NCBI GenBank assembly: GCA_943350395.1
Contig: CALRAD010000009.1
Coordinates: 1-44,550, forward strand
Origin: Candidatus Peribacteria bacterium
Lineage (GTDB): Bacteria > Patescibacteriota > Gracilibacteria > Peribacterales > Peribacteraceae
Direction of reading: 5' to 3'
DNA: 44,550 nucleotides
The notes under the pieces are model-generated. The model saw only the letters and a list, made by a program, of their open reading frames with translations. It did not search any database and was not told the origin of the DNA. The position numbers and the translations under genes were made by a program. This document shows, in pieces, positions 1 to 44,550 of this stretch (positions within the stretch are counted from its first letter, which is position 1; each line of letters opens with the position of its first letter).

Positions 1-1
1 T

Positions 2-160
2 ACTGTCTGGCAAACAGTTCAAGAAGATCTTCCCCCTCTCATGGAAGCAATGATATTTCTCTTGGAAGAACCTTCGATTTTCTCGGAAAATCACATTCGT
101 CATCTCAGGCAATCAATGAAGCAGGCAAAGAAAGGCAAAACTATACGCATGAAATTCTGA
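2..160 (+). CDS. 3' end of an unknown gene (partial)
   Basis: An open frame runs in from the left window edge and ends at a TGA directly abutting the stop codon of the convergent yidD gene, with no base between them. The visible 52 residues include DLPPLMEAM and a basic C-terminus ending in RMKF; the composition (acidic helix, then Lys/Arg-rich tail) looks like a real protein end rather than a shadow frame. I do not recognise the family. The body of the gene lies outside the window, so nothing can be said about its function. Confidence 0.5.
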   Translation, partial: TVWQTVQEDLPPLMEAMIFLLEEPSIFSENHIRHLRQSMKQAKKGKTIRMKF

Positions 161-493
161 TTACTCCATTTCCCTCGCAACCACTGTTTTCATCTTTTCA
201 TCTGACACCTCCTTCCACGGATGACAGCCGAGGATTCTCTTTGCGATCAGAAACAAAGCAATCGGAAACGATTGTGTTTTCAGTGCCTCGATCGCGAACA
301 TCGAGCATGTCGGATCGTGTCTGCAGCAGCCGTAGCGAAAGAAGTGCCGTATCGGTCCGTGATCCGGTGAGAGTGTGTGCTGATAGATTCTGATCAACAT
401 CACGGAAACTATTGCAGGGAGTGATGAAACGGTAGCCAGTGCTTTGCGCGGAAGAGAAGGCATGGAGTAAGATAGTGCATCATACACCTTCAT
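161..493 (-). CDS. yidD: Membrane protein insertion efficiency factor YidD
   Basis: Small membrane-associated protein of the YidD (DUF37) family, which helps YidC/Sec insert inner-membrane proteins. The family signature is visible: LIRIYQHTLSPDHGP near residues 34-48, a cysteine-rich stretch CCRHDPTCSMFAIEAL around 56-71, and RILGCHPW near 87-94. At 110 residues it is slightly longer than the usual 70-90 because of an N-terminal extension of about 30 residues. yidC, its usual partner, is not in the window. Its start codon lies only five bases from the start of the divergent gene at 499, so the two promoters must overlap each other's coding sequence. Confidence 0.9.
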   Translation of the reverse strand: MKVYDALSYSMPSLPRKALATVSSLPAIVSVMLIRIYQHTLSPDHGPIRHFFRYGCCRHDPTCSMFAIEALKTQSFPIALFLIAKRILGCHPWKEVSDEKMKTVVAREME

Positions 494-498
494 GAGTT

Positions 499-768
499 AT
501 GCAGCTTTCACTCAATGACATTCTCTCACTTCTCTCCGTCATTGCGGTCTTGATGTTAATCGTGCTGATTTACCACATGATCTTCGTGTCGGTCTCACTT
601 CGTCGCATTGCCGACCGTATGGATGATCTCAGTAAGGAGATCGAAGGCTTGATTTTAAAGCCGATCGGAGCGATCGAATATCTGATCGACTGGTTTGCCG
701 GTGCCGTTGAGGGGATGAGAGCAGGAAAGGAGGTAGATGAGAAGAAGGCGCATAAACACAAGAATTAA
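499..768 (+). CDS. Small single-span membrane protein, unknown
   Basis: An 89-residue protein with one clear transmembrane helix (about residues 8-31, SLLSVIAVLMLIVLIYHMIF), then an amphipathic stretch with RRIADRMDDLSKEIEGLI and a strongly charged, Lys/His-rich tail. It resembles the many small membrane proteins of CPR genomes, but I assign no family. The ATG at 499 is divergent from yidD with a five-base gap. No Shine-Dalgarno sequence is visible. It may be cotranscribed with the transketolase gene downstream, although an inverted repeat lies between them. Confidence 0.6.
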   Translation: MQLSLNDILSLLSVIAVLMLIVLIYHMIFVSVSLRRIADRMDDLSKEIEGLILKPIGAIEYLIDWFAGAVEGMRAGKEVDEKKAHKHKN

Positions 769-841
769 GAATTACGAATTATGAACGTCGTTATCTGTTT
801 TGCGATATTCCATAATTCATAATTCTTGATTCCTAATTCAT
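761..841. repeat. AT-rich inverted repeat between two genes
   Basis: Two arms of about 25 bases built from AGAATTA/TAATTCT-type units (761-785 and 810-840) are nearly complementary around a loop of about 25 bases. The left arm overlaps the end of the preceding gene. There is no T-run typical of an intrinsic terminator. It looks like an extragenic palindromic repeat and would fold into a long hairpin in RNA; an attenuating or mRNA-stabilising role is possible but not shown. Confidence 0.6.
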
Positions 842-878
842 CTATGAGTCATCTTTGCTTTCGCCTAAACTATGGTTG

Positions 879-3254
879 ATGAGCATCCCCGACTTCAAGC
901 AGTTCATCGGCAAGGACACCAAGGCGGTTCCGATGTCGCTTCAGAGAATCGCCGCTGCGAAACTTCCTGTGGAGCGGTACTGGATCGGGCCGGAGGATGC
1001 GGCAAAAATTTCAAAAGAGGAAGCCGATGCGTACAAGACTGCGCACGGCATCATGATGCGGCTCAGTATCGAAGCGCCACTCAAGCACAAATCGGGGCAT
1101 CCGGGCGGACCACTGTCCGCTTTCACGTTCTGTTACGAACTGTATCGTCACCGGAATCCGGAGTGCGACGAATCACTGCGCTTCAGTGCCGGTCATCTTT
1201 CGCTTCTTGCGTACAATCTGCAGTGGCTCTTCGGGAGAGATAGGGGAGATGCGCGCCTAGCTTCGCCGCAGGCAATCCTCGATACGTTCCGTACGGTATC
1301 CGGTCTTCCCGGACATGCGGAAGCTGGCATTGGCGATATTCCGTTCGGTTCAGGACCGCTCGGCAAAGGACCGTCGAATGCGCTCGGCAATGCATTCGGT
1401 CGCAAGATTCTCAAGAAGAAAGGCATTGTGGATGTGCTTCTTGCTGACGGAGACAGTCAGGAAGGACAAGTGCTTGAGGCATTTAGGCTCGCATCGCACT
1501 TGAAGCTCGACAATCTGATCGTTCACGGTGACTGGAACGACATTCAGCTCTCCGGAATTCCAAGTAAGACGATGGCGACGGATCTTGCGAGTATCGCAGC
1601 CGACATCGGTTTTGCCGTGATCGAAGTTCAAAACGGTAACGATCAGGCTCAGGTCGCTGCAGCAATCGAGAAAGCCGACAGTCTTGTCGGGAAAGGTCGT
1701 CCTATTTTCGTCTGCTACTACACGACGATGGGATCGGGTGTTGCGCTCATGGAAGAAGGATCGAATACGGGCAAAAAAAATTATCATGGTGCGCCTTTGT
1801 CCGAAGCCGAAGCGAAAACCGCACTCGATGCGCTGAAGTTGCCGACGATGGCGGAGCTCACAAAGTCGTTTGAGCCCGTGCGCAAAAAATATCAGGAGAA
1901 GTTTTCTGCAGCACTCAAGAAACGTTCAAGTCTTCGATTACCCTTCACACTTCCTGCCGCTTACAAGCGTGTAGTGACGAAGGAAGCAGGTGCGGCACGC
2001 AAGGATTTCGGAGCGGTGCACTTGAAGGCTCTTATGGCTGGCGATCCCCGTATTGTCGTTCTGCATGCTGATCTTGCCGATTCCGGTGGATTCGGAGCAG
2101 TCGAAAAGGTATTTCCGGATCGCGTCATCAATGTAGGAGTTGCGGAAGCAAACATGTACATGATGGCCGCGGGAATGAGGCAGGCAGGTCTCCTTCCTGT
2201 CACATACACCTTCGCGGCATTCGGCATGAACGAAGCAAGAGCGAATGCGCGTTTGATCGACGTGAATACGGGTCACATTCCTTTGGGTGTACTGCACGAT
2301 TGCACGCATGCGGGACTGAGTGTGGGCGAAGACGGCGAGACGCATCAGGAACGCAACTACGTGAATATCCCCTTCGATCACACGCAGGTGTGGGTGACGG
2401 GGGACAGCAATCAGGCGGCTGCGATGGCGGAGCGAGCAATGCAGATTATTGCAGCGGGAACCGAGAGCATTTATGTGTTCTCTGGACGGTCAAATCATCC
2501 TCAGTTACTGAATGCGGCAGGTGAACCGGTGTACGGCTTCGATTATGTCTTTGACGGTCGTGCAACGGTTGTGCGCGGTAGCGGCGATACGCGAGACCAG
2601 GCGACGATTCTCAGTTACGGCGCGGCACTGCATGAGGCGGTGAAGGCTGCAGATATTCTGTCTGCAAAAGATCGGACAGTACGCGTACTCAACGTCGGTT
2701 GTATCCGACCGCTGGATGCAGCAGCAGTGCTTCAGGCAGCACTCGAGACGCAGCACTTGATTGTCGTCGAAGATCACAACACTGAGGGAGGACTCGCGTC
2801 TCAGGTCGCCGATATTATCGCCGATCTTGCAGTACCGTGCACATTGCACCGCATGGGAGTTCGGCATTATTTCCCGTCGGGTCCGGCAGATCAGCTTATG
2901 GTTCTTGCAGGACTCGATGCCGAAGAAATCGCGAATGCGGTGGAAGATCAGTTCGCGTATCGACTTGCAGGGGGAGAAGAGGCATTCGTCGCGTGTTTGT
3001 ATGCACTTGCAACGCGAGTGCTGACAACACGTTTTGCCGTGAGTGCTCAGCCTTTGATCAAGCGATTGCTTATCGACCCCACATACATCAAGTCTCTCCG
3101 CGAATTCTGGAAAGCACGCGAGTACGATCGGAAACAATTGCCGACGAACGAGGAGTTGATTGCAGCTCTTGCTTCGGTTGTCGATACGACAGGCACGTTG
3201 AATCCACTCACGGGAACCGAGAGGGAGGTGCAGCAGGATATCGGGATGATTTGA
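879..3254 (+). CDS. tkt: Transketolase (enlarged, single chain)
   Basis: Thiamine-diphosphate enzyme moving two-carbon ketol units between sugar phosphates in the non-oxidative pentose phosphate pathway. Visible signatures: HKSGHPGGPLSA near the N-terminus, the ThDP/metal loop with GDSQEG followed by DNLIVHGDWND, KNYHGAPL, then in the pyrimidine-binding domain GVAEANMYMMAAG with the expected catalytic glutamate, and THAGLSVGEDGETHQ. From the ATG at 879 it is 791 residues, about 130 longer than common transketolases; the extra length is a C-terminal extension after residue 680. A TTG at 855 in the same frame is an alternative start. In CPR bacteria lacking oxidative steps this enzyme usually supplies ribose phosphate from glycolytic intermediates. 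Confidence 0.92.
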   Translation: MSIPDFKQFIGKDTKAVPMSLQRIAAAKLPVERYWIGPEDAAKISKEEADAYKTAHGIMMRLSIEAPLKHKSGHPGGPLSAFTFCYELYRHRNPECDESLRFSAGHLSLLAYNLQWLFGRDRGDARLASPQAILDTFRTVSGLPGHAEAGIGDIPFGSGPLGKGPSNALGNAFGRKILKKKGIVDVLLADGDSQEGQVLEAFRLASHLKLDNLIVHGDWNDIQLSGIPSKTMATDLASIAADIGFAVIEVQNGNDQAQVAAAIEKADSLVGKGRPIFVCYYTTMGSGVALMEEGSNTGKKNYHGAPLSEAEAKTALDALKLPTMAELTKSFEPVRKKYQEKFSAALKKRSSLRLPFTLPAAYKRVVTKEAGAARKDFGAVHLKALMAGDPRIVVLHADLADSGGFGAVEKVFPDRVINVGVAEANMYMMAAGMRQAGLLPVTYTFAAFGMNEARANARLIDVNTGHIPLGVLHDCTHAGLSVGEDGETHQERNYVNIPFDHTQVWVTGDSNQAAAMAERAMQIIAAGTESIYVFSGRSNHPQLLNAAGEPVYGFDYVFDGRATVVRGSGDTRDQATILSYGAALHEAVKAADILSAKDRTVRVLNVGCIRPLDAAAVLQAALETQHLIVVEDHNTEGGLASQVADIIADLAVPCTLHRMGVRHYFPSGPADQLMVLAGLDAEEIANAVEDQFAYRLAGGEEAFVACLYALATRVLTTRFAVSAQPLIKRLLIDPTYIKSLREFWKAREYDRKQLPTNEELIAALASVVDTTGTLNPLTGTEREVQQDIGMI

Positions 3255-3255
3255 T

Positions 3256-3465
3256 TTATGGATTTGGGTACGATCTTCTGTTGCACGAAATTTGACAGGC
3301 ATTCAAACATTCGTCGATCGTCGCATACTGATTCCCGAGCGACAGTCTTGCACTGATCACACCTGTGAGCTGCAACATCTGCAGCGATACGAAGATGACA
3401 AGGCAGACGAGAATACAGAGCTGCAGCCAATTCTTCCGGATCGTTGATTGCTGTGGCTTAGGCAT
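3256..3465 (-). CDS. Mini-paralog of the subtilase N-terminal module
   Basis: A 69-residue protein: short basic N-terminus, one transmembrane helix or uncleaved signal (about residues 13-36), then ARLSLGNQYA and a spaced cysteine motif, CLNACQISCNRR. The same module opens the large subtilase upstream, which has ARLSLGNQYA followed by CINACQISCQRR. The DNA is also almost identical across this stretch (near 3325-3352 against 6248-6275), so this is a recent partial duplication kept as a separate frame. It starts 22 bases after the stop of the subtilase gene on the same strand and is probably cotranscribed. No known family; it may be a functional partner or a duplication remnant. Confidence 0.6.
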   Translation of the reverse strand: MPKPQQSTIRKNWLQLCILVCLVIFVSLQMLQLTGVISARLSLGNQYATIDECLNACQISCNRRSYPNP

Positions 3466-3486
3466 GAGAGAAAGCAGGAGCGAAAA

Positions 3487-6393
3487 TTAAGGGCAGAGAG
3501 TCCAACCGTACGGAGAGGGGTTGGCAACAGGATCTGCGCTGAAGCATGCTCGCTGACCATTCTTCTCAAAACATCGCGGCCACAATACTGTGCCACGACC
3601 AAATGGCCATAGGAATGCACCCGTACAGTCAGTGCTGCCTGCTGGAATGCAGCGTCCAAAATGCCCACAGCGGAATTGGCTTAAATCGATTTTGCACCCT
3701 AGGGAGGAAAAATCTGGCTCGTGCGCACAGGTGTAGGGCGCAGCACCCGCAGAACCGGGAGAGCCAGTTGATCCTGCCGATCCACTCGATCCTGCTATCC
3801 CAATTGATCCAGTAGAACCAGAGGATCCTGTGAACCCGATTGATCCAGTAGAACCAGAGGATCCGGGTACGGAAGAAGCAATAGAGCTACTCGATACCGA
3901 ACAAGAACCTCCTCCCGTACAAGAAATCTTTCCTATTTTATTTCCGGAGTACTCTGTAAACCAAATATTTCCATTCGGTCCCTGTGTAATTCCTGCAGGA
4001 CCGCTGCCCGCGGTCGGGATCGTAAATTCGGTGATGGTACCGCTCGGTGTGATTCTTCCTATTTTATTGACATTCCGTTCGGTAAACCACAGATTGCCAT
4101 CGGGCCCTGTGGTAATTCCGGTGGGATGACTGTTCGCTGTTGGAAGGCTGAACTCCGTCAGAGTGCCGCTCGGCGTGATTCTTCCGATTTTGTTTACATT
4201 CTCTTCTGTAAACCAAAGATTGCCATCGGGTCCCGTGGTAATGACAGTAGGATTACTTACCGGTGTGGGAAGAGCAAACTGAGTCACGGTGCCACTCGGT
4301 GTCATTTTTCCGATTTTATTTCCACCTCCGTCTGTAAACCAAAGATTGCCGTCCGGTCCCGTCACAATACCGAAGGGAGCGCCCCCTGTTGGGAGGGTAA
4401 ATTCGGTGATGGTGCCGCTTGGTGTGATTCTTCCGATTTGATTTTCATTTGTTTCCGTAAACCAAACATTGCCATCGGGCCCCGATGTAATCCCCGTAAG
4501 AGCAAGATAGCTGCCGGCTGCTGGAACTATAAATTCGGTCACGGTACCGGTCGGAGTGATCCGCCCTATTTTATGTCCGAATAATTCTGTAAACCACAGA
4601 TTCCCGTCCGGTCCGGTGACAATATCCCACGGGGTACCCGCTGTCGGAATGCCGTACTCGGTCACGGTGCCACTTGGGGTGATTCTCGCGATTTGATGTG
4701 TGTTTGCTTCCGTAAACCACACATTGCCATCGGGACCTTTGGTGATGCCCGCGGGAGAGGCATTCGCTATTGGAACCGGATATTCGGTGATCACATTCCC
4801 ATTGCATACAATCGTTCCTCCGCAGGAAGAAGTGGAAGCAGAACTGCCGCCGGAAGAATTGCTTCCTCCTGATGAAGAGGAAGAAGTACTACTAAACATC
4901 TTCCCGATGTTCAAGCGTCCGTTGCTTACAACTTTTGTTTGCAGAACAGGAAGGACATCAACGGATGCGAGTATTTTTTGTTTTACATTCAGATAACCGA
5001 GAGAGGAATTGGTATTCCACAGCAGCACCGCAGCTCCGGCTACATGCGGAGTTGCCATTGAGGTGCCGCTGAGTAAGCCATAGTTATTTCCGGGCAGCGT
5101 ACTGTAGACATCGACACCAGGAGCAGCCAGATCTACAGAAACTGCTCCGTAGCAACTGAATGCTGCAAGCGCGTCACTGCGATTGGTCGCAGCGACAGCG
5201 ATGATGTTGTCATGGGTGAAGGAACCAGGGTAGATCGGCAGAGTATCATTATTGGTACTGTTGTTTCCTGCTGCAGCAACGAAGAGATTGCCTTGGTTCT
5301 TATTCGCCGTGATTGCATCGGAGATTGCCTGGGAGAATGTGGGAAGACCCCAACTGTTGCTTGTCACCTTAAAACCCATTGTCGTTGCATAATTGATTGC
5401 TTCGACGGCATCACTGACATTACTGCTACCGTCCGCTTTCAGAAACTTTAACGCAGCGACCTTTGCTCTCCAGTTCACACCAGCAATTCCGACACTGTTA
5501 TTCCCCACTCCGGCGATGGTCCCCGAGACGTGTGTCCCGTGACCATTATCGTCCATGGGGTTGCTGTCATTATTCACGAAATCATAGCCATGCACATCAT
5601 CGATGTATCCATTGCTGTCATCATCGATGCCATTCCCGGCAGTCTCGCCGGGATTTGTCCAGATGTTGGCCGCGAGATCAGGGTGATTGTAATCGATGCC
5701 CGTATCGAGGACTCCCACAACAATGCCGGTTGCAGATCCTGTCGTCGTATTCCATGCTTCCGGAGCGTCGATGTCGGCATCTGCAGTACCGCTGCTCTGA
5801 CCGGTGTTATGGAGACCCCACAATTGGCCGAAGGAAGAATCATTCGGGTTGATGAAGACGGATACCGTGTAGTCTGGTTCGGCGTACTCAACTCGGGGAT
5901 CGCTCTGCAGACTCGTGGCAATAGTTCTCGGATCATCACTGTTACTGATTTGAGTAACGTACAGGCGATCCAAGCCTGCTCCCTCCATGAACGACCGTGT
6001 CGTAGTCTGGGAGGAATCTTGGAACAACTTCGTGCTATTACTCAGCCTATATTGGTTCAATAATGCCGTATCAAAGGCATAACCCTGCTTCATCTTGATC
6101 AGGATGCGGTCCGATGCATAGCTATTGGCCGATAGGAGAGAAGAGACACTTGAAGTGTTGAAGCTGGGCGCAGGCGAGGAGGACAGCTGGGTATAGCGCC
6201 TCTGGCAGGAGATCTGACAGGCATTGATGCACGCATTGACGTCCGCATACTGATTGCCGAGCGAGAGTCTTGCGGATAGGGCGCCCGAAAAGAACAGGCG
6301 GCTCTGCAAAATCAGGGACAAAACAAGTAAGCCAAGAATCGAAAACGGCAACCAGTGCTGCCGAATTTTTGAAGATCGATTCTTACGAGCCAT
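3487..6393 (-). CDS. Exported subtilisin-like protease with propeller, collagen-like and Cys-rich domains
   Basis: A 968-residue mosaic surface or secreted protein. Residues 14-37 form a signal/anchor helix, then the ARLSLGNQYA...CQISC module (41-65) and a fervidolysin-like propeptide region (about 95-180). The peptidase S8 domain has its complete catalytic triad: Asp230 in VLDTGIDYNHPDL, His285 in NGHGTHVSG, Ser445 in SGTSMATPH, with Asn377 as oxyanion residue. A Ser/Gly-rich linker (500-523) leads to seven repeats of about 42 residues carrying GPDGNLWFTE and NKIGRITPSGT (535-830), as in seven-bladed Vgb-type propellers. Then come 14 Gly-X-Y triplets (about 844-885) and an 83-residue C-terminus with eight cysteines. 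The protease is predicted active. The propeller alone does not make it a streptogramin lyase; it more likely binds a ligand. Confidence 0.9.
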   Translation of the reverse strand: MARKNRSSKIRQHWLPFSILGLLVLSLILQSRLFFSGALSARLSLGNQYADVNACINACQISCQRRYTQLSSSPAPSFNTSSVSSLLSANSYASDRILIKMKQGYAFDTALLNQYRLSNSTKLFQDSSQTTTRSFMEGAGLDRLYVTQISNSDDPRTIATSLQSDPRVEYAEPDYTVSVFINPNDSSFGQLWGLHNTGQSSGTADADIDAPEAWNTTTGSATGIVVGVLDTGIDYNHPDLAANIWTNPGETAGNGIDDDSNGYIDDVHGYDFVNNDSNPMDDNGHGTHVSGTIAGVGNNSVGIAGVNWRAKVAALKFLKADGSSNVSDAVEAINYATTMGFKVTSNSWGLPTFSQAISDAITANKNQGNLFVAAAGNNSTNNDTLPIYPGSFTHDNIIAVAATNRSDALAAFSCYGAVSVDLAAPGVDVYSTLPGNNYGLLSGTSMATPHVAGAAVLLWNTNSSLGYLNVKQKILASVDVLPVLQTKVVSNGRLNIGKMFSSTSSSSSGGSNSSGGSSASTSSCGGTIVCNGNVITEYPVPIANASPAGITKGPDGNVWFTEANTHQIARITPSGTVTEYGIPTAGTPWDIVTGPDGNLWFTELFGHKIGRITPTGTVTEFIVPAAGSYLALTGITSGPDGNVWFTETNENQIGRITPSGTITEFTLPTGGAPFGIVTGPDGNLWFTDGGGNKIGKMTPSGTVTQFALPTPVSNPTVITTGPDGNLWFTEENVNKIGRITPSGTLTEFSLPTANSHPTGITTGPDGNLWFTERNVNKIGRITPSGTITEFTIPTAGSGPAGITQGPNGNIWFTEYSGNKIGKISCTGGGSCSVSSSSIASSVPGSSGSTGSIGFTGSSGSTGSIGIAGSSGSAGSTGSPGSAGAAPYTCAHEPDFSSLGCKIDLSQFRCGHFGRCIPAGSTDCTGAFLWPFGRGTVLWPRCFEKNGQRACFSADPVANPSPYGWTLCP
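3798..3864. repeat. Direct repeat encoding the Gly-X-Y stalk
   Basis: A 26-base unit at 3803-3828 recurs without mismatch at 3839-3864, a period of 36 bases or 12 codons. It encodes the repeated GSSGSTGSIG segment of the collagen-like region of the subtilase. Such a perfect coding repeat is prone to slippage, so the number of Gly-X-Y triplets may differ between strains. Confidence 0.7.
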
Positions 6394-6438
6394 ACTGAAA
6401 AATTTTACTCCTTTTCCTCAATGCATTCTAAGAGAAAG

Positions 6439-6966
6439 CTACAAATTCTTTTCCTTCGTCACGCCATCGCTCACGATGATCGGATGCCGGTCGATGAAGA
6501 TCGATACGTAGAACCTCTTGATCATCTCCGTCGAGGCGGCAAGAAGCTCGCTGATGAGAGAGCTGAAGCGGCGGATTTTTCGATAGAGCTCGCTCAGCAT
6601 GTACGCGGAACCCGGGCTTTGAGATTTCGAGAGTTTCTTCGCTTGCTTCTCAACGATGCGCACTTCTCTGCGGATGTGCTCGACGAGTTTTTGCTGCATG
6701 ATCGCCGGAGTCGGGATCTTTGCGATTGCTTCGTCTCTCGCTGTCGTTCCTGTCTGCGTTGCACCGGCACCCGTAGCGGCTCCGCCGGACACGGGCAGGT
6801 CTCCGCGCTTGTCTTCACGTACGCGACTCGCGACTGTTCCCATCAAGTCGATTACTTCGACGATCTCCCGGAGTTTCGGCGGTTGAAAAACCTTGTCCGA
6901 GACGGCATTAGGGCTCTTTGTGATCGTGCTCTTTGGTGTTTCTGCGCTGAGGCTTACTCCGTCCAT
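6439..6966 (-). CDS. Unknown cytoplasmic protein
   Basis: From the ATG at 6966 it encodes 175 residues without signal peptide or membrane span. The first half is Ser/Thr/Pro-rich and low in complexity with a Gly/Ala/Thr stretch; the second half (from about residue 80) is helical and basic with KLVEHIRREVRIVEKQAKKL, suggesting a coiled coil. I do not recognise a family. A frame extension to 7044 is open but would place the start upstream of the promoter, which has a -10 of TACAAT ending nine bases before the ATG. It is downstream of, and divergent from, the HIT gene. Confidence 0.6.
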   Translation of the reverse strand: MDGVSLSAETPKSTITKSPNAVSDKVFQPPKLREIVEVIDLMGTVASRVREDKRGDLPVSGGAATGAGATQTGTTARDEAIAKIPTPAIMQQKLVEHIRREVRIVEKQAKKLSKSQSPGSAYMLSELYRKIRRFSSLISELLAASTEMIKRFYVSIFIDRHPIIVSDGVTKEKNL

Positions 6967-6975
6967 AATGTTACT

Positions 6976-7004
6976 ATTGTAGCTTATTTTGGCGGAAAAG
7001 TCAT
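6976..7004 (-). promoter_or_regulatory. Promoter of the unknown gene at 6439-6966
   Basis: On the minus strand ATGACT and TACAAT are separated by 17 bases. The -10 ends nine bases before the ATG at 6966, so the transcript would have almost no leader. This is why the internal ATG is chosen over the longer frame. Confidence 0.5.
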
Positions 7005-7055
7005 TCTTGCCTTGTGTGTTTTGCTCTAGAATCGGGTCATTCATTCCCGTTTTCT

Positions 7056-7394
7056 ATGCTTCCAGACACCATTTTCCATCGAATTCTCAAAAAGGAGATT
7101 CCGGCGACTGTCGTGTACGAAGATGACGAGGTTCTCGTTTTTCATGATATTCACCCGAAAGCTGCGACGCATTTGTTGTTTATTCCGAAGCACTTCGTGG
7201 CATCGATTGCAGACATCACCTCGGAGACTGCGCATCTTCCCGGGCTGCTGATTTTGAAGGCTAAGACATTTGCGAAAGAGAAGGGGATCGACGGATATAA
7301 GCTCACGTTTCATGTCGGTAAAGGCGGAGGACAGGAAGTGATGTACCTGCATCTGCATTTTTTGAGTGAGCAGAAACTAGCCCTCATCCCCTAA
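7056..7394 (+). CDS. HIT family protein with altered histidine triad
   Basis: A 112-residue histidine-triad protein, a superfamily of nucleotide hydrolases and transferases (Hint type, acting on purine nucleoside phosphoramidates). The N-terminal part FHRILKKEIPATVVYEDDEVLVFHDIHP matches Hint proteins, but the first zinc cysteines are absent. The active-site stretch is GGQEVMYLHLHFL: the first His of His-x-His-x-His is Tyr, while the nucleophilic middle His and the last His remain. The final residues LALIP and the stop codon come from the start of an intergenic repeat, so the C-terminus has probably been rewritten by its insertion. The start at 7056 is the first ATG giving the family's N-terminus; an extension to 7014 is unlikely. 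Confidence 0.87.
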   Translation: MLPDTIFHRILKKEIPATVVYEDDEVLVFHDIHPKAATHLLFIPKHFVASIADITSETAHLPGLLILKAKTFAKEKGIDGYKLTFHVGKGGGQEVMYLHLHFLSEQKLALIP

Positions 7395-7565
7395 CCCTTC
7401 TCCGGTCCTCTCTCGGCCCTACGGGGCCACTCTCTCCGCTGAGGCGGAGAAAGAAAGCGGATAAGTTTTTTTCTGGAGAAGGGGGAGCCCGAGCTTCTTT
7501 CGATACACACTTCCTCTCTCCAGCCGATGGAGAGAGGTGGCGCATCAGCGACGGAGTGAGGACCG
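7381..7565. repeat. Composite palindromic repeat, copy 1
   Basis: Between the HIT gene and rpsA lies a chain of short hairpins: CTTCTCCGG/GGAGAAGG-type arms, CTCCGCTGAGGCGGAG, and CTCTCTCCAGCCGATGGAGAGAG, ending in GGAGTGAGGACCGT. The same order of modules recurs at 31719-31843 with about 60 fewer bases, because the segment at roughly 7405-7480 is absent there. In both places it lies directly behind a plus-strand gene. There is no open frame; it is a non-coding repeat element of the REP/MITE kind. Confidence 0.75.
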
Positions 7566-7576
7566 TAGAGGCGCAA

Positions 7577-7605
7577 CAAAAAGAGACGCGCTTTCGCACG
7601 TCTCT
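7577..7605 (-). terminator. Intrinsic terminator of rpsA
   Basis: On the minus strand, 18 bases after the rpsA stop codon, a ten-base-pair stem AGAGACGTGC / GCGCGTCTCT (one G-T pair) closes a GAAA tetraloop and is followed directly by five T residues. This is a textbook rho-independent terminator. Confidence 0.85.
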
Positions 7606-7622
7606 ACGATCTCTTTTTACGT

Positions 7623-8849
7623 TTACTCTGCTGACTTCGCTTTCTTCTTCGGTTCTTTTTCCTCTTCATCGTCTTTCACTTCTTCTTTCTTCGCATTCTC
7701 TTTCTCTTCCTGATCTTTCTTGATGCGTGCGAGAGTAGCGGCGTCGATCGGTTTGAGAGCTTTGATCGAGAGACCAATTCTGCGCTCGTCGATATCAATG
7801 TTGATGACCTGTGCTTCGACTTTCTGGCCGATCTTGAGGACTTGTGCCGGATCCTGGATTTTCTCGTGGCTGATCTCCGTGACGTGCACGAGCCCCGTGA
7901 TGTCCTTTTCGAGATTGAGGAATGCGCCGTAATCTGCGAAACGTGCGATGGTGCCTTCCACTTTTTTGCCGACCGGATAACGCTCAGCGATTTCCTCCCA
8001 AGGATCTTTCGTAAGTTGCTTGATGGAGAGCGATAGCTTCTCGCCGTCGATGCCGATGATCTTTACTTTCACGCGGTCACCGACTTGGGCGAATTCGGAC
8101 GGGTTTTTGACGTGTCCCCATGCAATCTCGGAGATGTGCACGAGTCCTTCGAGACCGTCGAAGGCGACGAAGAGACCGAATTTCACAATGCCGCTTACGA
8201 TGCCGTCTTTGGCGCTGCCAATGGCGAGATGTTCCAGAGCCTTGGAGCGTTCCTCTGCCATCGCTTCGCGCTCGGAGACGACGATTTTTCCGGCCCCTTC
8301 ATCGAGAGTGATAATTTTCACCGTGAAGGTGTGACCGATGAACTTCGCAAGTCTGCTGATGATCTCGGATGTGTCTGCATTGTTCACGCGCGGGTAATTG
8401 CTCGGCGAAAGTTGGCTCACCGGCAGGAAGGTGCGGATGCCGTCGATGTTGGCAAGCAGTCCTCCTTTGTTCGCTTCCTGTGCCGTGAATTTCATCGTTT
8501 TGTCGTCCTCGATCATCTTGTGGAAACGATCCCATGCTTTCTGCTGACTTGCCATACGAAGACTCAGGACGATCATGCCTTCGTCGTTCTCTTCTTCGAG
8601 AACCAGTGCAGCGACGATGTCACCTTGGTTTAGTTCTCGGAACGTATTCATGCTGTCACGGAGCTCTCTGCCGGAGACGATACCTGTCGCAACGCCGTTC
8701 AGGTCGATCAGCATTTTATTTTTGCCCTTGAAGATGACTTTTCCTTCGATCAACTCTCCTGGGCGGGCACGAAGAACTTGCGGTGCATCTTTGAGAAGCT
8801 CCAACATGAGTTCGGACTGTTTCTCAACGGACTTTTTGGATTTGGTCAT
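7623..8849 (-). CDS. rpsA: Ribosomal protein S1-like, four S1 domains
   Basis: RNA-binding protein of 408 residues from the ATG at 8849 (MTKSKKSVEK). Four S1/OB-fold repeats are visible, starting near residues 22, 95, 200 and 285. The last two are the best conserved, with GIVSGIVKFGLFVAFDGLEG and GTIARFADYGAFLNL, each followed by LVHxxEI. The C-terminus is highly charged (Glu/Lys). E. coli S1 has six domains; shorter forms are usual in CPR and Gram-positive bacteria. S1 brings mRNA to the 30S subunit, which is relevant here because most genes lack Shine-Dalgarno sequences. It has its own promoter and an intrinsic terminator and so forms a single-gene unit. Confidence 0.92.
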   Translation of the reverse strand: MTKSKKSVEKQSELMLELLKDAPQVLRARPGELIEGKVIFKGKNKMLIDLNGVATGIVSGRELRDSMNTFRELNQGDIVAALVLEEENDEGMIVLSLRMASQQKAWDRFHKMIEDDKTMKFTAQEANKGGLLANIDGIRTFLPVSQLSPSNYPRVNNADTSEIISRLAKFIGHTFTVKIITLDEGAGKIVVSEREAMAEERSKALEHLAIGSAKDGIVSGIVKFGLFVAFDGLEGLVHISEIAWGHVKNPSEFAQVGDRVKVKIIGIDGEKLSLSIKQLTKDPWEEIAERYPVGKKVEGTIARFADYGAFLNLEKDITGLVHVTEISHEKIQDPAQVLKIGQKVEAQVINIDIDERRIGLSIKALKPIDAATLARIKKDQEEKENAKKEEVKDDEEEKEPKKKAKSAE

Positions 8850-8955
8850 AAAAAACTTGGGGTGCAAGGGGAGGAATAAGAACTTCTTCGGGCTCTTGCA
8901 CGAGCAGCACGAAGAAAGTATGTCTACTGTACGTTGTTTGCGTCGTTGCTGTCAA
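8850..8955 (-). promoter_or_regulatory. rpsA promoter and structured leader
   Basis: Minus strand: TTGACA (8950-8955), an 18-base spacer and TACAGT (8926-8931) give a strong promoter directly downstream of the VirB4-N gene. The leader of about 70 bases holds a seven-base-pair stem (TTCTTCG/CGAAGAA, 8884-8890 with 8910-8916) enclosing a smaller GCTC/GAGC hairpin. E. coli S1 represses its own translation through leader structure; a similar role here is inference. Confidence 0.5.
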
Positions 8956-8960
8956 TCAGC

Positions 8961-9719
8961 TTAAAACAGTGCTGACTTGCCTACATTCAAATCCTCATTC
9001 GAGTTGAATTTCTGCTTCTGCGAACTGATCGGGTTGTAGATCGTGTAGTACAGCTGCACGAGTTCGTCGGTTCGGAGTCTTCGCATCGTGATGCCGACGT
9101 TTTCGAGTCCGGACTGGATGAGCGTGATGCGGTCGCGGAGGATTTTACTGTAGGAATGGAATTCATGGCTTCGAACCAATGCCTTGCTTCGGGAATCGTC
9201 GACATTCATCCAGTCGAAGAACCTCGAAAACACACCCCGCTTCATCTTGGTCGGTGAATCTACCGGAACGATGATGTAGAAATTTTTCTGCATGATGTCG
9301 GCAATGTCCACGAGTTTTTCCATGAAGCCGATGTAGTCGATCGTCTGCTCTTTGACGAGGGGATTCGTCTGTCCATCGATTTTGTCGCGGAGGCTCTTGA
9401 GGTACGGGTCGATATTGAGGCGCGTCGAGCGGATAAGAATCTGGATCGGGAAGATCAATGTATTGATGAACCCTTGGTAGCCCGCGATGATTCCTTGCTG
9501 TTCGATCTCGCTCTTGAGGTTGAAGTTCAGCGAATTCACCTTAAGGATGGCTCTGAGGCCTCCATTTTTCAGGATGACAGTATCTTCTTTGATCTCGGCG
9601 ATCGGCAGGTACCGTTGTGTGGAGACGATGTGCGATTTTTTCTTGCCGCGCACGCTGTCTTTCATGGCACTGCCTTGCTGAGTGACTTTCGAGCCTTTGG
9701 GTGTGAGAGTTGGATCCAT
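8961..9719 (-). CDS. VirB4/TraC N-terminal domain protein (no ATPase domain)
   Basis: A 252-residue protein corresponding to the N-terminal, non-ATPase part of VirB4/TraC type IV secretion proteins. It has STQRYLPIAEIKEDTVILKNGGLRAILKVNSLNF at the start and an IDYIGFMEKLV / KNFYIIVPVDSP core. There is no Walker A or B motif, and the frame ends where the ATPase would begin. In CPR genomes the two halves are often separate genes, but here the next gene is rpsA, so the ATPase partner must lie elsewhere. It starts five bases after the PrgI gene and is surely cotranscribed with it. Likely part of an envelope pilus or DNA-uptake/secretion machine. Confidence 0.8.
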   Translation of the reverse strand: MDPTLTPKGSKVTQQGSAMKDSVRGKKKSHIVSTQRYLPIAEIKEDTVILKNGGLRAILKVNSLNFNLKSEIEQQGIIAGYQGFINTLIFPIQILIRSTRLNIDPYLKSLRDKIDGQTNPLVKEQTIDYIGFMEKLVDIADIMQKNFYIIVPVDSPTKMKRGVFSRFFDWMNVDDSRSKALVRSHEFHSYSKILRDRITLIQSGLENVGITMRRLRTDELVQLYYTIYNPISSQKQKFNSNEDLNVGKSALF

Positions 9720-9724
9720 AGAAA

Positions 9725-10411
9725 TTATGCTTGTTTGGCGATGAGTCGTTCATAGACTGAATTTTCGTGCGCGATGCCGTCGATCGATCGTTCCGGGTCC
9801 AATCCGTCCGCTCGTATTTTTCTCGGATTTACCGGCAGTGCGGATATCTGAGAACGATCTGCCTGTGCAGCTTCGCCGGTGTCCACACGCGTTTGCATTT
9901 TTCTGTCGACTTCTTCAATTTGCGTCTTCACCGGTTCGAGAGCGTCGGGATTTGGGTTGTCGTGTGCGGAGAGGTGGTTCATTTCTTCCTGTCTTTTCTC
10001 CATCTGACGCGTGATCTCGGCGAGACGACTGGCATTCTTCGTGATCTTATTGTTGGTATTCGCAATTTCTTTCGTTGCCTGATTGGTGATCAAGTTGATC
10101 GAGATCCCCGTATGAGGACTCCAATATCGTATTGTCGGTTTATTGAGACTTTCGATGAACAGAAGAATAAGACGGAGGAGTGAGAGATCATTGATCTTGA
10201 GGAATGCGAAGGCTACTGCGATCACGGTCGGTATCCAGCATGCGGCGAGGCCGACGACGTTCCGGACCCCGTTTTTGACCGCGATGCCGTAGAACATGTA
10301 TCCGATGCCGGCTCCGATGCCGCTGATTGCGAGTTGCCGGAGTGAGATCGGGCCGATGATCTTGTCCTCCACGTAGACGTTCTGCGGGATTTTGACGGCT
10401 TCGATAGGCAT
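9725..10411 (-). CDS. PrgI family membrane protein
   Basis: A 228-residue protein whose first 110 residues match the PrgI family, which is found beside VirB4 in Gram-positive and CPR type IV secretion loci. The match includes VKIPQNVYVEDKIIGPISLRQL, then two membrane segments (about 32-48 and 55-75), and RYWSPHTG near the end of the domain. The rest is hydrophilic with a coiled-coil-like stretch (NTNNKITKNASRLAEITRQM). It probably forms part of the inner-membrane base around VirB4. A -10 of extended type (TGC TATACT, 10438-10446) lies 26 bases before the start. It is followed after five bases by VirB4-N. Confidence 0.83.
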   Translation of the reverse strand: MPIEAVKIPQNVYVEDKIIGPISLRQLAISGIGAGIGYMFYGIAVKNGVRNVVGLAACWIPTVIAVAFAFLKINDLSLLRLILLFIESLNKPTIRYWSPHTGISINLITNQATKEIANTNNKITKNASRLAEITRQMEKRQEEMNHLSAHDNPNPDALEPVKTQIEEVDRKMQTRVDTGEAAQADRSQISALPVNPRKIRADGLDPERSIDGIAHENSVYERLIAKQA

Positions 10412-10470
10412 AGGGAGAGAGTTCAGGAAATCTCATTAGTATAGCAGAAACACGGCAAAAACGCCAGAGC

Positions 10471-10571
10471 TCCCCCATCCTCAGTCCTTCCCCCAAGGGG
10501 GAAGGAAGCACTGTTTCAATAAAAATGAAGATTCCCCTCCCCCCTCGGGGGAGGGGTTAGGGGTGGGGGAA
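10471..10571. repeat. Pair of GC-rich palindromes (REP-like)
   Basis: Between the clpC stop and the PrgI promoter sit two hairpins of different sequence: CCTTCCCCCAAGGGGGAAGG and CCCCTCCCCCCTCGGGGGAGGGG, the second followed by TTAGGGGTGGGGG. The second is nearly identical to the copy inside the glycosyltransferase gene at 23119-23163. No gene is present. The hairpins could stop or protect transcripts from clpC; this is inference. Confidence 0.8.
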
Positions 10572-10606
10572 AGACTCTGGAAAAGGATCGAGGGATGAGG
10601 GCTTTC

Positions 10607-13213
10607 TTACGCAGTCACCTCTTTTTTCTCTTTGTGCTGCGGTTTTACAGCAGCTTCGGTTCCGTGCATCAGCATGAGCTTATCGTCGGTTTTGCCAACG
10701 ACGCGGATGATATCGCCTTTCTTGAACATCCCTTTCAAGATGCTCTCGGCGATCTCGTCTTCCAGATGTTCCTGGATCGTGCGGCGAACCGGACGTGCGC
10801 CGTACTCGGGGTCGAAACCGAGCTTGGCAAGAATGGAAACGGCTTTGGTATCAGGCTCCAGTCCGTAGCCTTGTTCTTTCAGGCGCTCACCGAGCTGATC
10901 GAGATGGATGTGTACGATTTTGCGGATCGACTCCTGTGAAAGGGCATTGAAGATGATGATTTGGTCGATGCGGTTTAAGAACTCCGGCTTGAAATTTTCC
11001 TTGAGTTCGCTCATCACTTCTTGCTTTTTCTCTTCGTAGATTTGCTCTTCTCGCTTGGCCTCTTCCCCAAGCTTAAAACCGATTTTTCCGGCTTCTTTCG
11101 TGAGCTTGTCGGCTCCGATGTTGCTGGTCATCACGATGATCGTGTTCCGGAAGTCCACGGTTTTCCCCTGTCCGTCGGTGAGCTGTCCGTCTTCCATGAT
11201 CTGCAGCAAGATGTTGAAGAATTCGGGGTGCGCTTTCTCGATTTCGTCGAACAGGACTACCGAGTACGGCTTCCTGCGAACGGCTTCGGTGAGCTGTCCT
11301 CCTTCTTCATAGCCGACATAGCCGGCCGTTGTTCCGGTGAGGCGTGAGACATTGTGACGTTCCATGAACTCGGACATGTCGATCTTGATGAGTGCATCGT
11401 CGCGTTGGAAAATTTCCGTCGCGAGAGCCTTCACAAGTTCGGTCTTTCCGACACCCGTGGGACCCATGAACAAGAACGAACCGATGGGACGCTTCGTATC
11501 TGCGATGCCGACACGGCTTCTCCGAATGGCGCGTGCCACTTTCACGAGAGCTTCATCCTGTCCGATGATGTGTTTCCGGAGAACGTTCTCGAGGGATGTG
11601 AGCCGTTTGCTCTCGGATTTCATCAGCCTCGACACGGGGATGCCGGTCATGCGTGCGATCACGGCGTTGATGTCGTCTTCGCCGATCTCTACCGGTGTTC
11701 TCATGTCGCCGTCGACACGGCTTAAGAGCGTTTTTTTCTCTTGTTCGAGGTCTTCCTCTTCCTTGCGAAGCTTCAGCGCGTGTTGGTACTTCTGCTCATG
11801 CACTGCAAGTTGCTTCTTGGCTTCGATATCCTTGAGTGCTTTTTCGATTTCGGTGATGCGAGGGGAGTGGTCTTCTTTGTGGAGAACGCTCTTCCCGGCA
11901 GAGGCTTCATCCAAAATGTCGATCGCTTTGTCGGGGAGAAAGCGTTCCGTGAGGTAGCGCTTGCTCAGTTTGACGGCGGCTTCGATGGCGACGTCCGTGA
12001 TATGCAGACGATGGAACGTTTCAAACGTTCCCTTGAGGCCTTTGAGAATTGCAATCGCATCTTCGATGGACGGTTCCTCAACCATAATTGATTGGAATCT
12101 GCGCTCGAGTGCGCGGTCTTTCTCGATGCTCTTGCGGTATTCATTCGTCGTCGTTGCGCCCACGACTTGCAGAGCGCTTCTACTGAGTGCCGGCTTGAGA
12201 ATGTTCGCCGCATCCAGAGAGCCTTCGGCGGATCCCGAACCTACGACCGTGTGGAGTTCATCGATGAAGAGGATGATCTCACCTTTGCTTTCAGTTGCTT
12301 CCTTGATGATGTCGTCGAACCGTTGCTCGAATTCTCCTCGGTATTTCGTTCCGGCGACGATGGATCCCATATTCAGCTGCAGGACGCGCTTTCCGCGGAG
12401 TGCGACCGGCACGGTGCCGGCAGCCAGACGCTGCGCGAGTCCTTCGACGATGGCGGTTTTCCCAACGCCGGATTCACCGATGAGGACCGGGTTATTTTTC
12501 GTCTTTCTGTTCAGAATGTGAATGAGTCGTTCGATTTCTTTGTCGCGTCCGATGATCGGATCGAGTTTCTTCTCACTCGCTTTCTTCGTCATGTCTTCGC
12601 TGAAATAATCGAGGACGGGAGTCTTGCTCTTTCCTTCCGATTTGCGACGTTTCAAGTTTTCGGGATCCTGTGTTCCCCCCGCTCCCTGCATGCCGGCAAG
12701 TGCGCCTTGAAGACCGTGGAAGAACGATTCCAAAGACGACTCGAGATTTTTGTTCTGGCTTCTGAACTGATTGATCTGGCCAAACATCTCTTCGATATGA
12801 ACCTTGAGGTCATCGGGATTGATTTGCATGCTTTCAAGCAACGCCGTTGCGGCGTTTTTGCCGCTACTTAAGAGGGCATAGAGGAGGTGCTCGGTTCCGA
12901 TATTGGCATGACGGAATTTGTGTGCGATCAGCACACTCTGTTCAATCGCCGTATTGAGCGAGAGCGAGAGGCCGTGTTTAACATTCTGACCCTCAGTGTC
13001 TTCTCCTTTGTTTGCTTTGAGAAGAATGCGAATGTTCTCGTGTGTTACGCCGGCTCCCGTTAGAATCGAGAAACCGAGAGATTTCGGAATACCGAGTAGT
13101 CCAAGGAGGAGGTGCTCCGTTCCAATGTACTGTGCTTTCATGTTTTTCGCTTCCTGCTCCGCGAGTTGCAGAGCGAGCTTCGCATTCGGGGTGAATCGGT
13201 CGAACGGGTGCAT
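10607..13213 (-). CDS. clpC: ATP-dependent Clp protease ATP-binding subunit ClpC
   Basis: Class I Hsp100 unfoldase of 868 residues. It begins with a double Clp_N repeat (FTPNAKLALQLAEQEA, TEHLLLGLL, then TEHLLYALL) and has two AAA+ modules. The first has Walker A GESGVGKT and Walker B ILFIDELH; the second has GPTGVGKT and VVLFDEIE. The middle region with the coiled-coil (LRKEEEDLEQEKKTLLSRV) is of the ClpC type. It would feed unfolded proteins to ClpP, whose gene is not in the window. A CIRCE-like inverted repeat and promoter lie directly upstream, indicating heat-shock repression by HrcA. Confidence 0.95.
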   Translation of the reverse strand: MHPFDRFTPNAKLALQLAEQEAKNMKAQYIGTEHLLLGLLGIPKSLGFSILTGAGVTHENIRILLKANKGEDTEGQNVKHGLSLSLNTAIEQSVLIAHKFRHANIGTEHLLYALLSSGKNAATALLESMQINPDDLKVHIEEMFGQINQFRSQNKNLESSLESFFHGLQGALAGMQGAGGTQDPENLKRRKSEGKSKTPVLDYFSEDMTKKASEKKLDPIIGRDKEIERLIHILNRKTKNNPVLIGESGVGKTAIVEGLAQRLAAGTVPVALRGKRVLQLNMGSIVAGTKYRGEFEQRFDDIIKEATESKGEIILFIDELHTVVGSGSAEGSLDAANILKPALSRSALQVVGATTTNEYRKSIEKDRALERRFQSIMVEEPSIEDAIAILKGLKGTFETFHRLHITDVAIEAAVKLSKRYLTERFLPDKAIDILDEASAGKSVLHKEDHSPRITEIEKALKDIEAKKQLAVHEQKYQHALKLRKEEEDLEQEKKTLLSRVDGDMRTPVEIGEDDINAVIARMTGIPVSRLMKSESKRLTSLENVLRKHIIGQDEALVKVARAIRRSRVGIADTKRPIGSFLFMGPTGVGKTELVKALATEIFQRDDALIKIDMSEFMERHNVSRLTGTTAGYVGYEEGGQLTEAVRRKPYSVVLFDEIEKAHPEFFNILLQIMEDGQLTDGQGKTVDFRNTIIVMTSNIGADKLTKEAGKIGFKLGEEAKREEQIYEEKKQEVMSELKENFKPEFLNRIDQIIIFNALSQESIRKIVHIHLDQLGERLKEQGYGLEPDTKAVSILAKLGFDPEYGARPVRRTIQEHLEDEIAESILKGMFKKGDIIRVVGKTDDKLMLMHGTEAAVKPQHKEKKEVTA

Positions 13214-13231
13214 ACGAGAGGTGGGAAGAGA

Positions 13232-13258
13232 TTATCACTCACTAGTGAAGAGTGATAA
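13232..13258 (-). promoter_or_regulatory. CIRCE-like HrcA operator of clpC
   Basis: TTATCACTC, nine bases, GAGTGATAA: a perfect 9-9-9 inverted repeat. The classical CIRCE element is TTAGCACTC-N9-GAGTGCTAA, so length, spacing and seven of nine bases per arm agree; the single change is mirrored in both arms. It lies between the clpC promoter and its start codon, where HrcA would block transcription. hrcA is not in the window. Confidence 0.8.
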
Positions 13259-13277
13259 GATCATCGACTGATCGAGA

Positions 13278-13305
13278 ATAATACCATGAGAACAGTGATT
13301 ATTAA
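13278..13305 (-). promoter_or_regulatory. clpC promoter
   Basis: Minus strand TTAATA (13300-13305), 16 bases, TATTAT (13278-13283). Transcription would begin just upstream of the CIRCE-like repeat and give a leader of about 60 bases containing the whole operator. Confidence 0.5.
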
Positions 13306-13377
13306 CAGGAGATTCCGTTGTTTTTTGCTGTGTGTGAACTTCAATAGATAAATGTCATCTTTGATTAACAACTGTCA

Positions 13378-14640
13378 TTATTTTCTTCTTCGAAGTGCGT
13401 AGTAGTCCTGCACGAAGATCGTGATGACCGCGGTTGTTGGCACGGCGAGGATGATGCCGAGAATCGGATGCACCGTGCTTGGGAAACTGATGCCGATCAT
13501 CATGCCAAAGAGGATGACGATCGGGGAGAGACCGACGGCGTGTTTCATAATCAGGGGAACAAGCAGATTGTTTTCGCAGAGCTGGATCACGTAATACACG
13601 CCCATGACGATAAGGCCCCAGACGAAGCCGGCTTGTGTGAGAGCCACGAACACTGCGGGGAGCGCTCCGAGAATCGGGCCTGCGTACGGTATGAATTCGG
13701 TGAAGGCGGCGAGGAGAGCGAGTGTTACGGCATACGGCATGCCAAGGATCTTGAGGGCGATGAAGACGAGAATGCCGATAGTGAGACAGAGCAGGAGTTG
13801 CCCCTGGAACCACTGCGAAACTTTTTGGTGAATGGCCTCCGCTTTCGTATCGTAGTAACTGCGATAATTTCTCGGCAGCAATACGCGGAGAAAATCGGCG
13901 ACTTTTTCACGTTCCATTTGCACGAAGAATGCGAGGAAGAGAATCAGGATCAGGTTCACGATAAAATTAAAGACCGATCCGGCAACTTGTACGGTGAAAC
14001 CGAGCGAACTCTGTGCGACGGCCGACAAATTCTGTCCGAACTGGAACAGTGCGGAGGCCCGATCTTTGATGCCCATGGACTGAAGCGCTTGCTGCATCAT
14101 TTCCGTGAGACGTTCGTTCATGCCGTCAGACAGGAAGGTCAATTGCACATGTGGATTTTCCAAGAACGAATCCGCACTGTGATTGATGAACCGCGCAATA
14201 TCTTGGATTTGCGTGGCGACGATTGGAATCAGAGATGCAACCAGAAAGATCGCAATCGAGAGGAATGCGAGATACAAGATCACGACGGCAATGCCTCTCG
14301 GGATGCCGTATCGTTCTAGTCTTCGTACATGAGAGTCCATCACGAGTGCCAAGAACAACGAGAGGAATAGGAGGAATATTTTGTCCCTCGTGATGTAGAG
14401 AATCGCTGCAAAGACACACACCGCGAGGATCGTCGTCGCCACTTTCGTGACGGTAGAGGCACTGACATCGACGAAGACCACCATTTTGTTTTTCTCCTCA
14501 GGAGGCAGGGTGGATTTCGAGAATGTGTTCTTCTCCTGGTTTGTTTGCATGCGGGATTTTGCTTTTGCCCAGAGCGATTGTGCTTTCGCGCTGAGGATCT
14601 GCATGGAGACGAACGGATCCGACGGAGTTTTCTTTGGCAT
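13378..14640 (-). CDS. AI-2E family transporter / PerM-like permease
   Basis: A 420-residue polytopic membrane protein of the AI-2E transporter (formerly UPF0118/DUF20) family. The start at 14640 (MPKKTPSDPF) gives a hydrophilic N-terminus of about 60 residues, then paired helices (VATTILAVCVFAAILYITRD, LLFLSLFLALVMDSHV, GIAVVILYLAFLSIAIFLVA). After a soluble loop come the family's C-terminal helices with EFIPYAGPILGALPAVFVAL and NNLLVPLIMKHAVGLSP. Members export small molecules or act as Na+/H+ antiporters; the substrate cannot be told. It begins four bases after the pilin-like gene and is probably cotranscribed with it. Confidence 0.88.
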   Translation of the reverse strand: MPKKTPSDPFVSMQILSAKAQSLWAKAKSRMQTNQEKNTFSKSTLPPEEKNKMVVFVDVSASTVTKVATTILAVCVFAAILYITRDKIFLLFLSLFLALVMDSHVRRLERYGIPRGIAVVILYLAFLSIAIFLVASLIPIVATQIQDIARFINHSADSFLENPHVQLTFLSDGMNERLTEMMQQALQSMGIKDRASALFQFGQNLSAVAQSSLGFTVQVAGSVFNFIVNLILILFLAFFVQMEREKVADFLRVLLPRNYRSYYDTKAEAIHQKVSQWFQGQLLLCLTIGILVFIALKILGMPYAVTLALLAAFTEFIPYAGPILGALPAVFVALTQAGFVWGLIVMGVYYVIQLCENNLLVPLIMKHAVGLSPIVILFGMMIGISFPSTVHPILGIILAVPTTAVITIFVQDYYALRRRK

Positions 14641-14644
14641 AGGA

Positions 14645-15007
14645 TTAGAGGGTAACGTTGCTGACGATTGTATCAAGGATGATATAGGAAAGCAGGGAGA
14701 GAACGACGCCAAGGAGCGCCGATCCGATACCTTTTTTCGCTGCGTCCGAGCTGCCGCCCGGAATTGCCGGCCCTATCATGTACCGAAAACCGTTGACGAT
14801 GAGCATGATAAGACTGAGGGTTGCTGCGAAAGCAATGATGACGAACGTGAGATTCGAAATATACTCGCTGATGCAGTTGAAGCCCGCTCCCGGATTATTG
14901 AGTCCACCATTGCCGAAAATCGAGTTGCAGGAAGGGGTTGCGGGATTTAAACTCGCGGGCTGCGCAAATGCCACAGGCATCAGAAGATCGCGAAACAGTG
15001 TAAGCAC
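14645..15007 (-). CDS. VirB2/TrbC-like pilin-type membrane protein
   Basis: A 120-residue protein starting with GTG at 15007. It has a short hydrophobic signal ending near VAFAQPA, then a small exported part with two cysteines and many Gly/Asn residues. Two membrane helices follow (about 52-72, FVIIAFAATLSLIMLIVNGFR, and 92-112, GIGSALLGVVLSLLSYIIL) separated by a basic turn. This is the layout of VirB2/TrbC pilins and of the pilin-like proteins common in CPR genomes. Location 4 kb from the PrgI/VirB4-N pair supports a type IV secretion-like role. A CATACT -10 ends seven bases before the GTG, which favours this start. Confidence 0.72.
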   Translation of the reverse strand: MLTLFRDLLMPVAFAQPASLNPATPSCNSIFGNGGLNNPGAGFNCISEYISNLTFVIIAFAATLSLIMLIVNGFRYMIGPAIPGGSSDAAKKGIGSALLGVVLSLLSYIILDTIVSNVTL

Positions 15008-15073
15008 GGTGAAGAGTATGCGCGCTTGGAAGCCTTAAAGTAAATCCTTTTTTGCGCTACAATGTCTCGCCGT

Positions 15074-16147
15074 ATGCCTTTCTCTTGGTTTACCACTGCT
15101 CGGCCCATTCTTGCACTCGCTCCCATGGCGGGAGTCACGGATGCGTCGTATCGTCAGCTCATCAAGCGTGTGGCACCGGAGACGATTGTGTACACGGAGT
15201 TTTTAAGCAGCGATGCGCTCGCGTACGGTGCCGAGAAGACGCTCAAGATGCTCGAGTTCGATCCGGCGATCGAACGTCCATTCATCGTGCAGATCTTTGG
15301 TGCAAGTCCTGCGAAGTTTCTCGAGGCGTGCAAAGTCATCGAGCAGATCGGAGCGGACGGCATCGACATTAACATGGGGTGTCCAGCTGCGAAGATTGTC
15401 TCGTCGTGTTACGGTTCGGCGCTCATCAGAAACCCGAAGCTCGCGGCCGAGCTCGTGCATGCGGCGACGAACGCCGTTAGCATTCCGGTGAGCGTGAAGA
15501 CGAGACTCGGATGGGACAAGACGGAGGAATTGATTCCTTTCTGTAAAGGATTAGTCGAGGCAGGAGCAAAAGCACTCTCGATTCACGGTCGCAGATACCA
15601 TGACAAATTTGCGGGAGCCGCGAACTGGGATCCGATCTACGCACTCAAACGTGAGGTCTCCGTTCCCGTCATCGGCAACGGCGACATCGCCTCGGTTGAT
15701 GACGCGCTCGCAAAAATCGGGAATCTGGACGGCGTGATGGTCGGTCGCGGAACGTTTGGCAATCCGTGGGTGATGCGTGAAATTAGTGAGGCATTTGGTG
15801 GGCTGAAGGAAAGGGATGAGCTCACCGGAAGATGGGTAATACAACATGCCAAAAACCCAGCCTTCGCCAAGGCTATGGCCGGCAAGCAAAAACCAAATTC
15901 CGTTCTTCAGCAAGCATCAGCATCTTCGCCCGAGGATCGCATGAGCATTTTTCGAGAACGACTTCCGTTTATTCTTGAGCACTGCGATCTTTCAGTGAAA
16001 ACAAAAGGCGAGAAGAGGGGAGTGTTAGAAATGCGAAGACACCTCAGTTCGTACATCAAAGGATTCGACGGCGCAAAAGAACTTCGAATGCGAGTTCTCA
16101 CGCTGGAGCATTTGGATGACGTGAAAACTGCGTTACAGGCTGTCTAA
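15074..16147 (+). CDS. dus: tRNA-dihydrouridine synthase
   Basis: Flavoenzyme that reduces uridine to dihydrouridine in the tRNA D-loop with NAD(P)H. TIM-barrel signatures are complete: LAPMAGVTDASYR, DINMGCPAAKIV with the catalytic Cys, KTRLGW, IHGRRYHDKF, VIGNGDI and DGVMVGRGTFGNPW, followed by the helical tRNA-binding domain (MRRHLSSYIKGF). The ATG at 15074 is preferred (357 residues) because the -10 TACAAT overlaps the upstream ATG at 15062. About 30 residues near 260-290 (KNPAFAKAMAGKQKP and beyond) are extra compared with normal Dus proteins and coincide with a palindromic DNA repeat. Confidence 0.93.
   Translation: MPFSWFTTARPILALAPMAGVTDASYRQLIKRVAPETIVYTEFLSSDALAYGAEKTLKMLEFDPAIERPFIVQIFGASPAKFLEACKVIEQIGADGIDINMGCPAAKIVSSCYGSALIRNPKLAAELVHAATNAVSIPVSVKTRLGWDKTEELIPFCKGLVEAGAKALSIHGRRYHDKFAGAANWDPIYALKREVSVPVIGNGDIASVDDALAKIGNLDGVMVGRGTFGNPWVMREISEAFGGLKERDELTGRWVIQHAKNPAFAKAMAGKQKPNSVLQQASASSPEDRMSIFRERLPFILEHCDLSVKTKGEKRGVLEMRRHLSSYIKGFDGAKELRMRVLTLEHLDDVKTALQAV
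15846..15882. repeat. Palindromic repeat inside dus
   Basis: The sequence CAGCCTTCGCCAAGGCTATG followed by GCCGGCAAG forms a short hairpin (AGCCTT/AAGGCT) and belongs to the type of short palindrome spread through this window, comparable with 40907-40979. It is translated in frame as NPAFAKAMAGK between two conserved parts of Dus. Confidence 0.5.
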
Positions 16148-16154
16148 GCAGACA

Positions 16155-16835
16155 CTACATCTCCAGCTTGATGCCTGGTCCCATTGTCGGGTTCACCGAA
16201 ACGCTCAGGATGTACGCGGCTTTGATGCCGGTCGGCTGCGCATCTTTCACTGCTTGAAGGAGCGCTTCGAGGTTCTCTTTGAGTTTTGCATCTCCGAAGC
16301 TGACTTTTCCAAACGACGAGTGAATGATCGCCTGCTTGTCCATTTTGAATTCGATGCGACCTTTCGTGAGCTCCGCAATCACTTTCGCAGGCTTATCGGA
16401 GACCGTTCCGGACTTCGGGCTTGGCATCAGGCCTTTCGGTCCGAGGACTTTGGCGAGTTTGCCGAGATCTTTCATGAGCTGCGGCATGGCAACCGTGATG
16501 TCGAAATCGAGCATCCCACCCTCGATCTGCTTGATGAGGTCTGCGCCACCGGCAAACGATGCTCCTGCTTTCTTTGCCTCATCAACGAAGTCATCGGTGA
16601 CGAATGCAGCAATGCGGACTTTCTTGCCTGTTCCATGCGGGAGACTCACCGTACCGCGAACCAATTGGTCGGCCTGGGTCATGTCGGCGCCAATGCGGAT
16701 ATGTACTTCAGCCGTTGCGTCGAAGGTGACGGAGGCAACTTTCGTCAAGAGTTGTACGGCTTCGGAAAGCGGGTAGGTTGCTTTTGTCAGCAATGCTTTC
16801 TTCGCTTTGTACTTTTTACCGCCTCGAGCGGCCAT
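16155..16835 (-). CDS. rplA: 50S ribosomal protein L1
   Basis: Ribosomal protein forming the L1 stalk at the E site and often a translational repressor of its own operon. 226 residues from the ATG at 16835 (MAARGGKKYKAKK), which matches the family start; an ATG at 16853 would add six residues. Conserved parts are visible: SLPHGTGKKVRIAAFV, PQLMKDLGKLAKVLGPKGLMPSPKSGTV, and the C-terminal GIKAAYILSVSVNPTMGPGIKLE. It is separated from rplK by an unrelated membrane-protein gene, which is unusual, and has its own leader. Confidence 0.96.
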   Translation of the reverse strand: MAARGGKKYKAKKALLTKATYPLSEAVQLLTKVASVTFDATAEVHIRIGADMTQADQLVRGTVSLPHGTGKKVRIAAFVTDDFVDEAKKAGASFAGGADLIKQIEGGMLDFDITVAMPQLMKDLGKLAKVLGPKGLMPSPKSGTVSDKPAKVIAELTKGRIEFKMDKQAIIHSSFGKVSFGDAKLKENLEALLQAVKDAQPTGIKAAYILSVSVNPTMGPGIKLEM

Positions 16836-16839
16836 TGAG

Positions 16840-16963
16840 TGAAGAGTCTTCATTGGAGATTGGGGAACGTGGTAGAAACGGGTCGTCCCAGTAGCAGACG
16901 CGATCGTCGCGACAGGACTCCCACGAGCCGAGGCATTGTGCCTAGAGGTTTTCCAGAGCGCAA
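16840..16963 (-). promoter_or_regulatory. rplA promoter and GC-rich leader
   Basis: Minus strand TTGCGC (16958-16963), 17 bases, CACAAT (16935-16940), downstream of the membrane-protein stop. The leader of about 90 bases contains several short complementary GC segments (for example GTCGCGA with TCGCGTC, and GGGACGACCC). L1 commonly represses its own mRNA by binding a leader that imitates its rRNA site. I cannot confirm that fold by eye. Confidence 0.35.
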
Positions 16964-16970
16964 GGAAAAA

Positions 16971-17525
16971 TTAACGCTTCCTCTTCGCCGTTTTGCCGTA
17001 CTTCACGCCGCCGTTGGCATGGACGGAAGATGACAGCGACAAAAGCAATCCAAGCATCAACAGAGTGACCGGCATCGCCGCACCGGAGAAATCGCCCATG
17101 AGAACGAAACTCAAGAGCAGAGAGAGACCTGCAAGCGTTGCAATAAGACAACCGATGACTCTGCAGCAGTGAGTGAAAACAAGGTTTGGGACGCTCGCAG
17201 AGGCTTTATCGATGTGTGCTGCCATGCGGCTTTCATGCAGCATGAGACCAGCACCGATGACGAAGAGCAGGATGAGCGCGAGGAAAGTCTGTGACATCTC
17301 GAGTGTCATGCTGATGAGTCCGTACGTGAGTTGTACGAGACTCAAGCTGAGGAGGATCAATCCGAGCGTTTTCATGATCATGCATCCGATGGCTTTTGCG
17401 ACACCTTCCGGTTTTGCCCCGGTGACATGCAGCCCTGCGGTCATCAGCAGCGCGAATGCAGCGAAGACGCCCAGTGGGACGTACACAATCAGTGAAGATT
17501 GAAAGAGACTCGGAAGTGTGTTCAT
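16971..17525 (-). CDS. Multi-span membrane protein, unknown
   Basis: A 184-residue hydrophobic protein with four or five predicted membrane helices (about 12-32, 45-65, 72-95, 122-145 and 150-167) and a short basic tail ending TAKRKR. No catalytic motif is visible and I do not recognise the family. It lies between rplK and rplA, where L11 and L1 genes are normally adjacent, so it has been inserted into a conserved ribosomal operon. Gaps of about 100 bases on both sides and separate promoters suggest the three genes can be transcribed independently. Confidence 0.7.
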   Translation of the reverse strand: MNTLPSLFQSSLIVYVPLGVFAAFALLMTAGLHVTGAKPEGVAKAIGCMIMKTLGLILLSLSLVQLTYGLISMTLEMSQTFLALILLFVIGAGLMLHESRMAAHIDKASASVPNLVFTHCCRVIGCLIATLAGLSLLLSFVLMGDFSGAAMPVTLLMLGLLLSLSSSVHANGGVKYGKTAKRKR

Positions 17526-17628
17526 GAAAAATTGGGGAAGCGTGAAGCAAATCGTAGCGTATGCATCACGAAAAATCTGTTGATAGAGCGCTCATTCAGT
17601 GATGTAGCAGTCGGGAGACGAACTTCTC

Positions 17629-18054
17629 TTACTCGTTCACCGTCACTCCCATGTTCTTTGCAGTCCCCGCGATAGAGCGCTTCGCAGACTCGATATCGGT
17701 GGTATTGAGATCCGGCATTTTTACTTTGGCGATTTCCTCGATCTGCGCCATCGTGATCGAACCAATTTTCTCTTTATTCGGCTGTCCGCTGCCTTTCTCT
17801 TTGCCGATTTTCTGGAGAATAAGAAAGGAAGCAGGCGGTTGCTTGAGGATGAAAGTGAAGCTGCGGTCGTCGTAGATGGTGATCTCAGCAGGGATGACCT
17901 GCCCCATCTGACCTTTCGTTTTTTCGTTGAATTTGAGACAGAATTCCTGAATGTTGATGCCGGCTTGTCCGAGCACGGGACCGAGTGGCGGGGCAGGATT
18001 CGCCTGTCCACCTCGAGCCTGCACTTTGATGACTTTCATGATTTTCTTTGCCAT
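17629..18054 (-). CDS. rplK: 50S ribosomal protein L11
   Basis: Ribosomal protein of the GTPase-associated centre, 141 residues, the usual length. The sequence is canonical: [28 protein letters not shown] at the N-terminus, [14 protein letters not shown], and the C-terminal rRNA-binding part with [34 protein letters not shown]. nusG and secE, common upstream neighbours, are not next to it; the gene upstream encodes an unknown envelope protein. It has a strong promoter of its own. Confidence 0.97.
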
Positions 18055-18063
18055 AGCCGCGCT

Positions 18064-18092
18064 ACTGTAGGGACAGCGAGAGCGCTCGTCAA
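18064..18092 (-). promoter_or_regulatory. rplK promoter
   Basis: Minus strand TTGACG (18087-18092), 17 bases, TACAGT (18064-18069); the -10 ends nine bases before the ATG. No Shine-Dalgarno sequence is present. Even this highly expressed gene seems to have a leader of only a few bases. Confidence 0.7.
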
Positions 18093-18094
18093 TC

Positions 18095-18739
18095 TCACTT
18101 CGACAATTCTGCGATCAACACACTGATGGCTTCTCTTCCTTTTTCCGAAACATGAAACTCGTACAGGCGATCACGCACGCGGATGAAGATCACTTTTTCG
18201 GGGCTGATGGCCGGATCGAAGAATGCGAGCATATCGACCGGAGGACCGCTTTCACTCGTCAGCGTTTGATCGATGAGTCCTGTGACTTTCGGAGAGAATT
18301 GTTCCTGCAGCGCCTGCTTCACGCTTTGGAAGATCATTTTCGTGTTGTCGCTCTCAATCCATGAGAAGAGCGCAGCACGGTCGTTATTGAGCAGCAGCAC
18401 CGTCGTCTGCGCATTTGCGACCTGCGTGATGAGTTGGAGAAGACTCGCTTCGCTCGTCTGCGTCGGCATAAATTGGAGTGATGCGAGCAGTGCGCCGACA
18501 TCGACGCTGGTTTTTTTCTTGGTAGACACTCCTTTCTTCACAACGCGCGTCGAAGAAGACATGCCGGTTTTCATGGGATCAGCGGCCACGGAAGCGGCGG
18601 AGGAACTCGTGCTTGCTGTTTCGGGCAGAGAAGGAGTCTCCTGCTCTTGCTGTTTCTCCTTGAAATAGTAATCGACTCCACCGAGCGTCAGTGAGACGAC
18701 GAAGAGTAGCGTAGCGAGGAGGGGGACACTTGAAGACAC
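18095..18739 (-). CDS. Membrane-anchored protein, unknown
   Basis: A 214-residue protein starting with GTG at 18739. Residues 4-22 form one membrane helix ([18 protein letters not shown]). A Ser/Thr/Ala-rich linker (about 35-75) ending in a basic patch ([13 protein letters not shown]) leads to a folded domain of about 130 residues with [23 protein letters not shown] and [28 protein letters not shown]. It looks exported with one anchor. I do not recognise the domain. The gene ends just before the rplK promoter. Confidence 0.65.
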
Positions 18740-18787
18740 GACGCAAAGTGTATCACTTCTCAGGCGATAGGTGGATCAGGTTATTGG

Positions 18788-19252
18788 TTACTTTCCGAAA
18801 GCTAATTTCACCCACTGCGGGTTCTTCCGGAGCTGAGCATCTCTCTGGCAGATTGCACGTTCATGCGTGTGCAGTTTCGCACAGTGCATCGGTTGCGAGC
18901 TTTTGCCGCGTGCAACAAGCCTCTGTCTGTCGATTTGCAACTGAGGATTTACGAAGACTGTACTGTTACTGAACAGTTCTCGCTTCGCAGTATTCTTGGG
19001 AGCGGAAAGGGTTCGGGCTTGCGTACGTATATTTTTTCTGATGTTTGCGCTGATTTTCATTTGAGTGCGCTGTTTCTTGCTGAGGTAGCGAGGTGCACGT
19101 TCCGAGTGTGCTCCGATCGTCGTGAAAGCACCTGCAGCGAACGGAGTGCGTGCTTTATCTTTGCTGCCCAGGCCTCCCGCAACAGCGAGGCTTCCTGACA
19201 CACAGGCGAATACAGTCGAAATTGCGACCAGGCCTTTAAGAATGTGGTTCAT
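18788..19252 (-). CDS. Small basic secreted protein, unknown
   Basis: A 154-residue protein with a Sec-type signal peptide (MNHILKGLVAISTVFACVSG, cleavage probably near SLAVA). The mature part is very basic and helix-prone, with SKKQRTQMKISANIRKNIRTQ, and has two cysteines near the C-terminus (HCAKLHTHERAICQRDA). No family is recognised. It has the best sigma-70-type promoter in the window, so it may be strongly expressed. The basic character could suit binding to polyanions such as DNA or teichoic-like polymers; this is inference. Confidence 0.65.
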   Translation of the reverse strand: MNHILKGLVAISTVFACVSGSLAVAGGLGSKDKARTPFAAGAFTTIGAHSERAPRYLSKKQRTQMKISANIRKNIRTQARTLSAPKNTAKRELFSNSTVFVNPQLQIDRQRLVARGKSSQPMHCAKLHTHERAICQRDAQLRKNPQWVKLAFGK

Positions 19253-19273
19253 AGAATGGAGGTGAATGTTGTT

Positions 19274-19301
19274 ATTATATCATTATTTATAAATATGTCA
19301 A
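19274..19301 (-). promoter_or_regulatory. Full-consensus promoter of the basic secreted protein
   Basis: Minus strand TTGACA (19296-19301), 16 AT-rich bases, TATAAT (19274-19279): both hexamers match the sigma-70/sigma-A consensus exactly. The -35 overlaps the stop codon of the acyl-CoA synthetase gene. About 21 bases separate the -10 from the ATG. Confidence 0.85.
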
Positions 19302-21397
19302 ATATCTTCAGATGACGTCAGCATCACTTTTGCATCAGCAACGATGATTCTGTCTTTGGAGACTAGTACAGGGTTAAGGTCGATTTCGGAGATGTTCGGA
19401 CAATCATGCATCATTGCAGAAACATTGACGATCGCTCCCGCGAGACTCTCGATGTCGAGTGCTCCTTTTCCGCGCATCCCGAGCAGTAATCGCCACGACT
19501 GAAGTGAGCTTAGCATTTCATATGCTTTTTCTTCGGAGACGGGTGCGAGCGAAAAGCACGTATCCCGAAACAGTTCCGTATAGATGCCCCCAAGTCCGAC
19601 CATCACCAGAGGTCCGAAGTTCGCATCGCGAATTCCGCCGATGATGAATTCGGAGCCGATCGGAAGAAATTGTTGGATGAGAATCCCTCGGATGCCGGCA
19701 CTCGGCATGGCTTTACCGCAGTTCCTTAGAATTTCGTCGTACGCTTCCTTCACATCTCTTTCGTTCTTGAGATTCGTTCGTACGCCTCCGATGTCGGTTT
19801 TGTGCAGAATTTCGGGTGAGCTAACTTTTGCAATCACCGGATAGCCGATTTCCCCCGCGATCTCCGCTGCTTCACTTGCCGAATGCGCAATGGCTTGATC
19901 GGGAGTGGGAAGATCATAGAGTTGGAAGAGATCCTCAGTCAGTTCTTCTTGCAACAGGCCGTGTCGACCTTTGAGGATTGCCGATGCCTCGGACGAGCGA
20001 TCGTCGTCACAATCGTCATTGACGGTAACGGATGAGTGTTTCGGTTTTATGAGCAGCGAAGCCATCGCATGCATGGCTTCTTCCGGTGAACCGAAACAGG
20101 GGAGTCCTGTTTTCGAAAACAGCGCGCGTGCTTCCTGAAGATGCGGACCCCCCATGAAGCACGGGATGATCGGCAGAAGCCGATGATTTTTTTTGGTTGC
20201 AATAATTGTTCGTGCGATGTCTTCGCACGGCGTCATGACTTGCGGCGTGAGGATTGCGACGATGCCGTCGACTTCTGGATCCGATGCACATGCTTCGAGT
20301 GCTGCTGCGTACCGCTTAGCTTTTGCATCGCCGAGGACGTCGACAGGATTGCCGATACTTGCAGCCTCAGGCAGTGCGGATTTCAATGCTGCGCTCGTTT
20401 TTGGATCGAGATCCGCGAGTGTCAGTTTTTCACGTTCTGCTGCATCGGTTGCAAGTACCCCAGGTCCGCCTGCATTGGTGATGACTGCGATATTTGATGA
20501 AAGCAGTGCAGGCTCACCGTTGAGTACAGACAGAAGGCCCAGAAATTCTTCGGTTGAAAGTGCACGGTGAATCCCCGCCGCAACGCAACCGGCATCGAGC
20601 GCCGCACTCGAGCCTGCAAGTGCTCCGGTGTGGGATGAAACAGCTTTTGCGCCGCGTTTCGAAATTCCTGCTTTCAGGAGCACGATTGATTTCTTCGGGC
20701 TTATTCTTTTTGCAGTGTCGATGAATCTCACACCGTCTTGAATGCTTTCGAGGTAGAGGCCGATCACGGTTGTGTTACTGTCTTTTTCACAGATCTCCAG
20801 AAAGTCCGATTCATTCATTGCTGCTTTGTTTCCGATGCTTGCGACGAGAGAGAAAGCGAGATCTGTTTCTTCGCTCCTGTCGAGAAGTGCAACCGCCATG
20901 GCACCGGACTGGCTGATCAATGCAATCGATCCTGCTTTTGATGGCGTTGCTGCAAATGATGCATTGAGACCGATTGACGGTCGCAGAATGCCGAGGCAGT
21001 TCGGACCCACGAGGCTCATCTTGTATTTTGTTACGATCGTTTTGAGTTCTGCTTCTCGTGCTCGGCCTTCGTCGGTGCCGAGTTCTCCAAATCCTGCGGA
21101 GATCACGACAAGTGTCTTCACTTTCTTCTTCCCGCACTCTTCTGCAATGCCAGATACTGTCATTGCCGGCGTGACGATCACTGCAAGGTCGATTGTTTCA
21201 GGAATGTCTTCGATCGCAGCAAAGCAACGCTTGCCCATCATTTCTTTGTGTTTCGGATTCACCGGAAAGATCTCCCCTTTATAGCTTCCTTCGAGAAGAT
21301 TTTTGAGGATCGAACATCCGAGCTTTGCTTCATCATCACTCGCGCCGATCAGAGCGACGGATTTGGGTTCAAGAATGTACACGGAATGATTGTACAT
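19298..21397 (-). CDS. acdAB: ADP-forming acetyl/acyl-CoA synthetase (alpha-beta fusion)
   Basis: NDP-forming acyl-CoA synthetase converting acyl-CoA, ADP and phosphate to the acid, CoA and ATP: substrate-level ATP formation at the end of fermentation. From the ATG at 21397 it has 699 residues, the usual length for the fused enzyme. The CoA-binding Rossmann domain (PKSVALIGASDDEAKLG) comes first. A succinyl-CoA-ligase-like domain with GPNCLGILRP and the phospho-histidine motif SHTGALAGS follows, and then an ATP-grasp domain with IAKVSSPEILHKTDIGGV and GLGGIYTELFRDTCF. GAAAGGA seven bases ahead is one of few good Shine-Dalgarno sites here and decides the start; the longer open frame to 21721 is discarded. 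Divergent from ruvB. Confidence 0.92.
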   Translation of the reverse strand: MYNHSVYILEPKSVALIGASDDEAKLGCSILKNLLEGSYKGEIFPVNPKHKEMMGKRCFAAIEDIPETIDLAVIVTPAMTVSGIAEECGKKKVKTLVVISAGFGELGTDEGRAREAELKTIVTKYKMSLVGPNCLGILRPSIGLNASFAATPSKAGSIALISQSGAMAVALLDRSEETDLAFSLVASIGNKAAMNESDFLEICEKDSNTTVIGLYLESIQDGVRFIDTAKRISPKKSIVLLKAGISKRGAKAVSSHTGALAGSSAALDAGCVAAGIHRALSTEEFLGLLSVLNGEPALLSSNIAVITNAGGPGVLATDAAEREKLTLADLDPKTSAALKSALPEAASIGNPVDVLGDAKAKRYAAALEACASDPEVDGIVAILTPQVMTPCEDIARTIIATKKNHRLLPIIPCFMGGPHLQEARALFSKTGLPCFGSPEEAMHAMASLLIKPKHSSVTVNDDCDDDRSSEASAILKGRHGLLQEELTEDLFQLYDLPTPDQAIAHSASEAAEIAGEIGYPVIAKVSSPEILHKTDIGGVRTNLKNERDVKEAYDEILRNCGKAMPSAGIRGILIQQFLPIGSEFIIGGIRDANFGPLVMVGLGGIYTELFRDTCFSLAPVSEEKAYEMLSSLQSWRLLLGMRGKGALDIESLAGAIVNVSAMMHDCPNISEIDLNPVLVSKDRIIVADAKVMLTSSEDI

Positions 21398-21423
21398 TGA
21401 TTCCTTTCTCCAATGGGAGCGGG

Positions 21424-21451
21424 TTGCTACCCGCGGTTCCAAAGCTATACT
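21424..21451 (+). promoter_or_regulatory. ruvB promoter, leaderless start
   Basis: TTGCTA (21424-21429), 16 bases, TATACT (21446-21451). The ATG of ruvB begins seven bases after the -10, at the expected first transcribed base, so the mRNA would begin with or next to the start codon. Confidence 0.65.
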
Positions 21452-21457
21452 TCCCGT

Positions 21458-22498
21458 ATGGTCATAAAACGTCAGCAGCGCAAGGATGAAGTTCTCGAGA
21501 AGGTGCTTGCCCCCGAGGAAGCTGCCGAAGCCGAGGCGACGCTTCGGCCGACGAATCTTCAGGAGTACATTGGCCAGAGTGATTTGAAGCAACATCTCAT
21601 CGTCTATTTGCAGGCTGCGAAGAAGCGTATAGAACCTCTTGGACATACTATTTTGCATGGACCTCCAGGACTCGGGAAGACAACACTTGCCTATATTTTG
21701 GCAAAAGAAATGAATGCCCAAATCCGCGTGACATCCGGACCCGCGATCGAGAAGCCGGGGGATCTTGCGTCACTCCTCACGAATCTGCAGGCAGGAGACA
21801 TCCTCTTCATCGATGAGATTCATCGTCTGCGGCCTGCGATCGAAGAAGTGCTCTATTCCGCGATGGAGGATTACGCGCTGGATCTCGTGATCGGCAAAGG
21901 TCCGTCTGCGCGTTCGATGCGCATCGACCTGCAGCCGTTCACGTTGATTGGCGCGACGACGAAGATCGGAGCTGTCAGCATGCCGCTTCGCGATCGGTTC
22001 ATTCACAATTTCAAACTTGCGTTCTATCAGGTCGATGAACTGAAGAAAATCGTCTCGCGGACGGCAGGCATTCTGTCCGTCGCGATGGACCTCGATGCCG
22101 CAGATCTTCTCGCACGCGCAAGTCGCAGTACGCCTCGCATCGCCAATCGCCTCGTTCGTTCGGTTCGCGATTTTGCGCAAGTAAACAACGAAGAGGCCGT
22201 CACGCACGCACGTGTGAAAGCTACACTCACATCACTCGGGATCGATGCGCACGGTTTGGATACGACCGATCGCCTGATTCTCCTCTCGATCATCGAGAAG
22301 TTCTCAGGCGGTCCTGTCGGTTTAAGCGCGCTGGCTGCGATGCTCAGTGATGAGCAGGAAACGCTTGAAGACGTCTACGAGCCATACTTGCTCCAGTGCG
22401 GGTATTTGCAGCGCACACCGAAGGGGAGGATAGCGACGAAGATGGCGTATGAGCTTTTGGGCATGAAAATGCCGGAGGGTACACAGTCATTGTTCTGA
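21458..22498 (+). CDS. ruvB: Holliday junction branch migration ATPase RuvB
   Basis: Hexameric AAA+ motor that drives branch migration of Holliday junctions with RuvA and RuvC, neither of which is in the window. 346 residues. Visible motifs: LRPTNLQEYIGQSDLK, Walker A GPPGLGKTT, Walker B DILFIDEIHRL, sensor 1 LIGATTK, arginine-finger region PLRDRF, RSTPRIANRL, and the C-terminal winged helix (EPYLLQCGYLQRTPKGRIAT). The ATG at 21458 is chosen because the promoter places transcription start there; an upstream ATG at 21413 lies before it. Confidence 0.97.
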   Translation: MVIKRQQRKDEVLEKVLAPEEAAEAEATLRPTNLQEYIGQSDLKQHLIVYLQAAKKRIEPLGHTILHGPPGLGKTTLAYILAKEMNAQIRVTSGPAIEKPGDLASLLTNLQAGDILFIDEIHRLRPAIEEVLYSAMEDYALDLVIGKGPSARSMRIDLQPFTLIGATTKIGAVSMPLRDRFIHNFKLAFYQVDELKKIVSRTAGILSVAMDLDAADLLARASRSTPRIANRLVRSVRDFAQVNNEEAVTHARVKATLTSLGIDAHGLDTTDRLILLSIIEKFSGGPVGLSALAAMLSDEQETLEDVYEPYLLQCGYLQRTPKGRIATKMAYELLGMKMPEGTQSLF

Positions 22499-22523
22499 TT
22501 TTTTGTTTGATCAAATGTTATTT

Positions 22524-22554
22524 GTCCTTTCTTTTTGCGCGAAAAAGAAAGGAC
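22524..22554. repeat. Perfect 13-bp hairpin behind ruvB
   Basis: GTCCTTTCTTTTT and AAAAAGAAAGGAC pair perfectly around a five-base GCGCG loop. It lies between the convergent ruvB and glycosyltransferase genes and may end transcription from either side, but no T-run follows the stem on either strand, so it is not a standard intrinsic terminator. Confidence 0.6.
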
Positions 22555-22564
22555 GAAAGAAAAC

Positions 22565-22609
22565 GCGTGCGCCAATTCCCGCCAGCTCACCCCCACCGGT
22601 GGCGCACGC
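22565..22609. repeat. GC-rich inverted repeat next to the hairpin
   Basis: GCGTGCGCCA (22565-22574) and TGGCGCACGC (22600-22609) form a perfect ten-base-pair stem around a 25-base loop. Together with the hairpin at 22524 it fills the gap between ruvB and the glycosyltransferase; no gene is visible there. Confidence 0.6.
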
Positions 22610-22625
22610 CTGCCCTTCGATGCTG

Positions 22626-23753
22626 CTAAAGCATTATCGAATCTATTGCCTGCTTTATTTTTTCTTCAAACACACTTTTTGAAAACTTCTTCGCTTGCTC
22701 TCTGCACACATCGCCCGAATATTTTTTCCGGTCAAATTTCGAAAGAACTTTTTCTAAAGATGCTGCTTTTGGTTCATCGAAAAATTCTCCGGTCACGTGC
22801 TCGACCATCGTTTCCAGCGCTCCTCCCGATCGGTATGCGATCACGGGTGTACCGCAAGCCATGGATTCAAGCGGTACTAAGCCGAAGTCTTCATCACCGG
22901 GAAAGATCGTCGCTGTCGCATTCACATACAGACTCCGAAGTTCTTCGTGCGATTTCCAGCCACAAAACTCGATGGTCGGTTCTGCAAAATGATTGAGTCT
23001 CTGAATGTCGGGTCCTTCACCGACGATCTTGAGGTGCCTGCCGAGCTTGTTGCACGCAAGGATTGCCAGATCGATTCGTTTATAGCGAACGAGAGAAGAG
23101 ACGATCAGGAAGTAGGATCCCCCTCCCCCCTCGGGGGAGGGGCTAGGGGTGGGGGTGGGGGAGGTTGGGCGCTTCATCCAGAAATCATCGACCGGCGGAT
23201 ACACAACATCGCTCGTTCTTCGCCAATACAACTCAATTCTCCGTTGCACTGTCTTCGATGCTGCCAGAAGTTTGTCCGGTCTGTCCGCCGCTTCGCTGTC
23301 CCAAATTCGCAGCCGATGAAAGACACGGCTCAGATACAGTTTTGTAAAGAATCCAAGAAGTCCTCTCGACGCTTCTTCTAATACATCATGCGTGCGATCC
23401 CACAGATAGCGAGCGGGGGAGTGGACGAAACACAGGTGCTTGGGCTTTCCGTTCGTGATGATGCCGTGTGCGAAGGCCGAAGAAGTGGAGATCACGAGGT
23501 CGAACTCCGAGAAGTCCCATGCTTCGACCGCACGTGGGAATTTGTTGAGATAGAGATGATGATTGTAGGAGCCGAAAAATGGCTGAATTGTGCTCGTACG
23601 TACGCGTTCTTTCGGAAACCAGTCTGAAAGCTTCTTCTCGTCATACAGAAGAGTGTAGATCGGTGCATCAGGAAACATCTCCGCAAGGATCCGCAGGACC
23701 CGTTCAGCACCGCCGCGCATTGTCAGTAATTCGTGTACGAGAGCAATTTTCAT
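22626..23753 (-). CDS. GT4-type glycosyltransferase with repeat-encoded insert
   Basis: GT-B glycosyltransferase of 375 residues resembling WbaZ/mannosyltransferase-like enzymes that transfer a sugar from an NDP donor during glycan synthesis. The N-terminal domain begins MKIALVHELLTMRGGAERVL, with DLVISTSSAFAHGI and HSPARYLWD. The C-terminal donor domain has SSLVRYKRIDLAI, GEGPDIQRL, and FPGDEDFGLVPLESMACGTPVIAYRSGGALETM, containing the donor-binding E-x7-E type motif. Between VVYPPVD and the donor domain is an insert of about 16 residues rich in Pro, Ser and Gly (TPTPSPSPEGGGGS), encoded by a GC-rich palindrome. The upstream extension of the frame to 23849 is another repeat and not coding. 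Confidence 0.92.
   Translation of the reverse strand: MKIALVHELLTMRGGAERVLRILAEMFPDAPIYTLLYDEKKLSDWFPKERVRTSTIQPFFGSYNHHLYLNKFPRAVEAWDFSEFDLVISTSSAFAHGIITNGKPKHLCFVHSPARYLWDRTHDVLEEASRGLLGFFTKLYLSRVFHRLRIWDSEAADRPDKLLAASKTVQRRIELYWRRTSDVVYPPVDDFWMKRPTSPTPTPSPSPEGGGGSYFLIVSSLVRYKRIDLAILACNKLGRHLKIVGEGPDIQRLNHFAEPTIEFCGWKSHEELRSLYVNATATIFPGDEDFGLVPLESMACGTPVIAYRSGGALETMVEHVTGEFFDEPKAASLEKVLSKFDRKKYSGDVCREQAKKFSKSVFEEKIKQAIDSIML
23119..23163. repeat. Palindromic repeat inside the glycosyltransferase
   Basis: CCCCTCCCCCCTCGGGGGAG and the following GGGCTAGGGGTGGGGG match the intergenic copy at 10534-10571 with one difference in the shared part. Here the element is translated in frame without a stop and adds a Pro/Ser/Gly linker between the two Rossmann domains. 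Confidence 0.8.
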
Positions 23754-23775
23754 AGATTGTGGCAGAAGTTCACTT

Positions 23776-23815
23776 GCCCTGAGCGACCCCGCCTCAGCGA
23801 GGGAGTCGAAGGGTG
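23776..23815. repeat. Short palindromic repeat upstream of the glycosyltransferase
   Basis: GCCCTGAGCGACCCCGCCTC followed by AGCGAGGGAGTCGAAGGG: nested arms CCCT...AGGG and GCCTCAGCGAGG. It has the look of REP-type elements and lies just before the glycosyltransferase start, outside the coding part. Confidence 0.5.
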
Positions 23816-23879
23816 GACGTTTGCTATTTTCATCGGGAGAAGCATACATTGTTTCGATTTTCTTGACTTTGGTCGAAAA

Positions 23880-24203
23880 ATGGCGAGAATGCCGACCTTC
23901 ATGTTTCCTTCATCCATGCCATCAACCGGCGCATCTGATCTTCTGGTGGAAGATGGTGACAGCGATGTCGTGCTTTCCTCCAGCCTGACTACGCCTCTTC
24001 TTCGCGACGAAACGAGGAAGTCTCGGGAACGCGACCCTTCCCGCGGTGAAAGCGACGTCAGGTTGCTTCCTGAATCGGTGCGTCTACAGCAGAGGAAGTT
24101 GCTCGAGCAGAGGATGTATCAGGAATGTGGCGACACAAAAAGAGCTGCGGAGGCATCCATTCGCAACGGGAATGGGGAAAACATTCAGCGTTACGGCATG
24201 TAG
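23880..24203 (+). CDS. Small hydrophilic protein, unknown
   Basis: From the ATG at 23880 it encodes 107 residues: a Met/Pro/Ser-rich start (MARMPTFMFPSSMPSTGAS), an acidic Ser/Leu stretch, and a strongly charged Arg/Glu-rich helical second half with RLLPESVRLQQRKLLEQRMY. No signal, membrane span or known motif. The frame ends seven bases before the convergent SDR gene. It fills the only gap in this region and its composition is not that of an antisense shadow, but the support is moderate. Confidence 0.45.
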   Translation: MARMPTFMFPSSMPSTGASDLLVEDGDSDVVLSSSLTTPLLRDETRKSRERDPSRGESDVRLLPESVRLQQRKLLEQRMYQECGDTKRAAEASIRNGNGENIQRYGM

Positions 24204-24209
24204 TGTACG

Positions 24210-24983
24210 TTACCGTTGTGCCTGCACGCTCCGCGCTATTTTCGCTGCGAGCATTCTCGGGATGAATCGTGTCATAAATGCGCCGATTTTGTTCCGAATT
24301 CCCGCGACGACGAGCGGTTTGCCGCGCTTCATTGCATTGTATCCGATCTGGGCTACCTGCGTTGCATCCATCGATCCGAGCCTGAACAGTCGCGAATTCC
24401 CCATATTCGCATTCGCTTCGAAGCCCGTTTTCGTCGGTCCCGGGCAGAGACAGGTGACGGTGACTCCTGTTTCTCTCAGTTCTTCGGAGAGAGCTAGTGA
24501 AAGGTTCATCACGTACGCCTTACTCGCGAAGTACACGGCCATAAGAGGACCCGGTTGGAACGCAGCGGTTGAGGCGATGTTGAGAATCTTCCCACTCTTG
24601 CGTTTCACCATCGCAGGCAGGAGACATTTTGTCAGTTCCGTGAGAGCTGCGATATTCACGGCGATCAGGCTTTTCTCTTGTTCATACGCTGTTTCATGAA
24701 ACAGACCATAGGCACCGAACCCCGCATTGTTGATGAGCACCGTCGGTTCGATGTTTCTATTCTTCAGTTCTTCGGTCAGCTTTTTCACTGCATCAGGAAG
24801 GCTCAGGTCGGAAGGAAGGACGGTGACGCGTACTCGATGCTTTTCCTCCAATTCTTTTCCGAGTTCCTCAAGTTTTCCTCTACTGCGCGCAACGAGGACG
24901 AGATCATCGCCGTCGGCCGCACAGAGTCTTGCAAACTCTTCCCCGAGTCCTCCGCTTGCGCCGGTAATGAGGGTGCTATTCAT
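24210..24983 (-). CDS. SDR family NAD(P)-dependent oxidoreductase
   Basis: Classical short-chain dehydrogenase of 257 residues, closest in type to the DltE/COG0300 group. It has the Rossmann dinucleotide loop TGASGGLG, VLVARSRGKLEEL after the second strand (Arg suggests NADP preference), NNAGFGAYG, catalytic NIASTAAF (Ser) and VYFASKAYV (Tyr and Lys), and CPGPTKTGF. The substrate cannot be predicted. The ATG at 24983 gives the standard N-terminus; an extended -10 (TGC TATGCT) ends ten bases upstream, so the mRNA is nearly leaderless. Confidence 0.92.
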   Translation of the reverse strand: MNSTLITGASGGLGEEFARLCAADGDDLVLVARSRGKLEELGKELEEKHRVRVTVLPSDLSLPDAVKKLTEELKNRNIEPTVLINNAGFGAYGLFHETAYEQEKSLIAVNIAALTELTKCLLPAMVKRKSGKILNIASTAAFQPGPLMAVYFASKAYVMNLSLALSEELRETGVTVTCLCPGPTKTGFEANANMGNSRLFRLGSMDATQVAQIGYNAMKRGKPLVVAGIRNKIGAFMTRFIPRMLAAKIARSVQAQR

Positions 24984-25046
24984 CGGGCGGAGCATAGCAG
25001 AAACTGAAAAATGTGACTTCGATACCCCCGACTACGATTCATCGTC

Positions 25047-25172
25047 ATGAGCAAAACAGCGTCTCGTGTCACTTCGTCTGCCCGTCACCTGTCTCTTTTT
25101 TTGATTCTTTTCAATACTGTGGCAACTTCCTATGATCCACGCTCCCGCTTTGGCGTTCACTACGACGATTGA
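25047..25172 (+). pseudogene. Signal-peptide fragment out of frame with the next ORF
   Basis: A 41-codon frame starting at the ATG at 25047 gives a typical signal-peptide beginning: Ser/Thr/Arg-rich n-region and a hydrophobic core (HLSLFLILFNTVATS). It then runs off in the wrong frame to a double stop. The next frame, one base later, continues with a signal-peptide end (MIHAPALAFTTT). The two pieces look like one gene broken by a single-base indel between 25098 and 25132. Confidence 0.5.
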
Positions 25173-25488
25173 TGATCTGCCGATGCACGAAGTGTCTTTG
25201 GATCCGAGTCTGCTTCGAGATGAGCCGGACAGAAATCGGGTTCACTTCACCAATACCGTTTTCGGTGTGCAGAAGGAATTGAGAAGCGTGTTGAAAGCAG
25301 AAAAAAACTCCGGGAGCAGTGTTCTCCCCGATCCTCCCTGGGTTGATGAATTGATGGACCTTGGCAGTTTCAATCCAAAAGCGGCGATGAAAGTGACTCT
25401 TGGGGAACATCGCTACGAGAAGTTGGAGCCGAATTTGGGTACTCTCGAGCGTTTGTTTCCAAGGGCAGGCACTGTGAATCATTCGTAA
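25132..25488 (+). CDS. Exported protein body, probably frameshifted at the N-terminus
   Basis: 118 residues: MIHAPALAFTTTIDDL at the start, then a hydrophilic, acidic domain with HFTNTVFGVQKELRSVL, PDPPWVDELMDLGSFNPKAAM and a C-terminus near ERLFPRAGTVNHS. ALA followed by Phe resembles a signal peptidase cleavage site, but the hydrophobic core that should precede it lies in the frame starting at 25047. Without the shift the protein would begin at this internal ATG and stay in the cytoplasm. No family recognised. Confidence 0.5.
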   Translation: MIHAPALAFTTTIDDLPMHEVSLDPSLLRDEPDRNRVHFTNTVFGVQKELRSVLKAEKNSGSSVLPDPPWVDELMDLGSFNPKAAMKVTLGEHRYEKLEPNLGTLERLFPRAGTVNHS

Positions 25489-25494
25489 ATGCTC

Positions 25495-25625
25495 TTTTCA
25501 ATGTGTGTAAAGTTTGCTATACTAGTTATGTCATCGAGTGAATAGAGTTCATCCTTTACTCCTTCGGTGGCCAAAAACAAACACCGTCCCGGTAGCAATA
25601 CTCGAGGCGGTTTTGTTTATAGGGC
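25495..25625 (+). promoter_or_regulatory. Strong promoter heading an unassigned short transcript
   Basis: TTTTCA (25495-25500), 17 bases, extended -10 TGC TATACT (25518-25523). Downstream is a five-codon frame (ATG at 25528), and 13 codons after that ATG, in the same frame, a GTG at 25567 starting MAKNKHRPGSNTRGGFVY. An 11-bp imperfect stem (near AAACAAACACCG and CGGTTTTGTTT) spans 25573-25620. It could be a small RNA, a leader-peptide arrangement, or a short basic protein that then runs antisense into the Nudix gene. Confidence 0.35.
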
Positions 25626-25637
25626 GGAAAATACGAA

Positions 25638-26081
25638 TTATTTTAGGCCGAGAGCCAAGTACTCTTTCATTCCCTTTAGCCAACCGCCGGTGAAGTATTC
25701 TTCCGGTTTGAAATCATTTGGGTCAACCCAGAGCATTTCCGTGTGTCTGGCAGAGAGTATGACATCGCCTTTTACGAGGGTTCCTTCGTAACATAGCGCG
25801 AAGATGCGAACGATAGGTTTGCCAGGAGCTTGTTCTATCCTTTCATGTCGCATGAACATCGCGGGCAGTGCTCCTATGGCAATATCAGCATTCGTGCCGA
25901 GTTCTTCCGTCATTTTTCTTCTCAAAATATCGTTGAGGGATGTTTCAAATTCATTTGGTTTGATGCGTCCTCCCGGAAGATCCCAATCTCCGAAATTGTC
26001 TTTGAGGATCAGGAGCTTGCCTTCTTTTTTGAGAAGGAGTTTGAGTGCGACAAAGTACGTGTCTTTTTCGTTCGGTGCCAT
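25638..26081 (-). CDS. Nudix-fold protein with degenerate Nudix box
   Basis: A 147-residue protein with the Nudix layout: LKLLLKKEGKLLILKDN, DLPGGRIKPNEFETSLND, a helix with RRKMTEELG, and the C-terminal WVDPNDFKPEEYFTGG. Nudix enzymes hydrolyse nucleoside diphosphates linked to another group. In the box G-x5-E-x7-REUxEExGU the Glu of RE is Lys and the spacing is off by about one residue, while the EE pair that binds metal is kept. Activity is therefore uncertain. Start at 26081. Downstream of tRNA-Lys on the same strand. Confidence 0.82.
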   Translation of the reverse strand: MAPNEKDTYFVALKLLLKKEGKLLILKDNFGDWDLPGGRIKPNEFETSLNDILRRKMTEELGTNADIAIGALPAMFMRHERIEQAPGKPIVRIFALCYEGTLVKGDVILSARHTEMLWVDPNDFKPEEYFTGGWLKGMKEYLALGLK

Positions 26082-26126
26082 AGTGTGATGGTGGAAATCT
26101 CGGCGAAGTCCCTAGACGAAGCCAGA

Positions 26127-26202
26127 TGGTGGGTCGGGAGGGACTTGAACCCTCGACCAATGCCTTAAAAGGGCACTGCTCTACCAACTGAGCTACCGAC
26201 CC
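26127..26202 (-). tRNA. tRNA-Lys (anticodon TTT)
   Basis: Complete cloverleaf on the minus strand: acceptor GGGTCGG/CCGACCC, D-loop AGCTCAGTTGGTAGAGC, anticodon stem TGCC/GGCA with loop CTTTTAA (TTT), T-arm GAGGGTTCAAGTCCCTC. The 3' CCA is encoded. Confidence 0.96.
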
Positions 26203-26262
26203 ACAGTTGCTTTGGTGATTATGTCGCAGTTGCGACCAATTGAGAAGAGCTAGGATATGCGT

Positions 26263-26529
26263 ATGCCTCATTTCGTCTACCTCGCACGATGCAACGATGA
26301 TTCTCTGTATGCGGGAACGTGTATCGATCTGCAGGCGCGTGAGGAAAAGCACAATGCAGGAGAGGGTGCGAAGTACACGAGGTCACGATTGCCGGTGGAA
26401 TTTGTGTATCACGAAGAATGCGAAACGCTCGGGCAGGCGCGAAGTCGCGAGGCGGAGATCAAGAGGATGTCGAGAAAGGAGAAAATGGCGCTGATGGTAA
26501 CTAAAAAGGCTACCATACGGTCATCATGA
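26263..26529 (+). CDS. GIY-YIG domain protein
   Basis: A single-domain GIY-YIG protein of 88 residues (COG2827/YhbQ type, UvrC-N-terminal-like). It contains HFVYLARCNDDSLYAGTCID at the N-terminus, the conserved Arg/Glu helix (LQAREEKHNAGEGAKYTRSR) and a downstream REAEIKRMSRKEK. These proteins are small nuclease-fold proteins of uncertain cellular role. The start at 26263 is preferred because TAGGAT ends six bases upstream; an ATG at 26257 is the alternative. The stop overlaps the tatD start in an ATGA, showing translational coupling. Confidence 0.85.
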   Translation: MPHFVYLARCNDDSLYAGTCIDLQAREEKHNAGEGAKYTRSRLPVEFVYHEECETLGQARSREAEIKRMSRKEKMALMVTKKATIRSS

Positions 26530-27287
26530 TCGATTCCCACTGTCATCTTATCGCTCCTGAATTTTTGCCTGATGTCGATGCGGTGATTGAGCGTGCGCTT
26601 GCAGCGGGAGTCGAGCGGATGATCACGATTTCCGATGCGCTTGAAGACATTGTTCCTTCGCAGAAGCTTGCAGAGAGGTATTCGTTTATTTTTTGCACGG
26701 CAGGCGTGCATCCTCATCATGCATCGTTGTTTGATCTCACAAAAGATCTCGGGATCGTGCGTGACGCAGCAGCGCATCCAAAGTGCAGAGCGATCGGAGA
26801 GATCGGTCTCGATTATCATTACATGAATAGCCCGAAAGATTCCCAGCAGCGCGTGTTCGAGGCACAGCTAGCGCTCAGCAAAGAGCTGGATCTTCCTGCA
26901 GTTGTGCATTGCAGAGATGCGGTCGAAGACGTGTGGACGATCGTGAATCACATCAGACCGAAGAAGCTCGTGATTCACTGTTGCACCGAGAAGTGGACGG
27001 ACGTCGAGAGGTTCACTGAAGCCGGGTACTTGTTGTCTTTTACGGGAATCGCGACGTATCCGAAGTCAACGGAGATTAGAGAGACGATCAAACAGTGTCC
27101 GATTGATCAACTGATGATTGAAACCGACAGTCCGTTTCTCGCTCCTGTTCCGTATCGAGGGAATCGCTGTGAACCAGCGTATGTAGCTGAGGTTTTGAAA
27201 ACGGTCGCTGAGGTGAAGGGGATGAGCCTCTCTGAGGTCGATCGCATCACGACAAAGAATGCAGTAGAGTTCTTCCAACTACGCTAG
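26526..27287 (+). CDS. tatD: TatD family metal-dependent hydrolase
   Basis: TIM-barrel metal-dependent hydrolase, 253 residues; TatD proteins have 3'-5' exonuclease activity on DNA/RNA. Metal ligands are visible in order: DSHCHL (two His), GEIGLDYH (Glu), PAVVHCRDA (His), VIHCCTEKW (His) and MIETDSPFL (Asp). The rest (YRGNRCEPAYVAEVL) is the normal C-terminal signature. Cotranscribed with the GIY-YIG gene through a four-base overlap. tRNA-Arg follows after 22 bases. Confidence 0.95.
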   Translation: MIDSHCHLIAPEFLPDVDAVIERALAAGVERMITISDALEDIVPSQKLAERYSFIFCTAGVHPHHASLFDLTKDLGIVRDAAAHPKCRAIGEIGLDYHYMNSPKDSQQRVFEAQLALSKELDLPAVVHCRDAVEDVWTIVNHIRPKKLVIHCCTEKWTDVERFTEAGYLLSFTGIATYPKSTEIRETIKQCPIDQLMIETDSPFLAPVPYRGNRCEPAYVAEVLKTVAEVKGMSLSEVDRITTKNAVEFFQLR

Positions 27288-27309
27288 GCTTCGTCGTACA
27301 AGTCTCTCT

Positions 27310-27386
27310 GCGCTTGTAGCTCAATTGGATAGAGTGCTGCCCTCCGAAGGCAGAGGTTGTGGGTTCAAGTCCCGCCAAGCGCACCA
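27310..27386 (+). tRNA. tRNA-Arg (anticodon CCG)
   Basis: Complete cloverleaf: acceptor GCGCTTG/CAAGCGC, D-arm AGCTCAATTGGATAGAG, anticodon stem TGCC/GGCA with loop CTCCGAA (CCG), T-arm with GTTCAAGTC, and encoded CCA. Confidence 0.95.
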
Positions 27387-27393
27387 ATTGATT

Positions 27394-27437
27394 CCTGCCT
27401 GCCCACCGTAGCTTCAGCGAAGTGGGTCGAGGGCACC
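27394..27437. repeat. Short repeat behind tRNA-Arg
   Basis: CCTGCCTGCCCACCGTAGCT followed by TCAGCGAAGTGGGTCGAGGG: arms CCCAC and GTGGG around GTAGCTTCAGCGAA. This belongs to the same class of palindromes as those at 15846 and 40907. No gene here; the convergent transglutaminase-like gene ends 31 bases further on. Confidence 0.5.
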
Positions 27438-27467
27438 ATTCGTCACTGCGTTCCTCATGGCGAGCCA

Positions 27468-28829
27468 CTATTCCGGCGGAGGCAGTGGAGCGACTACGAG
27501 CTCGCTGACAAATTCGTGCAGACGATCGAAGGCCAAGTATAAGCGATCATCGGTATGTTTTGGTTTGCCATTCGCGGCGTTCTCCCGCTGACTCCAGTCT
27601 CTTGCAACGAAAATCCCGCTACTTTCATGCCATTCTTTCATATTCATTGACATCCAGCGTTCATACTTTTTCATAACTGCGCTGAGTGCTTCTTTCGGAG
27701 TAGGGAATCCTGTCAAAAATTCCTGCGGTCCGTTTCCGTATCCGACACCGACTGTTACGCCGCTGCTATTGATGCCCCATGGAGCACCATTTCGTTCAAG
27801 TCCGTGCGTGCCGAAATCAAATACATCGAATTTTTCCTCTGAATTCTTCTCAATACTGACGCATGTAGCATGCCCTGTGGGATTGCCGGAGAGAAGAACG
27901 ATGAATGGTTTTTTCTTCTGCCTCAGTAGAATTTCTTTCAGCAGAATAGCCTGGTCTTCACAATCTCCGAGCATTTTCCCGTTTTCTGTACGATTGAGTG
28001 TTTCTTCGGGTGTCTGCCAGTGTTCGCCGAACGAATGTTCGGTTCCTTTTTTCAGTGGGTTTGCATCCGGATCAGGAGAGTCATAGGTGTATTCCACGAA
28101 GTATCGCAGAAACAGTGCAAGACGCTCCGGCGTGTGCAGCAGACGTGCTAGTGTCGCGATGTATTCCTCGTGTGTCAGGGCATCGTTTTTACTCTTCTCT
28201 TCGGGATAGAGCCCGACGGTATGTCCATGCTCCGTCATCAGGGCGATTTTGTGATGCTTCTCAAGTTTTTTTCTTTTGCTTAGAATTTCGTCGTAGTCTG
28301 CATGGAATGCGTCATCAGCCTTGCTATGATCGAATTCCGCATCCAGAGTCGCCTCCGATCGTTGAAGGATTCCTTCGATGCGTTTCAGCAGTGTTCGGTA
28401 CACGTCCATCGACGTGACAATCATTCCGTTTCGCATAGTGAATTGATTCACGACCGTATTCCATCGATTCAAGAAGACTGCGAGCGCGTCTTTCTTGAGT
28501 GCTTTCTGCAGTGTACGGCAACGAATGTTTATTTCTTCCTGCCTCGTTTCGAGTTTTTCATGTTGCTCTTTCCACAGCGGCTTCAGTTTCTCGGTGATCT
28601 CGTCGAAGCTCAGTGTTTCCAGTGGTTTTTCTTCAGTTTCTTTTTGAGCTGTCGCAGGATTGTCTTCTGAAGCGAAGAGTTGAGAAGCCCTGTGTCCAAG
28701 AGCAGCTGTAGCAAGAGTGATGCTGCCCAGAATAAAATGGCGCCGATCGACACTTGCATGAAGCAGGCTCTCTTCGGGCGGCTTTCGCCCCGCAGCATTC
28801 TGCCTTTCTTCAATCAAAACTTCGCTCAA
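27468..28829 (-). CDS. Tat-exported transglutaminase-like protein
   Basis: A 453-residue protein with a twin-arginine signal (VDRRHFILGSITLATAALG, residues 27-45), a Glu/Lys-rich coiled-coil region (about 75-115 and 165-195), and a C-terminal papain-like transglutaminase-core domain. The presumed catalytic residues are Cys in GDCEDQAILL, His in GHATCVSI and Asp in FDVFDFGTHG. Such domains act as peptidases or peptide-linking enzymes; here the location would be outside the membrane. It lies 90 bases downstream of the DUF1501 gene on the same strand, so the two probably form one unit. The role is unknown. Confidence 0.75.
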   Translation of the reverse strand: MSEVLIEERQNAAGRKPPEESLLHASVDRRHFILGSITLATAALGHRASQLFASEDNPATAQKETEEKPLETLSFDEITEKLKPLWKEQHEKLETRQEEINIRCRTLQKALKKDALAVFLNRWNTVVNQFTMRNGMIVTSMDVYRTLLKRIEGILQRSEATLDAEFDHSKADDAFHADYDEILSKRKKLEKHHKIALMTEHGHTVGLYPEEKSKNDALTHEEYIATLARLLHTPERLALFLRYFVEYTYDSPDPDANPLKKGTEHSFGEHWQTPEETLNRTENGKMLGDCEDQAILLKEILLRQKKKPFIVLLSGNPTGHATCVSIEKNSEEKFDVFDFGTHGLERNGAPWGINSSGVTVGVGYGNGPQEFLTGFPTPKEALSAVMKKYERWMSMNMKEWHESSGIFVARDWSQRENAANGKPKHTDDRLYLAFDRLHEFVSELVVAPLPPPE

Positions 28830-28919
28830 AGGAGAGCATCGTACTCATACTTCGGTTGGGGATTCAAGAAGCTTCTCCGGGGATGCTCTTTCTGTCGCTC
28901 CCAGATTGATGCAATCGCT

Positions 28920-30173
28920 TTACTTCAGTATTTGATTGATGGTCATAGATCTGTCTTGAGACAGTCCGCATGCATGGAGTGCGGTTGTCATGAGTTCTTT
29001 GCCTCTCACGCCATTGTCTCGAATATTTCCTCTCTTATCGAGAGATCCATACGATGAACCTTCTTGGATTCCTTCACCTGCGAGCACGGCGTAGCCGACT
29101 GTAGAATGATCTCTTCCTCCATACTGGTTGATGAGATTCGTTCTTCCGTGCTCTGTTGTGCAGAGAAGAGTGAATCCGTACCTTCTTGAATCCAAGATCA
29201 ACTGTGCGAGAGCTTGGTCTGTCGGGGGGATGAGTGCATCATATTTCTCTTTTATTTTCACGTGACTGTCCCAGCCGTCACCTGATTCGTTATAGAGGAA
29301 GGTAATGCCTGCACCCGCTTTCGCCATTTCAACCGCCAGTGCTGCGGCTTTTCCAATCGGGTGCGTTCCGTAGCGCTCTTCTGCCTTTTGAGCTTTTTCG
29401 TAGGGTTTTTTAAGCGTGTTTCCTCCGAGAAGAAGGGAGGCGGCGAGGTCTCGGTTCTTTTCCATTTTCTCGGTTCCACTGAGAGGCAATTCCAGCGATC
29501 GAAGTAATTCGTACCGCATACCTAGAGAAGGCGGAGAATCTTCGAGGAGCGGGGGGCGAAAAGCATTTTGTTTTTCATCGTAGCCGACAAGGAAAGAGCC
29601 CGGATGGATTTTTGCACTCCCCGGCCATATGCTCGGTACTCGTATGTGGGGATAGGGTATCCAGCCGTTCGATAATTTTTCTGCCTGCTTCATCGTATCT
29701 CCCACGATGTATTTTCCATCATGCTCGGTGTTTCCGGAATCCAACGAGTGGATCACGCTTGTCTTGTGAGCTACTTTTGCAAATTCTTTCCACCGATCGT
29801 CGATCATATCCCCGTTTGCACATCGCATGACTCCTTGTTCGCCTCTCATTTCGGAAGGCGCTTGCGTCAGCGGGGAGACAAATTCATAAGGAGATTGTGC
29901 TCCTCCCTGAAAGAAAATGACGAGCGGTCTCATTTTGTTTTTTACGTCTGCTTGCAGATCTGTCACCGAGCCGAAAGCGGCTGCGGAACTCACGCTTAAA
30001 AACAATCGTCGGGGGATTTCTTGACGCCTGCCCTGTTTCGGCTCTTGCCGATTGTTGTCATAGTGCCTGTCAACAGTGAGTGTGTTTCCCAGGTGCAAAA
30101 ATCGTACGCAGATCGATCGGTCGGGACAAGAAATTACAGATGATGTCCTCTGCAACCTTGAGAATAAGCGCAA
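28920..30173 (-). CDS. Tat-exported DUF1501 family protein
   Basis: DUF1501 (COG4102) protein, a family in the alkaline phosphatase/sulfatase-like fold, exported by Tat and best known from planctomycetes. Family features: PLVIFFQGGAQSPYEF, VIHSLDSGNTEHDGKY, DGWDSHVKIKEKYD, then TTEHGRTNLINQYGGRDHST and VLAGEGIQEGSSYGS. The twin-arginine motif PRRLFLSVSSAAAFGS lies about 55 residues in if the ATG at 30173 is used, which is far too long an n-region. An ATG at 30061 would give a perfect short Tat peptide but is one base out of frame (see findings), so the start is uncertain. Upstream partner of the transglutaminase-like gene. Confidence 0.78.
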   Translation of the reverse strand: MRLFSRLQRTSSVISCPDRSICVRFLHLGNTLTVDRHYDNNRQEPKQGRRQEIPRRLFLSVSSAAAFGSVTDLQADVKNKMRPLVIFFQGGAQSPYEFVSPLTQAPSEMRGEQGVMRCANGDMIDDRWKEFAKVAHKTSVIHSLDSGNTEHDGKYIVGDTMKQAEKLSNGWIPYPHIRVPSIWPGSAKIHPGSFLVGYDEKQNAFRPPLLEDSPPSLGMRYELLRSLELPLSGTEKMEKNRDLAASLLLGGNTLKKPYEKAQKAEERYGTHPIGKAAALAVEMAKAGAGITFLYNESGDGWDSHVKIKEKYDALIPPTDQALAQLILDSRRYGFTLLCTTEHGRTNLINQYGGRDHSTVGYAVLAGEGIQEGSSYGSLDKRGNIRDNGVRGKELMTTALHACGLSQDRSMTINQILK

Positions 30174-30265
30174 ATATTGCCCTCGTCATTTTTCCTGAAT
30201 ACCGATTTCCTCCTTCACTTCTCTCTACCCGTATGTCTGAAAACACTCTACACTGGCGCAACTCT

Positions 30266-31717
30266 ATGGATCACGGTGACGTCATTCTTCGGCTTTCAGA
30301 CATCACGTTCTATTACGATCACCGTAAGCCGATCCTCGATGCTGCAAGTTTTTCCGTTCGCGAGAATGCCAAGCTCACGATCATGGGCCAGAACGGTGCC
30401 GGAAAGAGCACGATCTTCAAGTTGATTACGAAGGAGGCAAAACCTCAGTCCGGTGAGATGCACCTCAAGAAGGGCATCACCATCGGTATCGCGAAGCAGG
30501 TGATCCCTCACGACGATCTCAAGAAAACGGTTCGAGCGTTCTTCGAGAGTGCATTCACGGAGAAGAAACACGATATCGACAAGGTTGTCGCAAAAGTGCT
30601 TGATGTCGTGCATCTCAAAGCGCCGCTCGATAAAGTGCTCAGTGCTTTTTCCGGAGGACAGAAGGCGAGACTGCTTCTCGCATTCGCGCTCATTCAAGAA
30701 CCGGATATTCTCCTTCTGGATGAGCCGACGAATAACTTGGATAAAGAGGGGATCGATCACCTCACGGCGTTTCTTGTGATGTACGAAAAGACCTGCATCG
30801 TGATCTCACATGATGCTGCGTTCCTCAACAGTTTCACTCACGGGGTGCTGCACCTCGACAGTTTCACGCACAAGGTGACGCAGTACGTGGGCGATTACTT
30901 CGATGTGGTGACGCAGATCAGTGAGCAAATCGAGCGCGAGCAACGGCAGAACGCTCGGATGGAGAAGCAGATGCAAGAGCAGAAGGACAAGATCAACTTC
31001 TTCTCCCATAAGGGTGGAAAGATGCGCAAACTCGCGAGCAAATTGCGTACTGCCGCGGAGGAAGCCGAAGAAAATATCGTGGATGTGCGGCAAGAAGACC
31101 GGACGATCCCGCCGTTCACCATTGCTGCCGAGCCATTTGCATTGCCTTTGGTGAAGATCACGTCTGTGACGATCATGCAGGATCACAAACCCGTGAAGAA
31201 GCGTGTCGATGTCACGGTGCGTCGGAGGCACCGGGTACTGATGACGGGGCCGAACGGCATTGGCAAGAGTTCGCTGCTCGAAGCGATTGCAAACGGAACC
31301 GAGAAAGGAGCCGTGATGACTCCGGGTGTTCGCGTCGGCTATTACCGTCAGGATTTCTCGGGGCTTCCGATGGACAAGACCTTGTATCAGATACTTGAGA
31401 CCGCCATGGAGAAGCCTGTCCATCAGGAAATTTATGCGACTGCGGCGCGGTTCCTTCTGCCCGGTGACAAGTTACAGGCGAAGGCGATCGAACTCTCGGA
31501 AGGTCAGAAGGGCTTACTCTGCTTTGCCCGTTTCATGCTTCAGAAGCCGACACTGCTCATTCTCGACGAGCCCACAAACCACATCAATTTCCGTCATCTT
31601 CCGGTCATTGCCGAAGCGCTGAATCAGTACGAAGGCGGGATGATCCTCGTCAGTCACGATATGGATTTTGTGAATCAGGTGACGGTGAATGAGACACTCA
31701 ATTTGGGTGAACTGTAG
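30266..31717 (+). CDS. ABC-F family ATPase
   Basis: Soluble protein with two ATP-binding cassettes and no membrane domain; ABC-F proteins bind the ribosomal E site and help stalled translation. First cassette: Walker A GQNGAGKS, signature FSGGQKARLLLA, Walker B ILLLDEPTNNLD. A charged linker (about residues 215-275) with REQRQNARMEKQMQEQKDK follows, then the second cassette: GPNGIGKSS, LSEGQKGLLCFARF, LLILDEPTNHINF. 483 residues from the ATG at 30266; an in-frame ATG at 30233 would add 11 and a frame extension reaches 30080. A TACACT box ends 11 bases before 30266. Subfamily cannot be fixed by eye. Confidence 0.92.
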   Translation: MDHGDVILRLSDITFYYDHRKPILDAASFSVRENAKLTIMGQNGAGKSTIFKLITKEAKPQSGEMHLKKGITIGIAKQVIPHDDLKKTVRAFFESAFTEKKHDIDKVVAKVLDVVHLKAPLDKVLSAFSGGQKARLLLAFALIQEPDILLLDEPTNNLDKEGIDHLTAFLVMYEKTCIVISHDAAFLNSFTHGVLHLDSFTHKVTQYVGDYFDVVTQISEQIEREQRQNARMEKQMQEQKDKINFFSHKGGKMRKLASKLRTAAEEAEENIVDVRQEDRTIPPFTIAAEPFALPLVKITSVTIMQDHKPVKKRVDVTVRRRHRVLMTGPNGIGKSSLLEAIANGTEKGAVMTPGVRVGYYRQDFSGLPMDKTLYQILETAMEKPVHQEIYATAARFLLPGDKLQAKAIELSEGQKGLLCFARFMLQKPTLLILDEPTNHINFRHLPVIAEALNQYEGGMILVSHDMDFVNQVTVNETLNLGEL

Positions 31718-31718
31718 A

Positions 31719-31843
31719 CGGTCCTCATCCCCTAGCCCCTTCTCCGTCTGCCGGAGAAGGGGGAGCCCGAGCTGTTCTCAATGAAAATCTTCCTCTCTCC
31801 AGCGGATGGAGAGAGGTGTCCCGCAGGACGGAGTGAGGACCGT
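31719..31843. repeat. Composite palindromic repeat, copy 2
   Basis: Starts one base after the ABC-F stop and ends at the stop of the convergent methyltransferase. ACGGTCCTCA and TGAGGACCGT form perfect terminal inverted repeats. Inside are CTTCTCCGTCTGCCGGAGAAG and CTCTCTCCAGCGGATGGAGAGAG hairpins. The module order equals that of 7381-7565. The clean termini suggest a mobile non-autonomous element. Confidence 0.8.
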
Positions 31844-32697
31844 TACCGGAATGAGCATCGAGCCACCGTCCCCGTCGACAAGCTTCTTCCGTCTGAGGCT
31901 TTCAATGTCAGTTCGGTCGCTTGAATCTGAAACTGCAGTTCCGGACGATGTTTCTTGAGTATTCCTGTGAGCAAGCGATGAAAGCTTTCCGGTGTATCGC
32001 CGTGCGCGTATCCGTTTAAGAGCAGAAATGACGGAGAGTCTGTTAGCAGCGCGCAGCAGTTTTCCAGAAGCGACGCGAGATCCCGCTCCACACGCCATGT
32101 TTTTCCTAACGGAGAGTGACCGAATGCAGGAGGATCCAGAACGATTGCGTCGTACCTCTTACCGCGCTTTTTCTCGCGCGTCACGAAGAGTGGAGCATCT
32201 TCGAGCATCCAGCGAATGCCAGTCTTTGGGATTGCATTCAGTTCCGAGTTCTCACGTGCCCAGGTGATCGCCGGTTTCGACGCGTCGACGTGAGTGATAA
32301 AATGACTGTCTTTTGCGAGTGCCATACTCATGCCGCCGGTGTAGGCGAAAAGGTTGAGAACGGTGAGCGGCTTCTCAGATTTCTTTGCCTGAGTCCGCGC
32401 CCACGTCCAGTTTTGTTCTTGTTCCGGAAACGCACCGGTGTGTTTATACGGCGCGAGGCGGATACGAAGTTTGCAATCGCCGAAGTCGACCGTCCAGTGT
32501 TCCGGAATCTCTTTCTGTGTTTTCCAAACCCCTTTTCCTTTTTCACCTTCATAGATTGCATCAGCGCTTTCCCAAAGATCAGGCTGTGCTGCCGCAGCGC
32601 CGAGTGTCGTTGGATCGGGTCTTATCAGCCGGTATGGCCCCCACTGCTCCAGTCGTCTGCCCTGGCCGAAGTCGAGGAGGGAGTAGGTGTTTCGCAT
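31843..32697 (-). CDS. SAM-dependent methyltransferase, RlmI/RlmK-like
   Basis: Class I methyltransferase of 284 residues of the COG1092 kind, which methylate 23S rRNA cytosines or guanines. The SAM-binding region reads VLNLFAYTGGMSMALAK with VDASKPAITWARENSELN after it, and the catalytic-site motif is DAIVLDPPAFGHSP. The N-terminal part LLDFGQGRRLEQWGPYRLIRP matches short CPR versions that lack the PUA domain of RlmI. The ATG at 32697 gives this start; nine more upstream codons are open. Exact target base is unknown. Confidence 0.88.
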   Translation of the reverse strand: MRNTYSLLDFGQGRRLEQWGPYRLIRPDPTTLGAAAAQPDLWESADAIYEGEKGKGVWKTQKEIPEHWTVDFGDCKLRIRLAPYKHTGAFPEQEQNWTWARTQAKKSEKPLTVLNLFAYTGGMSMALAKDSHFITHVDASKPAITWARENSELNAIPKTGIRWMLEDAPLFVTREKKRGKRYDAIVLDPPAFGHSPLGKTWRVERDLASLLENCCALLTDSPSFLLLNGYAHGDTPESFHRLLTGILKKHRPELQFQIQATELTLKASDGRSLSTGTVARCSFR

Positions 32698-32815
32698 GCA
32701 CGTGTATACTAGAGCATTCGACAATCGAGCGCCCGTTTTGCAGTCCTACAGTTGTTATTCGGTGCAGTGTTTCCCTTTTGTTGACTTTATCAGGGAGAGG
32801 AAGAGAATTATTTTT

Positions 32816-33016
32816 ATGAGAAACCTTGCAGAGATCGGCATCAACATCATCGAGGTCATGCCTCCGGATAAGCCGGAACAGACGGTATCTTTGCTTGTAG
32901 AGGAGCTCGGGTTGGATCGTTCCGCTGCGGAAGCTGCGTTCGAATTTCTCAAGAAAGCAATGGCGTCTCGGGAAAAAATCCAAAAAACTCTTGCAGAGCG
33001 TTCGGCGCATGCGTGA
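32816..33016 (+). CDS. Small helical protein, unknown
   Basis: A 66-residue soluble protein, MRNLAEIGINIIEVMPPDKP at the start and mostly helical afterwards with LGLDRSAAEAAFEFLKKAMA and a basic end. It looks like a real short gene: balanced composition, purine-rich leader (GGGAGAGGAAGAG) upstream, and no competing frame. No family recognised. It is divergent from the methyltransferase and convergent with the TrmB-type regulator. A TATACT box lies near 32711. Confidence 0.6.
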   Translation: MRNLAEIGINIIEVMPPDKPEQTVSLLVEELGLDRSAAEAAFEFLKKAMASREKIQKTLAERSAHA

Positions 33017-33031
33017 TGCATATTATGCACA

Positions 33032-33814
33032 TTACAGTCTGTACTCCGGCAGCATCTTCCAGACTGCCTGATGCAGATTTCTGAAGGTATCTGCCGTCGG
33101 CTTGTCTTCGATGATCAGCCCGACCATGTCTTTGGATGATGAGATGATTGCGACTTTGTTTCCGTAGATATTCACTTCGACGGGAAGATCGATGCCTTGC
33201 AACATTTTGAGCGTTCGTTTCTCCTTCACACGTTTCTTAAATGCCAGATCGCTCGTTGCGGATTTATTGGTAATTCCGACATACGTGATGCCGAGCTTGG
33301 CTCTCCGTGTACAGTATTTCCAGATCCAATCATTCAGCTCCGGATCGTTCTCACGCGGAAAGAAATGATCGAAATCGCCGATGGCGTACAGATTCTTATC
33401 GTTCGTTCGCAGTGTGTCTTCGTAAATTTCTTTGATGCCGTCGATACCTTGGAAGAGGCGCACTTTTGGTTGTACCGAAAACGGATTTCGGATGCGCTCG
33501 AGATCGGGAATGACTTGCAGGAGACCGGTCTTCTTCACTTCGAGTTCTTCTTTTCGGCGTTCGAGCAGCGAAATAAGCACAAGAGGGGAGCAGGCGGTGA
33601 AGTATTTTACGGAATCTTTCTCAAATTCCTGCACAATGCCTTTTGCCGCAAGGTCTCCGAGGATGTTATAGGTGTGTCCTCGTTTCAACTTTGCTTTTTT
33701 TGCAACGACACTCGCCGGCTGTGAGCCGAGTTCAAGGAGTGCGAGATACACAGAACCTTCAGGCTCACTGAAGCCTGTGTTCTCGAGTGCCTGCAAGAGG
33801 AGCGCAGTGATCAT
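33032..33814 (-). CDS. TrmB-family transcriptional regulator
   Basis: A 260-residue regulator. Residues 1-70 form the TrmB winged helix (GFSEPEGSVYLALLELGSQPASVVAKKAKLKRGHTYNILGDLAAKGIV), followed by a short helical linker and a C-terminal domain of about 150 residues. In archaeal TrmB proteins that region binds sugars; here the region with LYAIGDFDHFFPREND and ISSSKDMVGLIIEDKPTA is closer to the PLD-like sensor seen in many CPR members. Effector unknown. A perfect inverted repeat between its -10 box and ATG suggests autoregulation, and the divergent CsaA-like/proB genes could be targets. Confidence 0.87.
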   Translation of the reverse strand: MITALLLQALENTGFSEPEGSVYLALLELGSQPASVVAKKAKLKRGHTYNILGDLAAKGIVQEFEKDSVKYFTACSPLVLISLLERRKEELEVKKTGLLQVIPDLERIRNPFSVQPKVRLFQGIDGIKEIYEDTLRTNDKNLYAIGDFDHFFPRENDPELNDWIWKYCTRRAKLGITYVGITNKSATSDLAFKKRVKEKRTLKMLQGIDLPVEVNIYGNKVAIISSSKDMVGLIIEDKPTADTFRNLHQAVWKMLPEYRL

Positions 33815-33816
33815 GT

Positions 33817-33839
33817 TGTCACGAAGTGGTGACAGTATA
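33817..33839 (-). promoter_or_regulatory. Promoter and probable operator of the TrmB-type gene
   Basis: Minus strand -10 TATACT (33834-33839) is followed immediately by TGTCAC-N6-GTGACA (33817-33834), a perfect inverted repeat covering the transcription start and ending two bases before the ATG. A second repeat ATAAGC-N17-GCTTAT lies at 33868-33896 towards the divergent gene. Both are candidate binding sites for the encoded regulator. Confidence 0.5.
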
Positions 33840-33917
33840 GAGAGGTATGAGCTTGAAAAGCAAGCTGATAAGCCATAAAATGCGTCACTAGCTTATAACA
33901 ATTATCCAATATTCTCG

Positions 33918-34259
33918 ATGACTATCATCTCCTATGACACCTTTGCCTTAGTCGAAATGCGCGTTGGGCGCATCATTGCAGTCGACAATTTTCCCGAAGC
34001 GAGAAAGCCTGCGTATAAGCTGACGATCGATTTTGGTCAGGAAATCGGTTTGAAGAAATCCTCAGCTCAGATCACGTCGCTCTATTCAAAAGAACAACTC
34101 ATGAATCGCCTCGTTGTCTGCGTCATCAATTTTGCCCCGAAGCAGATCGGTCCCTTCATTTCCGAATGTCTGACTTGCGGAGCAGAGGATGGCGAAGGTC
34201 GTGTGGCGCTTCTTGCATTCAACGAGAAAGATATTCCTCTTGGTTCCAAAATTTTCTGA
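33918..34259 (+). CDS. csaA: tRNA-binding OB-fold protein, CsaA-like
   Basis: A 113-residue OB-fold protein of the CsaA/Trbp111 type, a tRNA-binding domain also found in MetRS and PheRS. Visible signatures: FALVEMRVGRIIAVDNFPEARKPAYKLTIDFG, KKSSAQITSLYSKEQL, VVCVINFAPKQIGPFISE, and the C-terminal VALLAFNEKDIPLGSKIF. Length is normal. CsaA has chaperone-like, export-related activity in Bacillus. It is the first gene of a tight unit with proB (five-base gap) and divergent from the TrmB-type regulator. Confidence 0.9.
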   Translation: MTIISYDTFALVEMRVGRIIAVDNFPEARKPAYKLTIDFGQEIGLKKSSAQITSLYSKEQLMNRLVVCVINFAPKQIGPFISECLTCGAEDGEGRVALLAFNEKDIPLGSKIF

Positions 34260-34264
34260 TTACT

Positions 34265-35062
34265 ATGTCACATTCCACCTTCAACACTGCAGTCATCAAG
34301 ATCGGCACCGAAGTGGTGACCACGCCAGACGGTGCTTTGAACGAAAGGATGATCGCTCATCTGGTACGACAGGTCAGGCGTGTGAAAGAAAAAATCGAGA
34401 GAGTGATTCTCGTGACGTCCGGTGCGGTTGCGAGCGGACGAGCGAAATATCAACGCAAAAAGCATTCGGGTGAACGTACGACTGAAAAGCAGATGTATGC
34501 AACCGGTGGGCAGGTGAGGCTGATGTCGTTGTATGAGCAGTACGTTGAACAGCAGAAAGATTGCATCGCACATCAGTTGCTTGTGACGCGAGACAACTTC
34601 TCTTCAGGTGAGCGGCAAGAGCAGATTCTCGGCGTGCTCGGTGAAATTTTTGCCGATGAGATCGATGGACTTCCCATCTTCAATGAAAACGATGGAATCG
34701 CGAATGAAGAGATTCGTTTCACAGACAACGATGAGCTCGCGGGCATGATTACTTCGTTGGTGCGGTCGGATGTTTTCGTTTTACTTTCGGATGTCGACGG
34801 AGTGATGAAGGACTATGGCACGGATCATGCGAGTTTGATCGCGCGTATCGCTCCCGAGCAACAGGATGCATACCGAAAATATATTGTCCCCGTCACGTCC
34901 AAGAAAGGCACCGGTGGCATGGAATCGAAGTACAAGGTGGCTTGTAATGCGGCAAATAACGGAATGCAGGCGCATATCGCGAATGGCAGAACCCCTGGGA
35001 TTCTCGAGAAAATTCTTCTGGATAGAGAAAAAGGCGTCAGTACGATGTTCTCGACGCGGTGA
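34265..35062 (+). CDS. proB: Glutamate 5-kinase (no PUA domain)
   Basis: Amino-acid kinase that phosphorylates glutamate as the first step of proline synthesis. 265 residues from the ATG at 34265. Motifs: AVIKIGTEVV, VILVTSGAVASGR, LPIFNENDGIA, RFTDNDELAGMI, VLLSDVDGVM and KKGTGGMESKYKVA, the last being typical for glutamate 5-kinase. The C-terminal PUA domain of E. coli ProB is absent, as in several bacterial short forms. proA and proC are not in the window, so a complete proline pathway cannot be claimed; another acid substrate is possible. Confidence 0.87.
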   Translation: MSHSTFNTAVIKIGTEVVTTPDGALNERMIAHLVRQVRRVKEKIERVILVTSGAVASGRAKYQRKKHSGERTTEKQMYATGGQVRLMSLYEQYVEQQKDCIAHQLLVTRDNFSSGERQEQILGVLGEIFADEIDGLPIFNENDGIANEEIRFTDNDELAGMITSLVRSDVFVLLSDVDGVMKDYGTDHASLIARIAPEQQDAYRKYIVPVTSKKGTGGMESKYKVACNAANNGMQAHIANGRTPGILEKILLDREKGVSTMFSTR

Positions 35063-35261
35063 TGACGTTGTAGTTTTGTGTGTGAGGTATGATGATGCGG
35101 GTATGTCGACGCAGGAATCCACGATCCTATGCCGATGCCTTTCGACATGACATGGATGGTCTACGGAGGGTTCGAGGCGATCGTCGATCTGTGATTTCGG
35201 TGTTACGGGTAAGAGAAACACCAGCTGTACGTCTTCCTAGTATCCCTTCCCCTCACTTTGT

Positions 35262-36449
35262 ATGCCTATTATTGCAGCGATTCTCGTGGTCATCATCGGA
35301 CTTGGCGGCTCAGTTGCCGCAGAATCCTCGCTTCCCGGAGATGTTCTCTATCCGGTTAAAATCGGCGTGAATGAGAATGTTCGTGCCGGATTCACCCTCA
35401 CGACTCGCGGAAAGGCGAGGTGGAATATGCGTCGCGCAGAACGTCGTTTGGAAGAAGTGGAAGCGTTGATTGCAGGCGATATCCTCACGCAGGAGAAAGC
35501 AGGCGACAATCATGTGAATTTCCGCACGCATGTCGAAGCGGCAAAGAAGGAAATCGCAGCACTTCGTGCATCAGGAGATATCTCCGCTTCAGCGGAGGTC
35601 AGCACCGAACTCGAAGCTTTGCTCCGGGCGCATGCGTCTGTGCTTTCGCGCGTCGCTATTCGGAGCGGCGATACCCGCGATGCGTTGAAAATTTTGTTGT
35701 CTGCCCTGGAGAATGAGTCCGGAATCAGCGGTAGACTGGCCGACGATGCCGCGCGAATGAATATCGCAGGATCCGCTTCCGGAAGCGGCATGCGCCTTGC
35801 AACCGAGGCTAGTATGAAGTCTGCAGAAAATAAAATTGCTGAAGTTAGAGTCTTTATTGGTGCCAAAGCAGGCAGTGCAACATCCGAGTCTGTGGCCGAA
35901 GCGAATGCACGACTGAAGGTTGCACAGTCCACTTTGGACTCTGCACGTGCGTTATTGAAAGCAGGCGCGTTCAGCGATGCCTTCGCATCTGTGCGAAAAG
36001 CTCTGCACACCGCGCAGGAGGCCAAGCTTCTGCTGGAATGGAATTCTTCTGAAAAGAGAAATACGAGTTCATCTTCTTCGACAAAGAATTCGTCCGCGTC
36101 TTCCGCCAGGTCGGATTCTGATGATTCCGATTCAGACGACTCCGATTCAGAAGATACCGAGGATGACGATGACAGCATCTCCAGTGAAGCGCAGGCGAGG
36201 ATCAATGCTGCTGCGAAGAAGATCGATGAAGTCCGTGCAAATCTCGCTGCGCGCGGTAGCGATCTCAGTGTGACAGCGAGGATGCAGGCAGCGGCGAGGC
36301 TTGATGCCGCAGCTACGAGCTTGGCACAGGCAAGGGTCAGGTTTGCGGCAAGCCTCTATGCGGAGGCCAGAGATGGAGCAGACATGTCTTTCCGAATGGC
36401 GATTGATGCACAAACGCAGATCGAGAAAGATACGAATACGGAAAATTGA
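35262..36449 (+). CDS. Exported DUF5667 domain protein
   Basis: A 395-residue protein: membrane helix or signal (about residues 3-19, IIAAILVVIIGLGGSVAAE), then the DUF5667 signature SSLPGDVLYPVKIGVNENVR, followed by long Ala/Glu-rich helices (RRAERRLEEVEALIAG). A low-complexity acidic Ser/Asp segment (about 270-310, DSDDSDSDDSDSEDTEDDDD) links to a last helical repeat (AARLDAAATSLAQARVRF). Family function is unknown; it is common in CPR and other Gram-positive-type bacteria. The region from 35089 to 35261 holds, one frame over, what looks like the missing N-terminus, so this start may be an artefact of a frameshift. A terminator follows. Confidence 0.78.
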   Translation: MPIIAAILVVIIGLGGSVAAESSLPGDVLYPVKIGVNENVRAGFTLTTRGKARWNMRRAERRLEEVEALIAGDILTQEKAGDNHVNFRTHVEAAKKEIAALRASGDISASAEVSTELEALLRAHASVLSRVAIRSGDTRDALKILLSALENESGISGRLADDAARMNIAGSASGSGMRLATEASMKSAENKIAEVRVFIGAKAGSATSESVAEANARLKVAQSTLDSARALLKAGAFSDAFASVRKALHTAQEAKLLLEWNSSEKRNTSSSSSTKNSSASSARSDSDDSDSDDSDSEDTEDDDDSISSEAQARINAAAKKIDEVRANLAARGSDLSVTARMQAAARLDAAATSLAQARVRFAASLYAEARDGADMSFRMAIDAQTQIEKDTNTEN

Positions 36450-36471
36450 TGATGTCTTTCGACATTGATTT

Positions 36472-36499
36472 CGCAGGTGCCTCAAAACACCTGCGTTTT
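36472..36499 (+). terminator. Intrinsic terminator behind the DUF5667 gene
   Basis: CGCAGGTG and CACCTGCG form a perfect eight-base-pair stem around CCTCAAAA and are followed by TTTT. It ends transcription of the DUF5667 gene and overlaps the end of the convergent lipoprotein gene. Confidence 0.85.
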
Positions 36500-37169
36500 A
36501 GAGAAGTTTCAGAGATTCCAGAGCAGCCTTGATTCCGACTTCATCGACATTGCAGATCGAAGAAAAGACGTAGTTATATTTTTTGCCTATGACTTCAAAG
36601 TAGGTTTGATCGCAAAAGCCGCCGGAAAAATACTGCACGGCAGTATTTCCATTGATGGTTGTGTCTTTCGGCTCCATTCCGGGAGGAAGAATGCCCAACT
36701 TTCGATCCGGTTCCTGTGCCGCCGTGATTGCCGTGATTGCCTGCTCTGCAGAACGACTGGGAGACACGGTGATGCGATTGAACGTCATTACGCCTCCGCC
36801 TTCGAACACTCCCGCAAAGCCGAATGAGATTGTCTTCTCATCTTCTTCGTATGCCGAAAGCTGACAATCGGAATTTCCCCAGAGGGGGTTATAGGGAATT
36901 GTCACTGAAAATCCTTTATTAGGACGTTCGAGTGCAATCGTCGTCATCGCCTCTCCGCTATTCCAAGAGGTAGACCATGTTTCGCTCTGCTCCATTCGTG
37001 GTAGAAAATCATCGGGAGTACAGGCAGGACGAGAGTCTGAAACTGCTTTCGATGAGATCATCGATGAAGAAGATGCCGCAGTAGGGATCGTTTGTATCGC
37101 AGGTTCTTGGATATTGCATGAAGCCAGTATCAGCGTAAGAGAGGCAATGGTAAGAAGGTGTTTGTTCAT
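36498..37169 (-). CDS. Lipoprotein, unknown
   Basis: A 223-residue lipoprotein: signal MNKHLLTIASLTLILASC with lipobox LASC (Cys18). A Ser/Thr/Ala-rich tether (about 22-50) leads to a folded domain with a few cysteines (PACTPDDFL, SDCQLSAY, GGFCDQTYF, SSICNVDEV), probably paired. Parts such as GFAGVFEGGGVMTFNRITV look like a beta-sandwich of unknown family. TATACT ends nine bases before the ATG. It would sit on the outer face of the cytoplasmic membrane. Confidence 0.8.
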   Translation of the reverse strand: MNKHLLTIASLTLILASCNIQEPAIQTIPTAASSSSMISSKAVSDSRPACTPDDFLPRMEQSETWSTSWNSGEAMTTIALERPNKGFSVTIPYNPLWGNSDCQLSAYEEDEKTISFGFAGVFEGGGVMTFNRITVSPSRSAEQAITAITAAQEPDRKLGILPPGMEPKDTTINGNTAVQYFSGGFCDQTYFEVIGKKYNYVFSSICNVDEVGIKAALESLKLL

Positions 37170-37225
37170 GAGCGATGAGTATAGATGACTAGGAGTCTCT
37201 GTCCATGATCACTATGATAGAGCTC

Positions 37226-38443
37226 ATGATGCGGTTTACTTTCCATAACGGTCTGCTGGCAATGGGAATCGGATTCGCAATCTTATTCTCTATTCCTTCT
37301 GTGTTCGCAACGACAGGGTGCAATGCCGTTGGATGGGATTGGAGCCATGACGATGTGCGTGGATGTGATCTGTACTACCCGGCGATCCAGTGGATGTATG
37401 ATGAAGGAATAGCTGAGGGTGAGCTTCAAGAAGTATTGCCTGCAGGCGAAAAACGCCTCTTTCATCCCGATCGACCTATCAATCGGGCGGAGTTTACGAA
37501 ACTCGTGCTTCTTGGGAGCGGTGACCATAGCGTTCCCTCGCCGTGCGAAGAGGATCCTTTTCCCGACGTTGCAAAGAATGAATGGTACGCACCCTATATC
37601 TGTGCTGCAAAGAAGAGGGGAATCATCAGTGGTTTCCCGGACGGTACGTTTCAACCGGCGCTCAGTATCAATTACGCGAACGGCGCGAAGATTCTGACGA
37701 AGTCGTTCGGTGTCGCATTGAAAGAAAGCGATCTCACCGCTGTCGATGGACTGGAGCTTTGGTACAAGCCATACGTTCTTGCACTGACGCGGGAGGATGC
37801 AGTCGCACCGACGGTCAGTGCGTTCAATCACTTGATCACACGAGGGGAAATGGCGGAAATGATCTATCGATTGGCGAATCACAAGCCATCCTACGTTCTT
37901 CCGACGCCCGAAACGGACGGGGAGCCGCTTGGAATGGGGTATATGAACCCGTTCTCACTCGAATTCAGCCTTGGTCTTTCGGTGAATGCTCCGGACGCAC
38001 CGTATGTGTTCGCACCTGCAATGACAACGTTATGGCAAAGTGTGCCGACTCTGAAGGGATACAGGTTTTTTCATGCCCTGCCGCAGATACGTTGTGGAAT
38101 GTCTGGGATGTGGGAACACTGTGATCCCGTGTTCATCGATTGGTCGATCAACTTGTTTGTGACGGATCTCTCCGTTGCCAATGCGAAAAAGAAGATGCTA
38201 CTGCCGGACGCTCAGGAGACGCTGTATTTTGGCGGTAAGCCCGGAGCGTGTTCTACTCTTGGAGTTGAGGGTGAGAACACTACATTTTGTTTTGTGCCGC
38301 TCGGTAAGAACCGAACGCTGATCGTAGAACGGGCATTCATCGATACGAATGTTGTGTATATGGATATGCCGGGCATTACGCCACTGAAAACATCTGATGC
38401 GTGGTTTGTGCGCATACGAGAGAGCATGCAATTTACGCGGTAA
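37226..38443 (+). CDS. SLH-domain surface protein
   Basis: A 405-residue exported protein with signal sequence (GLLAMGIGFAILFSIPSVFA) and S-layer-homology repeats. These are YYPAIQWMYDEGIAEG...FHPDRPINRAEFTKLVLL, the clearest one DPFPDVAKNEWYAPYICAAK with GIISGFPDGTFQPALSINYANGAKIL, and a third weaker copy (LTREDAVAP...LITRGEMAEMIYRLA). The C-terminal 190 residues form an unknown domain with Cys pairs. SLH domains bind pyruvylated or other secondary cell-wall polymers. TATGAT at 37213-37218 lies just before the chosen ATG, which excludes the upstream ATGs at 37205 and 37214. Divergent from the lipoprotein. Confidence 0.87.
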   Translation: MMRFTFHNGLLAMGIGFAILFSIPSVFATTGCNAVGWDWSHDDVRGCDLYYPAIQWMYDEGIAEGELQEVLPAGEKRLFHPDRPINRAEFTKLVLLGSGDHSVPSPCEEDPFPDVAKNEWYAPYICAAKKRGIISGFPDGTFQPALSINYANGAKILTKSFGVALKESDLTAVDGLELWYKPYVLALTREDAVAPTVSAFNHLITRGEMAEMIYRLANHKPSYVLPTPETDGEPLGMGYMNPFSLEFSLGLSVNAPDAPYVFAPAMTTLWQSVPTLKGYRFFHALPQIRCGMSGMWEHCDPVFIDWSINLFVTDLSVANAKKKMLLPDAQETLYFGGKPGACSTLGVEGENTTFCFVPLGKNRTLIVERAFIDTNVVYMDMPGITPLKTSDAWFVRIRESMQFTR

Positions 38444-38460
38444 ATTTTCACCAACTTCTT

Positions 38461-38733
38461 ATGCGCACACTCACGTGGAAACAAAAGGCAAAGATTGTAT
38501 GGGTGGTGCTTTGGCATCCAAAAACGCCTTTCACTGCAAAGGCGACAATTGCAGGCGGGCTTCTCTACGGTCTCATGCCCTTTGACTTTATCCCAGATAT
38601 TCTTCCGATTCTCGGCATAGCGGACGACGCAACGTTTCTTGTGTTCGCTTTTATTCTCTTTTTGCATCTCACGAAGAAGATTCGGGAAGAGCTGGAAAAG
38701 AAAAACGATATCATTGACGTGAATCCGCGCTAG
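38461..38733 (+). CDS. DUF1232 (YkvA-like) membrane protein
   Basis: A 90-residue protein with the DUF1232 core LLYGLMPFDFIPDILPILGIADDATFLVFAF, which forms a helical hairpin in the membrane, and a charged C-terminus. Function of the family is unknown. It starts 17 bases after the SLH gene and may be cotranscribed. Its last codons overlap the end of the convergent tiny membrane-protein frame. Confidence 0.85.
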   Translation: MRTLTWKQKAKIVWVVLWHPKTPFTAKATIAGGLLYGLMPFDFIPDILPILGIADDATFLVFAFILFLHLTKKIREELEKKNDIIDVNPR

Positions 38734-38822
38734 AAGAGAGCCTTCAGTACGAGATAGATGATCGCCCATCCTCCGCCGAAGACGAATGCGATCACAAGGC
38801 CTTTGATGAGTGTGCTTCCCAT
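38730..38822 (-). CDS. Tiny single-span membrane protein
   Basis: A 30-codon frame from the ATG at 38822: MGSTLIKGLVIAFVFGGGWA, then IIYLVLKALF. It is almost entirely one glycine-containing transmembrane helix with a single Lys near each end, as in genuine bacterial micro-proteins, and it fills the gap between two other genes. There is no Shine-Dalgarno sequence and no clear promoter, so the support is composition and position only. Confidence 0.45.
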   Translation of the reverse strand: MGSTLIKGLVIAFVFGGGWAIIYLVLKALF

Positions 38823-38926
38823 AGCAATGAGGGGAAAGAAATAGGACAACTCTCTAGACGTTTCAAGACGTCAGACTCTTACCCTTGTAGGAATGTTTGT
38901 CTTTTCGGTGTTACGCTGGAGTCGCT

Positions 38927-39553
38927 ATGAAACCGCAATACGGAGAACTTATGTTTATGTTAATCATCGGCCTGCTGCAGCCTGCAATCGAGATTCTCTG
39001 GAGCTCACGGATCTCCACGTACTACAACGGAATTGCAGCCGTACTGGTCCTTGGGTACGTTTTTGTTCGGATTCTTCGAACAGGAGGATCCATACTCCCT
39101 CTCTGGGGCCTTCGCTTCGATAACTTCCGGCATTGCCTCTTTCCGTATCTTGCACTGACTGCACTGACGGGTGTTGCTGTCTATGCATACGGATGGTTTG
39201 TCGGGCACACTCCGCTCCCTATTGGTTTTTGGTACTTATTGGTGGTCTACCCCATGTGGGGTATCGCGCAGCAATTCGTGTTGCAGAATTTTGTGGCAAA
39301 AAATCTCACGACGTTGGTGCCATCGCTCACCATTCGCTCTTTGGTTGTTGCTGCCCTCTTCGCTTGTGCGCACATCCCTTCCGTCGAGTTGGTGCTTGTT
39401 GCATTTATTGCGGGCTTTGCCTTCACCACTCTTTATCATCTTTATCCAAATCTTCTGGCACTTGGACTCGCTCATGGAATCCTGGGAGCACTTCTGTTCC
39501 ACTTGGTTCTGGGGCAGGATCAATGGATGATTTTGACAGGGTATTTTTCCTAG
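38927..39553 (+). CDS. CPBP/CAAX-protease-like membrane protein with altered motif 1
   Basis: A 208-residue polytopic protein with about six helices, resembling CPBP (Abi/CAAX protease) family intramembrane proteins. Motif 1, normally EExxxR, reads AQQFVLQNFV, with both Glu replaced by Gln. Motif 2 FACAHIP (F-x3-H type) and motif 3 LAHGILGALLF are present. Without the catalytic Glu it may be an inactive or differently acting member. The ATG at 38927 is preferred over 38897 because of the TACGCT box between them. Confidence 0.78.
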   Translation: MKPQYGELMFMLIIGLLQPAIEILWSSRISTYYNGIAAVLVLGYVFVRILRTGGSILPLWGLRFDNFRHCLFPYLALTALTGVAVYAYGWFVGHTPLPIGFWYLLVVYPMWGIAQQFVLQNFVAKNLTTLVPSLTIRSLVVAALFACAHIPSVELVLVAFIAGFAFTTLYHLYPNLLALGLAHGILGALLFHLVLGQDQWMILTGYFS

Positions 39554-39607
39554 ATCAGAGTGTTTACCGAACAAACTTAAGGAATGACTAACAATAAGGC
39601 GCTCGGG

Positions 39608-39643
39608 TAGTATATTGGAAAGAATGGACGGTCTCATCCGTCC
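39608..39643 (+). promoter_or_regulatory. Promoter and leader hairpin of the DUF1428 gene
   Basis: TAGTAT (39608-39613) with a weak ATGACT 18 bases upstream. The predicted transcript then begins close to a perfect GGACGG-TCTCAT-CCGTCC hairpin (39626-39643) followed by a pyrimidine run. It could be a 5' stabilising hairpin or an attenuator. Confidence 0.4.
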
Positions 39644-39668
39644 TTCTTCATTACATTCCCATTCCTCT

Positions 39669-40028
39669 ATGAGTTACGTCGATGGATTCCTCATTCCTCT
39701 TCCGAAAAAGAATATAAAAATGTACCGCCGGATGGCCCAACTCGGCAAGAAAACATGGATGAAGCACGGTGCGCTCGATTACAAAGAGTGCCTTGCAGAC
39801 GACATCAGCAACCCCATGGGAGCATCTTTGTCCACGATCCTTAAATTCAAGCCGGGCGAGACGGCTGTCTTCGCTTACATCGTCTTCAAGTCCCGCAAGC
39901 ACCGCGACAGCGTCAACAAGAAAGTGATGAGCGACCCTGCGATGAACGATCCGCAGATGATGAAAAAGATGCCCTTCGATTTGAAACGCATGTGCTACGG
40001 CGGGTTCCAGTCCATCGTGGAGGCGTAG
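39669..40028 (+). CDS. DUF1428 family protein
   Basis: A 119-residue protein of the DUF1428 family (dimeric alpha-beta barrel related). It carries MSYVDGFLIPLPKKNIKMYRRM at the start, GALDYKECLADD, KFKPGETAVFAYIVFKSRKHRD, and PFDLKRMCYGGFQSIVE at the end. Cellular role unknown; distantly YCII/EthD-like folds are used in several small-molecule reactions. No Shine-Dalgarno sequence. A frame extension to 39615 is unlikely because it covers the leader hairpin. Confidence 0.9.
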   Translation: MSYVDGFLIPLPKKNIKMYRRMAQLGKKTWMKHGALDYKECLADDISNPMGASLSTILKFKPGETAVFAYIVFKSRKHRDSVNKKVMSDPAMNDPQMMKKMPFDLKRMCYGGFQSIVEA

Positions 40029-40094
40029 GGTCCGGCGCTACAATGTCGGTGGAGCTCCTTATTGGAACGTATCACAGAATATTCTGGACTACGG

Positions 40095-40559
40095 TTAGGG
40101 GTGTAATAGCTTCTTTTCCAGAATGTAATAGTCACCCTTTATGCGGTTCTTCTTTAAAGAAAGCACTGTATATCCCAGCTTTTCATAGAATCCTTTTGCC
40201 GTCGTCGAAGAATGAAGGAGGAAACTTTTGACTCCCATTTTGCGCACCATATCTTCTATTTTTTTCATGAGTTTCCTGCCAACGCCTTTTTGAATGAAGT
40301 CCTTGCGCACGTACAGACCCCCCATTTCTTCGGGTGATTTCTTTCTGATATCGGCATAGCCGACGATCTTTCCATCTTGAACGGCTACGTATCTAAGAAA
40401 CGGATCATCTTGTAGCTGGAACTCAACCGTATTCCACCGCTTACTCCAACGTGCAATCTGAGATGGCGTGTAATCGTGCTTATTGATAGCACGAATTGTT
40501 GCCTTTCGCAGTGCAGAAAGCTCTTTTGCATCTTCCAATGTAGCCTTTCTAATTCGCAT
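40095..40559 (-). CDS. GNAT family N-acetyltransferase
   Basis: A 154-residue GCN5-type acetyltransferase with MRIRKATLEDAKELSALR at the start, YVAVQDGKIVGYADI in the central sheet, and the acetyl-CoA pyrophosphate loop in GGLYVRKDFIQKGVGRKLM (Q-x-x-G-x-G/K type), then FYEKLGYTVLS at the end. Substrate unknown. Its start follows the stop of the GIY-YIG gene after one base (TAATATG), so the two are translationally coupled; the ATG at 40559 is chosen for that reason. Confidence 0.9.
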   Translation of the reverse strand: MRIRKATLEDAKELSALRKATIRAINKHDYTPSQIARWSKRWNTVEFQLQDDPFLRYVAVQDGKIVGYADIRKKSPEEMGGLYVRKDFIQKGVGRKLMKKIEDMVRKMGVKSFLLHSSTTAKGFYEKLGYTVLSLKKNRIKGDYYILEKKLLHP

Positions 40560-40560
40560 A

Positions 40561-40809
40561 TTATTTTTTCGGCAAAAAATGTTTGAATCTAAAAGCACTT
40601 CCCGATCCAGTTTTCATATGCTTTTCAAATGCAATCGCTTTTTTCTCTTCCCGAAATCCGCAGAACCATTCAATTTTCCATGGCCTCTTATTCTTCGTTG
40701 CTGTGACTGAGCCTTCATTATGTTCTTTCAATCGTTCGTTCAAGTTTGTCGTGTGTCCAACATACTGATCACCATTTTCAGCCTTGAGAATGTAGACGAA
40801 ATGCCACAT
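40561..40809 (-). CDS. GIY-YIG domain protein, second copy type
   Basis: An 82-residue GIY-YIG protein: MWHFVYILKAENGDQYVGHT at the start, NLNERLKEHNEGS with the conserved Arg and His, and FEKHMKTGSGSAFRFKHF. It is of the YhbQ-like group but not closely related to the copy at 26263. TATAAT ends six bases before the ATG, so the mRNA is leaderless. First gene of a pair with the GNAT gene. Confidence 0.9.
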   Translation of the reverse strand: MWHFVYILKAENGDQYVGHTTNLNERLKEHNEGSVTATKNKRPWKIEWFCGFREEKKAIAFEKHMKTGSGSAFRFKHFLPKK

Positions 40810-40906
40810 GCATTCATTATACCTGTCAGCCAGACTACGCGCTCTCGCTCTACCACGGACTAGGTTTTTGAGTAGGACTTCTACAACAAAGCAGCGCTAC
40901 GTCCGG

Positions 40907-40979
40907 CAGCCTACGCTTTTTAAGGTACAGCAAAGACTGGCCTGCCGGCCGAAGCACCTTCGCAAAGGTGCGTAGGCTG
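40907..40979. repeat. Nested palindromic repeat before the NYN gene
   Basis: CAGCCTACGC (40907-40916) and GCGTAGGCTG (40970-40979) are perfect inverted arms. Within them are GGCCTGCCGGCC and the hairpin GCACCTT-CGCA-AAGGTGC. The remainder of 40810-41055 shows no gene; the repeat is its only clear content apart from promoters on both sides. Confidence 0.7.
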
Positions 40980-41055
40980 GAGCGCCAAACTCGACGCTAT
41001 TAGAACCGCGATGTGTTCCGGGGTGGCACTCGTCTGATGTACGATGACACCCGAC

Positions 41056-41730
41056 ATGACCGCACCGTTTTTCAATCTCAAAGGCAAGACGCTCGTCCTC
41101 ATCGACTGGGCAAACGTATTCCACGCGCAGCGCAAGAACGGCTGGGCGGTCGACACGCGTAAGCTGTTTTCCCTTTTCAAGGGACATGAGAACATTCACG
41201 ACATCGTTCTCTTTCATGGAACGGACCAACACGCAAAGTCGGAACTCTTCCTCAAAGAACAAGCTGCAATCGGCTATCGCATCGTGACAAAGGCCGTGAA
41301 GAAGGTACCGGTGACCACGGACCACGAGGGCAATCTGCTTGCGAAGCCGATACTGAGACGCAAGTGTGATTTCGATGTCGAGATCGCCAAGGAGATTCTC
41401 CTGAGCCTCGATGGCTACCAATGTTTCATCCTTTTGAGCGGAGATGGCGACTACGCTCCGATTTTCGATGTGCTCCGAGAGCATCGCAAGCAAGCTATTC
41501 TTGTCTTTCCGAAGGGAGGACTCGGTCGTGAGTACTTGGAAAACGAGCGATCTTTCTCTGTTCTCTCGAACGTCTGTGTCCCTTCATCGAGACAAAAAAA
41601 TTATCCCAGCGGGACCAAAGTCCAACTGGGCATGATTGACTCTATTATAGCAATACCCCGAATCTCGTCAAAGCAAAAAGTCCTGATTGCTCAGGACCCC
41701 TTACCGACCGAGGACACCCCGATCCACTAG
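41056..41730 (+). CDS. NYN domain (PIN-like) protein 1
   Basis: A 224-residue protein with an N-terminal NYN/LabA-like (DUF88) domain of the PIN-like nuclease superfamily. It has LVLIDWANVFHAQRKNGW with the first acidic residue, RKCDFDVEIAKEILL with two more, and FILLSGDGDYAPIFDVLRE. The acidic residues for metal binding are all present, so RNase activity is likely. The last 55 residues look disordered. The ATG at 41056 is preferred because TACGAT (41040-41045) overlaps the ATG at 41044. Confidence 0.87.
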   Translation: MTAPFFNLKGKTLVLIDWANVFHAQRKNGWAVDTRKLFSLFKGHENIHDIVLFHGTDQHAKSELFLKEQAAIGYRIVTKAVKKVPVTTDHEGNLLAKPILRRKCDFDVEIAKEILLSLDGYQCFILLSGDGDYAPIFDVLREHRKQAILVFPKGGLGREYLENERSFSVLSNVCVPSSRQKNYPSGTKVQLGMIDSIIAIPRISSKQKVLIAQDPLPTEDTPIH

Positions 41731-41771
41731 CTACAGTATATCCATTGTATGGACAGTCATCCACCATTTTC

Positions 41772-42728
41772 TCAATATGAAGACTTCACATTATTTGCCT
41801 CAGATTTGGGAAAGCAGATCGTACCATGTGCATTAAATAAGGGATGCATCCATTCTCCTGAATTTAAGGACAATTTTTTCATCTCTGTAATAAGTGCTTT
41901 GTTTGAAATAATTGAGATGGCACCAAGCACATTTTTCCCATCAGCTGATTCCTTGAGATAACGCCATGCATCATGGTAATAGGATGACTCATTGGTAATC
42001 GCAGATCGATCAAATATTACAGCTAAATGATATGGACTGTATTCCCAATCATGACCAAGAAAAGTATCTGCATGGGAATCGCTTTCTCTATAAGGTCTTA
42101 TGCTATTATCAAAAATCATCCTTATTTCTTCTTTTGTTGCATGACGAGGATCTTCTAAAAGTCGTGAATATGCCTCTTGAGTTTTTGGATCAAAATTATC
42201 ATCCTCTTTAATTTTTTCCTGGCCTCTCATTTTTCCTAATCCATGAAGTTCCCCTTCATAGGGGAACCATTTCTGAATTTTTTCAGCAAAAAGTTCCATT
42301 GTGCGCTGACGCACAGTGCGGTCGGAAATTGCTTCTTGCTTTGCTTGACCATGACAGCATTTCATCAAATTGAGCAATTCTGTATAACCTAAAATTGCGC
42401 TTGAGCCAAGCGTACCAGTCGCCGTCATCACATTCGACGTTCCAGGCCAATACCTTACAGCATGTTTTAAAAATGAAGTGAAATTGTGAGGATCTCTTTT
42501 TTCTTCCTCACTCATATCTATTTCCGAAAAAGGCCATTTTCCGCCCGTCCAGTACACCTCTTTTGGTTCTATTGTTTTTGCTTCCAACATTTTTCTGTAT
42601 TCCTCAAAATTCATAAATCTGATACCAAATTGAGAAAAATCTTGAGCACGGATCTGCTCAAGCTTCTGATACGCTATTTCTTTGGAAGGAACTTCCTCTA
42701 GCCCTCGATCGATACTATTAAGCTCCAT
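41772..42728 (-). CDS. AT-rich orphan gene, unknown
   Basis: A 318-residue soluble protein without signal or membrane span. Distinct stretches are VYWTGGKWPFSEIDMSEEEK, KHAVRYWPGTSNVMTATGTLG, IMFDNSIRPYR-like acidic-aromatic parts, and a middle segment with HDWEYSPYHLAVIFDRSAI. I recognise no family and no catalytic motif. Its base composition is clearly richer in A and T than that of all neighbours, which points to recent acquisition. It has a near-consensus promoter. Standing between two NYN genes, it may be part of an accessory module. Confidence 0.7.
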   Translation of the reverse strand: MELNSIDRGLEEVPSKEIAYQKLEQIRAQDFSQFGIRFMNFEEYRKMLEAKTIEPKEVYWTGGKWPFSEIDMSEEEKRDPHNFTSFLKHAVRYWPGTSNVMTATGTLGSSAILGYTELLNLMKCCHGQAKQEAISDRTVRQRTMELFAEKIQKWFPYEGELHGLGKMRGQEKIKEDDNFDPKTQEAYSRLLEDPRHATKEEIRMIFDNSIRPYRESDSHADTFLGHDWEYSPYHLAVIFDRSAITNESSYYHDAWRYLKESADGKNVLGAISIISNKALITEMKKLSLNSGEWMHPLFNAHGTICFPKSEANNVKSSY

Positions 42729-42971
42729 CTGTTTATTATAGCATAAATTGTCTTTATTATCAATGGAGCTCTGAGCTACAGAAAGTTAGAACTTTCCTCG
42801 AAGAAGGAAGCCTTCTCCGGCTGGTTTGAATAGACTGAATGAAATTCAGAGTGGCAGAAATACTGCCTCTACTGCCACATCATGTTTTTCTGGCTTACTA
42901 GAGACCAGAAGTGTAGTGGCATTTCATGGAACGCTATGGTGGCAGTAACCCTAGGTTCGATGATCGCCGCA
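42729..42971. other. Intergenic stretch with a strong promoter and no gene
   Basis: This 243-base gap between the orphan gene and the second NYN gene holds the orphan gene's promoter at one end and several short hairpins (for example GGCAG-AAATA-CTGCC and GAAGG-AAG-CCTTC). No open frame longer than a few codons with plausible composition was seen. Confidence 0.5.
42735..42763 (-). promoter_or_regulatory. Near-consensus promoter of the orphan gene
   Basis: Minus strand TTGATA (42758-42763), 17 bases, TATAAT with an extended TGC (42735-42743). The ATG follows six bases after the -10, giving a leaderless mRNA. Confidence 0.85.
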
Positions 42972-43640
42972 TTACAGCAATTTCGGCGGGACGTATTTCG
43001 TCACGTCCTTTGGTTGAAGCAATATCGTCCGGCTGCAGGCTTTCGTGAGTCCGAATGACTGCCCGTGCAGCGAACTTCCGACGTAGACCACTTCCTTTCC
43101 GAGCCGGATGCATTCCTCGACCGCCGGAACGAGGTCGGTATCGGAACTCACCAAGTAGGCGATGTCATAACGCCCGTCGAGCGCGAGTCGAATCATCTCA
43201 ACGGCGAGGAGGATGTCTACGCCCTTCTCGTGGAAAGAACCATCGGGATACGGTATCAAGTGGCCGAGACCGAGTTGCACGTTCTGCTTCTGGAGAAAAC
43301 GCAGGAGCTTCTGCTGATTTCCGTACAGGGTTTCGCTCTTCTCATCGCCCCTGATTCGTCGAATTCTTCCGATGTAGTAGCGAACCTCCGCGAGCGTTTC
43401 CGGCGCTACAAGTTCGGTGGAGAATGTTCGCACGTCAAAATCGATAGGAGGCCGCATCGATCCCGTACTCCCCGGCTGTGGCATCGACAGCAGCTTCTTC
43501 AGCTTGTGGTACCAGTTACTTCCATCGATGAAGACGATCGCCTTCCTGCCGCCTACGTTCGCACCAAAAGACTGCCGTCGCACCGTTTCCGGCGGGAGGG
43601 CAGTGGGTTTAGCATTCCTATTGTAGGGGGTGGGAGCCAT
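42972..43640 (-). CDS. NYN domain (PIN-like) protein 2
   Basis: A 222-residue NYN/LabA-like protein. After a disordered N-terminus of about 30 residues the domain begins KAIVFIDGSNWYHKL. It continues with EKGVDILLAVEMIRLAL and YLVSSDTDLVPAVEECIRLG, containing the expected acidic residues, and ends with a Lys/Pro-rich tail. It differs strongly from the NYN protein at 41056, so it is not a recent duplicate. TATGAT lies 12 bases before the ATG at 43640 and overlaps the upstream start codons, which are therefore rejected. Confidence 0.87.
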   Translation of the reverse strand: MAPTPYNRNAKPTALPPETVRRQSFGANVGGRKAIVFIDGSNWYHKLKKLLSMPQPGSTGSMRPPIDFDVRTFSTELVAPETLAEVRYYIGRIRRIRGDEKSETLYGNQQKLLRFLQKQNVQLGLGHLIPYPDGSFHEKGVDILLAVEMIRLALDGRYDIAYLVSSDTDLVPAVEECIRLGKEVVYVGSSLHGQSFGLTKACSRTILLQPKDVTKYVPPKLL

Positions 43641-43740
43641 AAAATCAACCGAATCATACATCATTTTCCGAGGAGAGCACTGCGCCGAAGATGATCTTTC
43701 CGCTACGGAGTGCTGTCAGATGGCAGAGAAGGCATTTTTC

Positions 43741-43749
43741 TGCTATAAT
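43741..43749 (+). promoter_or_regulatory. Extended -10 promoter of the 43761 gene
   Basis: TGC TATAAT, with no clear -35 box. The ATG lies 11 bases downstream and is preceded by AAAGGA, one of the few Shine-Dalgarno-like sequences in the window. Confidence 0.6.
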
Positions 43750-43760
43750 AAAAGGATTTT

Positions 43761-44093
43761 ATGGACACACAAACAACGAACCTGAAAAACGTCATTCTCG
43801 GCTCCATGCTGCTGTCGTCCGACCGGAAGAATAATCTTCTGGGACTTCTCCCGACATTGGATGAGAAAGGTCTGTCGACACTGAACACATTACTCCTGTC
43901 GGAATCTACAAGAATCCAGCAGATATGTGTGCTTGTATTGCAGAAAGCCGTGGATGAAAAGAATACGGAATGGTTGGAAACTCTCGATAACTATCTGCAC
44001 CAAAGCCTCCGAGAAGTCAGAAGTGCCCACGAGCAAACAAGTGACCAAAACGACAACGATCATATCAGGCACCTTTTCGACATCGCATCATGA
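43761..44093 (+). CDS. Small helical protein, unknown
   Basis: A 110-residue soluble protein, mostly helical: MDTQTTNLKNVILGSMLLSS, then LLGLLPTLDEKGLSTLNTLLL and a C-terminal acidic-polar tail with HEQTSDQNDND. No motif is recognised. The stop overlaps the start of the next gene (ATGA), so the two form an operon and their products may act together. Confidence 0.7.
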   Translation: MDTQTTNLKNVILGSMLLSSDRKNNLLGLLPTLDEKGLSTLNTLLLSESTRIQQICVLVLQKAVDEKNTEWLETLDNYLHQSLREVRSAHEQTSDQNDNDHIRHLFDIAS

Positions 44094-44550
44094 GTCCTGA
44101 ATTTTCACCCACAGGCGATGCCATCGATAAGCACCAGATCAAACTGGATGCCGCAGATGGCGTATCCGACAGCAGGATCGATGCAAAGAACGAGAAAAGT
44201 GAAGCATCGACTGGAGAAAGGCTCACAGCTCTCTATATCGGCAAAGTCAATGATCTTCAGGGAAGACTCGCAGAAGCAAAGCGCACTGTAGAAATTTTGA
44301 AGAATGCACGATCACCCCACTGGCAGCAACTGGAAAAAGTATGCAGTGAAGTTGAAAACGGACTGCTTCAAAAATTTTCCGTAGTGCATCCAGAAACGAT
44401 AACAGCAGCAGCCGAAGAGTTCGATCAGGAAATACAAACACTGATCGCAACACTGACAATCGGTATGCAGAAACAATCGGGAGAATCGAATGACAGCGCT
44501 CTCGACAAAAATACGGAGAAGCTTCGTGCTGCATGCGAAGCTGCGAAAGA
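44090..44550 (+). CDS. Helical protein, unknown (partial, cut by window end)
   Basis: Starts with the ATG inside the ATGA overlap and stays open for 153 codons to the window edge. The visible part is hydrophilic, with MSPEFSPTGDAIDKHQIKLD, a long helix with LYIGKVNDLQGRLAEAKRTV and further Glu/Gln/Lys-rich helices, suggesting a coiled coil. No membrane span. Family unknown; it is the partner of the preceding small gene. Confidence 0.7.
   Translation, partial: MSPEFSPTGDAIDKHQIKLDAADGVSDSRIDAKNEKSEASTGERLTALYIGKVNDLQGRLAEAKRTVEILKNARSPHWQQLEKVCSEVENGLLQKFSVVHPETITAAAEEFDQEIQTLIATLTIGMQKQSGESNDSALDKNTEKLRAACEAAK

Follow-up and report, generated by a model that had tools for sequence, protein, structure and literature searches.

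The window, a stretch of 44,550 nucleotides from a Candidatus Peribacteria bacterium (contig CALRAD010000009.1), carries on its reverse strand an ATG-initiated gene (3487..6393) for a predicted secreted S8 protease of 968 amino acids that continues into a propeller, a G-x-y linker, and a Cys-rich cap. The syntenic site in which it lies is bounded by a convergent transketolase gene (855..3254, forward strand) and, upstream, by a gene for a 201-amino-acid protein (6439..7044, reverse strand) that is conserved in the family and has no assigned function. Since both flanks are syntenic with those of two congeneric genomes (G001 and G002), the gene is not an artifact of a contig edge. A 69-amino-acid open reading frame (ORF) (3256..3465, reverse strand), 21 bases directly downstream of the protease gene, is a tandem paralog of the protease N terminus (56% over 64 residues) and repeats the export segment and a C-x3-C-x3-C module alone. 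Its appearance suggests either a tandem duplication whose product persists as a small secreted or membrane protein, or a second protease gene of which this is the remnant. Matches to the N-terminal Cys module in other genomes were weak (E above 0.007) and were taken as chance.

All features of the protein are on the reverse strand. Hydropathy analysis identified a putative export segment at residues ∼14 to 37 (6283..6354), with its hydrophobic center at residues 17 to 35 and a Kyte-Doolittle maximum of 1.97. The C-x3-C-x3-C mini-module follows at residues 40 to 67 (6193..6276), then a propeptide at approximately residues 91 to 178 (5860..6123; boundaries inferred from model confidence and alignment with solved pro-subtilisins) and the S8 catalytic domain at approximately residues 184 to 500 (4894..5844). 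A profile search matched Pfam Peptidase_S8 at residues 222 to 478 (E value, 3.8e−55), and the columns of the catalytic residues Asp230 (5704..5706), His285 (5539..5541), and Ser445 (5059..5061), together with the oxyanion Asn377, were invariant in the S8 alignment. Residues 85 to 835 were modeled; pLDDT was ∼90 over most of the propeptide, and model residues 10 to 420 (protein residues 94 to 504) aligned with solved pro-subtilisins. As the pTM of this model was 0.58, the placement of the propeller relative to the protease was not used. Given the S8 fold, the retained triad and oxyanion Asn, and the modeled propeptide, the S8 domain is likely to be proteolytically active. The original prediction of a hydrophobic N terminus, a propeptide, and an S8 domain with intact Asp, His, and Ser was thus borne out by the profile, alignment, hydropathy, and structure searches.

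The solved structure closest to the S8 domain was deseasin MCP-01 (3vv3; sequence search E value, 1.2e−99), to which the model aligned over 314 residues with a VIA Z of 49, an rmsd of 1.6, and 51% identity; the VIA rows span the protease half, and the propeller was assigned from Foldseek and sequence. Deseasin MCP-01, from Pseudoalteromonas, is likewise a secreted multidomain protease with this catalytic domain, but its accessory domains are a P-domain and PKD, whereas the window protein has a Vgb propeller, a G-x-y linker, and a Cys-rich cap instead. No other S8 match was identified in the window genome. Alignments that combined S8-only with Vgb-only rows were misaligned and were dropped. In the S8-domain tree, the window protein grouped with its G002 counterpart (100/100) and apart from other S8 proteases of the same family, while its placement among other phyla was unresolved. 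Transfer of the S8 gene from an unplaced donor is possible.

A Ser-rich linker of low model confidence (residues 501 to 523; 4825..4893) leads to a seven-blade Vgb-type propeller (residues 524 to 831; 3901..4824). It matched Vgb_lyase (PF24684; E value, 1.4e−118) and carried seven GPDGNxWFT repeats and 28 modeled strands, and in Foldseek it aligned to virginiamycin B lyase (2z2o) with a TM score by target of 0.80 and 45% identity. The predicted seven-repeat propeller was therefore confirmed, and structure prediction recovered both the S8 and the Vgb folds. With such a strong family match the propeller could work as a streptogramin-type lyase, which would make the protein bifunctional, but this is extremely improbable. 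In Vgb the catalytic His270 (2z2n), which acts with His228, lies in a P-H-G-I motif that reads P-A-G-I in the inactive H270A mutant (2z2p), and alignment placed His228 at the same position one blade earlier. At the corresponding P-H-[AG]-I position the seven blades of the window propeller carried A, W, T, F, V, T, and A, leaving none with the catalytic His, and the NCBIfam Vgb cut-offs were missed (338 versus 600 bits). The propeller is predicted to be a Vgb-type fold devoid of the Vgb active site, and as the catalytic His is missing from every blade, it is probably a binding or spacer module. The binding role originally proposed is plausible in this respect, and any ligand is putative. The propeller also differs from Vgb in being embedded in a protease and in the Cys pairs at its edges (C524 and C530; C825 and C831), a feature common to a separate Vgb protein of G002 (L032). 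A simple scan found Cys at both edges in two of five patescibacterial propellers and in 0 of 25 from other phyla, a small sample.

Beyond the propeller, 14 unbroken G-x-y triplets (residues 844 to 885; 3739..3864), encoded over a 36-base tandem repeat at the DNA level, precede an 83-residue C terminus with eight Cys; both counts agreed with the original prediction. That the triplets form a collagen-like stalk, as was also predicted, is doubtful. Their consecutive arrangement resembles bacterial collagen-like proteins, weak matches to Scl models were obtained, and a second protein with the same cap also has triplet repeats. A triple helix would imply that the protein trimerizes at the surface and bears a knob held by disulfide bonds. 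However, the 28 X/Y positions comprised 14 Ser, five Ala, four Thr, three Ile, one Phe, and one Pro, with neither the proline nor the charged pairs expected of a stable triple helix, and the Pfam Collagen gathering score was narrowly missed (26.6 versus 27.2 bits). Bacterial collagens contain 20 to 40% Pro, and triple helices may fail in short stretches (PMC4565658). Ser-rich linkers lacking G-x-y are also used by other proteins of the family. The trimeric stalk is thus rather improbable, and the scarcity of Pro and absence of charge compared with the published 20 to 40% Pro make a flexible Gly-Ser linker the more likely form of this stretch.

The C-terminal cap (residues 886 to 968; 3490..3738) had no match in Pfam or the PDB. 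A second copy was found in the window genome (C4:9281-9520) at the end of a 413-amino-acid protein with a weak matrixin match (L003 1498-2739, reverse strand), where it follows nine G-x-y triplets forming a G-S-x linker. The two caps share 48% identity, seven Cys in register, and a strongly conserved end; these were the only two carriers in the genome. The matrixin-like protein carries the motif QEIGHSLGLDH, with Q-E-x-G-H in place of H-E-x-x-H, and may be inactive as a protease. In relatives from G002 and another genus the motif reads QEVGHTFGLDH, and their C termini have neither linker nor cap. Because these two relatives from other species share it, the Gln replacing the first zinc-ligand His reads as a family trait rather than decay, and the cap tail as an addition. 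The adjacent 192-amino-acid protein (L003 2733-3311, reverse strand) contains EF-hand-like and DUF4215 stretches, and its end (...ERDLGNGKK...) resembles the ends of cap-less matrixin-like proteins elsewhere (...ERDLGKGQK...).

Searches of IMG/VR, of 144 relatives and 380 genomes from the phylum (two sets that overlap), and of 43 genomes of other phyla (a search run without a positive control) yielded no cap homologs outside the window genome, so that the C terminus, when sought among candidate phyla radiation genomes, was found in this genome alone, twice. A match in G019 fell in a noncoding frame of an efflux-type gene and was rejected as chance; one in G091 was weak (E value, 0.0096) and contained stops. 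A cap model built from the two sequences had a pLDDT of 45.6 and was set aside. The cap is small and probably held by disulfides. In our reading it is a lineage-specific module at the C terminus of secreted proteases that serves in their attachment or stability, which accords with the published variation of Cys-rich extracellular proteins in Peribacteria.

Comparison of the syntenic site across the genus placed the added modules in context. Between the transketolase and 201-amino-acid genes, G002 encodes a 567-amino-acid S8 protease (L004 1384-3087) that shares the N-terminal hydrophobic segment, propeptide, and S8 domain with the window protein (67% identity over residues 84 to 553). It differs in having no C-x3-C-x3-C module, propeller, G-x-y stretch, or cap; its C terminus consists of a Ser-rich linker followed by a short tail rich in Cys. 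In G001 the site is empty and the flanking genes abut. The 201-amino-acid protein of the window is 86% identical to that of G001 versus 73% for G002, making G001 the nearer by neighboring genes. The three congeners thus show three states: an empty site, an S8 protease ending in a short Cys-rich tail, and an S8 protease extended by propeller, linker, and cap. The simplest history, provisional with three genomes, is that the ancestor of the genus already had the protease, that G001 lost it, and that the window lineage extended it. The matrixin-like protein was also absent from G001 (a 93% complete genome). Neither of the two genes bearing the cap in the window genome thus occurs in G001, suggesting a joint loss of secreted proteases. 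The Vgb propeller of G002 sits in the separate protein with DUF4215 repeats, and the only Vgb propeller of the window genome is that in the protease. The congeneric gene versions, the second cap, and the 69-amino-acid copy of the N terminus had all been missed by the original prediction.

The combination of domains had been called unusual. Its exact order was identified in no other genome searched, and literature searches returned no description of S8 joined to Vgb. The pairing itself is known elsewhere, as an ORF of Betaproteobacteria bacterium UKL13-2 (L098) also places a Vgb-type propeller after an S8 domain. That S8 is distant (long branch), an ASH/Cep192-like domain lies between the two, FG-GAP repeats follow, and there is no cap; it is an independent occurrence. 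Ig-like, FG-GAP, and dockerin domains are found on other patescibacterial S8 proteases, and the window combination is part of this wider pattern of varied C-terminal domains on modular S8 proteases. One of them (L068 1096-4347, forward strand) has FG-GAP repeats and a dockerin after its S8 domain, another S8-plus-propeller design. The protease by itself is ordinary and its parts are mostly known; the cap is the unfamiliar piece.

We consider it rather probable that the gene encodes a modular, Sec-exported S8 protease with a non-lyase propeller, a flexible linker, and a portable C-terminal cap for retention or stability, which would digest proteins outside the cell. The N-terminal segment would take the protein into the membrane by Sec export, and the propeptide would fold, inhibit the S8 domain, and then be cut off by it. 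As the export segment precedes the propeptide, normal subtilase maturation would sever the enzyme from it, and with this anchor lost, any retention at the cell would have to reside in the C-terminal part. The mature protein would run from an endopeptidase through the Cys-bracketed propeller and the Gly-Ser-x linker to the disulfide-held cap. Linker and cap would constitute a portable module that this lineage also placed on the matrixin-like protein, the cap keeping secreted proteases attached to the envelope or stabilizing them outside. Attachment or stability is favored for the cap because the anchor would be lost and because linker and cap recur on a second protein predicted to be secreted. 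With two carrier proteins, retention by the cap is something we infer, and anchoring through an uncleaved N terminus could serve instead.

A stronger form of this proposal, that the G-S-x linker and cap are an undescribed envelope attachment or export module that arose in one patescibacterial lineage and reached two unrelated secreted proteases by transfer inside the genome, is offered tentatively and is in itself unlikely. A possible, though not probable, alternative is a plain secreted digestive protease whose propeller and cap bind substrate or stabilize the enzyme, with nothing held at the cell. Accessory C-terminal domains are common in subtilases, the G002 congener manages without propeller and cap, and the C terminus (...PSPYGWTLCP) has no sortase signal, lacking an LPxTG-like motif, a hydrophobic stretch, and a basic tail, even though sortases are encoded in the genome. 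Against this, an unrelated protein bears the same linker and cap, which suggests that their function is not tied to any one substrate. The cap could also act as a C-terminal export or sorting signal for a dedicated machinery, comparable in position to the C-terminal signals of other secretion systems, as its ∼83 residues occupy the extreme C termini of two unrelated predicted proteases and end in a strongly conserved sequence. Such signals usually mark many proteins, whereas the genome has two carriers; each carrier has a hydrophobic export segment at its N terminus, and both relatives in G002 lack the cap, which makes a sorting signal very doubtful. For the favored modular exported protease, the likely role would be to supply amino acids by digesting proteins outside the cell. 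Dependence of Peribacteria on outside proteins for amino acids has been inferred previously (PMC4736985).

These observations bear on how patescibacteria lacking most amino acid synthesis obtain amino acids and hold on to partners. The single site in three congeners (empty, simpler protease, propeller plus cap) offers a natural series for the function of added modules, and the cap is a small candidate envelope-retention domain in a lineage with few known. What is new here is the three-state comparison of the site and a cap found only in the window genome, on two unrelated proteins. Large extracellular proteins rich in Cys were previously reported from Peribacteria; they differ between close strains, and one of them is annotated as a lactonase (PMC4736985). 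The window protein is similarly Cys-rich, predicted to be exported, and variable between close relatives, but the published proteins are mostly larger and were not described as proteases with this domain order.

The same family also encodes Cys-rich proteins with Ser linkers that contain several Vgb propellers. A run of very large extracellular proteins of this kind was observed at L034 (G025 C12, 3206-16096), where two have Vgb propellers and DUF4215-like repeats and one of 1,236 amino acids terminates with a hydrophobic stretch followed by a basic tail. In-frame TGA was identified in matched genes of genomes in the class of the window genome, which fits GTDB Gracilibacteria. A motif resembling S-L-T-[GA]-x-[LV] directly follows the N-terminal hydrophobic segment in secreted proteins of this family, namely those of L032, L004, and L034 and the window protein, and is possibly a signal peptidase site.
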